Assembly (NCBI GenBank): GCA_026707045.1
Contig: JAPOXO010000090.1
Location: 1 to 64,000 of the forward strand
Direction of reading: 5' to 3'
Length of the DNA: 64,000 nt
Source of the DNA: Gammaproteobacteria bacterium
GTDB taxonomy: Bacteria > Pseudomonadota > Gammaproteobacteria > Pseudomonadales > Azotimanducaceae
Below, one piece after another: positions 1 to 64,000 of this stretch (position 1 is its first letter; each line of letters starts with the position of its first letter). Position numbers and translations under genes: made by a program. Below the pieces are notes generated by a model. The model made no database searches. It saw nothing but the letters and a program-made list of their open reading frames with translations, and had not been told where the DNA came from.

Positions 1-630
1 TCTCAACGAGGTTCCCCGACCGCTCTGACCGACATAAAGGGTCGAGTGCTGGCAAACGGGTGGCATTACGGACTTAAAGAAAGAGTCTCTTTGGTAATTC
101 ACTCTTCCCTGCTTCAAACAATTGCCCAGCATTTGGGTCGATATATGGTCTTCTCAAAATCCACGCTCAGTCAAGATTCCAATGAGATGGACATCACGAT
201 TGAGCACATCTCCCAGAGCATTGTGTTGGACCCAATGGGTTGGAAATTGATTCCACGGAGTTCAGTCAACGCTCACTGGCCAAAACTGACTTTGAACGCC
301 AGATATCCTTTGGTCACTGAAAGAACGAGTGGTAGCTTCCTACCTCAGATGCTGTCTCTCACCGACCATGGTGCGGTGAGCTTCACAAAAGGATGCTACC
401 TAGGGCAGGAAATAGTTGCCCGTGCACAACATCGTGGATCCGTAAAAAGGCATCTAGCAGCGTATTCATTCAATAGTGGTTCGGTTGAGGTTGGTGAAAA
501 GCTGGTTGCCGAGAAGGGCGGTTCGGGAGTGGTAGTAGCAACCCATCAGAATGCAGTACTTGCTGTGGCAAGCGGCAATGTTGAGTCCTTTTTGTCAGAA
601 CGCGGTGCAAGCTTGACCCGAGTCGAATGA
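1..630 (+). CDS. ygfZ: YgfZ/GcvT-like folate-binding protein, 5' end missing
   Basis: The reading frame is open from base 1, so the true start lies to the left of the window; about 209 C-terminal residues are visible. The opening residues LTDIKGRVLANGW match the N-terminal beta-strand region of the YgfZ family. KGCYLGQEIVAR near the C-terminal third is the YgfZ signature, with the conserved Cys in K-G-C-Y-x-G-Q-E. E. coli YgfZ is a tetrahydrofolate-binding, GcvT-like protein that supports maturation of certain Fe-S enzymes such as the tRNA methylthiotransferase MiaB; that role is family knowledge. The next gene is convergent, 17 bases away. Identification is firm; only the N-terminal folate-binding part cannot be assessed. 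Confidence 0.88.
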   Translation, partial: SQRGSPTALTDIKGRVLANGWHYGLKERVSLVIHSSLLQTIAQHLGRYMVFSKSTLSQDSNEMDITIEHISQSIVLDPMGWKLIPRSSVNAHWPKLTLNARYPLVTERTSGSFLPQMLSLTDHGAVSFTKGCYLGQEIVARAQHRGSVKRHLAAYSFNSGSVEVGEKLVAEKGGSGVVVATHQNAVLAVASGNVESFLSERGASLTRVE

Positions 631-647
631 AGGTGAACTGAGTCTTG

Positions 648-1487
648 TCAGTTGCTGCCGTCCGAATTGCTCAAACTGTTTGATAACCCGGTAGAGCTAT
701 TGCTGATGCCTGCATCCTGAGCTTGGTTAAAACTACTAACGCTAAGAATTCCACCGGCATCGGGAGACTCGGAGCCAATTACAAATGTGTCAATTCCTGT
801 TCCGAACGGACCGGATGTTTCTGCAAAAGCGGTACTCATCCACTCCTGAAGCATTGCATCGCGCAGTGCAAACTCATTCTTGAAGTTACATGTCAATTGA
901 GAAATGTGCGTTCCCGCGACTCTTGTGTGGATACAACTCATACCGGTGGCATCGGTTCCGTACTTCTCAATGAATGCATCGACAATTTCACGAATCTCAT
1001 CTTTGAGATGATCCGGTATGGCTTTCATGATCCGCCTGAAGTAGTTCTTGATCTGTGGATCCGATCGAGGTTCGGCTGCAACACCTATCCACCCAATAGC
1101 AGTCGGCACGCTCTTTTTGACACCACCCAACCCACTGAGGTAAATATAACCGAGCCGAGCTTGTGCCATCTTGAAGCCACGTTTCGCCGAGGCAAGCAAA
1201 TAGGGAAACGCCTTTTTGTATTGACGAGTGAGATAGTAATGTTCTCCAGTTCGATTGACTTCGTGAAAATCGTCAAACTGAAACGCATGTAGTACTTCCT
1301 CTTGAACTCCCTTTACGACAACTTCTTCAAGACTAGATTCAAGATCCGCCGTATCAGCATTATTCGCACTTGAGAATTCAGAATCTGTCGATTGTTCTTT
1401 AGAAGCTAGTCCAACGGAACAAAATACGACCGCAAGAGCGGTGGTTATACGTCCTAGAAAACTGAAGTGTTTGGTAAACCCACCCAT
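648..1487 (-). CDS. Secreted Sel1-like repeat protein, paralogue A
   Basis: This is a 279-residue protein with a basic N terminus and a hydrophobic stretch (about residues 10-28) that looks like a signal peptide or anchor. An acidic, Ser-rich linker follows, then a TPR/Sel1-like helical segment (about 85-140) containing FPYLLASAKRGFKMAQARLG and a second repeat with GWIGVAAEPRSDP. The distal half has two conserved Cys in MSCIH and LTCNF and a low-complexity Asn/Ser tail. Sel1 repeats are protein-interaction solenoids; no catalytic residues are visible. It is the last of three tandem paralogues on the minus strand (the others end at 1604 and 2476) and shares FPYLLASA, TGMxCI and AGTHI with both. 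Residues 53-60 read LEEVVVKG, similar to the segment before the plug in TonB-dependent receptors. Function unknown; periplasmic or envelope location is inferred. Confidence 0.72.
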   Translation of the reverse strand: MGGFTKHFSFLGRITTALAVVFCSVGLASKEQSTDSEFSSANNADTADLESSLEEVVVKGVQEEVLHAFQFDDFHEVNRTGEHYYLTRQYKKAFPYLLASAKRGFKMAQARLGYIYLSGLGGVKKSVPTAIGWIGVAAEPRSDPQIKNYFRRIMKAIPDHLKDEIREIVDAFIEKYGTDATGMSCIHTRVAGTHISQLTCNFKNEFALRDAMLQEWMSTAFAETSGPFGTGIDTFVIGSESPDAGGILSVSSFNQAQDAGISNSSTGLSNSLSNSDGSN

Positions 1488-1603
1488 GGCATTCGGAGCG
1501 CTTCAGGCTACGCTAATAGATTCTATATATACGTCGACTAACGACTGAACCACTTTGGTTGCTCGACGATAACCAACTGAGGCGATCAATGGGAGTCTGT
1601 TGT

Positions 1604-2359
1604 CTATCCGCCTCCAGAGGCGGGACCACTACTCCCACTAGGTGCGGAAAGCGAATCAGCGCCCTCCCCCGGACCTGTGGTATACGGGCTGACGGCATCA
1701 AATCCGGTACTTAGCCAATCCTGAAACATTGCATCTCGATGTTCAAATTCGCCTTTGAAGTTGCACTTCAGATCCGAAACATGAGTGCCGGCACGTCGTA
1801 CATGAATGCAACTCATACCCGTCGCCTTTGGGCCATAGGTGTCGATGAACGACTGTACAAGCTCTTCTACCTTGGGCTTGAGTTCTTCAGGTATGGTCTT
1901 CATTAGGTCTTTGTAGTAGTTTTTAATTTCGGGATCAGACCGCGGTGAAGCAGCTACGCCCAACCACGCAATTGCCGTAGCTTTGCTCGGTTTGACAACG
2001 CCTTGTCCCGTTAAGTAAATGTAGCCGACTTGTGCCTGCGCAATCTTGAAACCCCGTTTTGCTGATGCCAAAAGATAGGGAAATGCATCTTTGTAGCGTC
2101 CTATGCGGTAGTAGTACTCCGCTCGATCTTTCACAGTGTGAAAGTCGTTATAGGTGAAGGCGTTTTCGATCTGTTCGCGAACTTCCGATACGACCATCTC
2201 CTCCATTGTCGTTCTCTCGAAATCCTCGACCTCCTCCACAGTCGCAGCAACTGCTTCATCAGGAGTTTTCTCGAAAATTTGTGGCGAAACCTGAATGCTC
2301 ACTAATAGCACAAGAATGAAAGCTAGGAAAGCCCTGAACGCCACATTCTTAAGTTTCAT
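1604..2359 (-). CDS. Secreted Sel1-like repeat protein, paralogue B
   Basis: This 251-residue protein is the middle member of the three-gene family. Residues 7-27 form a hydrophobic signal-like helix. MEEMVVSE at 52-59 corresponds to LEEVVVKG of paralogue A. The Sel1-like region contains YRIGRYKDAFPYLLASAKRG and AIAWLGVAASPRSDPEIKNY. The C-terminal domain keeps YGPKATGMSCIHVRRAGTH and the second Cys in LKCNF. A Gly/Ser/Pro-rich tail ends the protein. The three genes are separated by about 115 bases each, so they could be co-transcribed or have separate promoters. Divergence between copies is high apart from the core, which points to an old duplication rather than a recent assembly artefact. 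No biochemical role can be read from the sequence. Confidence 0.72.
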   Translation of the reverse strand: MKLKNVAFRAFLAFILVLLVSIQVSPQIFEKTPDEAVAATVEEVEDFERTTMEEMVVSEVREQIENAFTYNDFHTVKDRAEYYYRIGRYKDAFPYLLASAKRGFKIAQAQVGYIYLTGQGVVKPSKATAIAWLGVAASPRSDPEIKNYYKDLMKTIPEELKPKVEELVQSFIDTYGPKATGMSCIHVRRAGTHVSDLKCNFKGEFEHRDAMFQDWLSTGFDAVSPYTTGPGEGADSLSAPSGSSGPASGGG

Positions 2360-2475
2360 GGTGACTCACAGATTGGCTTGCTTTTTGATGGACATTAGAT
2401 TTGAAGATCAAACTCAACCCGTACTAAATGGGCATCTGAATACTTCTTCGCGACATAAAGCTCAAAATCTTAAGG

Positions 2476-3243
2476 TCACTGTGAAGGAGCTGGGGGCGTC
2501 GACGATCCAGTCAAATTGCCAGTAACTCCTGTTGGAATCGCACCGGTGCTATTTCCTTGAAGCATTGAGTTCACATCTTGAAGTGCAAACTCCAGCTCAA
2601 AGTTGCAGTGCATTTTTGCAATATGAGACCCTGCTGGTCTGGACATGATGCAATCCATTCCAGTCGCATCGGGACCATATTTCTTGACAAAATCGGCTAC
2701 GACAGCATCGACAGCCGGCATGAGTTCCTCTGGTATCTTTCGAAGAATTTTCCTGTAATAGTTGCGTATCGACGGATCGGTATCACCGTGTGCGGCGACT
2801 CCAAGCCAACCGACCGCGCGCCATCCGTCGCGCTGAACTTCGCCCAACCCCTGTTGGTAAATGAACCCCAATCGAGCTTGCGCCATCTTGAAACCTTGCC
2901 TGGCGGATGCAAGCAAGTATGGAAAAGCTTTCTTGTATTGTCGCGTTCGATAGTAGTACTCACCACGTGAGTGCACTAGGTGACGTTCGGCAAAAGTCTG
3001 CAAATTGGGAAACTCCAACGGCTTGTCTCGCACGATCACTTCTTCCATGACTTCCACGGGAATCGGCGAATTCTGCTCGCCAGTTGTATCCGTTTTTAGT
3101 GTGTTTTCCACTAGACCGTATTCGTCAGACCCATTACCGGCATTGGACGTATTTGCCTCCTGAGCACAGACATTGTTCGCAACCAGTCCTGCGAAGGCGA
3201 CTGTTGTTACTAATCGAAAAAAACAATTCAAGTCGATGACCAC
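2476..3243 (-). CDS. Secreted Sel1-like repeat protein, paralogue C
   Basis: This 255-residue protein is the promoter-proximal member of the family. The reading frame opens with GTG. A hydrophobic stretch (about 9-27) ends in VCAQ, a plausible signal-peptidase site. MEEVIVRD at 66-73 is the counterpart of the EVVV motif in the other two. The core FPYLLASARQGFKMAQARLG, GWLGVAA and YGPDATGMDCI is kept, together with AGSHI and the second Cys in MHCNF. Compared with A and B, MSCIH reads MDCIM and the sequence after EFALQDV is shortened. The upstream 180 bases separate it from divergent yciB and should hold both promoters. Function unknown; a secreted or periplasmic scaffold is the most that can be inferred. 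Confidence 0.72.
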   Translation of the reverse strand: MVIDLNCFFRLVTTVAFAGLVANNVCAQEANTSNAGNGSDEYGLVENTLKTDTTGEQNSPIPVEVMEEVIVRDKPLEFPNLQTFAERHLVHSRGEYYYRTRQYKKAFPYLLASARQGFKMAQARLGFIYQQGLGEVQRDGWRAVGWLGVAAHGDTDPSIRNYYRKILRKIPEELMPAVDAVVADFVKKYGPDATGMDCIMSRPAGSHIAKMHCNFELEFALQDVNSMLQGNSTGAIPTGVTGNLTGSSTPPAPSQ

Positions 3244-3424
3244 ATCTATTCACCTGCTATGCAACCACGATGGGAATACCACAGCCCTCAGACACTCAAT
3301 GCTCGGCCCGGTTCCATATGGCCAAACATTGTAAGCGTATTTGAGACCTACTTATTCGTAGTGGACTTACCAACTGTTGTCTACAATCTTTTCCTCGACC
3401 TGGAAGTCAAGGCAAAGTCCTGAA

Positions 3425-3976
3425 ATGAACCGACTTATAGAGTTTGCTCCAGCGGCAATCTTCTTTGTAGTCTACTTTCTTTCCGGCATGGACATGTATA
3501 TCGCAACAGCCGCATTGATGGTTGCTGTAGTAGTTCAATTTCTTGCATGTTGGATTTTCAAATGGCCGATCACAAAACTCATGTGGTTGGTGCTCGTCGT
3601 CGCCTCCGTTTCAGGTACCCTGACAATCGTGCTGAAAAATCCCATTTTCATAATGTGGAAACCGACAGTCTTGTCTTGGATTATTGGTGCGATTCTGCTT
3701 ACTAATCAATTTGTTGGAAAGAGAAATGTTCTCGATTGGCTCATGGGAGACCACCTGAAGATGCCTGAACGAATGTGGCGTCACCAATCCCTCATCCTAG
3801 GGTTTGGCATGTTAGTTTCGGGTGCGGCCAACCTGTTCGTAGCCTACACATTTAGCGAACCCGTTTGGGTGTCGTACAGATTTGCCTCCGCATTTATCTG
3901 GCCAATTCTGTTTGCCATTGCGATGGCCATCTACTTCTTGATTCTGGGCAAATTAAAAAATACCGATTTCAACTGA
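3425..3976 (+). CDS. yciB: Inner-membrane septation/spanning protein YciB (IspZ)
   Basis: The protein is 183 residues from ATG 3425 (MNRLIEFAPAAIFFVVYF), the start that matches the family's short N terminus. The frame also reaches back to a TTG at 3377. At least five hydrophobic membrane segments alternate with short loops. The conserved family features KPTVLSWIIGAILLTNQF and NVLDWLMGDHLKMPERMW are present. YciB proteins are polytopic inner-membrane proteins linked to cell-envelope synthesis and septum formation in enterobacteria. The gene leads a tight plus-strand run: the next gene starts one base after its stop, and pdxJ follows by overlap, so the three are likely one transcript. Confidence 0.88.
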   Translation: MNRLIEFAPAAIFFVVYFLSGMDMYIATAALMVAVVVQFLACWIFKWPITKLMWLVLVVASVSGTLTIVLKNPIFIMWKPTVLSWIIGAILLTNQFVGKRNVLDWLMGDHLKMPERMWRHQSLILGFGMLVSGAANLFVAYTFSEPVWVSYRFASAFIWPILFAIAMAIYFLILGKLKNTDFN

Positions 3977-3977
3977 A

Positions 3978-4292
3978 GTGAGCGCTCTCTTGGTGCACCC
4001 AAAATCTGGCATAGCATGTGCACTTGTAATCTCCATATTCGTTTGTATTGGTTGCCAATCGATTTATGCGCAGGATGAATCAACTCCACGTGCTAACAAT
4101 GTCGGATATGAGGATGTAGTGGAATTGAATGAGAGACTGCGTACTGAACTGCACGAATTGAATTCGGATTTCGACCGAATGCGCAATCTGCAACGATGGA
4201 CCTTTGCTCTCGTCACAGTTGGCGCGCTAAGCCTAGGATTCGTTCTAGGATACTTGGGACGTCACCTGAAGGACACTGCCAAGGCATCGTGA
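3978..4292 (+). CDS. Small membrane protein of unknown function
   Basis: This 104-residue protein starts at a GTG one base after the yciB stop. It has a hydrophobic segment at about 10-30 ending near YAQ, which suggests a cleavable signal peptide. Then come a hydrophilic, probably coiled-coil stretch rich in Glu, Leu and Arg (about 45-70), a Gly-rich transmembrane helix (about 74-93, FALVTVGALSLGFVLGYLG) and a short basic tail. The arrangement resembles the C-terminal half of YgiM-type SH3/coiled-coil/TM proteins, but no SH3 domain is present. Its stop overlaps the pdxJ GTG start (GTGA), so translation is probably coupled. I do not recognise the family. Confidence 0.6.
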   Translation: MSALLVHPKSGIACALVISIFVCIGCQSIYAQDESTPRANNVGYEDVVELNERLRTELHELNSDFDRMRNLQRWTFALVTVGALSLGFVLGYLGRHLKDTAKAS

Positions 4293-5068
4293 GCGCAAAA
4301 CTTTCGGTAAATGTCAACAAGATCGCGTGGTTGCGCAATGCGCGCGAAGGAAAACGCCCAGACCTCTCTGATTGCTGCCAAACCATCGTCCGAGCAGGCG
4401 CACACGGCATCACGGTGCATCCACGTTCAGACCAGCGTCACATACGACCTACCGACGTTTATGCAATAAGTGACTTGGTTTCCCAGTCTGGCGTGGAGTA
4501 CAACATTGAAGGAAATCCCAGCGTCGGAGCACTGCCGAACGGCTATCCAGGTTTTCTCGATCTGGTCGAGAATACCTGTCCTACACAGTGCACATTAGTT
4601 CCCGATAGTCATACACAATTTACATCTGACCACGGCTGGGAATTGAACGAGGAAGTGCACTTTGAGAGCGTCCGAACGTACATTCGCCGCATTCATGGAA
4701 TAGGTCCTCGAGTGAGTCTATTTCTTGAACCGAACATCGAGATGGTCAAACGAGCTCGTGACTGCGGAGCAGACCGCATTGAACTCTATACTGGTCCATG
4801 GTGTGAGCTAGTTTCCCAACACGGTTTGGACAGTGATTTCTCCAAGCACAGTCTCGACGAGTTTCGAAGCGCAGCCGAATTTGCGCGGTCCATCGGACTT
4901 CGAGTGAACGCCGGACATGACCTAGACCTAAACAATGTCGGGCAATTCTGCTCGGAGGTTTGTGTCGACGAAGTGTCGATCGGCCACGCGCTAATTTCGG
5001 ATGCGTTGGACTATGGCCTTGAAGACACGGTTCGACGCTATCTTGCCACCATTGGCAGAGGTTCCTGA
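4289..5068 (+). CDS. pdxJ: Pyridoxine 5'-phosphate synthase
   Basis: PdxJ condenses 3-amino-2-oxopropyl phosphate with 1-deoxyxylulose 5-phosphate to give pyridoxine 5'-phosphate, the last ring-forming step of DXP-dependent vitamin B6 synthesis. The 259-residue protein starts at GTG 4289, which overlaps the previous stop; the open frame upstream is the shadow of that gene. Visible family features are LSVNVNKIAWLRNARE at the N terminus, GITVHPRSDQRHI, FLEPN and the C-terminal VNAGHDLDLNNV with SIGHALISDAL. The KIAWLRNAR version of the first motif is the form seen in xanthomonads and Bacteroidetes rather than the E. coli type. It ends a short yciB-led plus-strand run. Product assignment is secure. 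Confidence 0.93.
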   Translation: MSAKLSVNVNKIAWLRNAREGKRPDLSDCCQTIVRAGAHGITVHPRSDQRHIRPTDVYAISDLVSQSGVEYNIEGNPSVGALPNGYPGFLDLVENTCPTQCTLVPDSHTQFTSDHGWELNEEVHFESVRTYIRRIHGIGPRVSLFLEPNIEMVKRARDCGADRIELYTGPWCELVSQHGLDSDFSKHSLDEFRSAAEFARSIGLRVNAGHDLDLNNVGQFCSEVCVDEVSIGHALISDALDYGLEDTVRRYLATIGRGS

Positions 5069-5179
5069 CCTCCCCAGTTCAATGCGCTGACTGAAGTCAC
5101 AAGCAGATAAAGGCTAGACTTCAGCAATCAACAAACCAATACTCCGTATACTTTTCGACGAGATAGGTGAGGAAACCAA

Positions 5180-5740
5180 ATGAAATCTATAACCAAATTG
5201 CTAAGTGGACTAATGGCACTCGTTCTTGCGACCGCGGGACAAGTGAACGCTCAAGAGGACAAAGAGATGGCAACACTATCTGTCGGTGATACGGCACCCG
5301 ATTTCGACTTGCCGTCTAGTGATGGAAACAACTACAAGCTCTCTGAAGTGCTCAAAGACGGTCCCGTGGTGCTCGCATGGTTCCCCAAGGCCGACACTCC
5401 AGGATGCACGGCTCAGTGCAAATCATTGGCAAAGAATGGCCCCAAGATTCGTGAATTCCAGGTCAGCTACTTCATGATCAGTGTCGATCCGGTGGAGGAC
5501 AACAAGAAATTTGCGGAAAAGTACAGTGCGGACTTTCCGATTTTGTCAGATAGTACAAAGGAAATTGCAAAGGCCTACGGAGTAATGAGCGGCTACGGTT
5601 TCTCAAGCCGACACACTTTCTATATAGGTTCTGATCAGAAGATCTTGAAGATTGACCGCCAAATCAATGTCGCTACCGCAGCAGAGGATACGGTGTCTGC
5701 CCTTGAAGAACTTAAGGTCGATCGAGCTGAATCTACGTAA
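5180..5740 (+). CDS. Periplasmic peroxiredoxin (PrxQ/BCP type, AhpC/TSA family)
   Basis: The protein is 186 residues with a cleavable signal peptide (about 1-24, ending VNAQ). The thioredoxin fold carries DTAPDFDLP and the peroxidatic site ADTPGCTAQC, with Cys76 as the likely peroxidatic residue and Cys80 as the resolving Cys three residues on; classic BCP has four residues between them. GFSSRHTFYIG holds the family Arg. It should reduce hydroperoxides outside the cytoplasm, using an unknown thiol donor. A purine-rich stretch (GATAGGTGAGGAAACC) just before the ATG provides a ribosome site. It stands alone between pdxJ and the TonB receptor gene, on the same strand, 47 bases before the latter. 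Confidence 0.85.
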   Translation: MKSITKLLSGLMALVLATAGQVNAQEDKEMATLSVGDTAPDFDLPSSDGNNYKLSEVLKDGPVVLAWFPKADTPGCTAQCKSLAKNGPKIREFQVSYFMISVDPVEDNKKFAEKYSADFPILSDSTKEIAKAYGVMSGYGFSSRHTFYIGSDQKILKIDRQINVATAAEDTVSALEELKVDRAEST

Positions 5741-5787
5741 TCTCCTCTAGCAACGTATCCGCTTGATCGTCTAAAAACTGGCGACAC

Positions 5788-7926
5788 GTGGCGGCTATTC
5801 ATCGAGCGTTTCCTTATGGATTGGATGCTCTAAGCCGCTTTGTACGCGTTCTGGCTTGCGTACTTCTAGGATTGTGTCTGGTACCTCGAGGTGCCGCTCA
5901 AATCGAGACAAATCCTGATGCGGAATCAGAGGAATCTGACGAAGAAATAGAAGAAATCGTCGTTGTTTCCGATCCGAGGAGTCTGATTCAACGATCAATG
6001 CACGGCAGTACTTCATTGGTTGACGCCGAAACAATAAATCTTGTTGGTGCAACTCATCCAAATGAGATCTTCTCTCGAATTCCCGGAGTATGGGTTGTCC
6101 GAGGGTCCGGGCAGGAACACCTTACCGCCATTCGGTCTGCCGTTCTTGCTGGGGCGGGAGCATGCGGCGCGTTTCTTTTCTTGGAAGATAACGTTCCCGT
6201 CCGTCCCATGGGCTTTTGCAACGTTAATGGCCTCTTTGAGCTCAATACCGAACTCGCTGACGAAATTGAGGTGCTTCGTGGACCCGCGGGTCCACTTTAT
6301 GGCGGCAATGCTCTGCATGGAGTAATCAACATTCGTTCTTTCTTGGACTTGAACTCCACCTCCCAGCTGGGATTGGAAGTCGGGCCCTATGACTTTTCAA
6401 AAATTCACGGTGACTTTCGACGTAGAGACTATGGAGTCAAGTTTCTCTCCACATCCACCAATGGATTTCGTGACTCCACAGGCTACAACCAACAGAAAGT
6501 TAACGCACACTCTCGCTACGAATACGGCAATTGGGATGTAACGCATTCGGGATCGCTTACTTTGCTGAATCAAGAGACTGGAGGTTATGTGAGAGGTTAT
6601 AAGGCGTACGATCACTCCGACCTTCGGATATCGAATCCAAATCCCGAAGCCTTCCGAGACGCAAAATCCGTTCGACTAACGAGCCACTGGACATCGACCA
6701 CCAACTTCGGTGAACTCTACTTGGGTCCTTACTTGCGCAGATCGTCCATGAAATTCCTTCAGCACTTTCTGCCGGGACAACCATTCGAAAAAAACTCTCA
6801 GACTAGCACTGGAGCAGTGGTTCAGTGGTCCAGAAAACTCGGGGCGTCTAATCTCTCAGTGGGTGCACAGATTGAAGGAATGAAGGCAAGTCTGCTGCAA
6901 ATTCAGGAAAACGAGACGAGCGGTTCGGCATTTCTCATGGCTACACGACCCAAAGGAATCCACTACAACTACGAAGTTTCATCTCTTTCCGGTGCATTGT
7001 TTAATAACCTCACTTATTCACCGAATCGAAATGGCGAGGTAAGTCAGAGTCTGCGCATTGAAGTTGTCACCTACGACTATATCAATGAGCACTTAATCGG
7101 AAATACAAAGGATGATGGAACTCGATGTGGTTTTGGAGGGTGTTTGTATAGCCGTCCATCCAACCGAACAGACGACTTTGCAAACGTCGCAGCACGCTTT
7201 GGGTATAAACATCTCATTGCCAAACATACCTATGTTTGGGGGCTGGTCGGTTGGGGCTATCGCCCGCCTCAAACAACTGAACTCTACCGTTTGCAGCGCG
7301 GACAATCCGTTGCCGACTTGAGTAGCGAAAAACTACGCTCCTTGGAAACTGGAATCCAGATTCGACACAGCCAAGTTAGCCTGGTCATTTCGGCATACAC
7401 CGAGACAAATCACGACCTGATCTTTCGGGATGCTGAGGGACTGAATGTAAGCGACGGGGAAATAGCGTCGCACGGCTTGGAGTTTGACTTTTCTTGGACC
7501 GCAAGCAAAAGAAATCGGTTTTCTTTAACAGGAACTTTAGCCTCGCACAACTATGGGTTTACTCGAGACGCTGCTAGAGGTGAAAGTATTGTGGACGGAG
7601 CTGAAGTGGATTCTGCGCCGTCATTCATGGCCAATGCACGATGGAGGTTTCAAGCCTTTCCTTCTGCGCTGTTTGAAATGGAAGTGAACAGAGTAGGTTC
7701 ACATCACATCGATGCAGCTAATACAGCAAACTATGACGGGCACACAATAGTGAATGCTCGTGTTAACTGGCAATACAGCCAAAAGTGGCGCATGTCAATG
7801 CGACTTATAAACGCATTAGACATCGCGTACGCTGACCGAGCCGACTATGCATTCGGCAGTTATCGCTACTTCCCCGGGTACCCGCGCCAGCTGTTTTTGG
7901 GAATTGCCTATTCAATTGCACCATGA
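5788..7926 (+). CDS. TonB-dependent outer-membrane receptor
   Basis: This 712-residue protein starts at GTG 5788. It has a signal peptide of about 37 residues and then an acidic segment with EEIEEIVVVSDPRS (53-65), the usual region just before the plug. The plug domain (about 66-180) includes IFSRIPGVWVVRGSG, VEVLRGP-like EIEVLRGPAGPLYGGNAL and GVINI. The rest is alternating polar/aromatic beta-strand sequence of the 22-strand barrel, ending in RQLFLGIAYSIAP. Two Cys flank a plug loop (GACGAF and GFCNVN) and may form a disulfide. No siderophore or vitamin specificity can be read; no TonB, ExbB or periplasmic binding gene is adjacent. A cobalamin riboswitch is ruled out by the 47-base upstream gap. 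Confidence 0.9.
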   Translation: MAAIHRAFPYGLDALSRFVRVLACVLLGLCLVPRGAAQIETNPDAESEESDEEIEEIVVVSDPRSLIQRSMHGSTSLVDAETINLVGATHPNEIFSRIPGVWVVRGSGQEHLTAIRSAVLAGAGACGAFLFLEDNVPVRPMGFCNVNGLFELNTELADEIEVLRGPAGPLYGGNALHGVINIRSFLDLNSTSQLGLEVGPYDFSKIHGDFRRRDYGVKFLSTSTNGFRDSTGYNQQKVNAHSRYEYGNWDVTHSGSLTLLNQETGGYVRGYKAYDHSDLRISNPNPEAFRDAKSVRLTSHWTSTTNFGELYLGPYLRRSSMKFLQHFLPGQPFEKNSQTSTGAVVQWSRKLGASNLSVGAQIEGMKASLLQIQENETSGSAFLMATRPKGIHYNYEVSSLSGALFNNLTYSPNRNGEVSQSLRIEVVTYDYINEHLIGNTKDDGTRCGFGGCLYSRPSNRTDDFANVAARFGYKHLIAKHTYVWGLVGWGYRPPQTTELYRLQRGQSVADLSSEKLRSLETGIQIRHSQVSLVISAYTETNHDLIFRDAEGLNVSDGEIASHGLEFDFSWTASKRNRFSLTGTLASHNYGFTRDAARGESIVDGAEVDSAPSFMANARWRFQAFPSALFEMEVNRVGSHHIDAANTANYDGHTIVNARVNWQYSQKWRMSMRLINALDIAYADRADYAFGSYRYFPGYPRQLFLGIAYSIAP

Positions 7927-7960
7927 GGCAATTGAGGGCTTTGCAGTTAGCAGTCTGAGG

Positions 7961-8281
7961 CTACTCCCCTGGAGCCCGATAGGCAACGTTCTTGCGAATT
8001 GCTTCGTCGATCGTTTCGGGCGAAACCAGAACTCTCATCGTGACATCAAGTGCACCTGCAGCTCCAATGAACATCGACAATGCAACGGCAGAAGACTCGT
8101 CTGGAAGATCCACAACCATAAGCAGGTCAACGTCTCCAAACGCGTAATACATCCCTTCCAAATTTCCACCCAAGCCTTCGATCGTTTCTCTGAGGGCTTC
8201 CCTTCTGCTACTTCCGCCTTCTTTTAGTAGTCCTTGTACACCAGCTTGTGTATAGCTAGCCTGAAACAAGTATTTCGACAT
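7961..8281 (-). CDS. GYD-domain protein
   Basis: The protein is 106 residues from ATG 8281; the open frame extends two codons further to a TTG. It matches the GYD family: SKYLFQASYTQAGVQGLL at the N terminus, the central YYAFGDVDLLMVVDLPD that gives the family its G-[YD]-D name, and the C-terminal VRVLVSPE-like segment. GYD proteins are small ferredoxin-like-fold proteins of the dimeric alpha-beta-barrel type, of unknown biochemical role. It is convergent with the TonB receptor gene (34 bases between stops) and divergent from the large membrane protein at 8520. Confidence 0.85.
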   Translation of the reverse strand: MSKYLFQASYTQAGVQGLLKEGGSSRREALRETIEGLGGNLEGMYYAFGDVDLLMVVDLPDESSAVALSMFIGAAGALDVTMRVLVSPETIDEAIRKNVAYRAPGE

Positions 8282-8450
8282 GTGCAATCCATTGAATCAA
8301 ATATTGGGAGATTAAATTTTATCAACGTGAAAGGACTTTCAGGACTATCGATTTCAACTAGCCAATTCATTGACACTGCGGATTCCTATTGCGCTTTACT
8401 GAATTAATCAGCATCTCGGATACAAGCTTGCCTTCCGACTTCGAGCCCGA

Positions 8451-8465
8451 GCGTGCTTGGCACGC
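8451..8465. repeat. Perfect short inverted repeat upstream of the 8520 gene
   Basis: GCGTGC and GCACGC are separated by TTG, a 6-bp perfect stem with a 3-base loop in otherwise A+T-rich intergenic DNA. There is no T-tract on either side, so it is not a standard terminator. It sits about 55 bases before the ATG at 8520 and about 170 bases from the GYD start and may be an operator half-site pair. Nothing ties it to a particular regulator. Confidence 0.3.
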
Positions 8466-8519
8466 AAATTGCTTTAATCTGAGCAGGCGATACTAGAACT
8501 AGAGCAACAATCGTTCGAA

Positions 8520-11500
8520 ATGCATTTACGTCCATCAAGAATCCTCGACGCCGCGCTGCTTGAAGTGCGCAGTGCGAGGCGACAGGCCCGCTTCTGGACT
8601 TTCGTATTTATTCTTTGCTTGTGTTCATTTGTCGGCTATGCACTTTCCTGTTTCTACCTGGGGTCTGTTGCACCAGTATCTCCATCTCACGGTGCAGGAA
8701 CACCACTCTACCTCCTCGCAAACATCGAACCCACCTTCTTCCTCATATTTCAAGCTGCCGTGTTGTTTCTAATTTTCGACTCGGCTTACCAACACTCGCG
8801 CAATCGCATTGAAGAGGTTCTTAATTCCAAACCGATTTCAAATCTTGAATACCTCACCGGACGCGTACTAGGTATTGCCGGCTTGGTCTGGCTCATCGTT
8901 GTTGTCAACGTGCTTGCAATCCAAGTCTATGGATTGATTTCGAGTCTTACGGATTTTGACTTCGGCGGCACACTTCAAGTCCATTCAATCGTGAATTTAG
9001 TACTTCTCGATGCGCCCGCGACCCTGATTTTTTGGGGAGCCATCATTGTCTTTCTCTCTCAAATACTTCGATTTCGTCTTCTTGTTGTCGCAACAGGATT
9101 CGCTGCATTGCTTGGTTGGTTCTTGCTAGTTCTTGAGGTCCCGTATTCGTTCTTGGGGATTGTGTCGCCATCTTCAAACGACACTTTGTTCGTCTCCGAT
9201 CTGATCCCGGAGTTCGCTGCATGGTCTTCAGTAGCAATACGCTTCGCAACCATACTTCTGGCCGGTGGTCTTGTTTTGCTGACTTCAATGATTTCCAACA
9301 GGTGGGATACAACCACACTCCCTGTGAGCGCTTCAGCAGCGGGCATGTTGCTCCTGGCAAGTACAACGTTTTTCTTGTTCACTGCTTCACACGTTGTACG
9401 CCAGTTCAATGTACCCCAAGAATGGGCGGAGTTTCACGCCGAATACGACTGGAATCACCAAATCGACATCAATGGCATTAGTGGAACTGTCAGCATCGAC
9501 CCGAGAAACCAACTGAAGATTGACCTCAAGCTGATTTTTGATGAAATCGGTGAAACTCCTGATGCTTGGGTCTTCGCACTAAATCCTGCAATGAAGATTG
9601 AACAGCTCTCGCTCGACGGTCGGTCGACAAACTACACGCATGACAACGGACTGCTCGAGATCGAGGACACGAGCCAGTCAAACGACTCCGATTCTCACAC
9701 CCTCGACATTGTGGCCAGTGGAGTGCCCGATCCTCGATTCGCATACTTTAATAGCTGCGTTGATTACATGACCGACTCCAACATTCAACGCCAAGCCGTG
9801 GCCTTATTCGGTCAGGACGGAGCAGTTTTTCACCCAAATTATGTGGCCCTGATGCCTGGATCTTACTGGTATCCGCAACCAGGAGTCGTTGACAAGCGCT
9901 ATAGCAAAACACAAAAAGGGGCAGACTATTTCGATTTGGACATAGTCGTTGAGCTCAATGCAGGGGATTGGACCGTGGTCGGATCAGGAGTTTCAAAGCT
10001 ACTGAACGCAGATCAGACATTCCGCGTAAACCCACGCAGCCCGATTTCGGACATTGGATTGCTGGCATCTGATTTTAGATCGGAATCTTTCACGATTGGG
10101 GAGTTGGAATATTCTCTACACCTGCACAAACTTCACTCCCGAAACTTGCCGTTGCTGGCACTCGTCGAAGAAGCGTTCGGAACCAAGATCGGCGATCTTC
10201 TAGATTCACTAAATCGGCAAGATCTTGACATCGTGCACAAATCGTTGGCCTTTGTGGAAGTACCGCGACGTCTCCGTACGGTGTCCGGAGGATGGCGAAT
10301 GGATGCCGTTGACAATCTGCCTGGGCTTGTTCTTGTCAAGGAACACGGCTTTCCCACTGCCAGATTCGAAAGGATATTCGACCGTATTGACAAGATCGAA
10401 ACCGAGAGCACCCATCGTAAAGAAGTTCAACTAGATATTCTGGACAGCTACTTTCAACTTGGACTAGCATCCGACAATCCATGGGAGAGTTTGCCGAAGC
10501 GACTGTGGACCGATGCAACGTCAGCCACCGGAGAGTTTTCAGCGATCCTAGACCAGATCACGTTGTCTCTTGTTGCGTTGATTGCGAGAGATGACTTACA
10601 TCCCTTCTCTATCTATTGGGCTAGAAATACCCTCGACATGGCCCAAATCAGTCTCTTCGGAGCAGCTATGGGACTTGAAGGTGTGATTGAAGGAGACGAT
10701 CTTCTGAACCGGGGCATTTGGCGGACCCTTCAACAATTGGAAAACGATTATCTGACTAGGATTTCAACCTGGAACAACGCTACAAGTATTGCGCTTTCAG
10801 AGCTTCCAACTTCAAACGGAAGCCAGCATGACTTTGAACTCTTGATGCTGAAGTGTTCTGCCATTGCTGAAGCACTCCTTTCGGCAAATGGCACCGACAA
10901 AATCGTTGCATGGCTCGGTGCTGTAAGGAAACAATACTCAGGACGCAACTTCACCTACGAGGATTTATTGAACGTTGCTCATGCTCATGAGGTGTCTGTC
11001 GACCCGTTTCTAACCGACTGGATTCGGACATCGAAGTTGCCTGGCTTTTCCATCTCACCAATGGTCGTCACACGGATGAAGGACGACGAAGATGGTTCTC
11101 CGCAATATCAAACAAGCGTGCACGTACGCAACATTGAAGACACCGCTGGATTCATACGTCTTAGGTATCCCACAGAGCGCACACACAATTGGAGCTATCC
11201 GTATTTGACCTCTTCGAATGCAATCAGAGTGGACGCACAGTCATCCAAGAAAATCAATCTCGTCACCAGCTACGAACCAAGTATGGTGCACTTAGATCCT
11301 GGGCTTTCATTGAATCGCAATGAAATCGCACTCAGCCGTTCTTCCTCCTCTATCGAAGAGAGACTGGATTCGACACCATCGCCATTTGAAGAAGACAGCT
11401 CGTGGAACCCCGCCGAAGAAGTAGGAATCATTGTTGATGATTTGGATCCAGGATTTGTCGTATTTCAGTCCAATCCCAATCTGAAACCGAGCACGCGAGT

Positions 11501-11993
11501 CGGACCGCTAGGATGGTTTAACGAACCGAGATTAGAAGGCGAACTCGACAACGGACTTCCTTTTTACAGCGGCAACTTCTATCTTTTTGAATACTACTGG
11601 AAGCCAGGTCTTTGGCACAGACAAAATGTTGAGAGTGCATTTGGCAAGTACCGGCGAACCGTCGCGACGGTTCGGTTGCGAAAAGGGTTGGAGGCCCCTT
11701 TAGCAGTGTTTGGAGCACAGATCCCAGAATCGGGCCCGTGGAGACTCGACTACCACTTTCCAAATTTCGGTGAAGGAAGATGGATGGAAAACGGAGTGTA
11801 CGACTTGAATGTAGCTGACGACATTGTCGCCAGTCCTGTCTCCATCAAGGTAAGTGACTTAAAACGGGGTTGGCAAGAAATCGGGATGTTTGACCTTAAT
11901 GCTGGAAACGTTCGGGTGGAATTCGTCGGAGGTTCTGAGATTTGGCTAGCGATTTTGGACGCAATTAGGTGGACTCGAGCCGAGCAAGAATGA
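8520..11993 (+). CDS. Fused ABC-2-type permease and degenerate M1-peptidase-like protein
   Basis: This is a 1157-residue protein. Residues about 25-290 contain six or seven hydrophobic segments in the pattern of ABC-2 permeases, including FDSAYQHSRNRIEEVLNSKP and NLEYLTGRVLG after the second helix, which are typical of that family. Residues about 300-900 follow the layout of M1-aminopeptidase-like domains attached to such permeases: beta-sandwich segments, SYWYPQPGV, FVEVPRRLRTVSGG, and a late helical part ending in DPFLTDWIRTSKLPGF. The zinc signature HExxH plus distal Glu and a GAMEN-type loop are absent, so the peptidase part is probably inactive. The last 250 residues are a beta-rich extension. 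No ABC ATPase gene is beside it, which such permeases need, so the partner must be elsewhere. Substrate unknown. Confidence 0.7.
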   Translation: MHLRPSRILDAALLEVRSARRQARFWTFVFILCLCSFVGYALSCFYLGSVAPVSPSHGAGTPLYLLANIEPTFFLIFQAAVLFLIFDSAYQHSRNRIEEVLNSKPISNLEYLTGRVLGIAGLVWLIVVVNVLAIQVYGLISSLTDFDFGGTLQVHSIVNLVLLDAPATLIFWGAIIVFLSQILRFRLLVVATGFAALLGWFLLVLEVPYSFLGIVSPSSNDTLFVSDLIPEFAAWSSVAIRFATILLAGGLVLLTSMISNRWDTTTLPVSASAAGMLLLASTTFFLFTASHVVRQFNVPQEWAEFHAEYDWNHQIDINGISGTVSIDPRNQLKIDLKLIFDEIGETPDAWVFALNPAMKIEQLSLDGRSTNYTHDNGLLEIEDTSQSNDSDSHTLDIVASGVPDPRFAYFNSCVDYMTDSNIQRQAVALFGQDGAVFHPNYVALMPGSYWYPQPGVVDKRYSKTQKGADYFDLDIVVELNAGDWTVVGSGVSKLLNADQTFRVNPRSPISDIGLLASDFRSESFTIGELEYSLHLHKLHSRNLPLLALVEEAFGTKIGDLLDSLNRQDLDIVHKSLAFVEVPRRLRTVSGGWRMDAVDNLPGLVLVKEHGFPTARFERIFDRIDKIETESTHRKEVQLDILDSYFQLGLASDNPWESLPKRLWTDATSATGEFSAILDQITLSLVALIARDDLHPFSIYWARNTLDMAQISLFGAAMGLEGVIEGDDLLNRGIWRTLQQLENDYLTRISTWNNATSIALSELPTSNGSQHDFELLMLKCSAIAEALLSANGTDKIVAWLGAVRKQYSGRNFTYEDLLNVAHAHEVSVDPFLTDWIRTSKLPGFSISPMVVTRMKDDEDGSPQYQTSVHVRNIEDTAGFIRLRYPTERTHNWSYPYLTSSNAIRVDAQSSKKINLVTSYEPSMVHLDPGLSLNRNEIALSRSSSSIEERLDSTPSPFEEDSSWNPAEEVGIIVDDLDPGFVVFQSNPNLKPSTRVGPLGWFNEPRLEGELDNGLPFYSGNFYLFEYYWKPGLWHRQNVESAFGKYRRTVATVRLRKGLEAPLAVFGAQIPESGPWRLDYHFPNFGEGRWMENGVYDLNVADDIVASPVSIKVSDLKRGWQEIGMFDLNAGNVRVEFVGGSEIWLAILDAIRWTRAEQE

Positions 11994-12158
11994 TCTGAGA
12001 ACTAACTGCCGTCTAGCCAAGACTGTTACTACATCGGTTCTCCTTGAAAATGCGGCTTCTTCCCATTGTCAACTTCATGCTATTCTTGAAACCAAAATCA
12101 ATCGCCGTACATCTTTTATTGAGACACTACAGTCATTGGAGAAATTTTGGAGCTTGCT

Positions 12159-12809
12159 ATGAGAAAGTCCTTATGTCTTTCACTCTTCGTTTGCATCGTG
12201 GCATGGAGTACGAGCGTTTGGGGCGAAGTGAAAAATTTGGATCCTGGAGTGATCAATGATTGGATGCGCTCGGTCGTAGTTGCTGAATCTGAACAATCCG
12301 AAACACATCGGGTTGTCCACAACTCAACGATGAAAAATTGGAAAGACAGTGGCACGGTCTACCATTTCAAGTACAAAGTTGACAACTCAAGCTGCAAAAG
12401 GATGCTCCAACTCCATTTAACTGACGAACACGGGAAATCCCATTTGAACGAGTGGATCAAACGCATTGAGGACGATCAAAAAAGAGAGTCATCTCAACTC
12501 GAGGGTCCAAGAATTCTTATCAGGGCAATTTCTCGAGGTAAAACCCCATCTCCAATCATGAACTTGAACGTTGTGTATCAAGTGCACGATGGGATGCCCG
12601 CGCTAGCCGTGCACGATCAAAATGATGTGGAACGTGTTCTCCGTGAGTTTAAGTCTCATGACTCCGCATACATTCGCATTAGTGCGTTTGAGTGGAATTA
12701 CTCTATTCAGTTGAATCTGAGAGGATTCGCTAAAAAGGCGAATTGGTCCGACGAGCACTGCCCACTTGAAGTCGATCAGGAAAACTCTAAGTCTCCAGCA
12801 TCATCGTAA
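12159..12809 (+). CDS. Secreted protein of unknown function
   Basis: I choose ATG 12159 because GGAG lies seven bases upstream; a TTG four codons earlier is less likely. The 216-residue product begins with a signal peptide (hydrophobic about 5-18, probable cleavage near VWG|E). The mature part is charged and mixed alpha/beta, with two Cys that could pair (SSCKRM and EHCPLE) and no motif I recognise. It lies 165 bases after the large permease/peptidase-like gene on the same strand and may share its promoter or have its own. The intervening DNA is A+T-rich. Confidence 0.6.
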   Translation: MRKSLCLSLFVCIVAWSTSVWGEVKNLDPGVINDWMRSVVVAESEQSETHRVVHNSTMKNWKDSGTVYHFKYKVDNSSCKRMLQLHLTDEHGKSHLNEWIKRIEDDQKRESSQLEGPRILIRAISRGKTPSPIMNLNVVYQVHDGMPALAVHDQNDVERVLREFKSHDSAYIRISAFEWNYSIQLNLRGFAKKANWSDEHCPLEVDQENSKSPASS

Positions 12810-13159
12810 TTAGAAAAGTCAACGAGTACCAGTGGTTGGCACATTCGACTTTGCTTCTCGGTGATTCAACTAAACCTATGCCGAAGTAGCTAGTTTTGAT
12901 GCCCTTCTAATTCAAAGAGAAATCTTGAATCCAGGGTCCTGCCAGATGGAAATGGACAGGGGTTGTGTGCAGGAATAGTGGAAGCTGCGTGCTGACTACT
13001 CCGCCCCGTTGAGTGTGGCGAATTTCGTGGGCCCTCAGTGACCTTCACTGGTTGGTGTATCGATGACATGGCTAAAGAAATCAGCACCTAGTGCGATGCG
13101 GTAGCTCGACGAATGATAGGTGGAACTTGAAAATCTGCGATGCTAGCGATGTATAACGC
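12810..13159. other. Gene-poor stretch
   Basis: These 350 bases hold no open frame with a credible ribosome site, family motif or signal peptide on either strand. The base composition changes along it: A+T-rich up to about 12940, then more G+C-rich. I see no terminator-like hairpin followed by T residues. It begins the patchy region that runs up to the 3' end of ssrA. Confidence 0.5.
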
Positions 13160-13239
13160 TTACGCTCCGTCAATCGCAAATACCTTTTCTGCACACGCCT
13201 GCAGACGAGGGAATTTTCCACTGGCCTTGACTGCGATCC
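13160..13239 (-). pseudogene. Possible remnant of a glutathione S-transferase-like gene end
   Basis: Directly after the stop of the VOC gene, one minus-strand frame reads about 27 residues including KASGKFPRLQACAEKVF before a TAA at 13160-13162. The segment resembles the C-terminal helix of glutathione S-transferases, in which a (Y/F)PRL-type turn precedes a final amphipathic helix. No start codon or upstream domain is attached, so if real it is a truncated leftover. The match is short and by eye; chance resemblance is quite possible. Confidence 0.22.
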
Positions 13240-13602
13240 TCAGGTAGCGGGTTCCCAGAGCTCGATGGGGTTGCCCTCGGGATCGTGGATACGGCAGAAG
13301 CGACCAACACCCTCCATCTCGCTCTGGTTGGTGATTTCGATACCGGCAGACTCAAGCTGTTCAATCATCACGTCGAGATCAGCCACGCGAAAATTCAACA
13401 TGAAGGTCCGGTCGGCAGCGAAATAGCCAGTGTCGGCTTTGAAAGGTGAGAAAACCGTGACGCCGGCTTCCGTCATCCAGGGGGTCATTTGCATGTCCGT
13501 TGGGGCGGGGTTTATGCCGAGGTGATCCCGGTACCATTTGGTGAGTGTCTCAGGGTCCTTTGCCCTGAAAAAGAAGCCGCCAACACCCTGAACTTTCTGC
13601 AA
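13240..13602 (-). CDS. Glyoxalase/bleomycin-resistance (VOC) family protein
   Basis: The protein is 120 residues. The start is set by a strong ribosome site: GGAGG lies seven bases before TTG 13602, and translation from there gives (M)QKVQGVGGFFFRAKDPETL, the usual N terminus of this VOC subfamily. A GTG further upstream at 13647 has no such site. The betaalphabetabetabeta modules are visible as GGFFFRAKDPETLTKWYRDHLG in the first half and FRVADLDVMIEQLESAGI with RIHDPEGNPIELWEP in the second. The Glu in IELWEP is the usual metal ligand. VOC enzymes include glyoxalase I, dioxygenases and resistance proteins; the reaction here cannot be told. The gene is richer in G+C than its surroundings and sits alone near ssrA, which fits horizontal acquisition. 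Confidence 0.82.
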   Translation of the reverse strand: MQKVQGVGGFFFRAKDPETLTKWYRDHLGINPAPTDMQMTPWMTEAGVTVFSPFKADTGYFAADRTFMLNFRVADLDVMIEQLESAGIEITNQSEMEGVGRFCRIHDPEGNPIELWEPAT

Positions 13603-13741
13603 GGAATAACCTCCCGCACGCTTAGACAATTCTACCAATAGCGGCACACCGTGTGATGTCCTCCGGGCTTATTTTCTGGGCTCTGGACCGGCCTGGGAGC
13701 GTCTACTCAGGTGTGTTGGTCTCGGAGCTAAAGGAGATTCA

Positions 13742-13960
13742 ATGAAGTTGTTCGTCCATCCCAATACATTGCAACGAGAACTGTGTACAACTTATGTCTC
13801 TGTTTTCTTTTCCTGTACCCAGATGACTCAAACTGGCCCAGCCAGCAGTTACAACCGAGATCAAAATATAAGCATTGAGAAGCGTGGTACTAAAGTCTGT
13901 GAAGACAACTGGGTGTATGAGAAAGAATTGGAACGATTCCCCACTTTCCGCAACGCATGA
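13742..13960 (+). CDS. Doubtful small ORF with a good ribosome site
   Basis: This is a 72-residue frame beginning MKLFVHPNTLQREL. The sequence AAAGGAG ends five bases before its ATG, the only reason to list it. The translation has three Cys, no signal peptide and no family resemblance I can name. It lies in the patchy region between the VOC gene and the 3' end of ssrA. It may be a real small gene, a degraded gene start, or chance. Confidence 0.25.
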   Translation: MKLFVHPNTLQRELCTTYVSVFFSCTQMTQTGPASSYNRDQNISIEKRGTKVCEDNWVYEKELERFPTFRNA

Positions 13961-14111
13961 TCACTCATAAAGTCTTAGCGCTTAGGGGTCAGTCTGTCAA
14001 AGTACACTTCCGGTGGCGGAATGTGCAACCCATTGGGGTATTGAATGTGATAGCCAACTGAATGGATAGTCAAAATACGTTGAAAACGGATTGACAAGGT
14101 GTCGAGTGGTT

Positions 14112-14468
14112 TGGTGGAGGCGGCGGGAATCGAACCCGCGTCCGACAGTACTCCATCCTTGGCTCTACATGCTTATTCTTGTCTTTGCTTTAGCAAGGCG
14201 ATGACCCGACAAGACAGGATTCCACCAGCGAGTCCTAAGTTTTAATCTCAAGACGTTTGGACCGACATCTCGGACGATCCCGTAAGTATGATTCCGCCCA
14301 CCCTACACGGGCATTCAGATGGGCAGAACTAGCGTGCTCTTAAGCCGCTAGAGCGTAGTTGTCGTCGTTGGCAACTATTTAAGAATGAAACAATTGATTT
14401 TCGAGAGCTGTTTCTCTCTCGACATGCACCTGAGACTTTGTATCCGCCGTCGAATCCAGTTCGCCCCC
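14112..14468 (-). ncRNA. ssrA: Transfer-messenger RNA (tmRNA)
   Basis: This is a one-piece tmRNA of about 357 bases on the minus strand. Its 5' end GGGGGCG pairs with CGCCTCC just before the encoded 3' ACCA (complement begins at 14112). The 5' part reads GGGGGCGAACTGGATTCGAC, the classic tmRNA opening, and the 3' part has the T-arm GGGTTCGATTCCC. The tag reading frame (14340-14372) encodes resume codon Ala, then NDDNYALAA and TAA. tmRNA with SmpB rescues stalled ribosomes and marks the peptide for proteolysis. The RNA lies downstream of ispA on the same strand with its own promoter expected in 14469-14661. The DNA just past its 3' end is gene-poor and looks disturbed. Confidence 0.97.
14340..14372 (-). 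other. tmRNA proteolysis-tag reading frame
   Basis: Inside ssrA, codons GCC AAC GAC GAC AAC TAC followed by GCT CTA GCG GCT TAA encode ANDDNYALAA with a stop. The ending ALAA is the standard signal for ClpXP-type proteases, and the N-terminal ANDDNYALAA is the typical gammaproteobacterial form. Confidence 0.93.
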
Positions 14469-14558
14469 AATGTGACTCAAACTTAGACCTAAGAGTCTAT
14501 CCAAAGTTTTATTGTATTGTGCTATAGCGCTACTGATGTGCTTTGTTCAAACCTATTC

Positions 14559-14580
14559 AGCCCTAATTCGAATTCAGGCT
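14559..14580. repeat. Imperfect 22-base palindrome between ssrA and ispA
   Basis: AGCC and GGCT flank AATTCGAATT with two unpaired positions on each side, giving a near-symmetric 22-base element. It lies 82 bases downstream of the ispA stop and 91 bases upstream of the tmRNA 5' end, so it could be a transcription end for the ispA operon or an operator for ssrA. No T-tract follows on the minus strand, which weakens the terminator reading. Confidence 0.3.
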
Positions 14581-14661
14581 AGACCTACGGGTTCAGATAT
14601 TGCCGGCAAAAAGCGCTAAAGCGGCGGACGCATTTGCCAACCGCTCCTTGACGAATGGCAA

Positions 14662-15543
14662 TTACGAGGCACGATTGACACTGAGGTTTGCGATCTCGGC
14701 CAAAACAGAGCTTTGTAGCCTCAATTCCTCAAGGATGGTCAGAGCATTTGCAAGCATCTTGCTCGCCTTATTTCGCGCACCTTCCACTCCTAAATGGCTC
14801 ACAAGATTGTGTTTGCCTGAGGCAACGTCCGCAGCAATCGGTTTACCCAGCTCATCAGCACTAGCTGTTACGTCGAGCACATCGTCGGTAATCTGAAATG
14901 CTGCTCCCAATCGGCGGCCAAATTTGCTCAACAAACGAAAGTGTTTCGACTCTTGTTCCTGTCCAGCAAGAATCGCACCCAATTCAGTACATGCACGAAA
15001 CAAAGCACCTGTCTTCGCATCGTTGAGCTTGGACAACACTTCCTCTTCATCAATCTCCTTCCCTTCGAGTTCCATATCCATTGCTTGTCCACCAACCATA
15101 TTTTTCCAGCCGCTTGCATCGCCAAGAATTGCGATGCAAGACACTCGTTGCGAGTCGGTTAAGTCGTTACAGGTAGCCACCGAGGAAAACGCGAGCGCTT
15201 GCAAAGCATCTCCGGTCAGAATAGCCATCGTTGGTCCAAATGCTTTGTGACAGCTTGGCTTTCCGCGCCGCATTTCTGCATCATCCATGTCGGGAAGATC
15301 GTCATGAACCAACGAATATGCATGTATGTATTCCACTGAGGCTGCAACAGGGAGAGCGGTTTGTAATGCAGAGCCAAGACCGGTAGCGGTAGCGCAAACC
15401 AAACAACCCCGCAGACGTTTTCCTCCTCCCAGTACTGCGTAGCGCATTGCTTCAACCAACCTCGGCGAATGGATTGATTCGATTTGCAGATCTAATTCAA
15501 TGTATTCGTTCAGCCTCGAACGAATGTAAGACAAGCTAGGCAC
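14662..15543 (-). CDS. ispA: Farnesyl diphosphate synthase (geranyltranstransferase)
   Basis: IspA joins isopentenyl diphosphate to dimethylallyl and geranyl diphosphate to make farnesyl diphosphate for quinones, undecaprenyl carrier and other isoprenoids. The 293-residue protein shows GGGKRLRGCLV, the first aspartate-rich motif DDLPDMDD at 81-88, GGQAMDME, and the second motif FQITDDVLD. The two-residue insert in the first motif (DDLPDMDD) is the bacterial FPP synthase type. It follows xseB by 11 bases, the usual gammaproteobacterial order, but dxs, which normally comes next, is not here: ssrA follows instead. Assignment secure. Confidence 0.94.
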   Translation of the reverse strand: MPSLSYIRSRLNEYIELDLQIESIHSPRLVEAMRYAVLGGGKRLRGCLVCATATGLGSALQTALPVAASVEYIHAYSLVHDDLPDMDDAEMRRGKPSCHKAFGPTMAILTGDALQALAFSSVATCNDLTDSQRVSCIAILGDASGWKNMVGGQAMDMELEGKEIDEEEVLSKLNDAKTGALFRACTELGAILAGQEQESKHFRLLSKFGRRLGAAFQITDDVLDVTASADELGKPIAADVASGKHNLVSHLGVEGARNKASKMLANALTILEELRLQSSVLAEIANLSVNRAS

Positions 15544-15554
15544 CGTTTATTCCG

Positions 15555-15803
15555 CTAACTCTCTTCTTCCTCGTTGTCCGTGAGCTGCGCAAGGCGTTCT
15601 TCAGCGCGACGCAGAGCGTCCTTGCATGTGCGCGCTAGAGCCACCCCTTTTTCAAAAGCTACAAGCGACTGTTCCAAAGTTAGTTCGCCAGATTCCATCT
15701 CTTCCACGAGACTCTCTAACCGACGCAGAGACTCCTCGAAGTCAATGCTTGAATCTCCACTTTCTCCGCTTTGTTGTTTGGTTGTTTCCTCGTTTTCAGA
15801 CAT
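15555..15803 (-). CDS. xseB: Exodeoxyribonuclease VII small subunit
   Basis: The protein is 82 residues from ATG 15803, which has AGGAGG six bases upstream; a TTG two codons earlier overlaps that spacing and is unlikely. DFEESLRRLESLVEEMESGE and LTLEQSLVAFEKGVALA are the hallmark helical segments of XseB. It binds XseA to form the nuclease that degrades single-stranded DNA to oligonucleotides. Acidic Ser/Gln/Glu-rich flanks at both ends make it slightly long. It sits between pgpA (15 bases upstream) and ispA and is presumably co-transcribed with both; xseA is not in the window. Confidence 0.93.
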   Translation of the reverse strand: MSENEETTKQQSGESGDSSIDFEESLRRLESLVEEMESGELTLEQSLVAFEKGVALARTCKDALRRAEERLAQLTDNEEEES

Positions 15804-15818
15804 CGCCAACCTCCTCTA

Positions 15819-16340
15819 CTAGGTCTCAACTGTAATTATCCAAGCAGCTGTTGCAATCACACATGCCATTCCTCCAGCCATCAAATCATCTAGCAAGATG
15901 CCCATCCCCGACTTCATCGTCTTGTCAATCCATCCAATTGGAAACGGTTTCCAAATATCAAACAAACGAAAGAGTACAAACGCGAGAATGCAGACCCATA
16001 GAACTTCAGGCAGGAGCGATAGCGCAATTGTTACGCCAGCTATTTCATCGATGACGATCTGGCGTGCGTCGACGTAACCGTACTTGCGGACTAAGACTTG
16101 CAGGGTGATTAATGCGAAAAGACAGACAAAAGCAATAGTCGCAATTTGAATGGCAACAGAAGTGGGTGACACAAACCACCAATATCCACCGGCCACAATC
16201 AAGGAAGCTACCGTACCTGGTGCAGGAGCAATCCATCCAATCCCAAAACCGGACGCGACTAGTACTACTGGATCTCTAAAGCGATTCTGCCGAATCTGAT
16301 CGATGCTTTTGCGACTTTGTTCCAAACTAACCTTGGACAT
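15819..16340 (-). CDS. pgpA: Phosphatidylglycerophosphatase A
   Basis: The inner-membrane enzyme removes phosphate from phosphatidylglycerophosphate to make phosphatidylglycerol. The 173-residue protein carries the family landmarks GFGIGWIAPAPGTVASL near the N terminus, VIDEIAGVTIAL in the middle, FRLFDIWKPFPIGWID, and GILLDDLMAGGMA near the C terminus, with about four hydrophobic segments. The acidic residues in VIDEIAG and LDDLMAG are the conserved metal-site candidates. It follows thiL by 12 bases, the standard nusB-thiL-pgpA order. Confidence 0.94.
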   Translation of the reverse strand: MSKVSLEQSRKSIDQIRQNRFRDPVVLVASGFGIGWIAPAPGTVASLIVAGGYWWFVSPTSVAIQIATIAFVCLFALITLQVLVRKYGYVDARQIVIDEIAGVTIALSLLPEVLWVCILAFVLFRLFDIWKPFPIGWIDKTMKSGMGILLDDLMAGGMACVIATAAWIITVET

Positions 16341-16352
16341 TCGATTGTTGGC

Positions 16353-17303
16353 TCAGAAGTGAGAGAACCCCACTCCCACTTCAATGGCCCCCTGCTTTGT
16401 CAGAAGCTCTACCTCGTTTCCCTCTTGAACATAACCGATTTGCGCTACGGGAGTCTTCGTTTGCGCCGCCGCTGAATGTATTTCAGCTCTCTTACTTACC
16501 GGTGCAGTAAAGAGGATTTCGTAGCTGTCATCCGATTGAACTGCCTCCCGCCAATCTGCGCAATCCCACACTGGAACCAAATCGAGATCTACCCGCATTT
16601 TTTTACTACTCGCACTTGACAATTGACTCAACTCGCAGGCCAGTCCATCACTCACGTCCGTGGCGGAAGAGGCGAACTCAATGAGAAGTGAGGCGAAATC
16701 TACTCGAGGAATCGGCAGGAAATACCTTGCAATCGCATCTACGTCTCTTATTTTCATAAATTCTTCCAAAGTGCCGTCTATCGGCAATCGAAGTCTCTTT
16801 AACGCAACAACCGATGCACCAACAGCTCCGGTCAACCAGATGTCATCACCAACGTCCGCTCCGGAGCGCGCAATAGATCTGCCACTCAACACGCTTCCGA
16901 GAGCCGTAATTGCAATGGATTTTGGACCCTTCGCCAAATTCCCTCCAACGACGATGGTTCCTGTTTCCTCGCAACATGCTCTAACACCATCTGCAAATGC
17001 CAATAGCCATGACTTGTCAATTGATTCTGTGGTGAGAGCAATCGTCAGGTAACGTGGCCGCGCGCCCATACCGGACAAGTCGGAAATGTTTGCAGCAACG
17101 CTTCGGTAACCAACTAGGCCTGCTGGAGACCCAGCGGGAAAGTGCTGTTGCTCCACGAGTACGTCCGATGTCACGACCGTTTCTTCTTCGGGTTCGAATC
17201 GAACAACTGCACCGTCGTCGCCGGGACCAATAGTCACTCCTTCACCTGTAGCGACAGACCCAAGGCGATTGACGATCAGATTGATCGCCTCAAATTCGTT
17301 CAC
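16353..17303 (-). CDS. thiL: Thiamine-monophosphate kinase
   Basis: ThiL phosphorylates thiamine monophosphate with ATP to give the cofactor thiamine diphosphate. The 316-residue protein has the AIR-synthase-like fold marks: GPGDDGAVV near residue 27, VTSDVLVEQQHF, SDLSGMGARPRYLTIAL, VVGGNLAKGP, and ATDVSDGLACEL in the C-terminal domain. The usual ...GGDTT... segment reads VVGGNLAKG here, a common variation. Its start overlaps the end of nusB by four bases, so the two are translationally coupled. Confidence 0.93.
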   Translation of the reverse strand: MNEFEAINLIVNRLGSVATGEGVTIGPGDDGAVVRFEPEEETVVTSDVLVEQQHFPAGSPAGLVGYRSVAANISDLSGMGARPRYLTIALTTESIDKSWLLAFADGVRACCEETGTIVVGGNLAKGPKSIAITALGSVLSGRSIARSGADVGDDIWLTGAVGASVVALKRLRLPIDGTLEEFMKIRDVDAIARYFLPIPRVDFASLLIEFASSATDVSDGLACELSQLSSASSKKMRVDLDLVPVWDCADWREAVQSDDSYEILFTAPVSKRAEIHSAAAQTKTPVAQIGYVQEGNEVELLTKQGAIEVGVGFSHF

Positions 17304-17749
17304 TCTTCGCGTTCTCGAGCTGTACGCGCGACTGCGTCTAGAACTGCGTTAATGTAGCGATAGCTGTCCTGTGCCCCAAATAGCTTCGCCAGGTCGACCC
17401 ACTCGTTAATGATCACCTTGAATGGAACGTCTTCTCGCTCGATGAGTTCGTAGCACCCTGCTCGCAAGCAGGAGCGTTCCACTGGGTTTAACTCAGAAAG
17501 AGTTCTATCCAAATAGGGCTCAAAAGCTCGATCGAGGTCCTTGACTCCCCGCATAACACCGTGCAGGCACTCGTTGAAATAACGTTTATCGGCCTTGTCC
17601 AACGATCCTTCGTCTGTGAAAAACTGAACCATGTCTTTCTCAGTGGAACCAGCCATGTCCCATTGGTAAATGGCTTGTAGCAAGACTCTACGACTCTGTC
17701 GTCGGTGTCGATGTGAAGTTCCCGTCTGACTTTCAGTTCGTTTGTTCAC
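17300..17749 (-). CDS. nusB: Transcription antitermination factor NusB
   Basis: NusB with NusE (S10) binds boxA RNA in rRNA operons and in lambda-type antitermination. The 149-residue all-helical protein shows RRVLLQAIYQWDMAG at the N terminus, LDRTLSELNPVERSCLRAGCYEL in the middle and the closing FKVIINEWVDLAKLFGAQDSYRYINAVLD; the last is the strongest family signature. It leads the nusB-thiL-pgpA-xseB-ispA run. In many relatives ribH and other riboflavin genes stand just upstream; here glyA is the upstream neighbour, 128 bases away. Confidence 0.94.
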   Translation of the reverse strand: MNKRTESQTGTSHRHRRQSRRVLLQAIYQWDMAGSTEKDMVQFFTDEGSLDKADKRYFNECLHGVMRGVKDLDRAFEPYLDRTLSELNPVERSCLRAGCYELIEREDVPFKVIINEWVDLAKLFGAQDSYRYINAVLDAVARTAREREE

Positions 17750-17877
17750 CGGTTGTCTCTAAAGAAAATTTGACACACACGAGAACAAGCACCATGACTG
17801 AAATAGTTGCACTGCTTTCTCGAGCCGCATGAATAAGACTCGCATTTCATGTAGCGTTGATTCACGCTAAGAGGCAT

Positions 17878-19134
17878 TCATGAAGCATAAACTGGAAATC
17901 GTCTACAAAGCTCAAGCACTTTCAGACGCACCGTCGCGATCATGTTTTCGTTTCCTAGATCGTCAAGGATGTCGCACATCCAATGGGACAATGTCCGGCA
18001 TTCGCCTTCGCCAAAGCCCCGACGCGTGACTGCGGGCGTACCAATCCGCAAACCACTGGTTACAAAAGGAGAACGTGGATCATTGGGGACGGTGTTCTTA
18101 TTTACAGTGATATTGGCACTGTCCAGTGCCGCATCGGCATCTTTGCCAGTCATTCCTTTATCAATGAGGTCGAGAAGAAACAAGTGGTTGTCCGTTCCAC
18201 CTGAAACTACCTTATAGCCTCGCTCCTGAAAGGTATCTGCCATCGTCTGGGCATTTGAAACCACGTACTTCTGGTACTCGACAAACTCTGGTGTCAATGC
18301 TTCAAGAAAGCACACAGCCTTTGCGGCGATGATGTGCATCAATGGCCCGCCTTGGGAACCTGGGAAAAGAGAAGAATTTAGCTTCTTCTCTATGTCGGGA
18401 TTGGAACGTGCAAGGATCACGCCTCCACGAGGTCCGGCAAGCGTCTTGTGTGTTGTTGATGTGGTCACATCCGCAATTGAAACCGGATTTGGGTAAAGTC
18501 CCGCTGCCACCAATCCTGCGACATGCGCCATGTCTACGAGCAAGTACGCGCCAACTGAGTCCGCTACGTCGCGAAATTTCGACCAATCAATCTGACGGCT
18601 ATACGCCGAAAATCCCGCAATTACGAGTTTTGGCTTATGTTGATTTGCAAGATCCTGTACCACGTCGAAATCTATTTGCCCACTCTCGGGATCAACGCCG
18701 TATTGAACTGCTTGATAGAGTTTTCCTGAGAAATTCACTGGAGATCCGTGAGTCAGGTGCCCACCATCCGAAAGGCCCATTCCAAGTACTACATCTCCTG
18801 GGCTCAAGAGGGCAAGGTAAGCCGCCGCGTTGGCCTGACTTCCAGAATGAGGTTGCACATTTGCATAGTCCGCGCCGAATAACTTCTTTACTCGTTCGAT
18901 AGCGAGCGTCTCGACTTCGTCCACATGGTTGCAGCCTCCGTAGTAACGCTTTCCGGGATACCCTTCAGCGTACTTGTTCGTCATGATGCAACCTTGTGCT
19001 TCCAAGACCGCTGGAGAGGCGTAATTCTCAGACGCAATTAGTTCAATGTGCTCTTCTTGACGAGCGGTTTCAGACGAAATGGCATTCCAGACAGAAGCGT
19101 CCGTTTCACGCAATCGGTCAAAACCTTTGAACAT
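17878..19134 (-). CDS. glyA: Serine hydroxymethyltransferase
   Basis: GlyA is a PLP enzyme that interconverts serine and glycine with transfer of the one-carbon unit to tetrahydrofolate. The 418 residues match the family length. Visible are [58 protein letters not shown], and [15 protein letters not shown] with the Schiff-base Lys. The C terminus has [17 protein letters not shown] weak 6-bp hairpin (TAGCGT/ACGCTA, 17852-17869) lies just past its stop. The upstream 134 bases to radA carry no obvious riboswitch. Confidence 0.96.
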
Positions 19135-19268
19135 GGTGTCGGTTGGGACTATTAATCTAAGAGCGCATATTCTATTTTTTGATCTGCCTATTAGCCTAAA
19201 TTTGCTCCATCCAACCTGTCTGTCGAGGTTCTAGACATCTACAGCAGCACTAGTCCGGAATTCACCGA

Positions 19269-20645
19269 TTATCCGAGCATGTTGCTGAGAGTGTCAAGTG
19301 CGTCGCTTAGTGTCTTGACAAAAGCTACTTCGATGCCTGCGATTGGACGTTTAGCCCTGTTTGCAGTCGGAGCCAAGACTCTTGTAAATCCATGCTTTTG
19401 CACTTCATGGATTCGCTCCTGACCATTGGGTACTGGCCGGATCTCTCCAGTTAATCCCAGTTCGCCAAAAACGACGAGATCGCGCGGCAACGGTCGGTTG
19501 CGAAAGCTTGAGTAGACAGCAACCAGTAGAGCTAGGTCAACGGCCGTTTCGCCGACGCGAACGCCGCCGGTTACATTTGCGAAGACATCCTGATCGGCGA
19601 GCGATACACCACAATGTCGATGCATGATCGCAAGATGCATGGCCAATCTCTGGGCGTCCAGACCTACCGCTACTCTACGCGGATAGCCACCCTGTACATC
19701 ATCTACCAAAGCCTGTATTTCCACGAGTAGTGGACGAGTACCCTCCCATGTCACGGTTACTACGCTGCCGGCGGCCGGTTCGCCTGATCGCTCCAAAAAT
19801 ATAGCTGACGGATTGAGCACTTCTCGCAATCCCTTATCGGTCATGGCGAACACACCCAGTTCGTTGACCGCCCCAAATCGATTCTTGACACCTCGCAGAG
19901 TCCGATAGCGACTTCCCGGCGGAGAATCAAGCATGACAAAGCAATCGATGATGTGTTCAAGTACCTTGGGCCCAGCAAGATTCCCTTCTTTCGTTACGTG
20001 TCCGACCAAAACAAAGGTGCAATCCTGTTGCTTCGCCAATCGAGTGAGTCGCGCTGCACACTCTCGGACCTGTGTCACACTTCCAGGCACGCTTTCGACA
20101 TCATCCGCATGCACTACCTGAATTGAATCTATAACGACGATTTCAGGACGTTCCCGTTGGACGACTTCAGCGATTTGGCCCACTGAAGTCAGTGATGCAA
20201 GGTTGATCTGGCTATCGGCCATCCCTAGTCGAACCGCTCGACCCGCTATTTGCTGGATCGATTCCTCTCCGCTGACATAGAGACACGGTTCGCGACTTGC
20301 GAGTTTTCCTGCCATTTGAAGAAGCAATGTGGACTTTCCAGCGCCTGGATCGCCACCCATAAGTACCACCGATCCGGGAACAAGTCCTCCACCCAATACT
20401 CGATCAAACTCCGCCATTCCAGTCGACGTTCGCTGACTGGCTTGTGCCTTGACTTCAGAGAGGCGTGTAATTGCCGTGAGTGCGCCGCTGTATCCTTCGC
20501 CATATCCGGATGTGAATTGCGTGCCCTTTCGAGGAACACTAGCCTCTTCAAGACTGTTCCATTCTTCGCAGCCGGCACACTGTCCCTGCCATTTGGGGTG
20601 CGTTGCACCGCACTTGGTACAAACAAAGATGGTCTTAGTCTTCAT
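19269..20645 (-). CDS. radA: DNA repair protein RadA (Sms)
   Basis: RadA is a RecA-like, DnaB-related motor that extends the D-loop during recombination and processes branched intermediates. The 458 residues show an N-terminal four-Cys zinc finger (Cys9, 12, 23, 26), the Walker A GGDPGAGKST near residue 97, Walker B VVIDSIQV, the RadA-specific KNRFG motif (VKNRFGAVNELG), and a C-terminal Lon-protease-like domain ending with ELGLTGEIRPVPNGQERIHE. A weak CTG-N10-CAT SOS-box-like site lies about 87 bases upstream. Assignment secure. Confidence 0.95.
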   Translation of the reverse strand: MKTKTIFVCTKCGATHPKWQGQCAGCEEWNSLEEASVPRKGTQFTSGYGEGYSGALTAITRLSEVKAQASQRTSTGMAEFDRVLGGGLVPGSVVLMGGDPGAGKSTLLLQMAGKLASREPCLYVSGEESIQQIAGRAVRLGMADSQINLASLTSVGQIAEVVQRERPEIVVIDSIQVVHADDVESVPGSVTQVRECAARLTRLAKQQDCTFVLVGHVTKEGNLAGPKVLEHIIDCFVMLDSPPGSRYRTLRGVKNRFGAVNELGVFAMTDKGLREVLNPSAIFLERSGEPAAGSVVTVTWEGTRPLLVEIQALVDDVQGGYPRRVAVGLDAQRLAMHLAIMHRHCGVSLADQDVFANVTGGVRVGETAVDLALLVAVYSSFRNRPLPRDLVVFGELGLTGEIRPVPNGQERIHEVQKHGFTRVLAPTANRAKRPIAGIEVAFVKTLSDALDTLSNMLG

Positions 20646-20731
20646 GAAAATCTAGACTCTTAATTGGAACTCGTCGTCATTCGAGTTTCGAAGCTGATCC
20701 CGTCAAACCCACCTATAGCATATCAAAATAC

Positions 20732-20747
20732 CTGTTGTTATGTACAT
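20732..20747. promoter_or_regulatory. Weak LexA-box-like site upstream of radA
   Basis: CTGTTGTTATGTACAT fits the SOS consensus CTGT-N8-ACAG except for the last base. It contains the 10-base palindrome TATGTACATA (20739-20748). Its position, 87 bases before the radA start in the radA/hydrolase intergenic region, is reasonable for control of a repair gene, but one mismatch in the core makes it doubtful. Confidence 0.2.
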
Positions 20748-20870
20748 ACTAGGAAATCCAGGGTCCGCATCAAGCGGAAGCTCTCGACTAAGGCTTCAAT
20801 AGGTGCTGTTTAGCAGGCTAAAGTTTCGCTAAGAAGATCGAAACCTGACCTGCAATTGCGAATCCTCGCA

Positions 20871-21749
20871 TTAGTCACTCAGATGTGCTCGAACTTCTTG
20901 CCCAACAATGTCCGGACGCTGCATTGGAATGAAGTGTGTGAGGTCCGGCATATGTTTGTCGATGCCTTGCGGAAGACGCTCTGCAAGCCGTGGCCAAGTG
21001 GTTGAGTGAAGGTTATCCAGAGGATGTCTAAATCCTGGTGCTGTCTTTGCCCGCAGGACCGTAACGGGGACATTCACCATCCCCAGCATTGGATGAATGT
21101 TGGTGTCGTTGGAGTTGAGAGACGCTTCAGCTTCCACCAATGGTGGACAACACAATTGGTACTGATTCTTTAGTACTGGTTCGAGTCCGAAATCGCAATG
21201 ATTCCGCAATACCTCCGAGTTCCATAGTTTGAAAGGATCTCTATTTTTGATGGCGTCAAACCACTCGTCCGCGGAATTCCATAGGTACTTTCTTCGGGCA
21301 TAAGGATGCTCATCGGGGGAGTGGAAGATTTTCGTGTGTCGTGGATTTAAGTAGGCTCGAGGTTGGAACACTACTGGATCTAATAGCACTAGTCCATCGA
21401 ATCGATCGGACAGAGTAGCTGCAGCTTGTAGTAATAGATGTCCGCCCATGGAGTGCCCCACACCAACTATTGATTTGAGGTCGAGCTTCTGAATGAACGA
21501 ACAGATGTCCCTCCCGAACTGGCTCCAACTATAGGGACCACGTTTTTCCGATCTTCCATGTCCACGTAGTTCAATACAAAATGAAGGGATGGATGCGGAG
21601 AGATCTTTTAGCGACGTGTCCCACATTCGACCGTGACAGCCTAGCCCATGTACACACAAAATTGTCTGATCCGCTTGAGAAACTACCTCACTCTTGAAGT
21701 ACGCCAGTTTGATGCCGTTGATATCAGCGAAATCTAGCGATAAATTCAT
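20871..21749 (-). CDS. Alpha/beta-hydrolase fold protein
   Basis: The 292-residue soluble protein shows the oxyanion loop HGLGCHG at 34-40, the RGHGRSEKRG segment after strand beta-4, the nucleophile elbow GHSMGG with Ser100, an acid-bearing LLDPVVF strand, and a late THFIPMQRPD with the likely catalytic His. This is the bacterial esterase/ketoadipate-lactonase-like group, in which substrates range widely. The gene is divergent from a 2-oxoglutarate dioxygenase gene (39-75 bases between starts), so the two may be co-regulated. Substrate not readable. Confidence 0.85.
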   Translation of the reverse strand: MNLSLDFADINGIKLAYFKSEVVSQADQTILCVHGLGCHGRMWDTSLKDLSASIPSFCIELRGHGRSEKRGPYSWSQFGRDICSFIQKLDLKSIVGVGHSMGGHLLLQAAATLSDRFDGLVLLDPVVFQPRAYLNPRHTKIFHSPDEHPYARRKYLWNSADEWFDAIKNRDPFKLWNSEVLRNHCDFGLEPVLKNQYQLCCPPLVEAEASLNSNDTNIHPMLGMVNVPVTVLRAKTAPGFRHPLDNLHSTTWPRLAERLPQGIDKHMPDLTHFIPMQRPDIVGQEVRAHLSD

Positions 21750-21823
21750 AGCTTCTTCAGGAAAGCAGAGTTTATTGCGGAACTAGAATGATTGTGCAAG
21801 AGCACTACTTCACTTGTTCCCAT

Positions 21824-22726
21824 ATGCATATTCAAGCAACTTCCTCAATACTCGGCGCATATATCTGTGAAGTGGACCTATCAAATCTGAGTGAATCGGA
21901 GTGGAAAGAAATCAACAAAGCGTTCTTAGAGTACGCAGTTCTCGTGTTTCCGAAAGCGAACTTGACCGATCCACAGCAAGTCCGGTTTAGTAAACGTTTC
22001 GGTAAGCTCGAAACACTTACCGGCAACCCTCTGATAAAGACTCTTTGGGTCAGCAATTTGGACACCAATGGAGACATTTTGCCATTGGATGATGACAACT
22101 TTCGCATCATACGCGGAAATGAATATTGGCATACAGACAGCTCCTACATGCCTGTATCTGCCAAAGCATCCTGCCTGAGTGCAGTCACTATTCCTGCAGA
22201 AGGAGGCGAAACGAGCTGGGCAGACATGCGTGCTGCGTACGATGCCCTAGATTCAGCAACGAAGAGTCAAATATCCGGACTTGCGGCCTACCATTCCTTT
22301 TATCGATCACAAGAGGAATTGGGCCAAGAAGTTGAGATTGGCTCTCGCTACGGATTTCACCGATCCGGTGCACCGCTTAGACCTCTTGTCAAGGACCATT
22401 CCGAGACAGGCAGGAAAGCCTTGTACATCGGGCGCCATGCGTATCGAATTCCCGGGATGGAAGACAATGCTGCACAAGAACTCTTGAAGGAACTTAATGA
22501 ATTTGCTTGTCAACCTTGCTTCGTGTTCGAGCATTCATGGTCAGTTGGAGACATGGTCCTCTGGGACAATCGATGCGTTTTGCACAGAGTCAAACCCTAT
22601 GACTATTCCAAACCACGCGTCATGCGACATACAAGAATATCCGGCGACACTTCGGAATTCGCTCCCACCGATCCCCACGAACAACCGACACACTTTGCAG
22701 CACAGAGTGATCAATCTGCAAATTGA
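21824..22726 (+). CDS. TauD/TfdA-family 2-oxoglutarate-dependent dioxygenase, first copy
   Basis: From ATG 21824 the protein is 300 residues and opens MHIQATSSILGAYICEVDLS, the usual N terminus of the family; an in-frame ATG lies 12 codons earlier without better support. The iron site is visible as His103-x-Asp105 in EYWHTDSSY and the distal His in VLHRVKPYDYSK or the following RVMRHTRISGD, where the Arg that binds 2-oxoglutarate also sits. Family members hydroxylate small acids (taurine, 2,4-D, alkyl sulfates) with release of CO2 and succinate. It is transcribed away from the alpha/beta hydrolase and towards the second family member. Substrate unknown. Confidence 0.88.
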   Translation: MHIQATSSILGAYICEVDLSNLSESEWKEINKAFLEYAVLVFPKANLTDPQQVRFSKRFGKLETLTGNPLIKTLWVSNLDTNGDILPLDDDNFRIIRGNEYWHTDSSYMPVSAKASCLSAVTIPAEGGETSWADMRAAYDALDSATKSQISGLAAYHSFYRSQEELGQEVEIGSRYGFHRSGAPLRPLVKDHSETGRKALYIGRHAYRIPGMEDNAAQELLKELNEFACQPCFVFEHSWSVGDMVLWDNRCVLHRVKPYDYSKPRVMRHTRISGDTSEFAPTDPHEQPTHFAAQSDQSAN

Positions 22727-22827
22727 TGCGACAGGATCTTCGCAAGACTAGAAAGGTTCTTTAGAGTTAGGATTGCAGTATTGCCGATCCTGGTAGCGAC
22801 TCGACGTGAAAGATCACGTCATGTGGC

Positions 22828-23658
22828 CTAGTGTGGAACGTTTCCTTGAACAACTATTCGATGCATGATTCGTTGCTCGCTGTAATCCGCAATTGCGTAG
22901 TGCATTACTGAACGGTTGTCCCAAAGCACCAAGTCATTGACGTTCCATCTATGACGATATGTAAACTCTGGTCGAACGTGGTGCGAGAAAATCCGGAACA
23001 GTAGCGATTCACTCTCATCAGCCGGCATTCCGACAACGTATTTGGTGAAGTTTGGATTCACATAGAGTGCTTTCTCTCCTGTCTCGTCGTGTCTTCTAAC
23101 GACGGGATGAATTGAATCTTCTACATCAGGTCCAAATACTTTCCCGGTATGAAACGCCTTCTTTTCCTCAATGTTCTCTTTGAGTTCTCCCGGTAGGGTG
23201 TCGTACGCGAGATGTTGATTGGAGAATATTGTGTCTCCACCGGTACTCGGAAGTCTCTTAGCAAGTAGACCCGTGTACTTGGGTGGCGTAGAATGCCAGG
23301 TCATATCCGAGTGCCATCCACCACCGGCTGGATGGCTGCCCGGAAAGAATCTGAACTTTCTTCCCTCTCCAGAACTACCTATCCACTGAACAAATTGGGT
23401 ATCTCTATGTTTAGTGGCGGGATGCGTAAGCAATTCTCCCCAACGCCTTCCGAAGGATTCCAATTCCAGAGCATTGAGCTGTTGATCGGGAAGAACAAGC
23501 AAGTGGTGCTTCAGCATCAAATCTCGCAATAAATCAATAGTTTCACGTGAGGAATCTTCGCTTACGTCAATTCCTTCGACCCTTGCTCCTAAAGCTACGC
23601 TTACACGGTTTATTTGGTAGTCCGTGTGGATGTCAGAATCTTTGAGTTGTGCTTTCAC
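22828..23658 (-). CDS. TauD/TfdA-family 2-oxoglutarate-dependent dioxygenase, second copy
   Basis: The 276-residue protein has the N-terminal VALGARVEGIDVSED typical of TauD, HPAGGGWHSDMTW with the iron ligands His116 and Asp118, LWDNRSVMHYAIADY, and the C-terminal RIMHRIVVQGN with the distal His/Arg region. It is only distantly related to the neighbouring copy, so the pair is not a recent duplication. The gene is convergent with that copy (101 bases between stops) and followed on the minus strand by dnaB. The substrate is unknown; a sulfonate, sulfate ester or phenoxy acid is typical for the family. Confidence 0.9.
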   Translation of the reverse strand: MKAQLKDSDIHTDYQINRVSVALGARVEGIDVSEDSSRETIDLLRDLMLKHHLLVLPDQQLNALELESFGRRWGELLTHPATKHRDTQFVQWIGSSGEGRKFRFFPGSHPAGGGWHSDMTWHSTPPKYTGLLAKRLPSTGGDTIFSNQHLAYDTLPGELKENIEEKKAFHTGKVFGPDVEDSIHPVVRRHDETGEKALYVNPNFTKYVVGMPADESESLLFRIFSHHVRPEFTYRHRWNVNDLVLWDNRSVMHYAIADYSEQRIMHRIVVQGNVPH

Positions 23659-23740
23659 GCCAAGCCTACGGTAAACTCCCTATCACAATCATACAAAAAC
23701 CGTCGCACGCAATCACTGCACGCACTCCGCACGACTATTG

Positions 23741-25327
23741 CTAGAAGGGCTCCTCATCGTCTTCCGTAGTCGGCTTGCCCGCCGCATCTACAGTGAACGG
23801 AGGATCAACGGGCCTGTTAGGACTTCGTTCTGTACTGCTGATCGAACGTGACATTTCTTCACGCTCTTCTCCCGTTGCTTCAAATTTCATCAATGGTTCA
23901 ATGAAGTTGAGCTTGATTGCTCCTCTCGGCCCATTTCTATGTTTGGCAAGAATGATCTCCGCTTTTCCTTTTTCCGAGGACTCTTTGTCGTATACCTCAT
24001 CACGGTAGATGAAGATGATCAAATCCGCATCCTGTTCGATTTCACCACTATCACGAAGGTCAGACATTTTCGGCCTCTTGTCGTGTCGATCCTCTAGCCT
24101 TCGATTCAGCTGTGAAAGTGCTACGACGGGCACTCCAAATTCCTTGGCCATTCCTTTCAGAGAACGCGTGATGTCTCCCATTTCAAGTACTCGACTGTCG
24201 TATCTTCGAGAGGGTCTCATCAATTGAATGTAGTCCACTACAACTAACGCAAGGCCGTTGTGCGCTTCACCCGTCTGGCTGTTTTTCATTGATTTGACTT
24301 CGCGATTGACCCTTCTGGCGTACGATCTCATTTCCTCCACAGACAAGTTTGGCCGATCAACCAAATATAGCGGGCTGTCCGACAAAAGAGCAGTCGCACT
24401 CCTAAGTTGTCTCATCTGCTGTGCAGTCAGATTTCCCGTCACCAAATTTTTGTATGGAACAGCTGATTGCGCAGCAAGCAGCCTAATGACTAACTGACTG
24501 TGATCTTGTTCCAAAGAAAAGAAAAGTACAGGGCGCGGGGTCTTGGAAAGGATGACCTGCTCACAAACGTTAAGCGCAAATGCAGTTTTCCCCATCGAGG
24601 GTCGACCGGCAATTATGATGAGATCGTTGTTGTGAAACCCTCCCGTCAAGTCATCCAAATCCCAATATCCGGATGGGAGTCCGGGCAGAACTCCTTCAGC
24701 TGAGCGAAGTTGGTCGATGCGACGTTCGGCCAATTCGACGATGTTGCCAAGAAAGTGCTGATATTGCTCTCCTGCGGTATCTTTTGCTATTCCGAGAATC
24801 CGTTCCTCGGACTCCGAGAGTACCTGTTCTGATGTTCGGTCTTCAGGGGTGAAAGCCAAGTTCTTGATGAAGGTCGAGGCGCCGATCAACTCTCGCCTTA
24901 AAGCTGCCCCGCGAACCATTTTGGCGTACGTTTCAACGTTGCGCGAATCATGTACGGTGTCTTGGATCTCGTAGAGGTAGGGGTATCCGCCGACTTCGTC
25001 CAGCAATCCGGCCCTACGCAACGCATCGCAAACTGTGAGGTGGTCAAGGGGACTACCTTGATTTGCAAGCGATCTGATCGTTTGAAAAATTTTTCGATTC
25101 TTCGGCTCGAAGAATTCACTGAACTCGAGAAGACCAGTTAGACGGTCCCATGCCGACGTGTCTCCCATCACACTCGCAAGTACAGCCCGTTCCGCTTCCA
25201 TGCTGTGCGGCATGCGCTGTGCAGTATGGTTTGGCGTATCGTTTGCTAAATACTCTTGTAATTCGGTATCGTAGTCTTCTGACATAGAGGTGAGTATGAG
25301 TTCATCCCTGACACCCTTAATGTCCAT
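23741..25327 (-). CDS. dnaB: Replicative DNA helicase DnaB
   Basis: DnaB is the hexameric 5'-3' helicase at the replication fork. The N-terminal primase-contacting domain begins at PHSMEAERAVLASVMGD, followed by the linker and the RecA-like motor with AGRPSMGKTAFALN (Walker A), VVVDYIQLMRPS (Walker B), VVALSQLNR, and the arginine-finger region KHRNGPRGAIKLNF. ATG codons at 25327 and 25285 and a TTG at 25339 are all possible starts; family alignment would also allow 25285, none has a clear ribosome site. With the chosen start the protein is 528 residues, longer than the 471 of E. coli because of N- and C-terminal tails. It follows rplI in the standard order. Confidence 0.94.
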   Translation of the reverse strand: MDIKGVRDELILTSMSEDYDTELQEYLANDTPNHTAQRMPHSMEAERAVLASVMGDTSAWDRLTGLLEFSEFFEPKNRKIFQTIRSLANQGSPLDHLTVCDALRRAGLLDEVGGYPYLYEIQDTVHDSRNVETYAKMVRGAALRRELIGASTFIKNLAFTPEDRTSEQVLSESEERILGIAKDTAGEQYQHFLGNIVELAERRIDQLRSAEGVLPGLPSGYWDLDDLTGGFHNNDLIIIAGRPSMGKTAFALNVCEQVILSKTPRPVLFFSLEQDHSQLVIRLLAAQSAVPYKNLVTGNLTAQQMRQLRSATALLSDSPLYLVDRPNLSVEEMRSYARRVNREVKSMKNSQTGEAHNGLALVVVDYIQLMRPSRRYDSRVLEMGDITRSLKGMAKEFGVPVVALSQLNRRLEDRHDKRPKMSDLRDSGEIEQDADLIIFIYRDEVYDKESSEKGKAEIILAKHRNGPRGAIKLNFIEPLMKFEATGEEREEMSRSISSTERSPNRPVDPPFTVDAAGKPTTEDDEEPF

Positions 25328-25460
25328 GTTAGTAGACAACTAGTCAATAGCACAAATCCATTTTTTGTACTTGACAGGACCATTTTGGGCACTTAGCCCA
25401 CGGAGTGAGGAACTGGGTTGAAAAACTCTGTGGAAAAGTGGTGTTTAGCGTTTGGAGGAC

Positions 25461-25907
25461 TTATTCAGCGTCTACGATGACACGCACTATGCGAGACACG
25501 TCTGCATGCACGCGAATCTCGACCTCGAATTCGCCCAGTTCTCGAATGGCCCCGGTTGTCAATTTAACTTCGCTCTTGTTAACCTCAATTCCGAGATCCG
25601 ATATTTCTCGAGCGATTTCAACGGGTCCCACGGAACCATATAAACGGCTCGCATCGACAGCACGCGCCAGTATGGTAATTTCCAAGTCATCCAGCAATGC
25701 AGCTCGTTTCTCCGCGCCTTCTAATCGCTCTACGGCCATCGCCTTCAATTCCTGCTCTCTTTCGGCAAAGACCTTTCGGTTTTCGTCGGTAGCCTTTAAC
25801 GCTAATCCCCGCGGAATTAAGTAATTTCGTGCAAATCCGGGTTTTACACGCACTTCGTCACCGAGGTCTCCGAGATTGGTGACTCTATCAAGCAGCAATA
25901 CGTTCAT
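25461..25907 (-). CDS. rplI: 50S ribosomal protein bL9
   Basis: The 148-residue protein has the family's N-terminal domain MNVLLLDRVTNLGDLGDEV followed by VKPGFARNYLIPRGLA, the long connecting helix (about residues 40-75) and the C-terminal domain with an RLYGSVG segment. bL9 binds 23S rRNA near the L1 stalk and limits frameshifting. It is 12 bases downstream of rpsR in the rpsF-rpsR-rplI operon; dnaB follows 120 bases later. Confidence 0.96.
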   Translation of the reverse strand: MNVLLLDRVTNLGDLGDEVRVKPGFARNYLIPRGLALKATDENRKVFAEREQELKAMAVERLEGAEKRAALLDDLEITILARAVDASRLYGSVGPVEIAREISDLGIEVNKSEVKLTTGAIRELGEFEVEIRVHADVSRIVRVIVDAE

Positions 25908-25919
25908 CTAACTCTGTCT

Positions 25920-26150
25920 CTAAGATCGATGTTGGTCGGTATATGGGAGCAGTGCCAAGTATCGCGCACGCTTTATGGCGCGAGCCAACTGCCTTTGGTA
26001 TTTTGAACTGGTTCCCATCATTCGTGCGGGAACAATCTTGCCGGTCTCAGTTATGTACTGTCGCAGAGTCTCCAAGTCCTTGTAGTCAATTTCTTTGATG
26101 CCCTGCTCTGTAAATCGGCAAGTCCTACTTCGTCTGAATGTACGTGCCAT
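25920..26150 (-). CDS. rpsR: 30S ribosomal protein bS18
   Basis: The protein is 76 residues. It shows the conserved core [40 protein letters not shown] and [17 protein letters not shown]. bS18 pairs with bS6 on the platform of the small subunit. It starts three bases after the rpsF stop, so the two are coupled. No priB gene separates them, unlike enterobacteria. The single Cys near the N terminus (RTCRFT) is ordinary. Confidence 0.96.
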
Positions 26151-26152
26151 TT

Positions 26153-26701
26153 CTATTGCTCCTCATTCGCATCATCGGCAGTCGACTCGAGAGCCTCCAC
26201 TTCCGATGACTCTTGGGCTTGATCTTCCACCGACTCTTCGATGCTACCCTCGTCAGCCTCATCTTCTGTCGAGTCGAAGTCGTGGTCAGCTCGAGCCCTT
26301 GATTCCTCGCGTGCCTTGCGCCTCGCCTCCATCTCTTCTTCGCGCCTTCGTTCCTTCTCGCGTTCACGTTCTTGTTCACGAAGTTCCTCTTCGTAGATTT
26401 TTGAAGTTTCAGTTTCCGCCGCTTTGCGTTTGAGAATCATGTTGCGCAACACAGCATCGTTGAAACGAAATGCACTCTCAAGCTCTTCAAGAACGCTTGT
26501 CGGCACTTCGATGTTCATGAGGACGTAGTGGCCCTTGTGTATCTTCGCGATGGGGTATGCAAGTTGACGACGACCCCAATCCTCACATCGGTGTATCGCT
26601 CCGCCTTCGCGTTCGATCATTGCACGATATCGATCAATCATTCCCGGAACTTGCTCCGACTGATCGGGATGCACAATGAAAACTATTTCGTAATGACGCA
26701 T
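26153..26701 (-). CDS. rpsF: 30S ribosomal protein bS6 with a long charged C-terminal tail
   Basis: The first ~100 residues are standard bS6: [53 protein letters not shown] and [13 protein letters not shown]. After that the protein runs on to 182 residues, against about 131-135 in E. coli. The extra part is first an Arg/Glu-rich probable helix ([20 protein letters not shown]) and then an acidic, Ser-rich segment. E. coli bS6 ends in glutamates added by RimK; here a long acidic tail is genetically encoded. It heads the rpsF-rpsR-rplI operon, with a 233-base gap to rlmB. Confidence 0.95.
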
Positions 26702-26934
26702 AAAGTCTCCCTTTGGTGAACGTCCTCAGCTTCCATAGGGAACCCAAAAACAAGGAGTAAAAACTAATTGTGGGCGAACCCACGGCTGGTATTTTACCAG
26801 CTGAACCTTACTCTTGACCAATCTCCGCGGAACCTGACAGACCCGGTAAAGGAACAACCATGTCTAACGGGAGAATACTGACGCGTAAGCAGATTTTGGA
26901 AGAAAAAAGGACTATTCCCTGGGGAGATGACCCT

Positions 26935-27714
26935 TCATTTCGCAGACTCCGTCCTCCCGAGTTCACCTGCCCGTTGACGTTGAACTTCATACAGCAGAAT
27001 CCCGGTCGCGACAGAAACATTCAGACTCTCTACGTTTCCAAACATAGGAATGGAGACCAAGTGATCGCACTTAGCCCGCGTCAACTGGCGAAGTCCCTTC
27101 TCCTCGCCGCCCACGACTACCACTGTGGGCGAGACGAAGTCCGCCTTGAGGTAGTTGTTTGATGCGTTCAACTGGGTTCCTACTACCCAGCAACCATGGT
27201 CTTTCAACCAATCCAACCGCCTTGCCAAATTAGAAACCTGAACGAGAAAAACTGAGTCTAGTGCACCAGTGGACGTTCGGTGAACAACTTCGGTCAGAGG
27301 AGCACTGCGATTCTTGCCTATGAGTACTGCATCCACACCCGCAGCCGCAGCAACACGCAGGCAAGCTCCGAGATTCCTTGGGTCTAGGACTCCGTCCATC
27401 ACAAGAATAAATGGATTTTTCCACTGTTCAAATTCTTGCTCGAATTCTTGCTCCGATTTTGCCTGTGCTACAACGGTTTCCAGCAAAACTCCTTGATGCG
27501 TCGCTCCTCTTGCCAACCTATCAAGTGTTGAACGGGGAACAGTGCTAACTCTAATACCCAACCGCAACGCTTCTTCACGAATTCGCTTGAGCCTATTTCC
27601 GTGAAAACCCTCGGCCAGAAGAACTCTATGAATTTGACGAGGCGATTGCTGAAGCATGGACATTGCACTGTGTATGCCATAGACGCGGCGATCAGTTGAC
27701 TGGGATTGGTTCAT
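26935..27714 (-). CDS. rlmB: 23S rRNA (guanosine-2'-O-)-methyltransferase RlmB
   Basis: RlmB is a SPOUT methyltransferase that methylates the 2'-O of G2251 in the peptidyl-transferase P-loop of 23S rRNA (E. coli numbering). The 259-residue protein has an N-terminal RNA-binding domain (VYGIHSAMSMLQQSPRQIHRVLL, ATHQGVLLE) and the trefoil-knot domain with LVMDGVLDPRNLGACLRVA, VVGGEEKGLRQLTRAKCDHL and SIPMFGNVESLNVSVATGILLYE. Its start overlaps the rnr stop by four bases, as in Pseudomonas and E. coli. Confidence 0.94.
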   Translation of the reverse strand: MNQSQSTDRRVYGIHSAMSMLQQSPRQIHRVLLAEGFHGNRLKRIREEALRLGIRVSTVPRSTLDRLARGATHQGVLLETVVAQAKSEQEFEQEFEQWKNPFILVMDGVLDPRNLGACLRVAAAAGVDAVLIGKNRSAPLTEVVHRTSTGALDSVFLVQVSNLARRLDWLKDHGCWVVGTQLNASNNYLKADFVSPTVVVVGGEEKGLRQLTRAKCDHLVSIPMFGNVESLNVSVATGILLYEVQRQRAGELGRTESAK

Positions 27715-29657
27715 CGTCTATTCCTTCGCTCGCGACGAAAGCTGAGTTTTCCTTTTCGAAATTCGTGACCAACTTCACTTGTGTTGGCTTCAACTAGATC
27801 CAGGCGTTGTAGTTCCACATCGACGGCAACGAGGCGAACCTCTATGGGATCGCCCATCCTGTAGGTTGTACCTGTTGCCTCACCGACTAGCTCCGTATGT
27901 TTATTTTCGTAGAAGTCACCAACTAGTTCGGAAACATGGACAAGCCCAGAAATGAAATATCGATCAAGCTCGACGAAAAGACCAAAATCTTCAACCTTGA
28001 CTATGTGTCCAAGAAAAGTTTTACCAACAGATTTCTTTAACAGGGCGCATTTCAACCATGCGTCCACTCTTCTGGTGACTTCCACTGATCGACGCTCGCA
28101 GACCGACAGGTCGTCTCCTAATTCGCTGTTTATTCGGCTATTCAATTCACTCACTGAGTCTCCTTTCAACAGTCCCTTTATCAATCGATGTACAAACAAG
28201 TCAGCGTACCGTCGAATAGGAGATGTAAAGTGCAAGTATTCTTCCAGCGCAAGTCCAAAGTGGCCTACGTTTTCAAACGAATACACAGCCTGTTTCATTG
28301 ACCGCAACACTAACAGTTCCCAAATCCATGGAGTTCGACTATTTGATCTGATCCTATCTAGTAACTTCTTGATGAATAGAGGTTTTTCTTCGTCTAATCC
28401 TCCTTTTATGAGCGAGCTGCCCTGTAAATTCCAACGCAATTCACTAATTGATTTCGCATCCGGACCTTCGTGTACGCGAAACAATGCGCGACAGCCATGT
28501 TTGTGCAAGAATCGAGCGGCACACACATTTGCTGCAATCATTGCCTCTTCAATCATGTTGTGAGCATCGTTGCGCGAGTGAAGCTCTAAATCTACAGGGT
28601 TTCCATTTTTCGTCTTCACCGTAGATTCCCGCGTTGTAAAGTCCAATGCACCCCGTATCTCACGAGCTTTCCTCAATGCCTTGGCAACCTCGTACAGTTC
28701 TCGTAGCGAACGAATGACAGTTTTTGGATTCGAGGTAGATCCTCCATTGCAGATGTGGAACGCTTCCGTGTAGGTGAGTCTGGCTGTCGAACGGATTACC
28801 GCCTCGTAGAAAGAGTAAGAACTCACCAATCCATCATTTCCTAGCATCATGTCACAAACTACAGCTAGTCGATCTTCGTTTGGTCTGAGCGAACATATAC
28901 CGTTCGACAATCCTTCTGGAAGCATGGGAACGACTCGGTCGGGAAAGTAAACCGAATTACCGCGAATCCGAGCCCTTGTATCAATGGTGTCTCCAGGGTT
29001 GACGTAGTGGGCAACATCAGCGATTGCGACACACAAACGCCAGGTATTTTCCTTCTCCCTACAAGCAAAAACTGCATCATCGAAATCTTTGGCCGATTCT
29101 CCATCAATCGTTACGAAAGGAAGACTACGCAGATCCATGCGATCCGAAACAGATTGCGGATCAATACTCTCAGGAAAGGAACGCTCGTCTGCATTCGGGC
29201 TTTCGTCATGCGGCACTTCATAGGCTTGGAGCAACGCAAAAACCGCACGATCGGATTCATTAGTGGCGTCGAAGACGCTTCGGACTGTTGCACTGCGCTT
29301 TTTGTAGTTTAGTTGGGGTAGGTCCACCGTGACAATGTCTCCCGTTCGCATTCCTGGTTCGGGACTTATCGGAATTCTCGCCGATTCTGTTTGCACTAGC
29401 GGTAGCAGAAACCAGCGACTAGACTCAGTTATTGCAATACCGGTAACGCTTTTCTTTTCGGAATTTACACCGATCCCGAAATTCCCGATTTGATAACGAC
29501 CGTTGGAATCCTTTAACACTTCACCTTGTCGTTCCATTGATTGGAGTAATTTCGAAAGTCCTGGCGAATTACGCAACAAACCTACTAATTTGCCGTACGA
29601 TACAGGACCGGTCTTCATCAGCACTCTCTTAATTCGAGACTTGGATATTGGTCTCAA
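27711..29657 (-). CDS. rnr: Ribonuclease R (compact form)
   Basis: RNase R is a 3'-5' exoribonuclease that degrades structured RNA and acts with tmRNA in quality control. The catalytic RNB region is clear: FVTIDGESAKDFDDAVF with the metal-binding Asp cluster, CVAIADVAHYV, SVYFPDRVVPMLPEGLSNG, CSLRPNEDRLA, FTSPIRRYADLFVHRLIKG, and a C-terminal S1 domain (GHIVKVEDFGLFVELDRYFI). At 648 residues it is much shorter than E. coli RNase R (813): the cold-shock region before the RNB domain is reduced and the basic tail is short. It is upstream of rlmB in the conserved order. Confidence 0.92.
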   Translation of the reverse strand: MRPISKSRIKRVLMKTGPVSYGKLVGLLRNSPGLSKLLQSMERQGEVLKDSNGRYQIGNFGIGVNSEKKSVTGIAITESSRWFLLPLVQTESARIPISPEPGMRTGDIVTVDLPQLNYKKRSATVRSVFDATNESDRAVFALLQAYEVPHDESPNADERSFPESIDPQSVSDRMDLRSLPFVTIDGESAKDFDDAVFACREKENTWRLCVAIADVAHYVNPGDTIDTRARIRGNSVYFPDRVVPMLPEGLSNGICSLRPNEDRLAVVCDMMLGNDGLVSSYSFYEAVIRSTARLTYTEAFHICNGGSTSNPKTVIRSLRELYEVAKALRKAREIRGALDFTTRESTVKTKNGNPVDLELHSRNDAHNMIEEAMIAANVCAARFLHKHGCRALFRVHEGPDAKSISELRWNLQGSSLIKGGLDEEKPLFIKKLLDRIRSNSRTPWIWELLVLRSMKQAVYSFENVGHFGLALEEYLHFTSPIRRYADLFVHRLIKGLLKGDSVSELNSRINSELGDDLSVCERRSVEVTRRVDAWLKCALLKKSVGKTFLGHIVKVEDFGLFVELDRYFISGLVHVSELVGDFYENKHTELVGEATGTTYRMGDPIEVRLVAVDVELQRLDLVEANTSEVGHEFRKGKLSFRRERRNRR

Positions 29658-29898
29658 TTCACACTCTCTTATTTCAGCGTTGAGAGGCTGTAATGGGACC
29701 CGTCTGGCTACAATGCATTGACCGTACGAGCACGTTTCGAAGACTTTGAACCAACTTGGAGCGAATCTCCCATCATTGCTTCACGTTGAAAAGTAAGAAC
29801 GGGCTCGATTAGGAGCTGTTGCCTACGGTTCCTCAACGTTTGTCCAACTGCGAAAACCTTAGTCAAAGTTCTTCCAAAACGACAAGCATGATCAATAT

Positions 29899-29985
29899 GC
29901 CGAGATGGTGAAATTGGTAGACACGCCAGCTTCAGGTGCTGGTGGGGGCAACCCCGTGGAGGTTCGAGTCCTCTTCTCGGCACCA
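29899..29985 (+). tRNA. tRNA-Leu (anticodon CAG)
   Basis: This is an 87-base tRNA on the plus strand with encoded CCA. The acceptor stem GCCGAGA pairs with TCTCGGC, the D-arm region reads TGGTGAAATTGGTAGACA, the anticodon stem CCAGC/GCTGG encloses TTCAGGT with CAG at 29933-29935, the long variable arm is GGGGGCAACCCC, and the T-arm is GGTTCGAGTCC. The long variable arm and anticodon make it leucine, reading CUG. It is located near rnr as in Pseudomonas genomes but here lies on the strand opposite to rnr and purA, and its end is only two bases from the convergent folE2 stop. Confidence 0.97.
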
Positions 29986-29987
29986 AT

Positions 29988-30905
29988 CTAGGGCGAAGCC
30001 CTAAATCCGTCCGATACTCCCTTGGTAACCATGCACACTGCATTGTGAGCATGCAAACTCTCATAGTGTTCCACCCGAACCAAGAAATCCATGACCTCGG
30101 ACTCTTCGTTCAAGCAGGACTTCAGCCGACGTCCCGCATCTTCACAAAACATCGTGTTTTGACCGTTTAGGAGTGCAAACTCTTGCTCGTCCACCCGCTT
30201 CACAGCAGTCTGTACGGGAGTTGCTAGCGCTTCTTCAACCTTGTCGATAAGGTGAGTTAAGGGGAATTCGTTCAAGTCTGGATTCAGACGAACAACTATG
30301 CAGGCAGAACTTCTCTGTCCGTGCGGAGTGGCGACGATTCCTTCATCAGTACCCAGCCAATGTCTTACCCGGGATGCACTTACAGTTCCAACAGATCCAA
30401 AGTCTTGATCAAACTGATGTTGGATGGATTGTCGAGCCAGCGCGGCGGATGCGGGGCACGTGCTCGAGTAATGAACTGTGAACTGCATGTCGACATGAGT
30501 TACCTCATTGACGTGTTCGCCTCGGACCGACACGGGATAGTTGTTCCATCCTGAGTGGTCAGACACCAGTGCGTTTCGGCGCAGATGTTGTTCCGAGGAA
30601 AACTCAACTAAAGCTTGTGAAGAGAAGTCTTGATGGGAGTCGAGCATTTGCTGTAAGAAACTGGCAATGGACTGTGGGGAAAGTGGTCGATCTGCCGCTT
30701 TCTGATCCAACAATACATACAGCCGCGACATATGTATTCCTTTCGCTCGAGGGTCACGAAGATTGACGTACAGCTGAACGGTGCTCGGTGCAGATCGAAC
30801 TTCCTCTCCGTCGCAGAACTTCATCGGAAGTCGAATATCCCTCATTCCTACCCAATCGAGAGGATCTTGTTCGTCTTTCAGAACTCTCATCGCCACATCG
30901 GGCAT
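29988..30905 (-). CDS. folE2: GTP cyclohydrolase FolE2 (type IB)
   Basis: FolE2 converts GTP to dihydroneopterin triphosphate for folate synthesis and works with metals other than zinc, so it often backs up FolE under zinc limitation. I place the start at ATG 30905 (MPDVAMRVLKDEQDPLDWVG), giving 305 residues; the open frame continues 34 codons upstream. Features seen: WVGMRDIRLPMKF, KGIHMSRLYVLLDQ, STCPASAALARQ, and the C-terminal EHYESLHAHNAVCMV. The usual CPCS motif reads CPAS, keeping the first Cys only. It replaces hisZ in the usual purA neighbourhood. I see no Zur box. Confidence 0.9.
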   Translation of the reverse strand: MPDVAMRVLKDEQDPLDWVGMRDIRLPMKFCDGEEVRSAPSTVQLYVNLRDPRAKGIHMSRLYVLLDQKAADRPLSPQSIASFLQQMLDSHQDFSSQALVEFSSEQHLRRNALVSDHSGWNNYPVSVRGEHVNEVTHVDMQFTVHYSSTCPASAALARQSIQHQFDQDFGSVGTVSASRVRHWLGTDEGIVATPHGQRSSACIVVRLNPDLNEFPLTHLIDKVEEALATPVQTAVKRVDEQEFALLNGQNTMFCEDAGRRLKSCLNEESEVMDFLVRVEHYESLHAHNAVCMVTKGVSDGFRASP

Positions 30906-31022
30906 GACTTGATCCGACACCGAATATAGATTTTTCACTTTAACTGCAATATATCGATTTACTTTTGGCCTACACGCGATCGTTCCAGGATGCCGCTCGG
31001 AACGCAAGACACATTGGTTTTT

Positions 31023-31217
31023 CTAATCACCTAAACTTGCCTTCTCCGACTCGGAAAGCTCGCGAGCTTCCGCTACAACCATTACGGGAATTCCATCTCG
31101 GACGGCATACGCCAGACCCGCCTCTTCCGACCAAAGTTCGTTGGTGGATTCGTTGTAGGTCAGTTTCGCCTTAGTTAACGGACAAACCAACAGATCGAGA
31201 AGTTTTGGGTCGATCAT
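31023..31217 (-). CDS. ycaR: Trm112/UPF0434-family small protein
   Basis: The 64-residue protein has the Trm112-like form [20 protein letters not shown] and [20 protein letters not shown]. In E. coli YcaR the four-Cys zinc site is already incomplete; here only one Cys (LVCP) remains, so it should not bind zinc through cysteines. Trm112-type proteins activate methyltransferases in eukaryotes and archaea; the bacterial role is not established. It stands between purA (30 bases upstream) and folE2, on the same strand. Confidence 0.88.
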
Positions 31218-31247
31218 GTGAACATTTTACGATTCAAGCGTACCCAT

Positions 31248-32591
<1,344 letters not shown>

Positions 32592-32645
32592 TTAGGCATC
32601 CCACACGATCAGATTTTGACTAGGCAGGGACAGGCACACAAGCTG

Positions 32646-32672
32646 GCATCGCACCGTGAGTGGGTGCGATGC
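32646..32672. terminator. Perfect 10-bp hairpin between hflC and purA
   Basis: GCATCGCACC and GGTGCGATGC are exact reverse complements separated by seven bases. On the minus strand the hairpin lies 45 bases past the hflC stop and 100 bases before the purA start. There is no T-tract on either strand, so it is not a textbook intrinsic terminator. It may be an RNA-stabilising 3' end, an attenuator-like element, or an operator for purA. Confidence 0.45.
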
Positions 32673-32716
32673 TCTAGCACATCAATTCAATCCGAAAATC
32701 GGCGCTGAAATCTTAC

Positions 32717-33595
32717 TTATTCAGCAATGTCTCTCTTCAGATACTTGAAGAACTCGCTGCTTGGATCCAGAACAAGTAGCGAACGACCATCCTGAAATAC
32801 ATTGACATATGCATTGATACTTCGATAGAACTCGTAGAACTCCTTGTCTTGACCGTAAGCATCGGCATAGATCTTTGTCGCTTGGGCATCGCCATCGCCT
32901 CGAATTCTCTCGGCATCTCGCTGTGCTTCCGCTCCAATGACTGTCACTTGCCGTTGCGCATCGGCTTCAATCCCAATTGCTTGTTCTCTTCCGGTTGCAC
33001 GATATTGTCGCGCCTCGACTTCTCGTTCCGAGTTCATTCGTTCGAATACTGCGCTGGACACCTCGTCGGGTAGATCGATCCTCTTGACTCGAACATCGAT
33101 TACCGTAATTCCAAACTCATCCATCATGGTGACATTCATTTCATTGGTGAGTTCTTGCATCAACTGATCGCGTTCACCGGAAATAACTTCGTGCATGTCA
33201 CGCTTGCCTATTTGGTCCCGCAGCCCTTGGCTTACCTTGGCTTGGAGACGCGCATTGGCACTTTCTTCAATACCTGATGTTGCAGTGTAGTAGCTACGTG
33301 GATTGGCGATCCGCCATTTGGCGAACCAATCTACAATCAGCGGCTTCTGTTCAATCGTCAAATATCGTTCAGGAGTGGCATCTCTCGTCAAGACGCGGCC
33401 ATCGAAGTACTTGACCTGATCCGCAATTGGAAACTTCAAGTGAAGTCCTGGGAGCTCGCCTTCTTCTGGTGACATAACATCCCCAAAGCGAAGCAGAATA
33501 GCTCGTTGACGTTCATCGACAATGTAAAAGGTATCTAGAAGCAGTGCGCCAATGAGGAGCACCACAACCACAATAACAATGTTTTTAACGCTCAT
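32717..33595 (-). CDS. hflC: HflC, modulator of FtsH protease
   Basis: HflC and HflK are SPFH-domain membrane proteins that form a periplasm-facing cage around FtsH. The 292-residue protein has one N-terminal membrane helix (about 4-22), FYIVDERQRAILLRFGDV, WRIANPRSYYTAT, ARLQAKVSQGLRDQIGKRDMHE, and the coiled-coil region with QRDAERIRGDGDAQATKIYA. It follows hflK by two bases. Assignment secure. Confidence 0.95.
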   Translation of the reverse strand: MSVKNIVIVVVVLLIGALLLDTFYIVDERQRAILLRFGDVMSPEEGELPGLHLKFPIADQVKYFDGRVLTRDATPERYLTIEQKPLIVDWFAKWRIANPRSYYTATSGIEESANARLQAKVSQGLRDQIGKRDMHEVISGERDQLMQELTNEMNVTMMDEFGITVIDVRVKRIDLPDEVSSAVFERMNSEREVEARQYRATGREQAIGIEADAQRQVTVIGAEAQRDAERIRGDGDAQATKIYADAYGQDKEFYEFYRSINAYVNVFQDGRSLLVLDPSSEFFKYLKRDIAE

Positions 33596-33597
33596 CC

Positions 33598-34728
33598 TCA
33601 GTTCCCCAAATTGACCGACCGAGTGCTACCGGGTAGCGAAGTAGTCGGGTAGTTGGACTCGGTGGCGGAATTCGATACGTTGCCACCTCTAAGCAGCTGA
33701 TCAAGCGGCAGCAACAATAGGTTGTTGCCTCCGGAAACATCGACCATTACGATTGAAGTCGACTGCAATACCGTTTCGATTGCAGTTATGTACAAACGAT
33801 CTCTGGTGACCTCTTTTGCCGCTTGATATTCCGTCAACAACTTGGTGAAGCGCTCTGCTTCGCCCTGAGCTAGCGCAACTACCTGGTCGCGATACGCATT
33901 GGCTGCTTCTATGATTCGCGACGCTTCTCCTCGCGCTTCCGGTACGAGCTGTTCAGCATCTGCGCTGGCTTCGTTGATGAACTTGACCTGATCTTCTTTT
34001 GCCTTTTGTACATCGTCGAAAGCCGCCTGTACTTCTTGCGGTGGTTCCACGGCCTCAATATTCACACCTACAACTTCGATACCCGTTTCATAGCGATCCA
34101 AATAGGTCTGCAATCGTTCCTTTACGTCATCGCCTAAGACTTCGCGACCCGTGGTAATCACTGCAGCCATCGTTGAACTACCTACCACATGACGAAGCGC
34201 ACTTTCTGTTGCATGCTTAAGACTTTCTTCAGGTTCACGTATGTCCACAACATACTTTATGACACCGTCGATCCGATACTGAACCACTAGGTCGACCTTT
34301 ACAATGTTTTCGTCCTCGGTGAGCATCTGCTGGCTGTGTTCGCTCGAATTGATTCTGGTCGTATTGACCTTGATTACCTCGTCGATGAACTTTGGATTCC
34401 ACCTCAAACCAGGTTCCGTAAAGTTATCCTGCACTTTGCCAAATCGCAAAACAACACCACGTTCCTGTGCGTCAACTTGGTACCAGCCCAGTGCGAACCA
34501 GATGACACCCAAGATAATGACAACCAGTCCAATCAATTTGGGAGATATGCGGAATCCTTTCTTTCCGGAAGAGCCGGACCCAGATCCGCTGCCGCCTCCT
34601 CCTCCAAACATCCCTCGAAGTTGACCATGCAACTTCCGGAATGCATCGTCTAGGTCAGGTGGACCTTGTTCGCCACCTCGGTTTCCCCAAGGATCCCGGT
34701 TTCGACCGTCATTGTCGCTCCAAGCCAT
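33598..34728 (-). CDS. hflK: HflK, modulator of FtsH protease
   Basis: The protein is 376 residues from ATG 34728, which has GGAG five bases upstream; a GTG two codons earlier falls in the spacer and is not the start. A Gly/Ser-rich, disordered N-terminal part (SDNDGRNRDPWGNRGGEQG) is followed by one membrane helix (about 62-82), then VDAQERGVVLRFGKV and the SPFH domain with ATESALRHVVGSSTM and NIEAVEPPQEVQAAFDDV, the typical HflK segment. The tail after LLLPLDQLL is Ser/Thr-rich. It is 44 bases downstream of hflX and couples to hflC. Confidence 0.95.
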   Translation of the reverse strand: MAWSDNDGRNRDPWGNRGGEQGPPDLDDAFRKLHGQLRGMFGGGGGSGSGSGSSGKKGFRISPKLIGLVVIILGVIWFALGWYQVDAQERGVVLRFGKVQDNFTEPGLRWNPKFIDEVIKVNTTRINSSEHSQQMLTEDENIVKVDLVVQYRIDGVIKYVVDIREPEESLKHATESALRHVVGSSTMAAVITTGREVLGDDVKERLQTYLDRYETGIEVVGVNIEAVEPPQEVQAAFDDVQKAKEDQVKFINEASADAEQLVPEARGEASRIIEAANAYRDQVVALAQGEAERFTKLLTEYQAAKEVTRDRLYITAIETVLQSTSIVMVDVSGGNNLLLLPLDQLLRGGNVSNSATESNYPTTSLPGSTRSVNLGN

Positions 34729-34772
34729 TTTCACTCCATTTGCGCAAGCTTTGTGATTGTAGATTGTGTTGA

Positions 34773-36032
34773 TTAGCCGTGCAAGCTAATGCCATGCCTA
34801 GCTTCAAGTTCGTGCGCTTGATCGCGTGCCAGGCTGACCCTGAATATTGCTCGGCCATCGATTGTGTGAGTTTCTTCATCGACCACTTGCATCTGATACA
34901 GCAACGATCGAACTTTTCCATCTTTTGATTCCAATTCAATGCTATATGGTTTCGAGAGGCCCCGCAGCCGTCGCGTGATATGTTGCTTGAGCTCGCTCAA
35001 TCCCCGTCCAACTGTGGCACTGACGTAGGCGGCCTCGTTGCGGGTGCCTGCTTCGGTCTCAGTGACATCGATCTTGTTGAAAACCGAAATAGTAGGAATG
35101 GAATCTGCTCCAATGTCGCCTAGCGTTTCCCTGACAGACTCTTGAATTTCTTCCAAATTGGGTGCAGATGCGTCCATTACATGGAGCAGTAAATCGGCGT
35201 TGGCTACTTCTTCGAGCGTGGCCTTGAATGCGGCGACAAGATCTACTGGAAGGTGCTTGATAAAGCCAACCGTGTCCGCCAAAAGAACCTTGAAGTCCCC
35301 GTCCAAACACATACTCCTTATTGTCGGGTCCAGCGTGGCGAATAGTCTGTCATCCGAATATATTTCCGATTGGGTCAGCGCGTTGAACAAAGTTGACTTT
35401 CCCGCATTTGTATAACCCACGAGAGCTACAAGGGGAACCCGAGATCGCAAGCGCTTGCGACGCTGTAGCGACCGTTGCCGTTTTACCTTGTCGAGTCGGC
35501 CTCTCGTCGTATGAATGCGTCTCTGCAAAAGATACTTATCGATATCTATCTGCTTTTCCCCTACACCGCGCAAATTGACTCCGCCTCTTTGTCGGTCAAG
35601 GTGAGTCCAGCCCCGAACGAGGTGAGACTGCGCATGAGAAAGTGTAGCCAGTTCAACCTGCAATTTGCCTTCATAGGATCGGGCTCTATCTTCAAAAATA
35701 CGAAGGATTAGTTCCGTTCGAGTCATCACTCGAACTTTCAACCGAGCTTCCATGTTCTTTTGCTGCGTGGCTGTTAATTCCTGATCCACTAACAGCAGAT
35801 CCAATCCGTGATCAGCAATGTCTGATACGAGTTCTTCGACCTTTCCTTGTCCTATGCAAGTTGCTGGATGTGGCGATTGTCTCTCAACGATCCGCGTATG
35901 CTCAACCCCCAAGCCAGCTGACCGTGCAAGATCCCCTGTTTCTCCGACTTCGTATCGAGGGTAATCGAGTGACTTGAAGCGTATAGATAGGAGAAGCGTC
36001 TTTAGCCCCTCCTCCGGTCGATCAAAAAACAT
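34773..36032 (-). CDS. hflX: Ribosome-splitting GTPase HflX
   Basis: HflX binds the 50S subunit and splits stalled or hibernating ribosomes. The 419-residue protein has the N-terminal HflX domain (IGQGKVEELVSDIADHGLDL, VMTRTELILRIFEDRA), the linker motif GGVNLRGVGEKQIDIDK, and the G domain with GYTNAGKSTLFNAL (G1), DPTIR (G2), ADTVGFIKHLP (G3), NKID (G4) and SATVGRG (G5). The linker usually reads RGPGETQLE; here it is RGVGEKQID. In relatives hfq lies between miaA and hflX; only 95 bases separate them here and no hfq is present. Confidence 0.95.
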   Translation of the reverse strand: MFFDRPEEGLKTLLLSIRFKSLDYPRYEVGETGDLARSAGLGVEHTRIVERQSPHPATCIGQGKVEELVSDIADHGLDLLLVDQELTATQQKNMEARLKVRVMTRTELILRIFEDRARSYEGKLQVELATLSHAQSHLVRGWTHLDRQRGGVNLRGVGEKQIDIDKYLLQRRIHTTRGRLDKVKRQRSLQRRKRLRSRVPLVALVGYTNAGKSTLFNALTQSEIYSDDRLFATLDPTIRSMCLDGDFKVLLADTVGFIKHLPVDLVAAFKATLEEVANADLLLHVMDASAPNLEEIQESVRETLGDIGADSIPTISVFNKIDVTETEAGTRNEAAYVSATVGRGLSELKQHITRRLRGLSKPYSIELESKDGKVRSLLYQMQVVDEETHTIDGRAIFRVSLARDQAHELEARHGISLHG

Positions 36033-36127
36033 TATTAGAGTTGAAGAGTCTTAAGTGCGTGAGTCCCTCAAAGACTCATTGTATTACCGACTCAGAACCG
36101 TCTCACCACAAATTACCACTCAGCCAC

Positions 36128-37111
36128 TCAACTTACAGATCTTTGTGGCACGTCGTAATTTTGAAGTAGGCGTGCGACAACGTCAAATGCATCAGGAGTT
36201 TGTACTGAAACATGTTGTGCATCAGACTGCCAGTTTCGCAACCAAGTGAGCTGTCTTCGTGCCAATTGTCTCGTTCCGGCAACAATTAAATCCAGGGTAG
36301 GAGTGTCAATCAATGCATCAGAACTCATCGTCAAGTGTTTCCAAACCTGTCTATAGCCTACAGCTCGCATTGACATTGCTTTCAAAGATAGCCTTGGACG
36401 TTGCATGAGAGTCTTGACTTCATCGACGAAACCCAAAGCCAGCATGTTGTGCACACGACTTTCGATTCGATTGTGTAGTTCTGGACGGGACAAGTTCGCT
36501 ATTGAGATTTCAATATAGTTGCATCGAACGCGATGGGAAACGGATGCTTGCGGTTGAGCTTTTAGATACTCAGACATAGTTCTTCCCGACAGTTTATACA
36601 CCTCCAGAGCTCTCTCAATCCTTGAGTAGTTGTTAGGGTGGATGCGACCGGCAGTTGTGGGATCTACCTGTTTTAACTCGCTATGAAGGTGCCTGGTTCC
36701 CTTGTCTTCCGCTTGTTGGCGAAGTTCCGATCTAATTTCCGGATCACGTCCCGGAAGCTTTGCGATTCCGTCTCGAAATCTCTTGAAGTAGAGCATCGTG
36801 CCTCCAACAAGCAATGGCGTTTTCCCTAGATTCAGTGCCTCCACGACGGCAGCATCCGCTTGTTGGACAAAGTCACCCACCGAGAAGTCTTCCTCTGGAT
36901 CCAAAATGTTGATCAAAGCGTGGGGACACTTATGCAATACATTCGCGTCCGGTTTGGCAGTGCCAATGTCCATTCCTCGATAGACCATTGCGGAGTCGAC
37001 GCTTATAGGTGCCAGATTGAATCGGTCAGCTAGCTGAATGACCAACTCCGTTTTTCCACTCGCAGTTGGTCCCATCAATGCAAACACCGTCCGCGGCGGT
37101 TGCTGGTTCAT
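36128..37111 (-). CDS. miaA: tRNA dimethylallyltransferase MiaA
   Basis: MiaA adds a dimethylallyl group to A37 of tRNAs that read UNN codons. The 327-residue protein shows the P-loop GPTASGKTELVIQLA, the DSAMVYRGMDIGTAKP segment, HALINILDPEEDFSVGDF, VGGTMLYFKRFRDGIAKLP, NNYSRIERALEVYKLSG, and ATG RQLARRQLTWLRNW-type ending. It overlaps nothing; mutL is 22 bases upstream. The immediate downstream gene is hflX instead of hfq. Confidence 0.95.
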   Translation of the reverse strand: MNQQPPRTVFALMGPTASGKTELVIQLADRFNLAPISVDSAMVYRGMDIGTAKPDANVLHKCPHALINILDPEEDFSVGDFVQQADAAVVEALNLGKTPLLVGGTMLYFKRFRDGIAKLPGRDPEIRSELRQQAEDKGTRHLHSELKQVDPTTAGRIHPNNYSRIERALEVYKLSGRTMSEYLKAQPQASVSHRVRCNYIEISIANLSRPELHNRIESRVHNMLALGFVDEVKTLMQRPRLSLKAMSMRAVGYRQVWKHLTMSSDALIDTPTLDLIVAGTRQLARRQLTWLRNWQSDAQHVSVQTPDAFDVVARLLQNYDVPQRSVS

Positions 37112-37133
37112 CCTAGGGTCTTAGCGGCAATTG

Positions 37134-38915
37134 CTAGCGTCCGCGTAAGAAGACGCTATCCAGTGATTTCATGCTTTGAACGCGATAGGTTGGACGCCCG
37201 TGATTGCACTGGCCCGCATTCTCTGTGACTTCCATATCTCGCAAAAGCGCATTCATTTCCTCAATGGACAAGCGACGATTGAATCGAATGGCGTCATGAC
37301 AGGCAAAGGAAGCGAGTAGCTGGTTTTCGCGGTCTCGAATAGTTTCAGTAGTGCCATGCTCAGCCAATTCATCAAGTACATCGAGGACGAGCTGGCTTAT
37401 GTCAATGGATTGCAACATTGCGGGCACCTCGCGTACGGATATCGTTTTTGAATCAGAAACGTCCAATTTCAAGCCTAAATCTTCAAGCAAGTCCTGGGCT
37501 ACGCGTGCAGTTTCAGCCTCGCTTTCGCTTGCACTTATTTCCACTGGCACTAGCAGTCGCTGCGAGGCAAGTTTTCGCGCATCACGAGCTTTCTTCATCT
37601 TCTCGTAGACAACTCTCTCGTGAGCTGCGTGCATATCAACAATAACGAGACCTTCAGAGTTTTCCGCAAGTATGTATGCGCCATGCAATTGAGCCAATGC
37701 GTAGCCCATCGGTGGAATCTCTCCTTGTCTTGCGATCGCAGATTGACGGTCGTCGCTCGAAGTAAAGGATGATCCGCTCGTAGACCTATTTGGGTGGGGC
37801 AACGATTCGGGCGATCCAAGTGGCAATGGGCTCTCCACATAGGAGTCGACGGTCAGTTGAAATGGATTGGCTGGTTGGTCCTGATGAGGATCAATTTCGA
37901 TTTGGGCCGGATTCTTGGTACCAACACCACTTAGTTCGTGATAAAGACCAGACATCAAAAAGTCGTGGACACGTCGCGCGTCTCGAAAACGAACGTCTCT
38001 CTTCGTCGGGTGGACATTCACATCGACATCTCGAGGACTCATTGATAAATTCAGAACAAACACGGGATGTCTGCCGTGGAAAATCACGTCTCTGTAACCT
38101 TGCTTAACTCCATGTGCGATTAATCGATCATTGACGTATCGACCGTTTACAAAGAAGTACTGTCGATTCGCAGAGCTTCGAGTAAAAGTTGGTAGTCCAA
38201 CCCACCCTCTTAGATGCAAGTCTTCGCGTCGCAAGTCAACCTCGATGCATTGGTCGGCGAAAGCGGTTCCAAGAACACGCGAAATTCGTTCGAATGCCGA
38301 GTCCTCTACTTCCATTTTTTCGACTACGCGGTCGTCATTGATAAGCGTGAATGCACAATGCGGATGGGCAATCGCCAAAATGCGCACGCAATCGGCAACA
38401 TGGTTCATTTCGGTTCGCGATCGCTTGAGAAATTTCCTTCGAACTGGGGTGTTGTAAAAGAGATCGGTAACTTCGACCTGCGTGCCCCGCGTTCCCGCCG
38501 CGGGCTCGAATGCCACTTCCGAGCCTCCATCCATTCGCAACGACCATGCAGCATCGGACCCATCAGTGCGTGAAGTGATTTCCAATTTAGACACAGCCGC
38601 AATACTTGCCAAGGCTTCGCCACGAAATCCCATGGTTGAAACAGCGATTAGATCGTCAGCTGAACTAATTTTGCTGGTGGCGTGACGTTGAACTGACAGT
38701 CGCATGTCGTCTGGTTCGATCCCCATTCCATCGTCAGAGACTCGAATTCGACGAAGAGCACCTGCTTCGACTTGGACGAGAATGTTCGATGCATTGGCGT
38801 CGAGGCTATTTTCTATTAACTCTTTGACTATGGAAGCGGGGCGCTCGACGACTTCGCCTGCGGCTATTTGGTTGGCAACGCGTTCGTCGAGTCGATGAAT
38901 ACGCGATGCTGTCAT
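37134..38915 (-). CDS. mutL: DNA mismatch repair protein MutL with endonuclease motif
   Basis: The 593-residue protein has the GHKL ATPase motifs ELIENSLDANAS, RVSDDGMGIEPDD, TMGFRGEALASIA and GTRGTQVEVTDLFYNTPVRRKFL. The C-terminal part contains VIVDMHAAHERVVYEKM, which fits the metal-binding endonuclease signature DxHAx2Ex4E, and CNHGRPTYR near the end, the second part of that site. MutL with this motif nicks DNA itself, as in Pseudomonas, and organisms with it usually lack MutH. Its ATG overlaps the stop of the amidase gene (TGATG). Confidence 0.95.
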   Translation of the reverse strand: MTASRIHRLDERVANQIAAGEVVERPASIVKELIENSLDANASNILVQVEAGALRRIRVSDDGMGIEPDDMRLSVQRHATSKISSADDLIAVSTMGFRGEALASIAAVSKLEITSRTDGSDAAWSLRMDGGSEVAFEPAAGTRGTQVEVTDLFYNTPVRRKFLKRSRTEMNHVADCVRILAIAHPHCAFTLINDDRVVEKMEVEDSAFERISRVLGTAFADQCIEVDLRREDLHLRGWVGLPTFTRSSANRQYFFVNGRYVNDRLIAHGVKQGYRDVIFHGRHPVFVLNLSMSPRDVDVNVHPTKRDVRFRDARRVHDFLMSGLYHELSGVGTKNPAQIEIDPHQDQPANPFQLTVDSYVESPLPLGSPESLPHPNRSTSGSSFTSSDDRQSAIARQGEIPPMGYALAQLHGAYILAENSEGLVIVDMHAAHERVVYEKMKKARDARKLASQRLLVPVEISASESEAETARVAQDLLEDLGLKLDVSDSKTISVREVPAMLQSIDISQLVLDVLDELAEHGTTETIRDRENQLLASFACHDAIRFNRRLSIEEMNALLRDMEVTENAGQCNHGRPTYRVQSMKSLDSVFLRGR

Positions 38916-40300
38916 CAGTTCCGACGTGGACGGACAGGTATTGTCAATAGCTGGTTAGCGTAAATTCTGTCGCTGTTTAAATTGTTCAACTGCAAAATCG
39001 AAGAAATCGAAACGTTGTTTGCCAACGCGATTTCGCCGAGTGTGTCCCCTCTCTTCACGCGATACTTCTTAAAAGCTCGGCTGTACGAACATTCGACCTC
39101 ACCACGGCTCAAGTCCGTGTGCCAGGGAGGGTTATCGCAAAAATGGCTCAAGATGCCTAAAGCAATTGCTTCTCCTATCGCATGCTGGTGAGAGGGTTGT
39201 TCAAGCAAGCGAGCTTCCGTTGGGTTGGACAAATAACCCGTTTCAACCAGAATGGAAGGTACATGGGTCGATTTGAGTACGAGAAATCCAGCATCAGTGA
39301 CCTGAAAATCGGTTCGACTCTTATTCAATGCACGGGGATGCAATCCGGCAACAGAGGACATCTCTTGAAGCACGCTTTTCCCGATGGCCACAGAACTATC
39401 CAACACGAAATCACGGGGCATCTCATTCAGAAATCGGTATTGGTTGGGCTCATCGAAACAGCGTGAATTTACCCAGGAAGCCACTCCTCCAATCCAATCT
39501 GATCGATTCTCATTCTGGACGTTCCATTTGTTGATTTCCGTCGTTGCTTTGCCGTTGTCCAGTACCCAGACACTTCCGCCTCTTGGACCAGGTCGGTTCA
39601 CAGAATCCGCATGCACCGAAACGAATACATGAGCCCTTTCTTTCATCGCGATGTTCCTCCGCGTATTGAGAGGAACTTCGTAGTCTCCTTCTCGAGTCAT
39701 AATGACTTTGAATCCAGGCGCAGCCTCAAGCACACCCTTCACGACTCTAGAAATCGCCAGATTGACATCTTTCTCATAAATCCCGGTTATTGCTTCCGCA
39801 CCAGGATCTTCGCCACCGTGTCCAGCGTCAACTACAACTACAACATCTTTGTGGGGTTCGTTGTCGGTGGAGCAGTCTTCAAGTAGCACTTCGCTTGGCA
39901 AGTCAATGACTAGCCGGTGGCCAAAAGGGTTGTAGGGGTCTAGTTTGAATACTGTCGGCTCAACCTTGTCCGCAAGATCTAACACTACTCGGTACATACC
40001 ATTGGTTCCTACAGCGTGGCGAATGGACTTTAGTATTCGACTGTCGATCTCACGGATTGTGATAGTTCCCCGAGGCGTCGTATTCTTGAGATCGATGTAT
40101 ACACGGGTGGGGTTGTCAAGTACTCCATACTTGTAGTCTGCTTGTTGGGTAAGATCAAGAACTATTCGAGTATTGTGAGGACTCTCGTTCCAACGTATTC
40201 CAAGTAACTCGTTGGCTTGAACCTGTCCGGCGATCGCCAAAGTCAGAATGGAGAACCCAACGATGCGCAAAGCAACGTTTCTAGGATGCAATCTAATCAT
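38915..40300 (-). CDS. amiB: N-acetylmuramoyl-L-alanine amidase with AMIN and LysM domains
   Basis: The 461-residue periplasmic enzyme splits septal peptidoglycan during daughter-cell separation. A signal peptide (about 1-29, ending VQANE) is followed by an AMIN domain (about 30-140) for septal targeting and an Amidase_3 domain (about 152-385) with zinc ligands in DAGHGGEDPGA, the Glu in YEKDVNLAI, SVHADS and VETGYLSN. A C-terminal LysM domain (about 412-456, KYRVKRGDTLGEIALANNV) closes it. The layout and position before mutL match the Pseudomonas enzyme called AmiB; E. coli AmiC/AmiB lack or differ in LysM. It overlaps tsaE by eight bases. Confidence 0.93.
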   Translation of the reverse strand: MIRLHPRNVALRIVGFSILTLAIAGQVQANELLGIRWNESPHNTRIVLDLTQQADYKYGVLDNPTRVYIDLKNTTPRGTITIREIDSRILKSIRHAVGTNGMYRVVLDLADKVEPTVFKLDPYNPFGHRLVIDLPSEVLLEDCSTDNEPHKDVVVVVDAGHGGEDPGAEAITGIYEKDVNLAISRVVKGVLEAAPGFKVIMTREGDYEVPLNTRRNIAMKERAHVFVSVHADSVNRPGPRGGSVWVLDNGKATTEINKWNVQNENRSDWIGGVASWVNSRCFDEPNQYRFLNEMPRDFVLDSSVAIGKSVLQEMSSVAGLHPRALNKSRTDFQVTDAGFLVLKSTHVPSILVETGYLSNPTEARLLEQPSHQHAIGEAIALGILSHFCDNPPWHTDLSRGEVECSYSRAFKKYRVKRGDTLGEIALANNVSISSILQLNNLNSDRIYANQLLTIPVRPRRN

Positions 40301-40718
40301 TGAAAAAGCCTATGTTCGCTGTGCGCCCTTCTCCCTTTCTTGTCAACTTGACAACCAAATCGGGAGATGGGAGCACTTCACTTCCCTGTTCAGGCCACTC
40401 GACAAGTTGCAAGTGGCTCAACTCCAGCTGTTCCAGTAAACCAATATAGTTCAATTCCTCTATTTTTTCAATACGATAAAGGTCAATATGCAGTATGTGG
40501 ACTCCGTTCAAGCTGTAGGGTTCGATCAACGTATAGGTTGGACTCGTAACAGGTCCCTTTCTCCCCAGAGCTCTCAACCATCCTCGAACAAGGGTTGTTT
40601 TTCCAGACCCCAGCTCACCTTCCAGAAAAACCAGACCACTTTCAATTCGTTTAGCGAGGGAAGCTCCAAGCGCAAGAGTGTCCGTCTCGGTTGCCAACTC
40701 GACTAACTGGCAGTTCAC
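40293..40718 (-). CDS. tsaE: tRNA threonylcarbamoyl-adenosine synthesis ATPase TsaE
   Basis: TsaE is the ATPase that turns over the TsaB-TsaD complex that makes t6A37 in tRNA. The 141-residue protein shows the Walker A EGELGSGKTTLVRGWLRALG, VTSPTYTLIEPY with the switch residues, HILHIDLYRIEKIEELNYIG and LVEWPEQGSEVLP. It overlaps nnr (four bases) and the amidase gene, so the three are a single translationally coupled unit. Confidence 0.95.
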   Translation of the reverse strand: MNCQLVELATETDTLALGASLAKRIESGLVFLEGELGSGKTTLVRGWLRALGRKGPVTSPTYTLIEPYSLNGVHILHIDLYRIEKIEELNYIGLLEQLELSHLQLVEWPEQGSEVLPSPDLVVKLTRKGEGRTANIGFFND

Positions 40719-42187
40719 TCAGAGTCTTCCCTTGGACGGATATTGTTGACGAGATCGCTAGCGACTATAGATAGTTTGCGATCGCTTTCTAAAGCGGCAA
40801 GTCCGGCTCGACTGTGCAATATCACAGCAGTTTCAGCTGCATCGACAGATCTTTCAAGCACTGCATATGCTGCTGCTGCAATCCCTGTTAAAACATCTCC
40901 GCTTCCGGCGGTTGCTAGTGCAGGATTGGCGCATCGAAGGAGAGCGATGGGTTCTCCCTTAGATGCGATCAGGCTTCCCGCCCCTTTGAGAATGGCGGTA
41001 CATTGAAGGGATTGGGTGAGATTACTGATTGCGGAGACTCTATCTTCCTGCACCTGTTTTGTGGCAACACCTAGCAAGCCACCTGCCTCCCCTGGATGTG
41101 GAGTGATGATGCAACCTTCAGGCAACCTGCGATTTGCCAATAGACGAAGCGCTCCCGCATCGACTATCAACTTTCGTGGGTTTTCATTCAAGACTGTTGC
41201 AACCATGGACTGACTCCAATCTGTAGACGAGAGTCCTGGACCCAATGCAACGACATCCGCATTGCTCATCAGTTCTAATACATCGTCTCCATTGCTCAAT
41301 CCATGCACCATGACTTCTGGACATCTAGCCAAGAATGCGCCTACGTGTTCTGGCCGAGAAACAGCTGTAACAAGCCCTGCACCGGTTCGAAGAGCAGCCT
41401 CGGCAGTCAGGATGGCAGCTCCGCCACTTCCAAGATCTCCGCCAACGACAAGAACGCGACCAGCTTGTCCCTTGTGTGAAGTGGCCTTGCGAGGCGGAAG
41501 ATAGTGTCCCGGTTCTCGTGGGTTCAATAGTCTCAATCCCCCGACTCGAGCATACAATTCGCTCGGGAGACTTAGGTTCGAGAATTCCACCCGTCCTGCA
41601 AAATCGGGACCCGAGCCCGTGAAGAGCCCAACTTTTGCACCAACAAATGTACATGTCAAGTCCGCATGTACTGGTTCTCGGCAAAGAAGCGAGCCTGTAC
41701 TGGAATTGAGCCCACTTGGTAGGTCCAAGGCAAGTGTCTTGCTGCGTTCGCTGTTAATGTCCGCAATTGCTGCTTGATAGTTGTCTCTCACCGATCCTTT
41801 AGCGCCCGTGCCAAGTAGGCCATCCACAATTACGTCCGGAGTATTGCGTGAGGTTCGGCCTACATCCACTCCTTGATCCACCATCCAATCCCATGCCGCT
41901 CTCGCATCGCCTTGCAATTGGATTGGATCCGTAATTTGAACGATTGTCACTTCTACACCTTCCCTGTGTGCCAATCCTGCTAACACATAACTATCACCAG
42001 CATTGTTTCCCGATCCAGAATAGACTTTTATCCGTTCCGTGCTCGGAAAATTTGCTTGCAACCTTTCGTACGCAAATTGTCCTGCTCGCTTCATGAGCTC
42101 GAATCCTGGAATCCCAAGCTCCTCAACGGCAATCCGATCCAACTCGCGACACTCGGTTACGGTGTACACTCGTTCTATAGGATTCAT
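40715..42187 (-). CDS. nnr: Bifunctional NAD(P)HX epimerase/dehydratase
   Basis: The enzyme repairs NADH and NADPH that have become hydrated: the N-terminal half epimerises and the C-terminal half dehydrates NAD(P)HX with ATP or ADP. The 490 residues show YSGSGNNAGDSYVLAGLA and VDGLLGTGAKGSVRDNY (epimerase, about 1-215) and GRVLVVGGDLGSGGAAIL, VALGPGLSSTDW, ITPHPGEAGGLLG and GSGDVLTGIAAAAYA (dehydratase, about 220-490). Its ATG is 16 bases from the divergent queG start. Confidence 0.94.
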   Translation of the reverse strand: MNPIERVYTVTECRELDRIAVEELGIPGFELMKRAGQFAYERLQANFPSTERIKVYSGSGNNAGDSYVLAGLAHREGVEVTIVQITDPIQLQGDARAAWDWMVDQGVDVGRTSRNTPDVIVDGLLGTGAKGSVRDNYQAAIADINSERSKTLALDLPSGLNSSTGSLLCREPVHADLTCTFVGAKVGLFTGSGPDFAGRVEFSNLSLPSELYARVGGLRLLNPREPGHYLPPRKATSHKGQAGRVLVVGGDLGSGGAAILTAEAALRTGAGLVTAVSRPEHVGAFLARCPEVMVHGLSNGDDVLELMSNADVVALGPGLSSTDWSQSMVATVLNENPRKLIVDAGALRLLANRRLPEGCIITPHPGEAGGLLGVATKQVQEDRVSAISNLTQSLQCTAILKGAGSLIASKGEPIALLRCANPALATAGSGDVLTGIAAAAYAVLERSVDAAETAVILHSRAGLAALESDRKLSIVASDLVNNIRPREDSE

Positions 42188-42203
42188 GCGTCCAATTCTA
42201 TAA

Positions 42204-43259
42204 ATGGACTTTCATGCTCTAGCAAAAGATATCCGAACCTGGGCATTGGAATTGGGCTTCGATGAGATCGGAATCACAGATGCCGACCTCGGTTCCGCAA
42301 CACGTGAGTATCGCGAATGGATTGTTCAACGATTCCATGGAGAAATGGGTTATATGGAGCGAAATATCGAAAAGCGACTGGCTCCCGCGCAACTAATGCC
42401 AGGAACTGTCCGAATTATCAGTGCACGTATGAACTACTCCCCACCTTCTCCTCCTCGTGCACTAAATCAACCGTCGCTTGCCTACATCTCACGTTATGCG
42501 ACCGGTCGCGACTACCATAAGGTTCTCAGACGCAAGCTCGCCAAAATTGCGACGAAAATTAGAAACGCCGCAGGTGGATCCCATCGCGCTTTCGTCGATT
42601 CCGCTCCAGTGCTGGAAAAACCAATCGCAGAAAAAGCAGGACTCGGATGGATTGGCAAGCACACCTTGGCTATGCATCCTGAAGTTGGTTCATATTTCTT
42701 CTTGGGCGAGATCTTCACTGACTTGCCACTACCGATTACGGATCGCAAGGTCGAAGCCCAATGTGGATCTTGCAAAGCGTGCATTAACGTCTGTCCTACA
42801 AATGCGATCGTCGGACCGGGTCAGCTGGACGCCAGAAAGTGCATCTCATACCTCACCATAGAGCTCAAGGGATCCATCCCAGAAGCTCTCCGATCGCTAA
42901 TGGGAAATCGCGTGTTTGGCTGCGATGACTGTCAGCTGATTTGCCCATGGAATCGCTTTGCTCCCGTGACTGGAGAACGAGATTTCAATGTGCGACATGA
43001 ACTCGATCGCAAATCCATTGTGGATCTATTGTCTTGGAACGAGGAGCAGTTCCTACAAAAGACGGCAGGCATGGCGCTGCGGCGCATCAATTACAGTCAG
43101 TGGACTCGGAACCTTTCTGTGGCGGCGGGCAACGCACCTCCAAACAACCAACTAATTGAAGCGCTCGTCTGCAAACGCAAGGAAATGCTTGACCGAGAAG
43201 ATGAGATGTGCGTCGAACACATCGATTGGGCGCTTTGCCGCCTCAACGAAACTCACTAG
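42204..43259 (+). CDS. queG: Epoxyqueuosine reductase QueG
   Basis: QueG removes the epoxide oxygen from epoxyqueuosine in tRNA, using cobalamin and two [4Fe-4S] clusters, the last step of queuosine synthesis. The 351 residues show [35 protein letters not shown] with the cobalamin-facing region, [36 protein letters not shown] and [12 protein letters not shown] with the cluster cysteines. Its end overlaps the convergent orn gene by 17 bases. Start is ATG 42204. Confidence 0.95.
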
Positions 43260-43788
43260 CTATAAACTTGCTTCTATATAGTCGCAACTCAGCGATAGAT
43301 TCCCTTATGTCGTCTAAAGCTCGATGCTGCTCGGACTTCTGGAGTTCCTTGTAAACCCTTGGAGCCCATCTTCGAACCAGTTCCTTAACGGAACTGACAT
43401 CGATATTCCTGTAGTGCAAAAAGCCTTCTAGAGTCGGCATGTAACGCTTGAGAAACCTTCGATCCTGCCAAACCGAATTCCCGCATAAAGGCGACTCGCC
43501 TTTTTGTGTATGCCGTGAAACGAGATCGAATGTCACAGCTTCGGCTTCTACCAAACTGCTTTCCGAAGACCTAACCCGATCGAGGAGACCCGATGACGTG
43601 TGTTGGGTCAAATTCCAATCATCCATGCGAGCAAGTACATCCTCGGACTGACTGACTGCGATGGAGAACCCTTCGTCAATTACAGTCAGACTGGAGTCGG
43701 TAACAATCGTGGCGATTTCAAGAATTTCGTCTCTTTCCGGATCGAGTCCCGTCATTTCCAGGTCGATCCAAATCAAATTTGAATGCAT
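43243..43788 (-). CDS. orn: Oligoribonuclease
   Basis: Orn degrades di- to pentaribonucleotides, including pGpG from c-di-GMP breakdown, and is essential in many gammaproteobacteria. I place the start at the internal ATG 43788 ([20 protein letters not shown]), which fits the family; the frame begins at 43800. DEDD motifs are [24 protein letters not shown] and [14 protein letters not shown]. It is convergent with queG, overlapping at the 3' ends by 17 bases. Confidence 0.94.
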
Positions 43789-43877
43789 GTAGCACTCCAA
43801 CTTGCCTGGTAAACAATTTTGAGTCTAGTTTCGTCGAGTCCCAATTTCCGGATTGTGCTTAGCACCCTGAAGACGAC

Positions 43878-44804
43878 CTATATCCGATTCACTGGGAAGG
43901 TCATGACTTGGCCCAAACTTTCGAAACCCAATGCAAGAGCCACCAGTCGATCCAATCCGATCGCCACGCCTGAACACTGTGGCAATCCATGGCGCATTGC
44001 GTCCAACAGTCTCTCGTCTGGATCGACTGCACTCTTCGACTTGTCGCAACGTATCTTGTTGTCTAACGCCATTCGGCGTTTGAGTTCGTCAGGGTCCAAC
44101 AGCTCGTTGTAACCATTGGCCAGCTCGATTCGAGAAGCAATTAGTTCGAACCGATCTGCAACCATACCGGATTCAGATATTTTTGTTTCGGCTAGAGCAG
44201 CTGATTCTTCGGGAAAATCAACAACAAAATACCGTGAACAATCGCATGAATTCATCGCTTGGGAATAGAGAAAGTCACACACCTCGGTGAAATCTTCGCT
44301 TCCCGAATAACCAAGATGAACTGCGACACGATGAATCTCACGAGGGCTTGTGTCGAATACATCGATTCCAATTTCTTCTCCAATCAAATCTTTATAGGTG
44401 ACAGTGCGATACGTGCCTGTACCCAGAACCAAATCTACTAACCCCTCGACCTCTTCTCTCAGCTGCCGCGAGTCAAATCCGATCCGATACCATTCCAACA
44501 TCATAAATTCTGGGTTGTGCCATTTACCCACCTCTCCGTCTCGGAAAACCGGACCGATTTGATAGCAAGAAGGCACACCGCTGGCCAACAGTCGCTTCAT
44601 AAAGAACTCAGGAGATGTCTGCAGAAATCCTCTTTGTACTGGAATCGAGTCGATTTGGATATCGGTAACCGTCTGAGAGCCAACTACAGGAGTATGCACT
44701 TCAATAACTCCTTTACTCTGGAAGAACTCCCGAATGTTCCAGACTAAAGAAGAACGATCACTAAGCGTCTGTGCGGAAGCGACAGGCCGCCAGTCTGAAT
44801 TCAA
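43878..44804 (-). CDS. epmA: EF-P lysine ligase EpmA (GenX/PoxA)
   Basis: EpmA is a class II lysyl-tRNA synthetase paralogue without an anticodon domain that attaches (R)-beta-lysine to Lys34 of EF-P. The 308-residue protein shows [55 protein letters not shown] with the class II motif 2, [18 protein letters not shown] and the motif 3 [17 protein letters not shown]. The length (308) compared with 325 in E. coli fits. Its start overlaps the efp stop by four bases. Confidence 0.94.
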
Positions 44805-45376
44805 GATTGTTTGCTGCGCCCTACGTATTCACCAGTCCGAGTATCGACGCGCACCACTTCTCCTACATCAATAAACAGCGGTACACGAATGGTAGTTCCC
44901 GTCGCGAGAGTGGCGGGCTTGCTCCCACCTGCGACGGTGTCGCCTCGGACTCCTGGATCAGTATCTTTGATTTCAAGCTCGACGAAATTTGGAGGAACTA
45001 CGGATATGGGGTCTCCTTCCCATAGAGTCACTGTACACCTGTCTTGCTCGGTCAACCATTGCTTTGCATCCCCAACCACTGCTGCGCTCGCGCTGACTTG
45101 CTCGAAGGTATCGTCCATTCGCATGAAATGCCATTCTGTACCATCGGTATACAAATATTCCATGTCCAATTCGACTACATTCGCTGACTCCATGGTTTCA
45201 CCGCTTCGCAACGTACGATCCCAAACTCGCCCTGAGATCAAGTTGCGAAATTTTGCTCTGGTGAAAGCCTGCCCTTTTCCAGGTTTAACAAATTCAGCTT
45301 CGAGGATGACGCACGGTTCGCCTTCAAGCATGACTTTGAGCCCGTTGCGAAACTCGTTCGTAGAATAACTTGACAT
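44801..45376 (-). CDS. efp: Elongation factor P
   Basis: EF-P relieves ribosomes paused at polyproline. The 191-residue protein has the three OB-like domains with [10 protein letters not shown] carrying Lys34, the site modified by EpmA, then [35 protein letters not shown] and [21 protein letters not shown]. Its promoter region is shared with divergent epmB (26 bases between starts), and epmA overlaps it, so all three genes of the modification system sit together. Confidence 0.96.
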
Positions 45377-45402
45377 GTTCGAGAGTCCTTTTTGAGGGCT
45401 AA

Positions 45403-46410
45403 ATGATACTTTCCGAACGCGTGCCGTGGGATGAGAACGAGTGGAAGGAAATTCTCCGAAGATCCGTAAGAGATGCAGACACTCTCAGAACCAAACTTGA
45501 TCTAAGGCCCGAGCAAACAGCATGGCTTGATCATTCAAACTTCAGCGTCTTTGTCCCGTTACCCTACCTTTCAAGAATTGAACCCGGAAACCCGGCAGAT
45601 CCCCTCCTCCTTCAAGTCGCACCATCTGTTCTCGAACAACAAGAGGTGGATGGCTATTCGACGGATCCTTTAGGCGAAAGGAATTCAGCCGCATCTAGAG
45701 TGCTACAAAAATACTCTGGACGTCTTCTCTACATTGCTGCATCCGCATGTCCGATTCACTGCCGCTATTGCTTTCGTCGCCATTTTCCGTACGACGATCA
45801 TGAATCCGCTTCCGTGGAGTCTTTGCTCGCTGCCTTGAGCAAGGACAAGTCAATTTTCGAAGTGATTCTCTCCGGCGGGGATCCCCTACTACTCTCTGAT
45901 TGCAGCTTGAAAAAGCTGGTCTCGGAAATCAGTGCTGTTCCACATGTTCGAACTATCAGGATTCATACGCGCTTTGCGGTAGTCCTACCGCAAAGAGTTA
46001 CAACCCAGCTTTTGGAAGCTCTTCGAGACGAACGACTCAACATTGTTGTGGTTATTCACGCGAATCACCCTAATGAACTGGACATGAACGTAGAATTGGC
46101 AATCAAAGCGTTCAAATCGACGGACGTAACACTACTGAATCAAAGTGTGCTTCTTAAAGGAGTCAATGACTCAGCGACTGTCTTGAAGCAACTCTCGTGG
46201 AAGCTCTTCAGGATTGGAGTTCTTCCCTACTACCTTCATCTTTTGGACAAAGTTACCGGCACTTCGCACTTTGACCTGCCTGAAGAACAAGCGCTATCCA
46301 TCTTTCGGACACTGCAGTCCAGTGTGCCGGGCTATCTAGCTCCTCGTTTAGTCCGTGAAATTCCTGGTCGGGGCTCAAAGACTCTTGTCAACGCTGGCAC
46401 CGTCTCGTGA
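45403..46410 (+). CDS. epmB: EF-P (R)-beta-lysylation lysine 2,3-aminomutase EpmB
   Basis: EpmB is a radical SAM, PLP-dependent enzyme that makes (R)-beta-lysine from lysine. The 335-residue protein has the radical SAM Cys triad in [18 protein letters not shown] (CxxxCxxC), [55 protein letters not shown] and [15 protein letters not shown] with the PLP-binding region. It is divergent from efp. The set efp, epmA, epmB is complete; epmC (hydroxylase) is not here. Confidence 0.94.
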
Positions 46411-46494
46411 TCAATAGCCTTCTTTCATCGGCGAGCATTAACCTTGAATTAGCCAGTGTGCAGATCGCACTGGTGGTTGCAATCTGGAGAGTTA

Positions 46495-48507
46495 TCAATT
46501 CTCCGAGGGTAGAGGGTTTCGAATGCTTTTTATACGAAACTTGAACCTCTTGTTGGGGTGCAACTTAGGAAACGGCGTAATCTTGAGCTTGTAGTTCTTC
46601 GGCACCATTTCAAGCTCCAAATGGTGAACTAACAGCAATACATTCAAGCTCATTTGCAATTCGACAAATCTTTGGCCGAGGCATGTGTGAGTTCCAACGC
46701 CAAACGGCCTAAACGCACCTGGCTTCTTGTGTTCATCACGAGGAGGAAGATACCTTTCAATGTCAAACTTCAACGGGTCTTTGAAGTTTTCTTCTAAGTA
46801 GTGCGACGCGGTATATGCAACGAGACAGTCTACGTTTGGTGGGACTTCATACCCTCCGATTACTTCTGCATTCATAACGTGTCGCATATGAACAGGTATT
46901 ACGCAGTACAGCCTCATCACTTCCATGACGAATCGCAAAGCTGTGTCGATGTCCGCATTCTTGATTTCATCATGTGAAGCGTAACCATTTGCGAACAATT
47001 GATCTGCTTCCCGCCTCAATTGTTCGAATATCTCCGGTTCAGTCAGCAAACTATAAAGAGAGAAACTGAGCACGCTACCTGCATAGTGACCCGCAATCAA
47101 CGCCGCAATAAGCGCGAAACCAATGTCAGTTTCGGGCAAGAATTGAGGATCTTCAGCATGAAGTTCAAAGATATCGTCTACAAAATCGCGACGTTTCCCT
47201 TCTCGAAGAGCGGGAGAGTGAGCACTGTGGATCGCGGCGTAAAGATCCAGAAGTCTTTGTCGTTTCTTGTTCATGCTCGGCGTTCGGGTCATAAACTTTG
47301 GCAAGAGACCGAATACATTTGCCAGAAGCATTCGAGTTTCCAAAATGAAGAGATCGTCAAAATACCCGGTTATGTCGCTACTCGTTGAAAGTTGACTGAT
47401 TTGTTCTCCAACCATGGCCTGGCAAGCATACTCCCCCATATGCGTCTTGCCGACTGACCAACTCGAAACATGCCTGCCAAATATCTGATAGAGTTCTTGG
47501 ACTCTATCCTCCACCACGGTTCGCGCTGTGCCATCCCGCATGACTTTACGCATGCGGAAGTGTTCCGCACCGTCCATACTGGCCACTGACCGACTGACTC
47601 CCCAGTCTCTCTGGAACTCCTCGATATATTCCTTGCTCCTCAGAAACAGCCTCCCGCGGCGATGAACGATAACATTGGCTTCAGCACCACTAATGACGTA
47701 GGTGGGATTTCTTGCTGGCTTTAGTAGAGCTACTGGTCCATGCTTTCGATGTTGCTCAGCAAAGAACTCAGGAATATTTCCACTCCAAAGGGTTCGGGAG
47801 AACAGACAGTCTTTCCATCCGATCCGGGGAGGGTTTCGCCGAGGCACTACAGTAGAAGTCACAGGAGTCTTGAATGTCGCTTGAACCGCAACGGCAAGCG
47901 ACTGACCAATCAAGTCCATCCGCGACAGGAGTTCGATTCTCTCTTTAACTTCTGCGTATTCCAATGAGTCAAGCCTTGTGGTAAAGACTTCGCATGCATT
48001 CAAAAGCGAAATGATCGAAATTTCGCGAGGATCCGGTATCTCATCACTATTGATGATCGTGAATATTCGACGACGAATGTCTGCAACGTAGTCTTCACCT
48101 TCGGCTTCTCCGCCTGTCTTTCGACGTACCTTTTCAGTACGAACCCAGAAACCACCCTCATCAGAACGAATAATGCCTCGAGATGCCAATCGTTCAAGGG
48201 ATTTGTGGACAAGGTCCTCGGCGTTGACGCCAACCCGTTCCACCCAGTACTTTATCTTGTGACCAGATTCCGACTCCGCAGCTATTTCTGCTAGCGGAGG
48301 GTCCAATATGTCATCATCAAGCGGAGTAGGATCAAGAAGAATCAACGACTCAAGATCTGTATCGATTCGATTGGCGAGAGCCAAGTCCATGAGTACAGCA
48401 CCAGCTGCAACACACGACATACGCCAGTGAGATAAAGGCTCAAAGCTACCGGTGTCTTCGTTGAGCAACACCATGGTAACTTCCTCAAGGAATGTCAATG
48501 GCGACAT
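46495..48507 (-). CDS. GOLPH3/GPP34-cytochrome P450 fusion protein
   Basis: The 670-residue protein starts at ATG 48507, with AGGAG five bases upstream. Residues 3-210 match the GPP34 (GOLPH3) fold: LTFLEEVTMVLL, GAVLMDLALANRID, DDDILDPPLAEIA, KYWVERVG, LERLASRGII and REISIISLLNACEVF all have counterparts in human GOLPH3, which binds phosphatidylinositol 4-phosphate. Residues 230-660 are a cytochrome P450: H316FRMR (helix C), E529VMR (ExxR), F602GVGTHTCLG with heme ligand Cys609. The I-helix reads AGHYAGS (472-478); the CYP51 family has AGHHTSS, so the conserved Thr is Ala. No transmembrane anchor is seen. The overall pattern is closest by eye to CYP51 sterol demethylases. Substrate and the role of the GPP34 part are unknown. 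Confidence 0.9.
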   Translation of the reverse strand: MSPLTFLEEVTMVLLNEDTGSFEPLSHWRMSCVAAGAVLMDLALANRIDTDLESLILLDPTPLDDDILDPPLAEIAAESESGHKIKYWVERVGVNAEDLVHKSLERLASRGIIRSDEGGFWVRTEKVRRKTGGEAEGEDYVADIRRRIFTIINSDEIPDPREISIISLLNACEVFTTRLDSLEYAEVKERIELLSRMDLIGQSLAVAVQATFKTPVTSTVVPRRNPPRIGWKDCLFSRTLWSGNIPEFFAEQHRKHGPVALLKPARNPTYVISGAEANVIVHRRGRLFLRSKEYIEEFQRDWGVSRSVASMDGAEHFRMRKVMRDGTARTVVEDRVQELYQIFGRHVSSWSVGKTHMGEYACQAMVGEQISQLSTSSDITGYFDDLFILETRMLLANVFGLLPKFMTRTPSMNKKRQRLLDLYAAIHSAHSPALREGKRRDFVDDIFELHAEDPQFLPETDIGFALIAALIAGHYAGSVLSFSLYSLLTEPEIFEQLRREADQLFANGYASHDEIKNADIDTALRFVMEVMRLYCVIPVHMRHVMNAEVIGGYEVPPNVDCLVAYTASHYLEENFKDPLKFDIERYLPPRDEHKKPGAFRPFGVGTHTCLGQRFVELQMSLNVLLLVHHLELEMVPKNYKLKITPFPKLHPNKRFKFRIKSIRNPLPSEN

Positions 48508-48660
48508 GTGGACTCCTGTCTGAATAGTTCCAATCTCATTTGGAAATGTGCCTAATTTTCATGACCGAGAGTTCAAGCATTCGGTATTATCTTAAATAAT
48601 TGGTTCTAGCAAACCACTATTTCACATCTAGGCTTGTCAAGTCTAATGTGTGTGTAAGTG

Positions 48661-48690
48661 CAATTCGAATGGAGGCCCTGCTTCGAATTG
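48661..48690. repeat. Perfect 9-bp inverted repeat
   Basis: CAATTCGAA and TTCGAATTG are exact reverse complements separated by TGGAGGCCCTGC. It lies 154 bases upstream of the P450 start and 146 bases upstream of the Rieske start and is followed nine bases later by a second perfect repeat. The GTGCAATTC at its left side (from 48658) also occurs in the MFP/BVMO intergenic region. Operator or RNA hairpin. Confidence 0.5.
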
Positions 48691-48699
48691 GATGTGGTG

Positions 48700-48736
48700 A
48701 CTTGCTGCAGTCGCGCGCTGACCGGATGCAGCAAGT
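48700..48736. repeat. Perfect 10-bp inverted repeat
   Basis: ACTTGCTGCA and TGCAGCAAGT are exact reverse complements with a 17-base G+C-rich loop. AAAACC follows on the plus strand and there is no T-tract, so it is not a standard terminator for either gene. Together with the repeat nine bases before, it forms a 76-base double-hairpin region in the middle of the divergent promoter region. Confidence 0.5.
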
Positions 48737-48835
48737 AAAACCTAGTGGACATCGGATGACTGAATTACAAGTGACCAGCATTGATCCAAATTGATGTCAA
48801 GTACTCCTTCAACCCTTGTCAGCCAACTGTCTTAG

Positions 48836-49906
48836 TTGATTAAAACTCCTGTGCAAGCAAAAGAATTCCTGAAAGTTCCTGTGAACTCAGTTACAAACGA
48901 CCGCTATCCCTTTTCGCCTTTCCCCATTGGATGGTTTTGGGTGGAATTCAGCGAAAATGTAAAGAGAGGGCAGTTGTATTCCAAGCAGTGGTTGGGAGAA
49001 ACCATCGTATATTGGCGCGACACCAACGATCAAGTGTGTGTCGCCGATGCGACCTGCCCTCATCTTGGCGCCAACCTGTCTCCAAAACGAGGAGGACGGC
49101 TTAAAAACGGATTGTTAGTTTGTCCGTTCCACGGCTTCAGCTACGATGCGACGGGAGCTTGTGTCAGAACGCACACCGGGCCTCCCACACAAAGACTCTC
49201 CCTAAATACCTACCGCACCCGAGAAACAGGCGGTGTAATCTATGCATGGTGGCATCCGAATCGCATGGAGCCAGATTGGATGATTCCGAACTTCGACGAT
49301 GGAGAGTGGTCACGTCTTATCTACTCTTCTCAAGAGATACAAACCCATCCCCAAGAGACCGCAGAAAACGGAGTCGATCTCACTCACTTGCCGCACGTTC
49401 ACAGTTATTCAGACGTTCAAAGCCTGGGACCTTTGGAAATCGAAGGACCGGTTCTCAAGAATGAGTTCACTTTGACTCGACGTCTAGGGCCCACCGATAA
49501 GCTCTGCATTACTCTCAAAGTGTCGGCTGTCGTGAAGATGTGGGGACTCGGTGTTTCCACCATTGAACCATCGTTTGAAGAGGCGGGCTTGTACGTCCGG
49601 CAGTTTGCATTGTGTACACCCATTGACGGAACAAAAGTGAACTTTGTCATGGCCCTTCAGATGAAAGACATTGGACGTCCCAATGTACTTGCTCCCGGAT
49701 TGGGCTTGATTCCTAAGAGAGTCCTAAATGCTTGGTTCTTACGAATATTCTTCGGTGTCTACCAGAAAGACATTTCTCAAGACTTTGAAATCTGGGAAAA
49801 CAAGAAATACCTTACATATCCTCGGCTAAGTCCTGACGAAAGTTCAATAGTTCGATATCGCCGTTATTGCCAGCAGTTTTACTTGGACTCATTTGAAGAT
49901 CTATGA
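48836..49906 (+). CDS. Rieske oxygenase of the KshA/DAF-36 type
   Basis: The 356-residue protein starts at TTG 48836; a stop codon directly before it and no ATG nearby force a TTG or the GTG at 48851. The Rieske domain has CPHLGAN with Cys74 and His76 and CPFHG with Cys96 and His99 for the [2Fe-2S] cluster. The catalytic domain has ENGVDLTHLPHVH with Asp181, His184 and His189 for the mononuclear iron, and WENKKYL near residue 320. These features are those of 3-ketosteroid 9-hydroxylase KshA, cholesterol 7-desaturase (DAF-36/Neverland) and the bacterial sterol demethylase SdmA. A steroid or sterol substrate is therefore likely but not shown. No ferredoxin or reductase gene is adjacent. Confidence 0.87.
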   Translation: MIKTPVQAKEFLKVPVNSVTNDRYPFSPFPIGWFWVEFSENVKRGQLYSKQWLGETIVYWRDTNDQVCVADATCPHLGANLSPKRGGRLKNGLLVCPFHGFSYDATGACVRTHTGPPTQRLSLNTYRTRETGGVIYAWWHPNRMEPDWMIPNFDDGEWSRLIYSSQEIQTHPQETAENGVDLTHLPHVHSYSDVQSLGPLEIEGPVLKNEFTLTRRLGPTDKLCITLKVSAVVKMWGLGVSTIEPSFEEAGLYVRQFALCTPIDGTKVNFVMALQMKDIGRPNVLAPGLGLIPKRVLNAWFLRIFFGVYQKDISQDFEIWENKKYLTYPRLSPDESSIVRYRRYCQQFYLDSFEDL

Positions 49907-49937
49907 CGTGAGTTCCGGACTGCCACCAATAGATTAC

Positions 49938-52900
49938 CTACGAACTGCGGTCCAACGCTCGTGAAGATTGAGTTAGTCGGGTAGGCATGAGTCCACTGAC
50001 GGACGGCAGTCTCTGGCCAATATGTTTCGACCAGTTCTTGAGTTGCGTGGGCAGAACGAGTAACGCCGGGGTCACGATCAACGTGAGTACAGTCGCAAAG
50101 CTAAGCCCGAACAATATTGCCTGAGACAACGGTACCCAGTATGCAGATACAGGTCCTCCAAATATCCACTGTCTATTAATAAAGTCAATCGAGTTATCTG
50201 TAGCAAGTGGCAGAATTCCAATAATCGTTGTTCCAGTTGTAATAAGAACGGGACGAAGTCGTTGCAGACCCGTCAATACGATGACATCCCGGATGTCACG
50301 ATCTGGATTCTCACGAATACCGGCGTTGAAAGTATCGATTAAGACAATGTTGTTGTTCACCACTATTCCTGCCAAGGTGAGAACTCCAATTCCACTAAGA
50401 ATGACGCTAAATGGCTGACTCGTCAAAAGTAGCCCCAAGAACACGCCAGCAGTGGAGAGAACAATGGCAAGCATCGTGAGGAACGGATGGTAGAAATTGT
50501 TGTAATGCAGCACAAGCAAAACGAACATTAGCAATAGTGCGAAGGAAAACGCTTTGGATAGGTAGGCTTGCGATTCTTGTTGTTCTTCGTCGGTTCCTCG
50601 AAACCGAATGGTCACTCTAGGATCGAATCCTTGCGCGTCTATCCAGTCTTGGATTTCGTTGACTTTGGTGTCTGCTAGAACTCCTGGTGCAACAGCAGCC
50701 CGAACCATGTGCATATTGGATTGGTCTCGGCGTTGCAATGCATCCGATTTGATGCGCGGTTTTCGCTCCACAAATTGAGAAATTGGTACTGCTCCCTTGT
50801 TGGTCATGACCTCGAGGTCGTCCAGAGAGTCCAACCCGCGAGAGGAAGCCGGGAAACGTACTCGAATGTCCAATGCGTCCTCTGCATCGTCGGGTCTGTA
50901 CTCACCCAGTTTGACACCAGTTGTCAGTAGTTGCGTTGCAAGTCCTACCGTCGTTACATCGGCCCCATAGAAAGCGGCTTGGGCTCGATCAACTGAGAGT
51001 TCCCACTCGAGCGCGCCGAGTGGCAAAGTGTCCTCCAGATCGCGCAATCCTTCGAGTTGGTTCTTCATATAGTCTCGCACGGATCTCACGACGGGTTCGA
51101 GAACAGATCGATCCTCCGCAGTGAATTGGAGGGCAATGGGCTTGCCGGGCGTGAGAGTTCCGTGAAACGGAACGACCTCAACGATGATCCCGCTAATTCT
51201 TGAGGTCCGATCTCGAATTTCTTCGAGGATGTCTTCTCCTGAACGTTCCCGTTCGTCGCTGGGAACCAATTCAGTGAAGAAAATTCCGACCACATCGGCA
51301 CTTGCCCCGCCCGAGAACTCAGTTCGAGTCCCCTCGGTTTGTCCGACACCCGCTGTGGACATCATGTTGATGTCCTTTAATCCAACAACCTGGATCAGTT
51401 CACTTTCCACTTCGGAGACTAGGCTGTACGCTTCGTCCGCACTCAAATTTCCCTGCGCGCGTACGAAGAGATTCGCCCACTGCGGATCGTTCTCGTTAAA
51501 GAAAATGACACCGGAATTGTTGGACCCATATAGCCAGAAAATTCCGTAGACCGCGGCCAGTGCTACGACTACCGTTAGCACCGCGTGTTTCACAGCGAAG
51601 GAAAGAACCTTTGCGTAAAGATTCTTGAATCCCTTCAATGCAGAAAGGTCAACATTCCACATGAGATCAACAGATTTCTTGGAATCCACCGTGCCTGCCT
51701 TGTTGCCCATCAAGAGATTGCCAAAAGCAGGAGCGAACAGTAGGGCATAGAAGAGAGCACCAACCATGACTAAGAACACTGTCTTGGGAAGATAGGACAT
51801 GAAGGCACCAGCTGTTCCCGGCCAAAACAGCAATGGAAAGAACACCGCCAATGTGGTGGACGTAGATGTGATGACCGGACGTGCCATCCGAGTTGCCGCT
51901 GAGGAATACGAATCGGCGCTTGAAACTCCGTCGGCGAGCCGCCGGTCGGCATCCTCCGTAACAACGATCACTCCATCAATCAACATGCCCAATCCAAGCA
52001 GCATTCCAAACATAACCATGAAGTTGAAAGACTGCCCGACAAGCCATAGGAAAATCAGGGCAAAGAGAAAGGCAACTGGAATGGCAGTTCCAACCACAAT
52101 GCTCGTACGAAAGCCCATGGTGGCAAGCACCACAATCATCACTAGAACCAGAGCGGTGATCATGTTCCCCTGCAACTCAGTGACCAGTCGCTCAGCGAAC
52201 GAAGCGAGGTTCGAAGAAACAAACACTCTCATGCTGTTGGGAACTTCGGATTGAAAATCTGCTACAAGTGCTTTGACCTCTTTTGCGGTATCAATCAGGA
52301 AAGCCTCGGGGCGACGATAGACGAAAAGCGTTATCGACTGCTCGCCATTAGCGTGCGAGTAGCTGACCCGATCCTTGAAAGTACGACGAATCGATGCAAT
52401 GTCACCGAGCGTGACCACTTTGTCCGAGTCGGCAAAGATAGGTATGTCCAGCAAGTCGTCTGGCTCCTCGACGACGCTCGGAATATTTATCGACAAGCTG
52501 CCTCGACCCGAGAGCAACGACCCGGCAGGGATCAATCGATTGTTCCTATTTATTGCACCGATCAATTGTTCCGCCGACAGCTGGTAGGCGTGCATCTGAG
52601 TTGGGTCGATGGCGATCTCGAGAAACTCTTCTCGAGCACCTTGAACGCTGACCCGTTGGACGCTAACAATTGTCTCAATCCGGTCCTTCAATCCTAGAGC
52701 TGTTCGATAGAGAAGCAGTTCCGGCGCGCCACGTCCGACAAGATTGACTTGCAGCACTCGACTGTTGTGTCCACCTGTTTCCGTGATTATTGGTTCATCA
52801 GTGGTTGTAGGAAATTCTTGCCGAGCTCGATTGACTGCTTCACGCAGGTCTGCTCTGGCTATGTCGATGTCCACGTGAGACTTGAACACGACACCAAGGA

Positions 52901-53171
52901 CTGCCATGTGTTCAGCCCCAGTGCCACTGACTTCCTTGATCCCGTCGACGGCCTTGAGTTCGACCTCCATGGGTGCAACAAGAAGCCGCAAAGCATCGTC
53001 AGGAGAAATTCCCTCGTTGGGAATGGTGACTTGGAACGTAGGAATGTCAACCTTTGGTTCGTTCTCGACTGGAATGGCCAATCTGGCGACGATTCCAAAT
53101 ATCAAAATCGTGAACATGACCAGAAGTGTCGTTCGCGTATGGCTTATTGCAAACTCGACAATTCTTCTCAT
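49938..53171 (-). CDS. RND-family efflux permease
   Basis: The 1077-residue inner-membrane pump has 12 hydrophobic helices in two sets of six with two large periplasmic loops. The N-terminal helix starts MRRIVEFAISHTRTTLLVMF. TM4 carries GLGMLIDGVIVVTED with Asp399 and Gly400, where AcrB has Asp-Asp; the metal-type CzcA also has Asp-Gly. TM10 has LAGIVVNNNIVLID, where AcrB has a Lys; this is a common variant. It is 48 bases downstream of its membrane fusion protein gene. No outer-membrane TolC gene is present. Substrate unknown; the neighbours suggest a lipophilic compound. Confidence 0.92.
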   Translation of the reverse strand: MRRIVEFAISHTRTTLLVMFTILIFGIVARLAIPVENEPKVDIPTFQVTIPNEGISPDDALRLLVAPMEVELKAVDGIKEVSGTGAEHMAVLGVVFKSHVDIDIARADLREAVNRARQEFPTTTDEPIITETGGHNSRVLQVNLVGRGAPELLLYRTALGLKDRIETIVSVQRVSVQGAREEFLEIAIDPTQMHAYQLSAEQLIGAINRNNRLIPAGSLLSGRGSLSINIPSVVEEPDDLLDIPIFADSDKVVTLGDIASIRRTFKDRVSYSHANGEQSITLFVYRRPEAFLIDTAKEVKALVADFQSEVPNSMRVFVSSNLASFAERLVTELQGNMITALVLVMIVVLATMGFRTSIVVGTAIPVAFLFALIFLWLVGQSFNFMVMFGMLLGLGMLIDGVIVVTEDADRRLADGVSSADSYSSAATRMARPVITSTSTTLAVFFPLLFWPGTAGAFMSYLPKTVFLVMVGALFYALLFAPAFGNLLMGNKAGTVDSKKSVDLMWNVDLSALKGFKNLYAKVLSFAVKHAVLTVVVALAAVYGIFWLYGSNNSGVIFFNENDPQWANLFVRAQGNLSADEAYSLVSEVESELIQVVGLKDINMMSTAGVGQTEGTRTEFSGGASADVVGIFFTELVPSDERERSGEDILEEIRDRTSRISGIIVEVVPFHGTLTPGKPIALQFTAEDRSVLEPVVRSVRDYMKNQLEGLRDLEDTLPLGALEWELSVDRAQAAFYGADVTTVGLATQLLTTGVKLGEYRPDDAEDALDIRVRFPASSRGLDSLDDLEVMTNKGAVPISQFVERKPRIKSDALQRRDQSNMHMVRAAVAPGVLADTKVNEIQDWIDAQGFDPRVTIRFRGTDEEQQESQAYLSKAFSFALLLMFVLLVLHYNNFYHPFLTMLAIVLSTAGVFLGLLLTSQPFSVILSGIGVLTLAGIVVNNNIVLIDTFNAGIRENPDRDIRDVIVLTGLQRLRPVLITTGTTIIGILPLATDNSIDFINRQWIFGGPVSAYWVPLSQAILFGLSFATVLTLIVTPALLVLPTQLKNWSKHIGQRLPSVSGLMPTRLTQSSRALDRSS

Positions 53172-53219
53172 GTACGACCGGTTTCCATCTAGTAATTGAA
53201 TTTGTAGTGAACTAGAAAG

Positions 53220-54305
53220 TTATTCGAAGTCAACAGATACGCGTTCGCCTTCGACAACAAGCCCTTGCCCTACAGTGATAATTGATGCCCTTTCTGGCAG
53301 TCCAGCAACCCAAATGCCATCTGGGTCTTCTCGGACAATGTTGACTTTTCGAAATTCGACAACTTCATTTGCGGTCACAATTTTGACTCCAAGGCTTCCT
53401 TCCTGATCCAGCATTGCAACTGAAGTAGGGACTTGGTGAGCAAGTGTTGAGTCGACGACGATTTCGAGGGTTGCACTCATTCCAGAACTGATTGCAAAGT
53501 CATCATTCGACAATTCGATTTCTACTCGGAACGTTCTGGAATTTACTTCAGCCTTTTTGCTCACAAACGTCAATTGGCCTTGACGAGTCTTCCCGTCGGG
53601 TAGTGTTACAGCTGCACCACTTCCCAGCTCAAGATTGGAAATGTATTCTTCAGTTACGAATCCCTGGGCGTATACGGGATTTAGAACTAGTAGGGTCGCA
53701 CACGGCGAGCCAAGACTCATGAAGTCCCCAACGTTCGCATGAACCATGTCCACGACTCCATCTATTGGAGCTCTAATCTTGGTATTCTGAAGTTCGATTT
53801 CTGCAGCGAGCAACGCCTGTTTGGATGCGCTTAACTGTGCTTTCTTCCGCGCAGTGTCCAGCTCCTGCTCGAAACCACGTTCTGTCAGAGTGATAACACT
53901 TTCGTACTCCTTCTCTGCGAGGTCTAGCGCATCCTTTGCAACATCTACTAGAGCTTGTCGATCTTTTAAATCCAATTCGCAAAGTACATCGCCCTTCGAT
54001 ACAGTGTCACCGATTTGGACGTGCCGAGCAGTTAGCTGGCCTCTGGTTTGTGCCGGAACAGTAGCCTGATTTCGATCCACAATGTGTCCGCGCAGGACAA
54101 TGGTGTCGTCTTGGGGAATAGCCGTGCTTCTTTTGGCTCGTACTAGAACTGCTTTGCCTGATGTCGACTCGGTGTCTCGAATCTCTTTCGCCTCGGCGAG
54201 TGAAACTATCGGGTCGGACGGAGATTCAGTGAGTATTCCTGATAGAAGCCAAACGACGACTGCCACAATCACGACAGTAACTGTCAGAATTCTGGTCCTG
54301 TTCAT
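53220..54305 (-). CDS. RND efflux membrane fusion protein (HlyD/AcrA family)
   Basis: The 361-residue protein is anchored by one N-terminal membrane helix (about 7-25) without a lipobox Cys. Next come the lipoyl-like segments ATVPAQTRGQLTARHVQIGD and KIRAPIDGVVDMVHANVGDF, a helical hairpin (about 120-175, DALDLAEKEYESVITLTERG), and beta-barrel and membrane-proximal domains (about 210-361). It joins the RND permease to an outer-membrane channel. It is the first gene of a two-gene minus-strand unit with the permease and lies divergent (283 bases) from the BVMO gene. Confidence 0.93.
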   Translation of the reverse strand: MNRTRILTVTVVIVAVVVWLLSGILTESPSDPIVSLAEAKEIRDTESTSGKAVLVRAKRSTAIPQDDTIVLRGHIVDRNQATVPAQTRGQLTARHVQIGDTVSKGDVLCELDLKDRQALVDVAKDALDLAEKEYESVITLTERGFEQELDTARKKAQLSASKQALLAAEIELQNTKIRAPIDGVVDMVHANVGDFMSLGSPCATLLVLNPVYAQGFVTEEYISNLELGSGAAVTLPDGKTRQGQLTFVSKKAEVNSRTFRVEIELSNDDFAISSGMSATLEIVVDSTLAHQVPTSVAMLDQEGSLGVKIVTANEVVEFRKVNIVREDPDGIWVAGLPERASIITVGQGLVVEGERVSVDFE

Positions 54306-54364
54306 CCAAGGTTCCCTCTTCGTTTACGAGTCGGGCTGCTCCCAACGTCGTAGTTCCGTCGAAA

Positions 54365-54382
54365 GTGCATTCGGAATTGCAC
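54365..54382. repeat. Imperfect inverted repeat in the MFP/BVMO intergenic region
   Basis: GTGCATTCGGAATTGCAC has matching 5-base ends (GTGCA/TGCAC) and a near-symmetric ATTC/GAAT centre. Its complement begins GTGCAATTC, the same nine bases as at 48658-48666 between the P450 and Rieske genes. It may be a shared operator, although one 9-base match between two regions of this size is close to chance. Confidence 0.3.
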
Positions 54383-54588
54383 AAGCACAGACCCTAGTCA
54401 CACTCGACGACTCTAAAAATTTTCTCTTCGATTATAGAACGCAATTTTTGGTTCGTTATTCGTGCTCCTGCGAATAGTCTCCTCGCAAGTCTTACAGATG
54501 CTCAGTAAGTAAACTGGACACAACTGACACTAGGAGAAGCTCCAGCTGACTTAGTGCAACATATGTCAAATACAAACCAAACTACGAA

Positions 54589-56547
54589 GTGTTGATGAAT
54601 CCAAGCAAAGTTCTTCAATCCTCAACCAATGAAAAAATTAGAGACTGCCTCGAGCACGCTCACGTACCTGCTCTCATGTGCTCGCTAGTCCATTTGACCG
54701 GTGATATTGAGTTACTTCGTGGAGACATTCGGCCATACGTCGTACCTATGGGCAATCCCAACCAATCCATCTCTGAAGAAGCGAAGTCGAAGATCGTCAA
54801 TCTTGCTTTGGAAGTTGTCTCAAATTTTCGAGACGGACAAATAGCTGTCGAATCCGATGTTTCAACACATGTACCAGAAATGACTAATTTCATTACTGGA
54901 GAGAAGTTATCGGAGGAATATTCCCAATTTGCCGTAGCAGAGCTCGCAATCGACGGATCTAGCGCTTACAACGTTTCCGGTTTGACATCTATACCTCTGG
55001 ATCAGCGAGAAAAGTTCAAGGTTGCAATAATTGGAGCAGGCATGTCCGGAATTCTGGCAGCAATTCGTCTGAAACAAGCTGGAATCCCGTTTGTCGTTCT
55101 CGAGAAGAACTCTGATGTAGGGGGAACGTGGTTCGAAAATCGATATCCCGGATGTCGCGTAGATAGTCCGAACCATGTTTATTCTTATTCTTTTGCACCC
55201 AAAGATTGGCCACAACACTTCTCGGACCAAACCGTCCTACTCGACTATTTTCAAAGTGTAGCTAAAGAGCATGACCTCAGGACGAGTATTCGATTTCAAA
55301 CCGAAGTCACCGAGATGCGTTATTGCAACGATACTGCGCTATGGACTCTGAATATCTCAACCGAGGCACGTGAGGAGCAATTGACGGTTAACGCCGTCAT
55401 CGTTGCTGTAGGCCAGCTTAATCGTCCAAAGCTGCCCGAGATTGAAGGAAGAGACAAGTTTCGTGGACCGAGCTTTCACTCGGCAGAATGGGATACTTCG
55501 GTCGAATTCGCGGAAAAAACCGTTGCCGTCATCGGAACAGGTGCTTCCGCGTTCCAATTTACCCCTCATATTGTCAAACAAGCGAAGTCAGTCGACGTTT
55601 TCTTGAGGACTCCTCCTTGGGTTGCTATCAATCCTCTATATCAAGCCCACATTACTGACCAGCAGCACTGGCTACTAAATAATGTCCCGTTCTATGCAAC
55701 TTGGTTTCGATTCTCGATGTTTTGGACGTCAGGCGAAGGGCTTCTATCGATGGCCCGGTGCGACCCCAATTGGGATCGAACCCGAAACTCCATAAGTGAA
55801 GCGAACGACAGGCTGCGTGAAATGCTTACACGCGGCATAGAGACGCAACTCGACGACCGACCAGACCTAATCAGCAAACTGACTCCTACTTACCCGCCAG
55901 CCGCCAAACGCATGCTAATCGACGATGGTGAATGGTATCGTGCTCTCAAGAGTCGGAACGTACGAGTCGTAGACACGAAGATCGAATCTATCAATGAAAC
56001 GGGGATTCAGCTTGTCGATGGATCGAGATTCGATTACGACATCATTCTTTACGGCACTGGATTTCATGCCAACCAGATTCTCTATCCGATGAAGATTTAT
56101 GGTTCCGACGGCCAGGAACTGCGTTCGAGTTGGGGAGATGATCCACGAGCCTATCTAGGAATAACAATTCCCAATTACCCAAACATGTACACCATGTACG
56201 GACCAAATACCAACATTGTGGTCAATGGCAGCATTATTTTCTTTTCAGAATGCGAAATGCTCTATATCATGCAGAGCATTCGCCATTTGCTGGTTAACGA
56301 GTACGCCTCGATGGATTGCGACCCAGCCTTCCACGATTCGTATAACGAGCGAATTGATCGAGAGAATCTTGGAATGTCATGGGGTGCCTCAGACGTCAAC
56401 AGCTGGTACAAGAATGCAAATGGACGTGTGACGCAATGCTGGCCTGGAACGCTTATTGAGTTTTGGAGACAGTGCAGAGACTTCGACCCGCATGCCTATC
56501 TATGGAACAATCCGTCGGAGACAGGAAATGCGAAAGATTTAGGCTAG
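54589..56547 (+). CDS. Flavin Baeyer-Villiger monooxygenase (HAPMO-like)
   Basis: The 652-residue protein has an N-terminal extension of about 145 residues, as in 4-hydroxyacetophenone monooxygenase. The FAD Rossmann motif GAGMSG is at 149-154, the BVMO fingerprint FRGPSFHSAEWD at 291-302 (FxGxxxH(S/T)xxWD), and the NADP motif GTGASA at 316-321. Class B flavin enzymes of this type insert oxygen beside a ketone to give an ester or lactone, using NADPH and O2; several act on steroids or aromatic ketones. Start could be GTG 54589 or ATG 54595. It is upstream of the methyltransferase gene (192 bases) on the same strand. Confidence 0.9.
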   Translation: MLMNPSKVLQSSTNEKIRDCLEHAHVPALMCSLVHLTGDIELLRGDIRPYVVPMGNPNQSISEEAKSKIVNLALEVVSNFRDGQIAVESDVSTHVPEMTNFITGEKLSEEYSQFAVAELAIDGSSAYNVSGLTSIPLDQREKFKVAIIGAGMSGILAAIRLKQAGIPFVVLEKNSDVGGTWFENRYPGCRVDSPNHVYSYSFAPKDWPQHFSDQTVLLDYFQSVAKEHDLRTSIRFQTEVTEMRYCNDTALWTLNISTEAREEQLTVNAVIVAVGQLNRPKLPEIEGRDKFRGPSFHSAEWDTSVEFAEKTVAVIGTGASAFQFTPHIVKQAKSVDVFLRTPPWVAINPLYQAHITDQQHWLLNNVPFYATWFRFSMFWTSGEGLLSMARCDPNWDRTRNSISEANDRLREMLTRGIETQLDDRPDLISKLTPTYPPAAKRMLIDDGEWYRALKSRNVRVVDTKIESINETGIQLVDGSRFDYDIILYGTGFHANQILYPMKIYGSDGQELRSSWGDDPRAYLGITIPNYPNMYTMYGPNTNIVVNGSIIFFSECEMLYIMQSIRHLLVNEYASMDCDPAFHDSYNERIDRENLGMSWGASDVNSWYKNANGRVTQCWPGTLIEFWRQCRDFDPHAYLWNNPSETGNAKDLG

Positions 56548-56739
56548 CCGTTTTAAAGTCAAGCTCTTTCGATAGAGATCCTCGAGTAGACGGCAACGAC
56601 CAAAGTGGTTTGGATACTTTCCATACAAGTGTGTTTTGTAAGATTGCAGCCGTTTCGATTCCATCCAAATGAAAGTGCTGCTAGAAAAAATCTCATAGAA
56701 CCCGCTAACCTGCGATCCAACTAGGGCCAAAACACCGAA

Positions 56740-57774
56740 ATGGGCATAGTCAAAACTACGAAAAGACTCAAGGCTGTTTTTCAAGAGGGCAACTCTATCC
56801 ATCGAATGCAAGACTTCGAGGAACGAAGCACACAAGCATTGCTGCAGTCTGGCGATTCGGATCAGTATGACCATGCGCAAACTGTCAAGAGCTACTACGA
56901 ACTATGTACCGAGATCATGGTATTTGGATGGGGCGAATCCTTGCACTTTGCTCCATTGTCTCCACATGAGAGTTTGGAGGAATCCAAAATCCGGCACCAA
57001 CGTCTGATGATTTCGAAGCTGGAGTTGGAAAAAGGAATGACAGTAGTAGACATAGGTTGCGGCATTGGCGGTCCAATGCGCCGAGTAGTTCGTGAAGGCG
57101 ATGTCCGAGTGGTCGGTATTAACATAAATGAGCTGCAGCTGAATAAAGCCAAGAAACTGAACTCAGAGGCAGGCCTGGACGACCGAGTCGATTACGAATC
57201 GTGCGATTTCATGGACATGAGCTCTATTGAAGATGAAACTTTCGATCGCGGATATGCAATCGAGTCCACATGTCATGCACCGGACAAGCTTAGAGCTTTC
57301 AAGGAGATATTTCGAATTTTAAAACCGGGTGCTTTACTGTGGGGTCAGGAAATGTGCATGACCGAGAAGTTTGATCAGAATGACAATCGGCACGCAGAAA
57401 TCAAGCGCGCACTCATGAAGGGTATAGCATTGAATGAGATCGCTAGTTTTCGGGAAGTCAATCAAGCACTCGAGTCGGCAGGATTTCAGGTACTGGAAGG
57501 CATGGACCGCGACATCCAAGAAGGACCGTCTACACCCTGGTACTACCCAATGGCGAATCAACACGGAACGGTGGGAAACTTCCTGTTAAGGATCCCTGCT
57601 GGGCGATCGGCGGTAGTAGCAGGACTAAGAATTGCTGAGATATTTCGTTTTTTTCCAAAAGGATCAGCAGATGTGGTTCGTCTCATGAACGATACCGCAT
57701 TTGCCTACGTTGCAGGCGGCGAAACTGGTATTTTCACACCACTCTACTGCTTTCTGGCACGCAAGCCGTTGTAG
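56740..57774 (+). CDS. Sterol C-24 methyltransferase-like (SMT/ERG6) SAM enzyme
   Basis: The 344-residue protein matches eukaryotic sterol methyltransferases along its length. Region I is MVFGWGESLHF (60-70; yeast YEYGWGSSFHF), motif I is VVDIGCGIGGP (102-112), region II is GYAIESTCHAPD (171-182; yeast VYAIEATCHAP), FRILKPGALLWGQEMCMTEK (191-210) and region III TPWYYP (265-270) follow. The C terminus GGETGIFTPLYCFLARKP (327-343) is the SMT C-terminal domain. Yeast Tyr81 and Glu82 of region I are replaced by Met60 and Val61, so substrate or product may differ. SMT transfers methyl from S-adenosylmethionine to the sterol side-chain C24. True bacterial SMTs are rare. No SMT substrate pathway is seen in the window. 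Confidence 0.88.
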   Translation: MGIVKTTKRLKAVFQEGNSIHRMQDFEERSTQALLQSGDSDQYDHAQTVKSYYELCTEIMVFGWGESLHFAPLSPHESLEESKIRHQRLMISKLELEKGMTVVDIGCGIGGPMRRVVREGDVRVVGININELQLNKAKKLNSEAGLDDRVDYESCDFMDMSSIEDETFDRGYAIESTCHAPDKLRAFKEIFRILKPGALLWGQEMCMTEKFDQNDNRHAEIKRALMKGIALNEIASFREVNQALESAGFQVLEGMDRDIQEGPSTPWYYPMANQHGTVGNFLLRIPAGRSAVVAGLRIAEIFRFFPKGSADVVRLMNDTAFAYVAGGETGIFTPLYCFLARKPL

Positions 57775-57911
57775 CGACCGACTATTCGGAGCACCAGAGC
57801 TCTTGGTTCAGCTATTGTCGGAATATAGCTAGAGTTCACAGACGACATTTACCAGGCTGGACTCAGATTTACAGGTGATGGTCGCATTCAGAAGCAACGG
57901 CCTTTCTAGAT

Positions 57912-60140
57912 TCACGCAATACGCAGACCAGATACGTTTGTGTAACCTCTCGGAAGTTTGCGACCTCGATTTCCACGACGTCCCGCGTATTCAAGAAGCT
58001 TTTTGGGGGACAAGGTCATAGTTCTCTTGCCTGCCGTAACTTCCACCGAATCGTTGGGGCCAATTCCCAAAATGTGAATCAATCTGTCTGGCTCATCCTG
58101 TCCCCGACTTGATAAACCAATCAAACTCACTCCCATACCTCGAGTTCGAGAAGGAATTGAATCTGCGTCAACAACGAGCATTCTGCCCTGATTTGATATT
58201 AAGACCACGTGTCCATCATCCGGGACCCTTGAGGGGGACAGTAGCTCGCTTCCTTCCTGCAGCACGACTACAATCTTTCCACCCTTCACTTTGACTGGAT
58301 TCTTTGGCACTGACATCGTGAATCCTTTACCGAAGTTGCTGGCCACAATCAAATTTGCATCGGTAGAGCTCGCCAGTCCAACAAATTTGGAATTGGGGGG
58401 AGGAGCCAGAACACTTGTCAATGGCTCTCCTTGTCCGCGAGCTGATGGCAAACCGAGCACTGGCAATGAGTACATCCGTCCTGTGGAATCGAACAACATG
58501 CACTGATCGTTGGTTCTTGCATTTACTTTGCAAAGAAACTCATCGCCCTCTCGATAGCTCAATGTATGAGGATCGATCTCATGTCCTTTGGCCGACCGAA
58601 TCCAACCTTTTTGAGAAAGGACGATTGAGACCGGTTCGTTCGGTACAAGCTCGTTTTCAGTGAAAGCCGAAGCTTCCGCGGCCTCTACTGTGATTACTGT
58701 CCGTCTTGAGTCCCCAAATTCCTCGACAACCGACTCAAGCTCCTTTCGAATCAATGTATTCATTCGTTGATTTGAATTCAGAATCTTGTCTAATTCGACC
58801 CGTTCCGTGGTCAACGTTTTGCGCTCGGCCTCGAGTTTCTCGTGCTCCAGCCGTGTCAGTTGGCGTACACGAAGATCCAAAATTGAGGTTGCTTGCAACT
58901 CGGTTAGCCCAAACCTATTCATAATGGCGGGCTTAGGATTATCTTCCTCCCGCACCATTCGAATAACTTCATCGATGTTCAAATGGGCGACCAGCAGACC
59001 TTCAATGATTTCCAATCGCCTGTCGATTTGACTGATTCGATGTTCAATCCTTCGACGAACGGTGAGTTTTCTGAATCGAAGCCACTGACCCAGCAATTCG
59101 GCAAGAGACATGACCTTGGGACGACGGTCCAAACCAATCACGTTGAAATTGACTCGGTAGCCCCTTTCCAAATCTGTCGTGGCATACAGGTGACTCATCA
59201 GGCGTTCGACATCTACTCGGGACGAACGCGGAACTAGAACTAGTCGGATAGGGTTTTCGTGATCTGACTCATCTCGCAGATCTATCAGCATGGGTAATCG
59301 CTTGGAGGACATTTGTATTGCAATCTGCTCAAGTACCCGAGACGGAGAGCTTTGAAATGGCAATTCAGAAACGACAATATCTCCGTTCTCTCGTTCATAT
59401 CGAGCTCTGCAACGAACTACTCCACGGCCACTTTCATACGCGTTCAAAAGCTCTTCTTGTGACGAAATTATTTCTCCGCCTGTCGGAAAATCGGGTCCCA
59501 CAACAATTGACAAAAGATCTTCAACTGATGTTCGCGGTGCACGAAGTAGCTGTATGCATGCTTGGGCAATTTCGCTCAAATTATGGGGCAACACATCTGT
59601 GGCCATGCCCACTGCAATTCCTGTACTCCCGTTTAGTAGTAAGAAAGGAACCTTGGCTGGCAGGAAGACAGGTTCCTCAAGCGCACCATCAAAATTAGGA
59701 ACGAAGTCAACTGTGCCCTGTCCGAGTTCCTCATACAACAGCGAGGCCTCACGTGTCAGGCGAGCCTCCGTATAGCGTTGGGCTGCAAACGATTTAGGTT
59801 CATCAGGCGCACCCCAATTTCCCTGACCATCCACCAATGGGTATCTAAAAGAAAACGGTTGCGCCATTAGCACCATCGACTCATAACAAGCAGCCTCGCC
59901 ATGGGGATGAAATTTGCCGATCACATCACCAACAGTTCTAGCTGACTTCGTGTGCTTGGCCTGGTGGGTGATGCCAAGTTGCTGCATGGCGTAAATGATG
60001 CGTCGTTGAACCGGTTTGAGACCGTCACCTACAAACGGCAAAGCGCGATCATTAATGACGTACATCGAGTAGTCGAGATACGCCTTCTCCGTGTATTCGT
60101 CGAGAGCGATCGACTCGTCGCCAAACAAGTCTAGCGCCAC
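57912..60140 (-). CDS. parC: DNA topoisomerase IV subunit A
   Basis: The 742-residue protein decatenates daughter chromosomes with ParE. Features: [80 protein letters not shown] with catalytic Tyr123, and a five-bladed C-terminal domain with repeats such as [20 protein letters not shown]. It is ParC rather than GyrA by length and by the [11 protein letters not shown] and NWGAPD motifs. At the quinolone positions it has Glu82-Ala83 where E. coli has Asp79-Ser80. parE is two bases upstream. Confidence 0.95.
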
Positions 60141-60141
60141 C

Positions 60142-62121
60142 CTAGGTCCCGTTTATCAAACTAGCAGTAGTCATTTCTGTCTCCGATTCAGTCGTAGAGA
60201 CATTCTTAAGTATTTGGGCCTGATCTCCTTTGTCTTCAAGCCAACGTCTGCGGTCAGCTGCACGTTTCTTTGCGAGCATCATGTCCATCACTTTGTCGGT
60301 CTTGTCCTGTCCTTGAATATAGAGACGGACGAGCTTTCTGGTTGCAGGCGCCATCGTAGTTTCGCGCAACTGCAATGGATCCATCTCACCAAGCCCTTTG
60401 AATCTTTGAACAACAGGTGTCGACCTAGCGTTCTCAGCGACTAACCGATCCAAAACTCCTTGCTTTTCGGCATCGTCAATCGCGTAATAGACCTTCTTCC
60501 CGACATCTATTCGATAGAGCGGTGGCAACGCTACATATACAAATCCTCCCTCGACCAAGACCCTGAAATGTCGAAGAAACAAAGCACATAGAAGGGTTGC
60601 GATATGCGCTCCATCTGAGTCGGCATCGGCTAGGATGCAAATCTTGTGGTAGCGCAAGTTGTCAATGTTGCTACTTCCGGGTTCGACTGCTATAGCGTGG
60701 GCAATATCCATCACTGTTTGGGATGCCAAAACCGATCCCGTCTCGACTTCCCATGTGTTCAGTATTTTTCCTCTCAAAGGCAATACAGCTTGAAAGTCTC
60801 GATCCCGAGCTTGCTTCGCTGAGCCTCCGGCCGAATCCCCTTCTACTAGAAACAGTTCTGATCGTTCAGCCTCCTGGGAGGTGCAGTCTGCTAGTTTCCC
60901 TGGTAATGCCGGACCGGATAGAAGCGTCTTTCGCTTGACTTTCTTGCTGGCCTGGGATCGTTTTTGAGCACTGTCGATCGCCAGATCTGCGATTGCTTCG
61001 CCTTCGTGCGGATGTTCGTTTAGCCACAGACTGAACGACGCTTTCGCAACGCCCCCAATGAATGGCGTGGCTTCGCGGGAAGACAGCCGTTCCTTGGTCT
61101 GTCCGCTAAAGTGTGGTTCTTCAAGTTTCGCTGACAAGATGAACGAACAATTCTCCAATACATCGTCGGCTGTGAGTTTGAGTCCGCGCGGTAGTAACTT
61201 TCTAAACTCACAGAACTCTCGCATTGCGTCAGTGAGACCGGCTCGAAGTCCGTTTACATGTGTGCCGCCTTGAGCCGTCGGAATGAGATTGACATAGCTC
61301 TCCACGACTTGCTCATTCGGTTCGCGCGTCCATGTAGCGGCCCATTCGACGGATTCATGCTGTCCAGAGGCTTGGTGAGTAAAAGGTTCAACTGGTGTGT
61401 GCTCGCCTTTGATGTTTTCAGACAAATAACCAGCTAGTCCATTTTCATATAACCAGCTCTCTTCCTGTTTGCTTCCATCGTCATCAAATGTGATTAATCT
61501 CACCGTCAAGCCACTACACAGAATTGCCTTCGCACGTAGGACATGGCGTAGTCTGCGAACCGACACGAGCCCCGAGTCAAAGAAACTCGCATCCGGAAGA
61601 AACGTGATGGTAGTTCCTGTTGTCTTCTTGCCTACGGTTGATTTGACAGCAAGCGAACCTTGGCTGACACCGCTTTCGAATCGCTGGCCGTAAACATTTC
61701 CGTTCTGTCGGACTTCTACCTCAAGCCAGAGCGAAAGTGCATTGACGACAGATACGCCAACACCATGCAATCCTCCGGCAAACCGATACGAGTCGTTGTC
61801 AAACTTCGCTCCCGCATGCAAGGTAGTCATGATCAGTTCAACACCACTAATCTCGTGCACCGGATGAATGTCCACTGGCATGCCTCGTCCACGATCAGCA
61901 ACTGATACGGATCCATCAGGCCTCAGTTCAACTTCAATTTCCGAACCGAAGCCCTCCAACACTTCGTCGACACTGTTGTCTACCACCTCCTGAATCAAGT
62001 GATTTGGCCTCGTCAAGTCCGTATACATTCCAGGACGTCGACGAACCGGATCCAGTCCTTCCAGAACAACAATCGATTCGGTTGTGTACTTTTTCTTCAA
62101 TCCAATGTCCTCTAGTTCCAA
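60142..62121 (-). CDS. parE: DNA topoisomerase IV subunit B
   Basis: The 659-residue ATPase subunit shows [78 protein letters not shown], the [24 protein letters not shown] with [23 protein letters not shown] and [10 protein letters not shown]. It is ParE by size and by the [20 protein letters not shown] form. It starts 10 bases inside the end of cpdA and lies two bases before parC, so the two subunits are made together. Confidence 0.95.
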
Positions 62122-62855
62122 GCTCCTCCGAGCCTGCGCACTTCCGTGTGAATGGATCCGTCGTCAAGCAATTTGAGCCATCTCCAACCAGGAGGCGCAT
62201 TGTCGAAACCAAACGAATCCACATTTGGAGCGAATTGCCAACACGTTGAAGGTGTCGCCAAGTAACGAATTCCATTGTGAACTTGGTCATACACTTGGTG
62301 AATGTGTCCGCATAAGTAAGCAGTAGAAGCAGGATTTGCTTCAAGCAGCTCTACCACCGTTTCGCCGTTATCCACGCGATGAGCATCGAGCCACCCACAG
62401 CCAATGTCAGTTAGTGGATGGTGGCCAACAACTAGGAAATATTTGGACGGCTTCTTTAACTCTGTGGAAAGGCGGTCCAATTCTTCCGATCCGACATGTC
62501 CTGCAACTTCATGATCCACATGCGTGTCTAGCGTTATGATTCTCCAATCCCCCATCGAAACGCTGGAAGTTGAGATCACCTTTTTCATAGTTTCTCCAAC
62601 GTCGTGGTTTCCCGGAACCCCCAAAATTGGGCCGTTGAAGCGGTCACGAATCAGTCTAACAAATGCCATGTAGGTATTCAGAATCGGCTCTTGAGCTAAA
62701 TCTCCCGTTGCGAGAATCAAATCGGGGGATCTTTCGCACAACGCTTCATCAAGCACCGATGTCAGAGTGCTGGTGGGAGCCACACCGTTTTTCACAGCTA
62801 GGGGATCCGCAAACAAATGGGTGTCGGTAATCTGCAGCAAATGCAAACTACTCAT
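62112..62855 (-). CDS. cpdA: 3',5'-cyclic-nucleotide phosphodiesterase CpdA
   Basis: CpdA is a calcineurin-type metallophosphoesterase that hydrolyses cAMP. The 247 residues show the metal motifs LQITDTHLFAD, ILATGDLAQEP, VPGNHDVGET, LVVGHHPLTDIGCGWLD, YLCGHIHQVYD and ATPSTCWQFAPN. In relatives it stands between yqiB and parE; the same order is kept here. Its end overlaps parE by 10 bases. The enzyme would tune cAMP-CRP regulation. Confidence 0.93.
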   Translation of the reverse strand: MSSLHLLQITDTHLFADPLAVKNGVAPTSTLTSVLDEALCERSPDLILATGDLAQEPILNTYMAFVRLIRDRFNGPILGVPGNHDVGETMKKVISTSSVSMGDWRIITLDTHVDHEVAGHVGSEELDRLSTELKKPSKYFLVVGHHPLTDIGCGWLDAHRVDNGETVVELLEANPASTAYLCGHIHQVYDQVHNGIRYLATPSTCWQFAPNVDSFGFDNAPPGWRWLKLLDDGSIHTEVRRLGGAWN

Positions 62856-62906
62856 GATGTCCTTTTGAAATTGATGCCGAATCCATGGCTCTAAGCGATA
62901 CGCCGT

Positions 62907-63461
62907 TCAGTTGATGAACGGCAATTCTTCTTGGTCGTGCTTCGATTTAGCGGTTCGACCCTTCTTAAGACAAAGAGTCAACAGTTCTCCCAAGAATCGA
63001 TTGACTTGAGCTTTTTCGTCAGGTGCTCGCATCTTTTGCTTAGGATAGGTCCACTTTACGGCGAACTGCCTATGTCCCTGGAAGCTAATCACCTCTGCAC
63101 ATTGGACATCATGGTAAGCCCTCACAACAAGCATCAAGTCCCGTATACCTGAAGGCATTCCTTGCGCGATCGTAATCGTTGTGGTGTAGCGGGAACTTTC
63201 AGAAACAGCGAACCGAATTGCCTCGCTCACGGAACTTACCAAGACCGAAATTTCGCGAAACTCTCCAGATCGCAGATCTTGCATCAGTCTACACAAACGC
63301 ATGTAGTTCGCATCGCATTCCGCAAGATGCGCCAAAAGGTCAAATCTGTAACGCCTAGGAAACAACGTGCTAACCGAAAGTTCCTGCATGACCAAAAGAT
63401 TGTATACGCTTCTCAGCCGCCAATAGCCAAGAGTTCGCCTTGTATCTCTGCACGCTAACAC
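62907..63461 (-). CDS. yqiB: YqiB (DUF1249) family protein
   Basis: The protein resembles E. coli YqiB in SSRYTTTITIAQ, VVRAYHDVQCAEVISFQGH, WTYPKQKMRAPDEKAQVNRFL and the C-terminal LLTLCLKKG. The frame is 184 residues from GTG 63461; an internal ATG at 63389 (MQELSVSTLFPRRYRFDLLA) gives 160 residues and fits the family N terminus better, so the first 24 residues may not be translated. Function unknown. It is 51 bases upstream of cpdA and forms the cpdA-parE-parC run. Confidence 0.88.
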   Translation of the reverse strand: MLACRDTRRTLGYWRLRSVYNLLVMQELSVSTLFPRRYRFDLLAHLAECDANYMRLCRLMQDLRSGEFREISVLVSSVSEAIRFAVSESSRYTTTITIAQGMPSGIRDLMLVVRAYHDVQCAEVISFQGHRQFAVKWTYPKQKMRAPDEKAQVNRFLGELLTLCLKKGRTAKSKHDQEELPFIN

Positions 63462-63609
63462 CTTGCTTGTTCGGTCTCGCTGGAGACCTACTAAATTCCA
63501 CGAATCATCACCTCAACGCCGACCGGTTACAAAAATATTATACATATGAACAGTATTCGTGTGTTATTACAGTCAATTAGCCTGCAACCAGATGAATTCT
63601 CAAAAAAGC

Positions 63610-64000
63610 TCACGTTTCTTGGAACTGCTTGCGGGAAGCATTCTTGGCAATCCAGCGCACACGCACTAGCAGCATAGTGGATGCACAAGCCAGTCCAACT
63701 ACTAGTCCCCACCAAAAGCCGACTACACCCACACCCTCAAAGGGACCGATTCCATACGCAAGAGATGCGCCTAAGGGCATACCTATCAACCAATACGAAA
63801 GTGTCACAAGGCACATCGGCACCATCGCATCTTTGAATCCCCTCAGAGACCCGATAGCAGTTACTTGGCTTGCATCAAACAGTTGAAAAAATGCACACAT
63901 GAGCAGCAAGAGCGATGCCAACTCGAGCACCCCGACATCGTCGCTGTACAGCGCTACGATGTAGTCACGTCCAACAAACAGTATCAAGGCAATACATATG
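63610..64000 (-). CDS. MATE-family multidrug/cation antiporter, 5' end missing
   Basis: The last 130 or so residues of a polytopic membrane protein are visible; the frame stays open through base 64000, so the start lies to the right of the window. Features are LLLLMCAFFQLFDASQVTAIGSLRG, a MATE TM10-like segment, SYWLIGMPLGASLAYG, and GFWWGLVVGLACASTMLLVR at the end, matching the C-terminal helices of NorM-type pumps. It would use a Na+ or H+ gradient to export drugs. It is 148 bases upstream of yqiB on the same strand. Confidence 0.85.
   Translation of the reverse strand, partial: ICIALILFVGRDYIVALYSDDVGVLELASLLLLMCAFFQLFDASQVTAIGSLRGFKDAMVPMCLVTLSYWLIGMPLGASLAYGIGPFEGVGVVGFWWGLVVGLACASTMLLVRVRWIAKNASRKQFQET

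Follow-up and report, generated by a model that had tools for sequence, protein, structure and literature searches.

The window, which is the whole 64,000-nucleotide stretch of DNA that was analyzed, encodes a 670-residue protein that combines a GPP34 (GOLPH3-type) domain with a cytochrome P450 domain. The fusion recurs as a full-length protein in bacteria assigned to seven phyla, where a gene for a KshA-type Rieske oxygenase, a sterol C-24 methyltransferase (SMT), or an RND transporter often lies nearby. On balance, and with modest confidence, we read it as a sterol-tailoring P450 that the GPP34 domain would hold at the inner membrane near an export pump.

A single gene encodes a GPP34 domain and a cytochrome P450

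The initial annotation gave the exact coordinates of the gene (Table 1) and left its strand unnamed; the open reading frame starts with ATG and lies on the minus strand. The proposed two-domain organization was borne out by Pfam, in which both domains scored above their cut-offs (GPP34, PF05719, residues 8-210, 96.3 bits versus a cut-off of 29.1, E = 3e-27; p450, PF00067, residues 240-647, 144.7 bits versus a cut-off of 22.8, E = 5e-42). The GPP34 half used as a single sequence had no match in the PDB at E ≤ 1; a profile of 32 fusion N-terminal domains matched human GOLPH3 (3kn1, E = 2e-16) and yeast Vps74. The Pfam match and the recovery of these two proteins place the N-terminal domain in the GPP34 family. 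NCBIfam offered no name above cut-off for the fusion protein. The AlphaFold2 model had a mean pLDDT of 86.6 and a pTM of 0.80, with pLDDT values below 50 at residues 131-137 and in the linker at residues 216-219. Searches with the whole model (Foldseek, VIA-align) gave lists filled by the P450 half, with no GOLPH3 among the matches listed.

Table 1. Positions of the fusion gene, of its domains and motifs, and of neighboring genes in the window
Feature	Positions	Strand	Evidence
GPP34-cytochrome P450 fusion protein, 670 aa	46495..48507	-	ORF, Pfam, homologues, AlphaFold2
GPP34 (GOLPH3-type) domain, residues 8-210	47878..48486	-	Pfam, profile search, charge
Linker, residues 211-239, confidence minimum at 216-219	47791..47877	-	Domain limits, AlphaFold2
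Cytochrome P450 domain, residues 240-647	46567..47790	-	Pfam, profile and fold matches
I-helix AGHYAGS, residues 472-478	47074..47094	-	Alignment with other P450s
Heme-ligating Cys609 in FGVGTHTCLG	46681..46683	-	Alignment of 85 fusions
KshA-type Rieske oxygenase, divergent from fusion	48836..49906	+	Homologue near 50/79 named fusions (best 80 of 417)
RND (AcrB-type) transporter permease	49938..53171	-	Homology and neighborhood survey
HlyD-type membrane-fusion protein of RND pump	53220..54305	-	Homology and neighborhood survey
FMO-like flavoprotein	54589..56547	+	Homologues near 3/79 named fusions (best 80 of 417)
Sterol C-24 methyltransferase homologue	56740..57774	+	Sterol_MT_C, E = 5e-15

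Recurrence and taxonomic spread of the fusion

The searches recovered 88 full-length fusion ORFs, defined as spanning >600 of the 670 residues of the query, from 84 loci; removal of three duplicate loci left 85 non-redundant fusions. These 88 copies, including a paralogue in the same genome, exclude an assembly artifact or a frameshift joining two genes, and the reading of the frame as a single gene stands. The paralogue (L034:12579-14579, contig G000:C135) is 33% identical to the window's fusion, and no member of the RND, Rieske, or SMT families of the window turned up within the 20 kb read around it. It is the only one of the 85 fusions that keeps a canonical Glu-Thr pair in the I-helix, which may be the ancestral state.

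Genome surveys, as proposed in the initial annotation, gave the fusion from many genomes and also standalone GPP34 and P450 relatives. In the window's order, the full-length fusion was present in 4 of 194 genomes, all four belonging to the window's family (Azotimanducaceae); within that family, a fusion was detected in 9 of 61 genomes, the G233 copy being two matched pieces of one frame. Among 398 genomes of the phylum, scored for up to three candidates per genome, only the window's own genome had the fusion at E ≤ 1e-80, and G015 had a standalone P450 relative. In a named collection, 79 loci were obtained from the best 80 of 417 stretches, and each of them has a full-length fusion. By title, these loci belong to Pseudomonadota (40), Acidobacteriota (22), Chloroflexota (7), Rhodothermota (3), Gemmatimonadota (2), Binatota (1), and Latescibacterota (1), with three unranked. 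The labels are MAG titles, and short contigs (e.g., L060, 7 kb) may be misbinned; safer calls are provided by long records titled Terriglobia (5.1 Mb) and Rhodothermales (2.7 and 2.8 Mb) and by Gammaproteobacteria-type lineages.

Judging from record names, the fusion-bearing bacteria appear to be mostly sponge associated. The names lac_sponge and Porisulfidus point to a sponge origin, and the bin name "Plut" is presumably the coral Porites lutea. The bin prefixes RHO, COS, and APA would fit sponges named in the available text of PMC8163846.

Two fusion genes are present at four loci (L055, L070, L074, and L096), and three of these four pair a member of clade A, which is the window's clade, with a member of clade B. 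L162 seems to represent the contig of L055 again; in it, the two fusion copies flank an outer-membrane factor (OMF)-HlyD-RND set. The window's genome also contains a standalone GPP34 gene (L001:1465-3250), which adjoins a gene for a protein resembling, by eye only, a sterol desaturase/fatty-acid hydroxylase. Two other standalone GPP34 genes (L041:7978-8640 and L042:7482-8138) show conserved synteny with genes that, judged by eye, resemble those of tyrosine/homogentisate catabolism.

The GPP34 half is acidic and does not conserve the arginines of the PI4P site

The initial annotation had suggested that the GPP34 domain docks the P450 on an anionic or glycosylated lipid membrane or on a partner, by reference to the binding of phosphatidylinositol 4-phosphate (PI4P) by GOLPH3. 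According to the available text of PMC12494035, the residues of the GOLPH3 PI4P site are R90, R171, N172, and R174. In the profile alignment with GOLPH3, the R90 position was Ala, Val, Gly, or Ile in 85/85 fusions and never basic, R171 fell in an insertion missing from the bacterial profile, and the R174 position was basic in one fusion of 85. An arginine directly before the missing insertion (position 95) was present in 59/85 fusions; it might in part stand in for the absent arginines and leaves some doubt as to the loss of the site. The GPP34 half was strongly acidic (median net charge of -18, range -24 to -10, in 85 sequences; -17 over residues 1-216 of the window's protein), with a median of +8 for the P450 half of the same 85 sequences. 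Since the site arginines are not conserved and the domain is strongly acidic, docking on PI4P appears unlikely, and a role as PI4P effector was rejected from the R90, R171, and R174 positions.

The domain could instead bind another lipid headgroup, anionic or glycolipid as PI4P is for GOLPH3, and anchor the P450 with no protein partner. Homology to GPP34 proteins, the conserved residues W28, R47, W88, R106, and R147, the position of Arg95 beside the place of GOLPH3 R171, and the alignment of the low-confidence loop at residues 131-137 with a GOLPH3 hairpin are consistent with this explanation, and a lipid pocket different from the PI4P site is possible. The same substitutions and the same negative charge argue against it, and we regard it as unlikely. 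The available text of PMC12494035 reports that the acidic face of GOLPH3 binds basic tails of client enzymes. Because the domain is acidic and GOLPH3 uses its acidic face in this manner, we favor docking on a protein rather than on an anionic lipid. Of the ideas in the initial docking proposal, a partner fits the acidity of the domain, and charge-based docking on an anionic membrane is argued against by it. That GPP34 is a docking module of some kind is fairly likely.

Transporter, Rieske oxygenase, and methyltransferase genes often lie near the fusion

Neighborhoods were counted in the 44 of the 79 named loci (best 80 of 417) whose sequence extends at least 8 kb beyond the fusion in both directions. 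The families found near the fusion were RND (36 loci), HlyD (35), KshA-type Rieske (35), SMT (24), outer-membrane factor (24), and an amine-oxidase-like flavoprotein (13), neighbor genes of related genomes being non-independent observations. At least one of the RND, SMT, and Rieske families was present at 43 of the 44 loci, and one locus had no cluster gene. As a control, 20 chosen regions of 20 kb from five fusion-bearing genomes contained a single match each for RND, SMT-like (at 32% identity), ERG24-like, and FMO genes, whereas Rieske, HlyD, OMF, and flavoprotein genes were absent; all 20 regions came from the window's family, so that the control does not cover other phyla. The FMO-like flavoprotein of the window is a doubtful member of the cluster because of its low count among the named fusions (Table 1).

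Of the 79 named loci (best 80 of 417), 19 have the Rieske gene directly upstream of the fusion and in the same orientation (median gap, 16 bp), and another 13 have it on the opposite strand, no more than 1 kb away. Contig L060 combines the fusion with a flavoprotein and homologues of the SdmB (73%) and SdmA (76%) of the sterol operon described below. At one Chloroflexota locus, an MMPL protein with sterol-sensing (E = 2.6e-13) and Patched domains (L124:13285-15762) is encoded 1.3 kb from the fusion, beyond an SMT gene, and the locus also has two ERG4/ERG24 proteins; four further loci have a protein of this MMPL cluster, the domain scan covering L124. The amine-oxidase-like flavoprotein family (L047:8883-10253 and relatives) is common to many fusion loci and to the sterol operon of G157, in which its gene adjoins that for the squalene epoxidase-cyclase.

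Sterol capacity of fusion-bearing genomes and the probable substrate of the P450

The window's genome carries a predicted sterol operon on another contig (G000:C118; L049:1378-11846). It encodes a squalene epoxidase-oxidosqualene cyclase (SE/OSC) fusion above Pfam cut-offs, a CYP51, an ERG4/ERG24-family protein, an SDR, and an SdmA-like Rieske protein (NF052579, E = 5e-123, 410 bits versus a curated cut-off of 600), and it adjoins a 773-residue HMG-CoA reductase-GHMP kinase fusion. In the window's family, the SMT family PF08498 was detected in 7/9 fusion-bearing genomes versus 0/52 others (Fisher, 8e-8, kinship ignored), being absent from fusion-bearing G204 and G233. A long-frame cyclase was found in 4/9 versus 0/52 genomes; a strong cyclase match in an ordinary frame, read as hopene-cyclase-like, occurred in three other genomes of the family and a weak match in one.

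Fifty fusion genomes, corresponding to 50 of the 79 loci, were searched for a close SE/OSC (at least 57% identical across the cyclase or its matched portion). It was present in 18, as one full-length ORF in 15, cut by the contig end in one, and as neighboring ORFs in two, and lacking in 32. Since a close SE/OSC occurred in 14/23 genomes with a clade A fusion versus 4/27 in which the locus had clade B alone, clade A tracks sterol synthesis better than clade B. Unless the gene is merely missing from incomplete MAGs, genomes without the enzyme cannot make sterols de novo; many bacteria with clade B fusions would therefore have to acquire sterols or use another substrate.

A sterol or steroid lipid is probably the substrate of the P450. 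This assignment, which has moderate support, draws on the gene neighborhood, the co-occurrence with SMT, the SdmA/SdmB homologues of L060, the sterol-sensing MMPL protein of L124, the C118 operon, and the presence of the sterol P450s CYP46A1 and CYP51 among the best VIA-align rows of the P450 model. There is also a published precedent, the RND-superfamily BstA, whose periplasmic domain binds 4-methylsterols according to the available text of PMC10942540. Against it count the 32 genomes lacking a close SE/OSC, the five of nine family fusion genomes without a cyclase, the long-flank locus without cluster genes, the two genomes without SMT, and the extradiol-dioxygenase-like genes and fold matches considered next.

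It is unlikely that the substrate is some other lipid or natural product (carotenoid, quinone, or terpenoid) exported by the RND pump. OSC is absent from many fusion genomes, AcrB-type pumps are broad, and RND pumps export many compounds; the fold of the P450 does not single out sterols, since the non-sterol CYP102A5 heads the Foldseek matches and the terpene P450 CYP170A1 is level with sterol P450s in VIA-align. The Sterol_MT_C methyltransferase, the transporter with a sterol-sensing domain, and the links to ERG4/ERG24 and SdmA/B argue against such a substrate. Degradation or detoxification of host steroids, in which the P450 would act with a KshA-type Rieske oxygenase as in catabolism and the RND pump would expel the products, is less likely still. 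Among PDB entries, the Rieske oxygenase is closest to KshA, extradiol-dioxygenase-like full-length genes occur in 4/9 family fusion genomes (below the family's cut-off), and the nearest standalone P450 relative lies among CoA-pathway-like genes (ORFs judged by eye). However, the window's genome had no extradiol-dioxygenase match at E ≤ 0.001, no family recurring in at least 5 of the 81 loci looks catabolic by eye, and in known systems genes of the SMT, SdmA/B, and ERG24 types serve biosynthesis.

The P450 half has a conserved heme site and an altered I-helix

The ExxR (residues 529-532) and FGVGTHTCLG motifs of the initial annotation were confirmed, and ExxR and the heme-ligating cysteine are conserved in 85/85 non-redundant fusions. 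By contrast with the A(G/A)x(D/E/H)T motif of other P450s, the fusion I-helix reads AGH-YxGS, AS(I/V/L)-YLG(S/D), or near variants. The acid-alcohol pair of canonical P450 monooxygenases is missing in 84/85 fusions, a Tyr occupying the place of the acid with a one-residue deletion; Tyr is followed by Thr in 15 of these 84. An acid or His plus Thr was kept in 24/25 aligned standalone P450s and in 3/3 CYP51 sequences. It is very doubtful that the P450 half has become a non-oxidizing sterol-binding or scaffold module, as the lost pair and the deletion might suggest, in view of the heme Cys and ExxR retained in all 85 fusions and of the catalytic activity of P450s such as CYP152 and P450eryF, which lack the pair. 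The reaction may be side-chain desaturation, hydroxylation, or peroxo-type carbon-carbon cleavage, the last of which would suit the lack of the acid-alcohol pair.

The resemblance to CYP51 noted initially holds at the level of profile matches, in which CYP51s came first, but not in the tree, which places the fusion P450s elsewhere. They also lack AG-x-HT, which we take to be the CYP51 I-helix signature, and a separate CYP51 is encoded elsewhere in the window's genome (E = 7e-105 to the solved Methylococcus capsulatus CYP51). The tree and this separate gene rule out the fusion as the sterol pathway's own CYP51. The P450 tree included 25 of 26 standalone P450 loci, those with an ORF of at least 350 residues; all trees were built in quick mode, with SH-aLRT support only and long-branch warnings. 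Two standalone P450s, from G204 and G233 (L159:9486-10796 and L160:4345-5979), nest within the fusion clade, which suggests secondary loss of GPP34; their I-helix is further altered, with K-R replacing the acid-alcohol pair.

Proposed function of the fusion protein

The P450 would oxidize a sterol or steroid-like lipid together with the partner Rieske oxygenase and, at many loci, the SMT. Through contacts with basic loops or tails of partners in the inner membrane, the acidic GPP34 adaptor would retain the enzyme on the cytoplasmic side of that membrane. The likeliest partner would be the co-encoded RND or MMPL-type transporter, to which the finished lipid could be handed for export. That the neighboring transporter handles the product or the substrate is rather likely. 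In a bolder version, the fusion would belong to a new class of enzymes in which GPP34 tethers a P450 to an export pump of its own. The P450 would have given up the acid-alcohol pair for ferric-peroxo cleavage of carbon from a sterol aldehyde made by the adjacent Rieske oxygenase, and the cluster would move between phyla inside sponges. This version is improbable; if true, diverse symbionts would produce or finish unusual sterols credited to animals, including those used as fossil biomarkers.

According to the available text of PMC10070321, the origin of sponge sterols is disputed, as is whether 24-isopropyl steranes mark animals or bacteria, and that of PMC7074536 states that the complexity of the holobiont complicates the search for enzymes modifying the sterol core. 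The cluster offers candidates for such modification that recur across phyla; among them is the fusion itself, which may carry out an unknown step of sterol chemistry in sponges. It also gives GPP34 a testable bacterial role, and its P450s form a family with a conserved, non-canonical oxygen-activation site.

Comparison with known systems

A GPP34-P450 fusion was not described among the papers listed in literature searches (open-licence PMC papers; sponge P450 and sterol papers by title), and the initial statement that no characterized protein with this domain pair is known agrees with these listings. GPP34 proteins were presented in 2025 as previously undescribed in prokaryotes, according to the available text of PMC12402492. 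The Streptomyces protein SCO4440 of that study likewise has a bacterial GPP34 domain but is GOLPH3-like and tied to peptidoglycan changes, with no P450 mentioned in that text. GOLPH3 and Vps74 resemble the fusion by a profile match over most of the GPP34 domain and by acidity, as on the client-binding face of GOLPH3; the fusion differs by its non-conserved PI4P-site arginines, its fused enzyme, and its bacterial origin. The CYP51-ferredoxin of M. capsulatus, also a bacterial sterol P450 with an extra domain, is among the best sequence and structure matches; however, its extra domain is a redox partner, and the separate CYP51 of the window's genome matches it far more closely.

Of the sterol genes of symbionts, the core operon and the methyltransferases are already known. 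The window's genome was compared with the msb cluster of a Melophlus sponge symbiont (PMC7074536) and the Ircinia steroid clusters (PMC9531527), with which, as far as the available texts go, it shares SDR, Rieske, C14 reductase, CYP51, and bifunctional squalene epoxidase-cyclase genes. The epoxidase-cyclase fusion was discarded as a novelty, since it corresponds to MsbE (PMC7074536) and to the fused SMO/OSC of PMC10070321 in the texts available. Those of PMC7074536 and PMC9531527 do not mention the GPP34-P450/Rieske/SMT/RND cluster, SMT itself being known in both systems. The sterol and hopanoid transporters BstA and HpnN, as described in the available text of PMC10942540, resemble the present system in placing an RND-superfamily transporter beside sterol genes, whereas most transporters found here are pumps of the AcrB type, accompanied by HlyD and TolC-like proteins.
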